Part shown: in pieces, positions 1-13,292 of the stretch
How the letters are laid out: every line of letters starts with the position of its first letter
Numbering within the stretch: position 1 is the stretch's first letter
Assembly (NCBI GenBank): GCA_005883365.1
Contig: VAXA01000216.1
Location: 1 to 13,292, forward strand
Length of the DNA: 13,292 nucleotides
Source: Actinomycetota bacterium
GTDB lineage: Bacteria; Actinomycetota; Thermoleophilia; Gaiellales; Gaiellaceae
Reading direction: 5' to 3'
Position numbers and translations under genes: made by a program
The notes under the pieces: generated by a model
Told to the model about the DNA's origin: nothing
The model's database searches: none
Seen by the model: the letters and a program-made list of their open reading frames with translations, nothing else

Positions 1-49
1 CTTCCACCGGGAATGGGCTGACGGGTTCCGCGGCTGAGATCCAGCGGCG
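1..49. other. Left-edge segment with no recognisable gene
   Basis: These 49 bases lie beyond the stop codon of the first lipoprotein gene. They are too short to assign to a neighbouring gene, and I see no hairpin followed by a T-run that would serve as a terminator. Confidence 0.5.
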
Positions 50-1126
50 CTACGGATGGTGCACGAGCTGCCAGAGCGGCTTCTCGTGCGGGCCGAGCGG
101 GATGTAGTCCATCCCGTCGGGCGTGTTCAGCTGGTTCGCGCCCCGGCCCGGCTGAGCGAGGTGGCCGTACTGCCAGACGATCCGCCGCTTCCGCGGGTCG
201 ACGATCACTACGCGGTCGTTGTAGTCGTCGTTGATCGCGATGTTCCCGTTCGGGAGCTCGATCGCGAGAGAGGGATGGTCGAGCTCGCCCCAGCCCGAGG
301 CGGGCCCGTACCGCCACAGGACCCGGCCGTGCCGGTCGATGATCACCGCGGCGCCCGGTCTCGCGTAGTCCGCGAGCAGGATCCGCCCGCGGGCCAGCGG
401 CTGTGGGTCGGACGGGTACGACACCGGCGCCTGGAACGACCGGAGCAGCCGGCCCGTCCTGCTGAAGAAGTCGATCCAGGAGCCGTTGATCTCCGAGACG
501 AGGACGCCCCCGTCGGGGAGCGGCGTGTCGCCGTTGACGGCTCCGAGCGCCCGCGGCGGATCGTGGACGCAGGCGTCCGTGCGGCCGATCTGACGCACGA
601 CCCGGTGGTTCCGGATGAAGAGGATGCGACAGCGGTAGGCGTCGGCGACCGTGAGCGTCCCGTCCGGGAGGACGTATGCGTCGTCCGGCCAGTTGAGCCT
701 GTTCGGCGGCCCAGCCGACGCGCCGGGTCCGGCCTGGATGCCGGGAACGCCGAAGAGCCGTGTCACGCGGTGGGTCTTGATGTCGATCGAGAGGATGTCG
801 CCGTGATCCTCCTCGTTCGTGACGAGCGCCTTGCCGCCCGGCTCGACGAACGTGTCGTCGTCGAAGACGAGCCTGCGACCCAGCGCTCGGTCGCGGGCGG
901 TCGGGAAGCTCCAGAGGACGCGGCGGTGCGTGTCGACGAGCAGGATCCGGTCGTTGCCCCGGTCTGCGATGAGGAGCGCGCCCGGCAGCGGCCCGCGCGG
1001 CGTGATAACCCGGTTCGGGTTCGGTCTGGGCTTCGGTGCCGGCGGCTGCGCATGGTGCGTCCCTCCGCAGCCGGCGAACGCGACGGCCGCGAGGAAGACC
1101 GGGAAGCTCCGGAAGAGAAGGCGCAC
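50..1126 (-). CDS. Secreted lipoprotein with six-bladed NHL/PQQ-like beta-propeller
   Basis: This is a 358-residue protein starting at a GTG codon. Residues 1-20 form a lipoprotein signal peptide (basic start, hydrophobic core, lipobox ending AFAGC with lipidated Cys20), followed by a Pro-rich linker to about residue 38. The rest is repetitive: about six blades near residues 48-75, 85-125, 145-180, 196-232, 240-275 and 284-321. Each carries a pattern like LPDG/LPNG..., a small-residue strand, then ...VD or ID...GRVLW. This is typical of NHL or arylsulfotransferase-like propellers. No catalytic residue set is recognisable, so the ligand or enzymatic role is unknown; it probably acts on the outer face of the membrane. 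It is divergent from thiE with only 19 bp between the starts. A TACGAT hexamer lies 1 nt before the GTG, too close for an ordinary promoter of this start, so the exact start is less certain than the reading frame. Confidence 0.85.
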   Translation of the reverse strand: MRLLFRSFPVFLAAVAFAGCGGTHHAQPPAPKPRPNPNRVITPRGPLPGALLIADRGNDRILLVDTHRRVLWSFPTARDRALGRRLVFDDDTFVEPGGKALVTNEEDHGDILSIDIKTHRVTRLFGVPGIQAGPGASAGPPNRLNWPDDAYVLPDGTLTVADAYRCRILFIRNHRVVRQIGRTDACVHDPPRALGAVNGDTPLPDGGVLVSEINGSWIDFFSRTGRLLRSFQAPVSYPSDPQPLARGRILLADYARPGAAVIIDRHGRVLWRYGPASGWGELDHPSLAIELPNGNIAINDDYNDRVVIVDPRKRRIVWQYGHLAQPGRGANQLNTPDGMDYIPLGPHEKPLWQLVHHP

Positions 1127-1131
1127 GATCG

Positions 1132-1137
1132 TAGGCT
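1132..1137 (+). promoter_or_regulatory. Candidate leaderless -10 element (TAGGCT) of thiE
   Basis: A TANNNT-type hexamer, TAGGCT, ends 8 nt before the thiE ATG, and no Shine-Dalgarno lies in the gap. The same hexamer precedes the rhomboid gene at nearly the same distance. This placement would put transcription start at or next to the ATG. The call is inferred from spacing and recurrence; there is no clear -35. Confidence 0.4.
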
Positions 1138-1145
1138 TCCCCTGG

Positions 1146-1784
1146 ATGGACGGACACGCTCGCCGCGAGCGCCTCGACCTGTCTCGACTCTACCTCGTTC
1201 TCGAGGCGCGCCCGCACGGCGAGGACCCGCGTCCCCTGCTCGACGCGGCCCTACGCGGAGGTGTCGACGTCGTCCAGCTGCGCGAGAAGACACTCGGCGA
1301 CGAGGCGCTGGTCGCCGCAGCCCAGCCGTTCCGGGCGGCTTGTGCGGAGCACAGCGCGCTCTTCGTCCTCAACGACCGCCCCGGTCTGGTCGAGGCTTGT
1401 GGTGCGGACGGCGTCCATGTCGGGCAGAGCGACACGCCCCTCGAGGAGGCGCGATCGCTCGTCGGCGCCGAGCGCATCGTCGGCTTGTCAGCAACGACCG
1501 CAGAGGAGCTTCTGAGCGGTGACCCCGACTACTGGGGCGTCGGTGCGATCTTCGGCACCCCGACGAAGCCCGACTCGTCTCCGGGCGGCCTCGATCTCGT
1601 GCGGGCGGCGGCGACGAGGCTGACTGTCCCCTGGTTCGCGATCGGGGGCGTCGAGCTTTCGAACGTCGCAGAGCTGGCGGCCGCCGGGGCGCCCGGCGTC
1701 GCGGTCGTCCGCGCCATCCGGGACGCCGCCGATCCCGAGGCGGCGGCGCGGCTGCTCCGGAATGCGCTAGATCGGAAGCAGTAG
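1146..1784 (+). CDS. thiE: Thiamine-phosphate synthase ThiE
   Basis: ThiE joins HMP-pyrophosphate (4-amino-2-methylpyrimidine unit) to the thiazole phosphate HET-P, giving thiamine phosphate in the cytoplasm. The 212-residue length matches the family's single TIM barrel. The family motifs appear in order: QLREK (44-48), NDR (76-78) and GVHVGQSD (89-96), whose Asp residues bind Mg/pyrophosphate; GLSATTAEE (113-121); the YWGVGAIFGTPTK loop (129-141) containing the conserved Lys; and AIGGV (165-169), the phosphate-binding turn. The ATG at 1146 gives the normal N-terminus; the frame stays open upstream, but that part overlaps the divergent lipoprotein gene and is not coding. No TPP riboswitch fits in the 19-bp gap and no other thiamine gene lies in the window, so this gene stands alone. 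Its 3' end overlaps the convergent GyrI-like gene by 18 bp. Confidence 0.95.
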   Translation: MDGHARRERLDLSRLYLVLEARPHGEDPRPLLDAALRGGVDVVQLREKTLGDEALVAAAQPFRAACAEHSALFVLNDRPGLVEACGADGVHVGQSDTPLEEARSLVGAERIVGLSATTAEELLSGDPDYWGVGAIFGTPTKPDSSPGGLDLVRAAATRLTVPWFAIGGVELSNVAELAAAGAPGVAVVRAIRDAADPEAAARLLRNALDRKQ

Positions 1785-2165
1785 GTCGATCTCGTCGTGC
1801 CGCCGGTAGTGCTCGAGGCTGGGGCGCGTCTCGTCGGGCCTCGCCTGGCGCATCAGCTCGTCGAAGGTCGGCTTGATCCGCTCGTAGATGCCCGGCGGGT
1901 CGCCGCGCAGCCGCGCCCGGACGTAGCGGCCGCCGGGCAGCGTGCCGGACTCCAGGCCGGGCACGAGCTCGTCGCCCTCCCGCACTTCAACACAGGCGCG
2001 GTAGTCGTCCGCGACGGGGTCGTAGGCACCGTAGAAGCGACGCCCGCGCAGCGCGACGTCTGCTTCGAGCTGATCCCAGGCACGGCGGATGTGCGGCAGT
2101 CCGTCCGGGACGCGCACGAACTGCACCGCGATCTCCTCGCGCTCCACCTCGGCGAACTCCGTCAT
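1767..2165 (-). CDS. GyrI/SbmC-like small-molecule-binding protein
   Basis: This is a 132-residue stand-alone domain resembling the GyrI-like (AraC effector-binding, SHS2 fold) family. Supporting features are the ligand-pocket region with FYGAYDP (44-50), the strand YRACVEV (55-61), GGRYVRARLRG (78-88), a helix IYERIKPTFDELM (93-105) and the characteristic acidic C-terminus DEIDLLLPI (124-132). Family members include E. coli GyrI/SbmC, a LexA-controlled gyrase modulator. Some relatives hydrolyse cyclopropane-type DNA-alkylating toxins; others only bind drugs. Which of these applies here cannot be read from the sequence. The ATG at 2165 forms an ATGA overlap with the stop of the upstream DUF6504-like gene, so translation is probably coupled and the protein belongs to the SOS-type operon. 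The frame is open further upstream, but that part runs inside the neighbouring gene. Confidence 0.78.
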   Translation of the reverse strand: MTEFAEVEREEIAVQFVRVPDGLPHIRRAWDQLEADVALRGRRFYGAYDPVADDYRACVEVREGDELVPGLESGTLPGGRYVRARLRGDPPGIYERIKPTFDELMRQARPDETRPSLEHYRRHDEIDLLLPI

Positions 2166-2452
2166 GCGCCTCGCTGGACATACCAGCCACCGCTCGCGCC
2201 GTCGTGGAAGACGACGGTGTTCTCGCCGCTCTCGAGCACGAGCTCGAAGTAGCGGCGCACGACGGGCTCCTCTGTCCACCATCGGTCGACGACACGCCAT
2301 TCCTCTCGCACGAGCGCGACGGCGCGATGGTTCACCTCGAGGGGCGTGCCGTCGACGCGCGCCTCGACGCGCGCCGCGCGCGGCGCGTTGAAGCGGGCGA
2401 CTACTCGTCCTTCGGCACGAGCAGCGCGCGACTCTCCGGCACGCGCGACCAT
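2162..2452 (-). CDS. DUF6504-like small protein, ImuB partner
   Basis: This is a 96-residue protein of unknown biochemical function. Its core, WRVVDRWWTEEPVVRRYFEL (52-71) followed by a strand and VFHDGASGGWYVQRG (81-95), matches my recollection of the actinobacterial DUF6504 family, which is commonly encoded beside SOS Y-family polymerase genes. The ATG at 2452 lies inside the end of the imuB-like gene (52-nt overlap), and the stop overlaps the next start as ATGA, so it sits in the middle of a tightly coupled three-gene operon. A shorter form would begin nearer residue 17, but no ATG/GTG/TTG start was found there. The double-Trp motif and basic N-terminus could suit protein or nucleic-acid contact; that is speculation. 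The family name is from memory and needs a profile search. Confidence 0.7.
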   Translation of the reverse strand: MVARAGESRAARAEGRVVARFNAPRAARVEARVDGTPLEVNHRAVALVREEWRVVDRWWTEEPVVRRYFELVLESGENTVVFHDGASGGWYVQRGA

Positions 2453-3582
2453 GGCGCCACCTCCACGACGGTGCAGACGGAGCCGGAGCCGGTGCTCGCC
2501 CGCACCTGGCGCAGCCCGTTCCGCAGCCGGGAGCGGTCCTCGGCGCCGGCTGCGAGCAGCTCGAGCTGGTGGCCGGTCGGCTCGGTCAGCTCGACGAGCT
2601 CGAGGCGGAGCTCGCCGACCGGCGCCGGCAGCTCGGCGAGCCGCGGCGAGAGCGCGACGCGGATCCGGTCGGGGTCGGCGCTCGGCTCCCGCAAGGTCAG
2701 CGTCCGCCGCCACGAGCCGCCGCTCTCGAGCCGAGCCGCGAGCGCGACCTTCCGGACGAAGCGATCGCGTCGCTCGGGCCGCGCGAGCGCGGTCTCGACG
2801 AGCCCCGCCAGCGCACGCCTCAACGTCAGCTCGTTGCCCACTGCCTCTGGGAACTCGAGCGAGGCGGCGACGGCGGCGGGCGGGCGCCGGCCGCGCACGC
2901 GCGCGGCCGTCCCACCTCTCGCCAGGCCCCAGGCGCGCCGGCCGTCCGGCCCCAAACGTTCGGCGACGGCGCCACCCGGGAGCCCGGCAAGCTGCCCCAG
3001 CTTGCGAACTCCGAGTGCTTCGAGTTCCTCGTAGCGCCCGCGCTCGAGCGGGAGGAGCGTGAGCGGCAGCGGTGCGAGGAACTGCGGCAGCTCCTCGTCG
3101 GCGACCACGACGACCTGCCCGGGTCGCGCGACGGAAGCTGCCGCGAGTGCGGCGAAGCGGCGTCCGGCCGCGCCTATGCGCGCGTCCCACTCGGCTCCGA
3201 CCGCCGCGAGCGCGCGCCGGAGCGCCGGCTCGAGGCCGCCGTAGAGCCGCTCGACTCCCCGCGTCTCGAAGTACGCGACGCCGAGCGAGGCCGGCTCGAC
3301 AGCGAAGCCGGCATCTTCGAGCGCGTGCAGGATCTCCTCCCAGCCGCGCTCAGCACCAGCCGCGTCCGGCTCGACGAGCGCGAGCGACGGGCACGTCGCG
3401 AGCGCCTCCCCCAGCCGCATCCCCGGCCGCACGCCCGCCGTCTCGGCAGCCGCAGTCACCGGCCCGACCAGGGGCTCGCCCTGAGGCTCCGGCGCGAGCG
3501 CCGCCGGCCGCAGCGCGAGCGTCGGCGTCAGCCGCAATGCGGCCTTCAGCTCGAGCGCGGGGATGGCGATGCATGCGATCAT
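2401..3582 (-). CDS. imuB: ImuB-like Y-family DNA polymerase homologue, catalytically inactive
   Basis: A 393-residue DinB/ImuB-type protein. Palm-like residues 1-160 include TAAAETAGVRPGMRLGEALA (43-62) and the RIGAAGRRFAALAAA segment (135-149). A thumb-like helix-hairpin-helix follows (ALGVRKLGQLAGLP, 189-202), then a little-finger domain to the C-terminus. The Y-family catalytic carboxylates are missing: the usual first D-F-D motif reads IAIPALE (5-11), and the SIDEAYLD motif reads SLGVAYFE (99-106). This is the pattern of ImuB, the non-catalytic adaptor of the mycobacterial ImuA-ImuB-DnaE2 mutasome. A clamp-binding candidate QLELL lies at 339-343. The gene heads a minus-strand operon behind two LexA boxes. 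No imuA or dnaE2 lies nearby, so the catalytic partner must be encoded elsewhere or be different. The start is ATG at 3582, with no Shine-Dalgarno and almost no room for a leader. Confidence 0.85.
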   Translation of the reverse strand: MIACIAIPALELKAALRLTPTLALRPAALAPEPQGEPLVGPVTAAAETAGVRPGMRLGEALATCPSLALVEPDAAGAERGWEEILHALEDAGFAVEPASLGVAYFETRGVERLYGGLEPALRRALAAVGAEWDARIGAAGRRFAALAAASVARPGQVVVVADEELPQFLAPLPLTLLPLERGRYEELEALGVRKLGQLAGLPGGAVAERLGPDGRRAWGLARGGTAARVRGRRPPAAVAASLEFPEAVGNELTLRRALAGLVETALARPERRDRFVRKVALAARLESGGSWRRTLTLREPSADPDRIRVALSPRLAELPAPVGELRLELVELTEPTGHQLELLAAGAEDRSRLRNGLRQVRASTGSGSVCTVVEVAPWSRVPESRALLVPKDE

Positions 3583-3583
3583 G

Positions 3584-3597
3584 GGAACGTATGTTCT
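3584..3597. promoter_or_regulatory. LexA (SOS) box 1, proximal to imuB
   Basis: GGAACGTATGTTCT contains a perfect GAAC-N4-GTTC dyad, and the inner four bases GTAT also fit the Gram-positive/actinobacterial consensus CGAACRNRYGTTCG. It ends 1 nt before the imuB-like start codon and overlaps the predicted -10. Confidence 0.8.
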
Positions 3598-3622
3598 ACA
3601 CGAACACCTGTTCCCCTGTCAA
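3586..3622 (-). promoter_or_regulatory. Candidate SOS promoter of imuB operon
   Basis: Read on the minus strand, a perfect -35 hexamer TTGACA (3622-3617) is followed by an 18-nt spacer and a -10-like TAGAAC (3598-3593, four of six consensus bases). Predicted transcription start is about 3586, only a few bases before the ATG at 3582, so the mRNA would be nearly leaderless. One LexA box fills the spacer and the other covers the -10/start region, the expected geometry for tight repression. Confidence 0.6.
3601..3614. promoter_or_regulatory. LexA (SOS) box 2, in promoter spacer
   Basis: CGAACACCTGTTCC is a second perfect GAAC-N4-GTTC dyad, centred 17 bp from box 1 and lying between the predicted -35 and -10 of the imuB-like promoter. 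It is 44 bp upstream of the divergent cupin start, so it could also affect that gene. Confidence 0.78.
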
Positions 3623-3645
3623 GATCCCAGAAACCTCCCGCGACG

Positions 3646-3652
3646 AAAGGAG
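3646..3652 (+). promoter_or_regulatory. Ribosome binding site of cupin gene
   Basis: AAAGGAG lies 5 nt before the ATG at 3658. It is one of the few strong Shine-Dalgarno sequences in the window, and it fixes the start at 3658 even though the frame is open far upstream. Confidence 0.75.
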
Positions 3653-3657
3653 CTGAA

Positions 3658-4236
3658 ATGGTCGAGAAAGCCCGCCTGGACGACGTCGGCTCCGGGCTCG
3701 CGCCCGTCTCCCCCGGCTGGTTCGTCGTCAACGTCGGCGAGGCTGCCTGGCTACGGAATGACGCGTTCGGCGGTCGCTGCGTGTTCGAGAGCAGTCGGCG
3801 CGTGCTCGCCGAGCGGCCCGACGCCGAGCCGCAGATGTTCGCGGACACGGGCTTCACGCTCGCCGTGCTCGAGCCCGGCAAGCCTTCGGGCATGTACCAC
3901 GCCGAGTCCGCGCAGGAGGACTTCCTCGTCCTCGCCGGTTCCTGTTTGCTCCTCGTGGAAGACCGCGAGAGGCCCCTCGGAGCCTGGGACTTCGTTCACT
4001 GCCCCGCCGGAACCCGCCACACCTTCGTCGGCACGGGCGACGGGCCGTGCGTGATCTTCATGACCGGCGCCCGCCGTGAGGGCAAGACGATCGTCTACCC
4101 GGTCGCCTCACGTGCCCGCGCCCACGGCGCCGGAGTCGAGACGGAGACGAACGACCCGATGGAGGCGTACTCGCCGTTTGAGCACTGGCGCTCCGGCCGG
4201 CCGGACGCCTGGCCGGATCTTCCGTGGGCAGGATGA
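3658..4236 (+). CDS. Cupin domain protein
   Basis: A 192-residue single-domain cupin. Cupin motif 1 corresponds to PSGMYHAESAQEDFLVLAG (76-94), with His81 and an acidic ligand (Glu83 or Glu87). Motif 2 is GAWDFVHCPAGTRHTF (108-123), with His121. A metal-binding beta-barrel is therefore likely, although motif 1 has H-A-E instead of the usual H-x-H. The substrate is unknown; related stand-alone cupins include isomerases, dioxygenases and ligand-binding proteins. It has no signal peptide, so it is cytoplasmic. The gene starts a plus-strand cluster and is divergent from the SOS-type operon, sharing a 75-bp region with both LexA boxes. The following S4-protein gene begins 4 nt after its stop. The C-terminal tail (about 165-192) is Trp/Pro-rich and lies outside the barrel. 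Confidence 0.85.
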   Translation: MVEKARLDDVGSGLAPVSPGWFVVNVGEAAWLRNDAFGGRCVFESSRRVLAERPDAEPQMFADTGFTLAVLEPGKPSGMYHAESAQEDFLVLAGSCLLLVEDRERPLGAWDFVHCPAGTRHTFVGTGDGPCVIFMTGARREGKTIVYPVASRARAHGAGVETETNDPMEAYSPFEHWRSGRPDAWPDLPWAG

Positions 4237-4240
4237 CCCC

Positions 4241-4630
4241 ATGGATCGGGTGCGCGTCGACAAGTGGCTGTGGGCAGCGCGCTTCGCAAAGACGCGGAGC
4301 GCCGCGACCGACCTCGTCCTCGCGGGTCACGTCAAAGTGGGCGGCGAACGGGTCAAGCCGGCGCGGGAGGTCACGCCCGGCGACACGGTCGAGATCCGGC
4401 TCGGGACAGTGCGCCGCGTCGTCGTGGTCACCGAGCTCGCCGACCGACGCGGGCCGGCGAAGGTAGCGGCGACGCTGTACCAGGAGACGCCGGAGTCGCG
4501 CGAGGAGCGCGAGCGACTTACGCTGGAGCGGCGGCTGGCGCGGCCCCCCGGAGCCGATCTCGGCGCACGTCCGACGAAGCAGGAGCGCCGTCGGCTCGAC
4601 GCCCTACGGCGGGGACGGCGCTGGCGATGA
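4241..4630 (+). CDS. hslR: Hsp15-like S4-domain RNA-binding protein
   Basis: This is a 129-residue basic protein. Residues 3-65 form an S4 domain: RVDKWLWAARFAKTRSAA (5-22), then AGHVKVGGERVKPAREVTPGD (28-48). The C-terminal tail, with ARPTKQERRRLDALRRG (109-125), is typical of the Hsp15/YrfH group. In E. coli, Hsp15 binds free 50S subunits that still carry a nascent chain and peptidyl-tRNA, helping to recycle stalled ribosomes. Whether the actinobacterial relatives do the same is inferred. An AGGA ribosome binding site lies 7 nt before the ATG. The gene is 4 nt downstream of the cupin stop, and its own stop overlaps the next start (ATGA), so the three genes are probably cotranscribed. The symbol is by family resemblance. 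Confidence 0.88.
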   Translation: MDRVRVDKWLWAARFAKTRSAATDLVLAGHVKVGGERVKPAREVTPGDTVEIRLGTVRRVVVVTELADRRGPAKVAATLYQETPESREERERLTLERRLARPPGADLGARPTKQERRRLDALRRGRRWR

Positions 4631-5151
4631 GATGGGTCGCGCTCCTCCGGGCCGTCAACCTCGGCGCCCGCAACAAGGTGCCGATGGCCGAGCTGAGGAC
4701 GCTGCTCGAGGCCACGGGTTACGAGAGCGTCCGGACGTACGTCGCGAGCGGCAACGTGATCCTCGAGGGGCCGGCCGGGCGAGCATCACTCGCCACCGCC
4801 CTCGAGAGCCTCGTGGCGGAGTCTTTCGGCGTGACGACGACTGTGATCCTGCGGAAGCCACGAGAGCTCGCCGCCACGGTCGCGGCGCATCCGTTCGACG
4901 ACGCCTCGGAGACCCACGTCGCCTTCCTGGCCACTCGGCCCGCCAAGGCTGCGGCCGCTCGCCTGCAGGCAGTCGATCCCGGCGCCGACCTTGCGGTGCT
5001 CAGCGGCGCCGAGGTCTACCTCCGGCTGCCTCGCGGGGTTCACGGCTCGCGGCTCTCGATCGCTCGCATCGAGACGTTGCTCGGTGTACCCGCGACGCTC
5101 CGGAACTGGCGGACGGTCGTCGCGCTGGCCGAGCTCGCCTCGGGCGCGTAG
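4627..5151 (+). CDS. DUF1697 family protein
   Basis: A 174-residue protein with clear DUF1697 signatures: WVALLRAVNLGARNKVPM (3-20), then TYVASGNVIL (37-46), HPFDDASETHVAFL (90-103) and the C-terminal RNWRTV segment (156-161). Members are widespread small cytoplasmic proteins without an established biochemical function, and none can be assigned from this sequence. The ATG overlaps the stop of the hslR-like gene as ATGA, which indicates translational coupling. The other frames in this segment are open but look like GC-driven shadows. Confidence 0.9.
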   Translation: MRWVALLRAVNLGARNKVPMAELRTLLEATGYESVRTYVASGNVILEGPAGRASLATALESLVAESFGVTTTVILRKPRELAATVAAHPFDDASETHVAFLATRPAKAAAARLQAVDPGADLAVLSGAEVYLRLPRGVHGSRLSIARIETLLGVPATLRNWRTVVALAELASGA

Positions 5152-5172
5152 GCTCGCGCCGACACGCAACCG

Positions 5173-5180
5173 AAGGAGGA
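5173..5180 (+). promoter_or_regulatory. Ribosome binding site of small barrel-like protein
   Basis: AAGGAGGA is an almost full anti-Shine-Dalgarno match, ending 4 nt before the ATG at 5185. It is the strongest ribosome binding site in the window, and suggests high or independent translation of the short downstream gene. Confidence 0.75.
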
Positions 5181-5184
5181 TCAG

Positions 5185-5469
5185 ATGCCACTTGCACGCG
5201 TTGTCTCGTTCGGAGGAGTCAGCTCCGATCGCATGGCGGAGATGAAGAGCCAGATCGAGAGCGGCGAGCCGCCCGAGGGGATGCCTTCGAGCGAGTTCCT
5301 CATCCTTCACGATCCCGACGCAGAGCAGTCGCTCGCGATCGTCATCTTCGAGAACGAAGACGACTATCGGAAGGGCGACGAGATCCTCGATGCGATGCCC
5401 GCGTCGGACACGCCGGGCCAGCGCACGTCGGTCACCAAGTACAACGTCGCGCATCGGATGTCGATGTAG
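5185..5469 (+). CDS. Small dimeric alpha/beta-barrel-like protein
   Basis: A 94-residue cytoplasmic protein, not assigned to a characterised enzyme. Its pattern is an N-terminal strand (ARVVSFGG), a helix (SDRMAEMKSQIE), a strand (SEFLILHD), a strand (LAIVIFENEDDYRKGDEILDAM) leading into a helix, and a final strand (TSVTKYNVAHRM). This is the ferredoxin-like order seen in antibiotic-biosynthesis-monooxygenase-type dimeric barrels, many of which are non-enzymatic or heme/ligand-binding. The fold is an inference from the pattern; I see no catalytic residue. It follows the DUF1697 gene by 33 nt and has its own very strong ribosome binding site. Its stop codon directly abuts the stop of the convergent comB-like gene with no base between them. 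Confidence 0.72.
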   Translation: MPLARVVSFGGVSSDRMAEMKSQIESGEPPEGMPSSEFLILHDPDAEQSLAIVIFENEDDYRKGDEILDAMPASDTPGQRTSVTKYNVAHRMSM

Positions 5470-6165
5470 TCAGGCCGTGATCTCCGCCGCGGGGCCGACG
5501 CGGCGGACGTAGCGCGGGACGACGGAGAGATCGTTCTCGCGCGCGCACCGCTCGACGTCGGCCTCGAGGCCGTGGCGCCGGAGGTTCGCGGCGCTGCGGC
5601 TCGCGCCGAGGCCGTCGAGCGCGTTGGGGAAGCTGCGGGCGAGCAGGATCGCCGCCTGTGCGGAATCCTCCGGCTCGCCGCCGAGCGCTTCGGCGATGCG
5701 CCCGGCGCAGTAGGCGTCGTCGAGGGCGAGCTCGCCGAGCACGCCCGCGCAGAGCACCGCAACGTCCTCCCCGCTCTCGCGCGCCGCCGCGGCGACCGAG
5801 TCGACGTTGAGGAGCGAGCCGACGTAGACGCGCTCGAAGCGCTCCGCTGCCGCGACGAGGAGCCGCGTCCCGTTCGTCGTCGTGAGGATGAGCGTCTCCG
5901 CTGCCGGCTCGCCGTCGAGCTCGCGGGGCGAGTTGCCGAAGTCGAATCCCTCGATGGGCTCGAGCCGCCGCTCGCCGGCGAGCTTCGCCAGCCCTTCGCT
6001 TTGCGCGATCTCACGTGCTTCGTCCACTTCCGCGCAGCAGAGGACGCGCCCGTAACCCGAGGAGAGCGCCTGGCAGATGGTCGAGGTCGCGCGAAGGACG
6101 TCGACGACGATCCCGACCGGAGCGGGCGTCAGCTCGCCCGGCGTGAAGGCAACGTGGACACGCAT
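5470..6165 (-). CDS. comB: ComB-like 2-phosphosulfolactate phosphatase family protein
   Basis: A 231-residue protein with ComB family motifs: VDVLRATSTI (21-30), EGFDFGNSP (72-80), the TTTNGT loop (95-100), YVGSLLN (114-120) and CAG..GELALDDAYCAG (139-154). In methanogens ComB dephosphorylates 2-phosphosulfolactate in coenzyme M synthesis, using Mg. Many bacteria carry homologues without making coenzyme M, and no comA, comC or comDE is visible here, so the true substrate is uncertain. The gene is monocistronic on the minus strand, convergent with the small barrel-like gene and divergent from the rhomboid gene. Its ATG is 3 nt from a 19-bp palindrome that also contains its candidate -10 (TAGCCT, 10 nt upstream). 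The gene symbol indicates family membership only. Confidence 0.85.
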   Translation of the reverse strand: MRVHVAFTPGELTPAPVGIVVDVLRATSTICQALSSGYGRVLCCAEVDEAREIAQSEGLAKLAGERRLEPIEGFDFGNSPRELDGEPAAETLILTTTNGTRLLVAAAERFERVYVGSLLNVDSVAAAARESGEDVAVLCAGVLGELALDDAYCAGRIAEALGGEPEDSAQAAILLARSFPNALDGLGASRSAANLRRHGLEADVERCARENDLSVVPRYVRRVGPAAEITA

Positions 6166-6168
6166 CGC

Positions 6169-6187
6169 CCGGACTAGGCTAGTCCGG
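6169..6187. promoter_or_regulatory. 19-bp perfect palindrome in comB/rhomboid divergent promoter
   Basis: CCGGACTAGGCTAGTCCGG has two perfect 9-bp arms around a single central G and fills nearly all of the 22-bp gap between the two divergent starts. It holds a symmetric pair of -10-like hexamers: TAGGCT on the plus strand (6175-6180, 7 nt before the rhomboid ATG) and TAGCCT on the minus strand (6181-6176, 10 nt before the comB-like ATG). It may be a bidirectional promoter core, an operator for a dimeric regulator, or both. Confidence 0.6.
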
Positions 6188-7054
6188 ATGTCGACCGCCG
6201 AGACTCGGTACTGCTACCGGCATCCGGACCGCGAGACCGGCCTCTCCTGCTCGGAGTGCGGCCGGCCGATCTGCGCCGACTGCGCCACCTTCGCGCCGGT
6301 CGGCATCCGCTGCCCCGATCACGCCGGAATGCGGCGAGGCCCGACGACGCGTCTTCGTCCGCGCCCCGTGCGCCGTGCGCCGGGCGTCGCGCTCGCCTCG
6401 GGGAATGCGCCGATCACCCGGATCCTGATCGCGATCAACGTAGCGATCTACCTTATCGGCGCATCCCAGGGCGCCGGGCTCAACAACCCGGGCGGTTCGC
6501 TCTACGCCAAGCTCTGGCTAGACGCCCCCGACGTCCACAACGGGGGCTGGTGGCGGCTCGTGACGGCGATGTTCCTCCACGCCTCCGTGATCCACATCGC
6601 CTTCAACATGGTCGCCCTCTACCTAATCGGCGGGCCCGTCGAGCAGTACCTCGGCCCCCAGCGCTACCTCGGCCTCTACTTCGTGTCCGGGCTCGCGGGC
6701 TCGGCCGGGGCGCTGCTGCAGACGCCCGGGGTCACAGTCGGCGCGTCGGGGGCGATCTTCGGGATCCTCGGCGCGATGATGATCCTCGAGTGGCAGGTCA
6801 CAGGCCGGCTCGCGGGGAACGCGATGACGTGGATCGTGATCAACCTCGTGATCAGCTTCTCCTTCTCCGGCATCTCCTGGGGCGGCCACGTCGGCGGGCT
6901 GATCGGCGGGATCCTCGTCACCCTCGCGTACGCCCACTGGCGAGGCGGTCGCGCGCAATATGGCCAACTCGGGCTCGGCGGTGTACTCGGGCTGATAGCC
7001 GTCGCGGCGGGCAGCGTCGCGCTCGCCTACGTCCGCGTCCGCGGCTACGCGTAG
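6188..7054 (+). CDS. Rhomboid family intramembrane serine protease with N-terminal zinc finger
   Basis: A 288-residue membrane protein. Residues 9-45 form a B-box-type zinc finger with Cys9, His12, Cys21, Cys24, Cys29, Cys32, Cys42 and His45. A basic linker is followed by about six to seven membrane helices starting near residue 77. Rhomboid hallmarks are WWRLVTAMFLHA (121-132), HIAFNM with His136/Asn140, the nucleophile motif GASG (185-188, Ser187) and the catalytic His234 in GGHVGG, so the Ser-His dyad is intact. It cleaves membrane-protein substrates within the bilayer; the substrate here is unknown. The ATG at 6188 places the zinc finger at the N-terminus; longer versions would run into the comB-like gene. 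There is no Shine-Dalgarno, and a TAGGCT hexamer lies 7 nt upstream. It converges on ppdK with only 6 bp between the stops. Confidence 0.93.
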   Translation: MSTAETRYCYRHPDRETGLSCSECGRPICADCATFAPVGIRCPDHAGMRRGPTTRLRPRPVRRAPGVALASGNAPITRILIAINVAIYLIGASQGAGLNNPGGSLYAKLWLDAPDVHNGGWWRLVTAMFLHASVIHIAFNMVALYLIGGPVEQYLGPQRYLGLYFVSGLAGSAGALLQTPGVTVGASGAIFGILGAMMILEWQVTGRLAGNAMTWIVINLVISFSFSGISWGGHVGGLIGGILVTLAYAHWRGGRAQYGQLGLGGVLGLIAVAAGSVALAYVRVRGYA

Positions 7055-7060
7055 GCGGCG

Positions 7061-9613
<2,553 letters not shown>

Positions 9614-9652
9614 CGGGCCGCAGATGTTGTCATATGCACGGGTTATTGCCGG

Positions 9653-9835
9653 CTAGCGGCGCCGGGCGCGAAACTCGGCAACCCACGCGAGGGCGCGCAG
9701 CCCGATCCAGATCGGCGTGAGCAGGACGTAGAAGATGAAGTCCCCTACGAGCAGGACGACCCACCAGAGCGCCCAGCGTCGCAGCGGGATGCGCGGTTTC
9801 GGCGTCCGCGTGGGGAGGTTGGGCTCGGACGTCAC
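9653..9835 (-). CDS. Small Trp-rich membrane protein between PDRP and ppdK
   Basis: This is a 60-residue hypothetical protein. A basic, Pro-rich N-terminus (1-20) is followed by a long hydrophobic, Trp-rich stretch (21-50: WALWWVVLLVGDFIFY, then LLTPIWIGLRALAW) and a basic end (FRARRR). This looks like one or two membrane-spanning helices with positive charge on both flanks. The GTG start overlaps the stop of the PDRP gene (GTGA), and ppdK begins about 40 nt further on, so it is embedded in the PPDK operon. No family is recognised. The hydrophobic pattern, coupled start and lack of a competing frame support it as a real gene. Membrane anchoring of PPDK or PDRP is only a guess. Confidence 0.7.
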   Translation of the reverse strand: MTSEPNLPTRTPKPRIPLRRWALWWVVLLVGDFIFYVLLTPIWIGLRALAWVAEFRARRR

Positions 9836-10671
9836 CGCGCGGCCTGGGCCTTCGTCTCGCCGGCGCGCTCCTCGACGACGCGGAGGATGCGGTGTGCCGT
9901 CTCCTCGATCGACAGCTCGGAGATGTCGATGACGGGGCAGCCGAGGCGGCGGTGGAGCTTCTCCGCCTGCTCGAGCTCCTCGTAGATCTCGGCGAGCTCG
10001 GCGTACTGCCGGTTGCGGCCGGGCGCACCCATCGCCCGCACGCGCGCCCTGCGGATCTCGACCAGCCGGTTCGGATGGATCGTCAGGCCGACGACCTTCG
10101 CCTGGTCGACCTCGAAGAGCTCGGGCGGCGGTTCGATCCCCTTCACGACCGGGACGTTCGCCGCCTTATGGCCGAGATAACCGAGGTAGATCGAGAGAGG
10201 CGTCTTCGAGGTGCGGGAGACGCCGACGAGGACGACGTCCGCGTCGTGGAGGCCGTGCGCGACCCCGTCGTCGTAGCGAACCGCGAACTCGATCGCCTCC
10301 ATCCGCTTGAAGTACGCCGAGTTGAGCGGCGGCCGCGAGCCCGGGGTCATCTTCGCCGCCTGGCCGGAGACGCGTGCGACGGCGTCGATCGGCTGGCCGA
10401 GCAGGTCGCAGTAGTGGAGGCGTGCGCGGCGGCAGAGCGTGCGCATCGCCTCACGGAGCTGCGGCTGGACGAGCGTGTAGACGACGACGGCGGGCCGGCC
10501 GCGCATGCGGTTGACGGCGAGGTGGAGGTCGTCCTCCGACTCGACGCGCGGGTGGCGGATCTCGACGAACTCCTGGTCGGGGAACTGCGCTTCGAGCGCC
10601 TGAACGAGCCGCGCCGCCGTTTCGCCGGTGGCGTCGGAGACGACATGGAGCTCGACCGGCGGGTTCGGCAT
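9832..10671 (-). CDS. Pyruvate phosphate dikinase regulatory protein (PDRP, kinase/pyrophosphorylase)
   Basis: This is a 279-residue protein of the DUF299/PSRP family. These bifunctional enzymes inactivate PPDK by ADP-dependent phosphorylation of the Thr next to its catalytic His, and reactivate it by Pi-dependent dephosphorylation that releases PPi. Visible motifs are HVVSDATGETA (9-19), MTPGSRPPLNSAYFKRMEAIEFA (about 108-130), the P-loop GVSRTSKTP (150-158), PPPELFEVD (181-189), GLTIHP (195-200) and CPVIDISELSIEETA (245-259). Adjacency to ppdK, whose target Thr432 is present, indicates PPDK and not PEP synthase as the substrate. It is the first gene of a three-gene minus-strand operon. The ATG at 10671 has no Shine-Dalgarno but has TACGCT 8 nt upstream, suggesting a leaderless transcript. 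Confidence 0.94.
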   Translation of the reverse strand: MPNPPVELHVVSDATGETAARLVQALEAQFPDQEFVEIRHPRVESEDDLHLAVNRMRGRPAVVVYTLVQPQLREAMRTLCRRARLHYCDLLGQPIDAVARVSGQAAKMTPGSRPPLNSAYFKRMEAIEFAVRYDDGVAHGLHDADVVLVGVSRTSKTPLSIYLGYLGHKAANVPVVKGIEPPPELFEVDQAKVVGLTIHPNRLVEIRRARVRAMGAPGRNRQYAELAEIYEELEQAEKLHRRLGCPVIDISELSIEETAHRILRVVEERAGETKAQAAR

Positions 10672-10863
10672 GGGCGCTCAGCGTAACGGGGCGTGCTGTT
10701 CTTGCTCCGTCCCAAACCCCCACCCACCCGCGGGGAGGTCAGCCTACGGCGGCGCGGCGCGCAGGAATGTGGCAACTTCGCGCCGAGAGGCTGGGAACGC
10801 TGCGTGACGGACGGCGCTCGGGAGGCGGCGATCCGGCCGGAAGCGCCCGGGTAACCTCCGCGC
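10672..10863. promoter_or_regulatory. Divergent PDRP/glyS intergenic region with candidate promoters
   Basis: This 192-bp gap is the longest in the window. For PDRP (minus strand), TACGCT at 10685-10680 lies 8 nt before the ATG. For glyS (plus strand), TAACCT at 10852-10857 lies 6 nt before the ATG. Neither has a convincing -35 or a Shine-Dalgarno, and both would give leaderless mRNAs. A G-rich tract lies between them. I see no T-box motif and no glycine-riboswitch-like helices. Confidence 0.45.
10711..10729 (-). other. Potential G-quadruplex motif
   Basis: The minus strand reads GGGTGGGTGGGGGTTTGGG: four G-runs of at least three separated by loops of 1, 1 and 3 nt, which fits the standard intramolecular quadruplex pattern. 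It lies 39 nt upstream of the PDRP start, on the PDRP coding strand, ahead of the candidate -10. Confidence 0.5.
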
Positions 10864-12228
10864 ATGGCCGAGACGGCCCCACCGCTGACGATGGACACGA
10901 TCGTCTCCCTCTGCCGCCGCCGCGGCTTCGTCTTCCCATCCTCCGAGATCTACGGCGGGATCGGCTCGACGTACGACTACGGCCACTACGGCGTCCTCAC
11001 GAAGAACAACATCCGCTCGCTCTGGTTTCGCGCGATGGTGCAGGAGCGCGACGACATCGTCGCCCTCGACTCCGCGATCATCCTCAACCCGCGCGTCTGG
11101 GAGGCGTCCGGCCACGTGGACGTCTTCACCGACCCGCTCGTCGACTGCCGCACGTGCAAGCTCCGCTTCCGCGCCGACCAGCTCGAGCTCGCGAGCTGCG
11201 GCCGCAAGCCGAGCAAGCACCCCGGGGAGACTCCGGACTGCGACCTCACCGAGGCGCGCAAGTTCAACCTCATGTTCGAGACGCACGTCGGGGCGCTCCA
11301 GGACGCCAGCTCGGCCGCCTACCTCCGTCCCGAAACCGCCCAGGGCATCTTCGTCAACTTCAAGAACGTCGCCCAGCTCGCGCGACGCAAACCGCCGTTC
11401 GGCATCGCCCAGATCGGCAAGGCGTTCCGGAACGAGATCACGCCCGGCAACTTCCTCTTTCGTCAGCGCGAGTTCGAGCTGATGGAGATGGAGTTCTTCG
11501 TTCCACCCGACGAGAGCGAAGAGTGGCATCGCTACTGGATCGAGACTCGCCGACGCTGGTACCTCGACCTCGGCATACGCGAGGAGAATCTCCGCGTGAG
11601 GGAGCACGCCGCCGAGGAGCGCTCGCACTATTCGAGCGCGACGAGCGACCTCGAGTACCTCTACCCGATCGGCTGGCAGGAGCTCGAGGGGATAGCGAAT
11701 CGCGGCGACTACGACTTGACGCAGCACACGCAGCACTCGGGCACGAAGCTCGAGTGGATCGACCCCGACGGGACCCGCTACACGCCGTACGTCATCGAGC
11801 CTGCCGTCTCGATTGACCGCATCATGCTCGCCTTCCTCTGCGACGCCTACGACGAGGAGGTGGTCGGCGACCGCGAACGCGTCGTCCTCCGCCTCCACCC
11901 GCAGGTCGCGCCCGTGAAGGCGGCAATCCTCCCGCTCGTCCCGCGTGACGAGGGGATGGCGACCCGGGCGCGCGCGCTGTACGAGGAGCTTCGCCGCCAC
12001 CACGTCGTGGAGCACGACGACAGCGGCCAAATCGGCAGGCGTTACCGCCGCCAGGACGAAATAGGTACGCCGTGGGCCTTCACCATCGACGAAGAGACGC
12101 TCGAGGACGAGACCGTCACCGTGCGCGATCGGGACTCGCTCGCGCAGGAGCGGCTTCCGATCAGCGGAGTGAAGGAATGGCTGGACGACGCGCTGCAGCA
12201 GGGCTGGTCCTCGCCGCGGTCGGGCTGA
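10864..12228 (+). CDS. glyS: Glycyl-tRNA synthetase (alpha2 type)
   Basis: This is a class II aminoacyl-tRNA synthetase that charges tRNA-Gly in the cytoplasm. The 454-residue length and organisation fit the homodimeric bacterial/archaeal-eukaryotic type, not the alpha2beta2 form. Features in order: motif 1 region SSEIYGGIGSTYDYGHYG (26-43); GHVDVF (83-88); a Cys cluster (Cys95, Cys98, Cys112, Cys126) that might bind zinc; RPETAQGIFVNF (155-166); motif 2 FRNEITPGNFLFRQREFE (188-205); QHSGTKLEW (290-298); motif 3 EPAVSIDRIMLAFL (312-325); and an anticodon-binding domain from about 340 containing PLVPRDEG and the GRRYRRQDEIGTPWAFTID segment (391-409). The ATG at 10864 has no Shine-Dalgarno; TAACCT is 6 nt upstream. 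The last 52 nt overlap the next gene in another frame. Confidence 0.96.
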   Translation: MAETAPPLTMDTIVSLCRRRGFVFPSSEIYGGIGSTYDYGHYGVLTKNNIRSLWFRAMVQERDDIVALDSAIILNPRVWEASGHVDVFTDPLVDCRTCKLRFRADQLELASCGRKPSKHPGETPDCDLTEARKFNLMFETHVGALQDASSAAYLRPETAQGIFVNFKNVAQLARRKPPFGIAQIGKAFRNEITPGNFLFRQREFELMEMEFFVPPDESEEWHRYWIETRRRWYLDLGIREENLRVREHAAEERSHYSSATSDLEYLYPIGWQELEGIANRGDYDLTQHTQHSGTKLEWIDPDGTRYTPYVIEPAVSIDRIMLAFLCDAYDEEVVGDRERVVLRLHPQVAPVKAAILPLVPRDEGMATRARALYEELRRHHVVEHDDSGQIGRRYRRQDEIGTPWAFTIDEETLEDETVTVRDRDSLAQERLPISGVKEWLDDALQQGWSSPRSG

Positions 12229-12761
12229 CGGCCGCCGGCTGCGGCCTGGGCAGCACGAAGACCGTCACCGCCACCCGCACTCACACCGTGACGACGATCC
12301 GGACGGTGACGACGACCGGATCGGGGGCGTCCGCGAAGCCCTGTGAGGGCGGGCAGCTCACAGGCACGTTCGCCCTCCTGCCCGGCAGCGCCGGCGCCGG
12401 CCAGATCGAGTACGCCCTCACCGTGAAGAACACCGGGAGCCCATGCTCCCTCCGCGGCATCCCCCGGGCCACGCTGCTTGGCGTGAGCGGCGCGGCACTG
12501 CCGACGCACGTCCGGGCGGCGGGGACCGGAGGCGCGCGCCGCGTCGTGCTCCAGCACGGCGCTTCTGCGGTTGCCGACGCGCGGTTTTCTCCCAGCGTGC
12601 CGGGCGAGGGAGACTCGCAGTCGGGTATCTGCCAGCCGACGGCGCACACGCTCCAGGTGACCCCGACCGGAGGCGGCCTGATGGACGCGGCAATCAAGCC
12701 GCCGACGAGCGTGTGCGAGCAAGGCACGCTCGAGTTCGAGGCCTTCGACTACGCCGGCTAG
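12177..12761 (+). CDS. DUF4232 secreted lipoprotein
   Basis: This is a 194-residue lipoprotein. A signal peptide (RR at 4-5, hydrophobic 7-20) ends at a lipobox LTAAGC with lipidated Cys22. Next comes a Thr/Val-rich linker (residues 27-47, repeats of TVT/TRT) and then a DUF4232 domain. Its hallmarks are Cys56 near the domain start, the strand YALTVKNTGSPCSLRGIP (79-96), a GxxAVADARF segment (128-137) and Cys152/Cys180 for two probable disulfides. DUF4232 proteins are common exported actinobacterial proteins of unknown function. The ATG at 12177 lies within glyS but has GGAG at 12166-12169, 7 nt upstream. Earlier in-frame starts would read through glyS and place non-signal sequence first. Its stop is 5 nt from the IS481-type end, so the insertion spared the gene. 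Confidence 0.88.
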   Translation: MAGRRAAAGLVLAAVGLTAAGCGLGSTKTVTATRTHTVTTIRTVTTTGSGASAKPCEGGQLTGTFALLPGSAGAGQIEYALTVKNTGSPCSLRGIPRATLLGVSGAALPTHVRAAGTGGARRVVLQHGASAVADARFSPSVPGEGDSQSGICQPTAHTLQVTPTGGGLMDAAIKPPTSVCEQGTLEFEAFDYAG

Positions 12762-12766
12762 CTAGG
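12761..12766. repeat. Candidate IS481 target site (NCTAGN)
   Basis: GCTAGG directly precedes the TGT that probably begins the element. IS481 of Bordetella duplicates the hexamer NCTAGN, and this site fits that pattern exactly. The second copy would lie beyond the right edge of the window and cannot be checked. Confidence 0.5.
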
Positions 12767-13292
12767 TGTCCTACCCACGGACGTTGTGAACGCGGCTGAT
12801 TGGTGGCCGGTCGCCGATTGAGCTGTGTGGTCGGCGGTGGTTGTAGTTGTCGAGCCAGTGTGGCAGGGCGTTGTTGCGGTGTCGATGGGTGCGGTAGCTG
12901 AGGCCGTAGGCCCATTCGCGGGCCATGGTCTGGTGGAAGCGTTCGACCTTGCCGTTGGTGCGTGGCCGGTAGGGCTGGGTGGTGAGGTGGCGGATGCCAC
13001 GCCGGTTGAGCAGTTCGGCGAGGGAGCGGTTCTTGACTAGCTGAAGCCGTTGTCGGTCATCAGCCGCTTGCAGACGATGCCGTGCTCGGCGAAGAAGGCG
13101 AGTGCGCGCTCGACAAAGCCTGTCACCGTCGCTGCTTTCTCGTCGTTGTGGAGCTCGACGTAGCGAAGCGGGAGTGATCGTCGACGATCGCGTGCGCGAA
13201 GTCGTAGCCGACGCGAGTCTCGGGACGCATCCAGCCGCGCGAATGCTGCGAGCGGTCGCCGGTGACGCGGTGTCCTGGCCGCAGAAAGCGCG
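12767..13292 (-). mobile_element. IS481-family insertion sequence, cut by window edge
   Basis: The element probably starts at TGTCCTACCCACGGACGTTG (12767-12786), which contains the transposase stop codon and begins with the TGT common at IS481-family ends. Only the transposase 3' part and one terminus are inside the window, so the opposite inverted repeat cannot be compared. Insertion is immediately downstream of the DUF4232 stop, at a CTAG tetramer. Confidence 0.75.
12771..13292 (-). pseudogene. IS481-family transposase, frameshifted and partial
   Basis: Reading three successive frames on the minus strand recovers one continuous DDE integrase-core protein. It runs from RFLRPGHRVTGDRS at the window edge, through FAHAIVDDHSR, RYVELHNDEKAATV, KRLMTDNGFS, VKNRSLAELL, RPRTNGKVERFHQTM and HWLDNYNHRRPHSSIGDRPP, to a TAG stop at 12771-12773. 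The DDE acidic residues are present: Asp in VDD (about 13177-13182), Asp in TDNG (13052-13054) and Glu in KVERFH (12942-12944). Two single-base losses break the frame, near 13166-13167 (between HSR and RYVEL) and near 13037-13038 (between GFS and VKN). The gene is therefore non-functional as sequenced unless both are sequencing errors; other genes in the window show no frameshifts. The N-terminal helix-turn-helix part lies off the right edge. Confidence 0.85.

Follow-up and report, generated by a model that had tools for sequence, protein, structure and literature searches.

A probable LexA-controlled split-ImuB mutasome, apparently without ImuA, in Thermoleophilia

We propose that the window (a stretch of 13,292 nucleotides on contig VAXA01000216.1, from a member of the Gaiellaceae) holds the front half of a LexA-controlled split-ImuB mutasome. 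The full system would consist of an inactive Y-family polymerase (iPolY, ImuY-like), a standalone ImuB-C, and DnaE2, apparently without ImuA. We give this reading a probability of about 85%. The predicted gene set is that of the published imuY/iPolY - imuB-C - dnaE2 mutasomes (PMC8072749, PMC6511836, PMC12926913). The first-pass annotation had described a different damage-response cassette that lacks dnaE2 and matches no described system. We do not retain that description, as dnaE2 belongs to the set and the set is that of a described mutasome.

The first gene (imuB-like or imuY-like; 2401..3582, minus strand) encodes a protein of 393 amino acids that matches the Pfam families IMS (E = 3.5e-9) and IMS_C (E = 2.6e-6). 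In an alignment of 40 iPolY sequences, the positions of the DE in the SLDEAY motif of DinB are occupied by G and a non-acidic residue in all 40 rows, and the product is predicted to be an inactive Y-family polymerase that has lost its catalytic acids. Residues 339-343 form a clamp motif (QLELL), of which Q339 and L342 are present in 40/40 rows. The tail of the protein resembles the N-terminus of RecA: across 38 proteins, scores against the N-terminus of the genome's own RecA averaged 18.6, and none of 1,000 shuffles reached this value (the highest was 17.6), in an ungapped comparison of related sequences to one RecA that left out loci L114, L028 (broken end), and L109 (fused). The protein stops right past this RecA-NT-like motif and, unlike six ImuB-type proteins, has no fused ImuB-C domain. 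The earlier description of the product as an ImuB-like adaptor is borne out. Searching plasmids with the ImuB protein as the query gave no match.

Upstream of this gene, a -35 hexamer (TTGACA, 3617..3622, minus strand) and a -10 hexamer (TAGAAC, 3593..3598, minus strand) can be recognized from the sequence, with 18 nt between them. LexA box 1 (3602..3613) lies in the spacer, and LexA box 2 (3585..3596) overlaps the -10 hexamer and the likely start point; both are perfect matches to GAAC-N4-GTTC, and neither is assigned to a strand. The coordinates and shuffled sequences confirm what had been noticed on first reading, that two perfect dyads sit in a TTGACA/TAGAAC promoter: the window has two matches where 0.14 are expected, and only 2 of 200 shuffles have two or more. 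Across the genome (2.15 Mb), there are 20 forward matches, versus 9 for a reversed control pattern, so the motif by itself is not rare and the case for LexA boxes stands on position and conservation. In related loci the boxes lie at about -31 and -14 from the start codon, and both are kept in 28 of the 29 loci that retain the 5' end. The -35 hexamer of relatives reads TTGACA or TTGACG. Conservation covers the two boxes and the two hexamers but does not extend to the flanks. (The promoter consensus is from 34 rows, including L114, whose contig is that of L011 and which was left out of other counts.) The same type of box also precedes lexA, recA, uvrA, and ruvA in this genome. As far as sequence can show, these results support LexA/SOS control of the imuB-like gene and bear out the control that had been predicted for the cassette. 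Just 10 nt separate the -10 hexamer from the start codon (3582-3580, minus strand), which lacks a Shine-Dalgarno sequence; the transcript is therefore probably leaderless or close to it.

The second gene (imuB-C; 2162..2452, minus strand) encodes a 96-amino-acid standalone ImuB-C of the DUF6504 type and shares 52 nt with imuB. Its start is preceded by GGAGGTG, which lies within the imuB codons for VVEVAPW. No model in Pfam or NCBIfam matched the protein at E = 1, so annotation by domain library alone was rejected and profiles were needed to identify it. The Pfam model for DUF6504 (PF20114) matches 2 of 30 members of the ImuB-C family (best E = 1.5e-4), and the protein in the window is not one of them. 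Even among ImuB-type proteins, this model matched two of four C-termini, at 24.0 and 17.6 bits, both below the cut-off of 24.2. Using hhalign, the ImuB-C profile aligned to the C-termini of six ImuB-type proteins with a probability of 87 (E = 4e-6) and, with other families of the order added, to DUF6504 with a probability of 93 (E = 3.5e-7); when built from the window's ImuB-C family alone, the profile matched DUF6504 only weakly (probability 21). The ImuB-C profile also finds ImuB-C from Deinococcus deserti at 1.7e-7 (among 12 sequences). So, the earlier label "DUF6504-like" was right in substance, via profile comparison, but the protein in the window has no direct Pfam match. ImuB-C has about 6,000 relatives (5988 of 7995 scored), and none of the 120 that were listed has a Pfam domain. 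In a single genome (L109), iPolY and ImuB-C are fused in one frame.

The third gene (1767..2165, minus strand) overlaps imuB-C by ATGA, and the coordinates confirm the three-gene overlap (52 nt, then ATGA) that had been reported. Its product, a GyrI-like or Cass2-like small-molecule-binding protein of 132 amino acids, matches Cass2 (E = 1.9e-7) and GyrI-like (E = 7.2e-7; 30.0 bits, cut-off 26), both above the cut-off. It could be that this protein works as a third arm, binding or removing some compound that damages DNA, and that the genes form a combined detoxify-and-bypass module. Besides the Pfam matches, four further genomes of the genus have a GyrI-like gene that adjoins or overlaps imuB-C, and passages of PMC5684135 state that GyrI-like proteins can protect cells and cite SbmC as an SOS gene. 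(The same source, in the part on GyrI-like cyclopropanoid hydrolases, gives two essential glutamates, E157 and E185 of lin2189.) We consider such a module unlikely: a GyrI-like gene directly follows ImuB-C in just 5 of 16 genomes of the genus (there is also one remnant, and two copies sit on different contigs). Among 34 related loci, it does so in 4, with one fragment in addition. A sequence search for PDB relatives gave nothing credible (best E = 0.26). This patchy distribution led us to reject the gene as a conserved member. The earlier suggestion that the three-gene order is a unit does not hold for it, and it is apparently a lineage-specific passenger.

Turning to the polymerase, the first 164 nt of the window (1..164) overlap the end of another contig from the same assembly (C230), with 158/164 identical. 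C230 contains dnaE2 at 7717-10941, on the strand that also carries imuB; a LexA box lies at 11322-11333 of this contig, and between that box and dnaE2 there is an antisense cupin gene. NCBIfam identifies the dnaE2 product as an error-prone DNA polymerase (988 bits, cut-off 939). The absence of dnaE2, as first reported, is thus true inside the window only, and dnaE2 most likely lies just past the window's edge, given an overlap of 164 nt at 96% identity in an assembly that is 78% complete. Across the order, ImuB-C is present in 110 of 129 genomes (42 of 43 that are near-complete). It occurs together with dnaE2 in 106 genomes, and in the 90 that have both on one contig, dnaE2 is always downstream of imuB-C, on the same strand, and within 8.1 kb (median gap 780 nt). 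Other families of the order have compact iPolY - imuB-C - dnaE2 loci (L100, L103-L106). Of four loci from another family, three (L099, L101, and L102) have no iPolY match adjoining imuB-C and dnaE2; L099 and L101 are short upstream. In close relatives of the window, the genes that part imuB-C from dnaE2 include a thiE-like gene (TMP-TENI; 1146..1784, plus strand, in the window), and the interval also holds an NHL-repeat-like gene (50..1126, minus strand) that has only sub-cut-off Pfam matches. Because dnaE2 has its own LexA box in this genus, imuB-C and dnaE2 are probably on separate transcripts there.

That separate box, along with the overlap of the three genes and the SOS-type promoter they have in common, might suggest that the adaptor, the DUF6504-type protein, and the GyrI-like protein form a self-contained damage-response cassette that works without dnaE2. 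We think that this is highly improbable, as every genome with both genes on one contig has dnaE2 downstream in the same orientation and the GyrI-like gene is so often missing next to ImuB-C.

A canonical ImuA-ImuB-DnaE2 mutasome, with imuA elsewhere as in mycobacteria and ImuB-C merely split off, also seems improbable to us, if less so. In a phylogenetic tree, DnaE2 of the cassette adjoins a clade of DnaE2 proteins that are mostly encoded beside ImuA and ImuB (89/92), and in other bacteria such genes are scattered. But imuB follows the boxes with no gene in between, 129 genomes gave no credible ImuA match, and published split-ImuB systems lack imuA (PMC6511836, PMC12926913). The searches for ImuA have low power: the NCBIfam model for ImuA exceeded its cut-off in 0 of 129 genomes, yet also in 0 of 14 controls, including Caulobacter. 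With a presumed actinobacterial ImuA as the query, matches were scattered (best E = 1.2e-4), and 2 of 129 genomes had matches at 1e-3 or better.

The split-ImuB reading is also consistent with what is known of similar systems. UV mutagenesis in D. deserti requires ImuY and DnaE2 (reviewed in PMC8072749), and we read the operon of this species directly as lexA - Y-family - DUF6504 - dnaE. The ImuY systems of D. deserti and D. ficus share with ours a predicted-inactive Y-family protein, a standalone ImuB-C (DUF6504) of 80-96 amino acids, DnaE2, LexA control (predicted in the window), and the gene order; no imuA is reported for Deinococcus, and our low-power searches found none. However, lexA is inside the Deinococcus operon and elsewhere in the window's genome. 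Also, the Deinococcus genes abut, whereas imuB-C in the window begins within imuB, and other genes put kilobases between it and dnaE2; the iPolY of the window and ImuY have 26% identity; and D. deserti DnaE2 falls outside the window's clade in the tree (on a long branch). The putative DnaE2X-iPolY-ImuB-C-RecA mutasome (Kyrpidia tusciae type; PMC6511836, PMC12926913) likewise has an iPolY with a RecA-NT motif, a standalone ImuB-C, a DnaE2, and no ImuA found. In our tree, which was built without the authors' DnaE2X sequences, DnaE2 of the window's system is near but outside the ImuAB-linked group. The main text of the 2026 survey has 0 occurrences of the string "Thermoleophil-". The ImuA-ImuB-DnaE2 mutasomes of Mycobacterium, Caulobacter, and Pseudomonas also combine a dead Y-family adaptor, a clamp motif, a RecA-NT tail, ImuB-C, and DnaE2 under SOS control (predicted in the window); the differences are that ImuB-C is a separate gene in the window and that our low-power searches found no ImuA. 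Finally, DnaE2B with a standalone ImuB-C only (Arthrobacter alpinus type; PMC12926913) also places a DUF6504-type gene beside a dnaE-type gene, and elsewhere in the phylum we saw this arrangement in 24 of the 30 loci fetched. But eight of nine such polymerases in the tree belong to another clade, and one groups with DnaE1; and the window's system includes iPolY.

The system might work as follows. Upon DNA damage, RecA* would trigger the cleavage of LexA and the (near-)leaderless promoter would open. iPolY would dock on the beta clamp through QLELL and, following published models, would hold RecA through its RecA-NT tail, replacing ImuA. ImuB-C would be made by translational coupling from within the imuB frame and would bridge to the PHP domain of DnaE2 (a contact that is also taken from published models), and DnaE2 would carry out error-prone synthesis. 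In the window's genus, imuB-C and dnaE2 would have been parted by the thiE, NHL-like, and cupin genes; because the separated dnaE2 carries its own LexA box, both halves would remain in the SOS regulon. The GyrI-like protein would be induced alongside and may bind or detoxify a small molecule, outside the mutasome machine.

What is new here is the predicted and so far unannotated spread of the split-ImuB mutasome in Thermoleophilia, a probable leaderless SOS promoter, and cassettes that antisense genes appear to have interrupted, often with a separate LexA box for dnaE2. This fills in the likely SOS mutagenesis machine for a large class of soil Actinomycetota, most of them uncultured. PMC8072749 raised the open question of whether split-ImuB systems need RecA itself in ImuA's place, and the cassettes of Thermoleophilia offer a sharp test of it. 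Since the set occurs in these lineages in compact, split, re-boxed, and (in one case) fused form, they could also be used to trace the origin of the ImuA-ImuB-DnaE2 mutasome.

A more speculative idea, which we regard as doubtful, is that the SOS cassette of the window's family is a noncontiguous operon, in which a single transcript under LexA (or two halves, each under LexA) would cross the opposite-strand cupin and thiE genes. In the genus, the old leaderless start of dnaE2 would have been kept at box+15, opening an antisense leader frame over the inserted cupin gene that ends with ATGA on the dnaE2 start and couples translation of dnaE2. If so, SOS induction and cupin expression would be mutually exclusive. 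Such a leader ORF of 116-124 codons precedes dnaE2 in 6/6 loci and ends with ATGA on dnaE2 in five of them. We rejected the openness of this frame as evidence because the antisense in-register frames of 7 control genes are likewise nearly free of stops (0-3 each). Two counts that ignore kinship are descriptive only: with thiE, dnaE2 has its own box in 11/11 versus 5/33, and the GTG codon is seen in 33/40 versus a background of 34%.

We propose that the three minus-strand genes are a real and well-conserved SOS-type operon, yet of a described kind, where the first-pass annotation had suggested a different cassette that it could not match to a known system. The two LexA boxes (GAAC-N4-GTTC at 3602-3613 and 3585-3596), the promoter hexamers (TTGACA at 3617-3622 and TAGAAC at 3593-3598, both on the minus strand), and the three genes with their overlaps all lie where that annotation had put them. 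The box pattern alone is not rare genome-wide (20 forward matches in this genome versus 9 for the reversed control pattern), so we used conservation as the criterion. The suggested search of relatives covered 34 related loci, 29 of which retain the region 5' of imuB. In 28 of these, both boxes are perfect and lie near -31 and -14; in L016, one is perfect and the other departs from the pattern at one position. Both boxes are also present in five further, different loci from the family (which we take from close matches to be Gaiellaceae, in the order Gaiellales and class Thermoleophilia; L110-L113 and L115). One perfect box is found in L109, from a divergent genome that is placed in the family, and in all eight scorable loci from the order's remaining families (L097, L098, L100, and L104-L108). 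When the family's promoters are aligned, they have in common the boxes, TAGAAC, and TTGACA (a few have TTGACG instead), and sequence farther upstream is not conserved. LexA sites tested in Streptomyces, which are also Actinomycetota, resemble this box (listed in PMC9380542). Only 10 nt lie between the end of the -10 hexamer and the imuB start codon, with no Shine-Dalgarno sequence, so the imuB transcript probably has little or no leader.

Four of the 20 genomic sites precede core SOS genes as identified by Pfam: lexA (28 nt away), recA (89 nt), uvrA (21 nt), and ruvA (19 nt). Several others have no core SOS gene as a neighbor and may be chance matches. On contig C176, a radical SAM gene (Pfam; L052, 639-1559, minus strand) has a possible start codon within a perfect box, and perhaps encodes a SplB-like repair enzyme. 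On contig C224 (L042, 1922-1956), two perfect boxes start 23 nt apart with TTGACA nearby. Within the window, a cupin gene (3658-4236, plus strand) diverges from the imuB promoter, and the LexA boxes may overlap the promoter of this gene as well; of the 34 related loci, only L009 was found to have this cupin.

The first-pass annotation had seen no dnaE2 alongside. We place one just off the window, on contig C230. The assembly (2.15 Mb, 78% complete) encodes two DnaE-type proteins, and the one on C230 is an error-prone DNA polymerase according to NCBIfam. The end of C230 matches positions 1-164 of the window (158/164 identical, or 96%), and the NHL-like protein that spans this overlap is identical at 37 of 37 residues, which puts dnaE2 downstream and on the same strand. 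The join is likely, but at 96% identity it is not proved. In relatives, the genes for the inactive Y-family polymerase (iPolY), ImuB-C, and DnaE2 occur in this order on one strand. Across the order, 110 of 129 genomes have ImuB-C (42 of the 43 near-complete ones), and at least 116 have a cassette-type DnaE2 (by our own reading of the matches listed, leaving out paralogs at 32-35%). Both are present in 106 genomes. In 90 of these they share a contig, and dnaE2 always follows imuB-C on the same strand, at a distance of 0-8071 nt (median 780); in the other 16, including the window's own genome, they are on different contigs. In one other family, three of four loci (L099, L101, and L102, but not L100) have no iPolY match beside imuB-C and dnaE2, which counts against a fixed trio; L099 has only ~0.9 kb and L101 only ~1.9 kb of upstream sequence. 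A LexA box lies at or just before imuB-C in all three. Perhaps these loci have an arrangement of DnaE2 and ImuB-C only, or else their iPolY is elsewhere.

The first gene (2401-3582) encodes a Y-family polymerase, based on Pfam and on relatives in PDB. In all 40 aligned rows, including the window's, the D and E of DinB's SLDEAY are replaced by G and a non-acid, and residues 5-9, where we place the expected N-terminal aspartate by eye, contain no acid in 39 of 40 rows. The Q and L of a QLELL-type clamp motif are at the key places in 40/40 rows. The tail is similar in sequence to the N-terminus of RecA from this genome (mean score of 18.6 across 38 proteins; none of 1000 shuffles matched this, and their maximum was 17.6). 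The protein stops after this tail, where six ImuB-type proteins (all plasmid-encoded, five of them beside an annotated ImuA) go on into ImuB-C.

The second gene (2162-2452) supplies this missing domain. In a comparison of profiles, it matched the six ImuB-type C-termini (E = 4e-6) and DUF6504 (E = 3.5e-7). Its profile matched four of 12 test sequences: an ImuB-type C-terminus from Nitrospirota (7e-14), ImuB-C from D. deserti (1.7e-7), and two of the six plasmid-encoded C-termini (1e-5 and 1.5e-4). The other fused sequences among the 12 gave no match. In one genome from the order (L109; G200:C100, 7185-8633, minus strand), the two halves of the split are naturally fused: iPolY and ImuB-C share a single reading frame of 484 residues or more, ahead of a divergent dnaE2 (39% identity). 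The start of imuB-C within imuB looks real because the codons for VVEVAPW are usually GTG GAG GTN, which makes GGAGGT just 5' of an ATG or GTG. In this motif, the second valine is encoded by GTG in 33 of 40 family loci (leaving out L028, L036, and L038), versus 34% of valine codons, ignoring kinship. Four family loci (L013, L032, L111, and L115) have CCC at the start position and hence no ATG or GTG there. In L116 (G029:C13), from the same class, a protein matches DUF6504 (8.9e-7) with none of the query genes within 16 kb, so it seems to stand apart from dnaE2.

The third gene (1767-2165) is GyrI-like or Cass2-like. The proposed three-gene order holds in relatives for iPolY and imuB-C, but the GyrI-like gene is whole in just four of the 34 related loci and a fragment in one more. 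Within the genus, 8 of 16 genomes have a match: the gene directly follows ImuB-C in five (the window's own, G225, G227, G228, and G230), G232 has a remnant beside ImuB-C, and G219 and G229 have relatives at 50-52% on other contigs. From this pattern, we consider the gene to be a lineage-specific addition. GyrI-like proteins are described as small-molecule binders, some of which hydrolyze cyclopropanoids that alkylate DNA, and the same source counts SbmC among SOS genes (PMC5684135), so the predicted co-induction with the cassette would make sense.

The cassette has also come apart. A perfect box of its own precedes dnaE2 in all 11 loci with thiE between the halves, versus 5 of 33 without thiE (the loci are not independent, and the counts leave out the duplicate L114 and any locus in which the start of dnaE2 is missing). 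Where the box directly precedes dnaE2, the alignment puts the start ~0-18 nt after it, and by eye most box-preceded dnaE2 genes have no Shine-Dalgarno sequence at normal spacing. In nine other loci (L015, L020, L021, L027, L030, L032, L035, L040, and L115), one or two cupin genes are nested on the opposite strand between imuB-C and dnaE2. None of these nine has a perfect box in that interval, and four (L020, L027, L032, and L115) have AGGAG shortly before dnaE2. The two patterns fit two solutions for dnaE2: a private, leaderless SOS promoter, or transcription that starts at the imuB promoter and reads through. The noncontiguous operon is a concept already in the literature (PMC7154746).

In five of the 11 thiE loci, an antisense cupin gene separates dnaE2 from its box. 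C230 (L041, 10938-11333), L007-L010, and L012 have an opposite-strand cupin gene in this position. The frame antisense to it is open for 116-124 codons from an ATG at box+15 (GTG at +17 in L012), and in five of the six loci it ends as ATGA on the dnaE2 start. Its openness is expected in itself and is not evidence.

A review describes lexA-imuY-imuB-C-dnaE2 with no imuA in Deinococcus, and loss of UV mutagenesis in D. deserti without ImuY, DnaE2, or chromosomal RecA (PMC8072749). Reading the D. deserti operon directly, we found LexA, a Y-family polymerase, a DUF6504 family protein, and DnaE, so the last three are in the same order as in the cassette. ImuB-C was defined in PMC3765255. An iPolY - ImuB-C - DnaE2 - RecA type has been described in general terms, with iPolY and ImuB-C named a split ImuB and the DnaE2X type suggested as a possible precursor of the ImuAB-linked type (PMC6511836, PMC12926913). 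In a midpoint-rooted DnaE tree (36 rows, nine partial), the DnaE2 proteins from the cassette are united in a single clade (100/100). This clade clusters (89/92) with seven further DnaE2 proteins: five are encoded next to annotated ImuA and ImuB, and the other two next to a Y-family gene and a hypothetical gene. Of the nine DUF6504-linked rows, eight are in another clade and the ninth is with DnaE1; D. deserti (a long branch whose placement is unsure) and Thermomicrobium are outside both. In the literature searched (imuB, dnaE2, and Thermoleophilia together; Gaiellales with LexA), we found no description of the cassette in Thermoleophilia. What is new is its spread in this class, its promoter, and its break-up and re-wiring.

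A widened ImuB-C profile (A4) matched 26 of 296 genomes from the phylum, and 16 of 25 inside the class but outside the order. In 13 of 15 such loci (L134-L148), where we sought iPolY, it was matched within the fetched flanks. Two records named as Acidobacteriota (L013) and Burkholderiales (L035) carry cassettes, with ImuB identity of 81% and 69%, and are probably misnamed or misbinned. An open frame at 12771-13292 (minus strand) runs off the end of the window, and its translation, judged by eye, resembles the catalytic region of an IS-element transposase or integrase.
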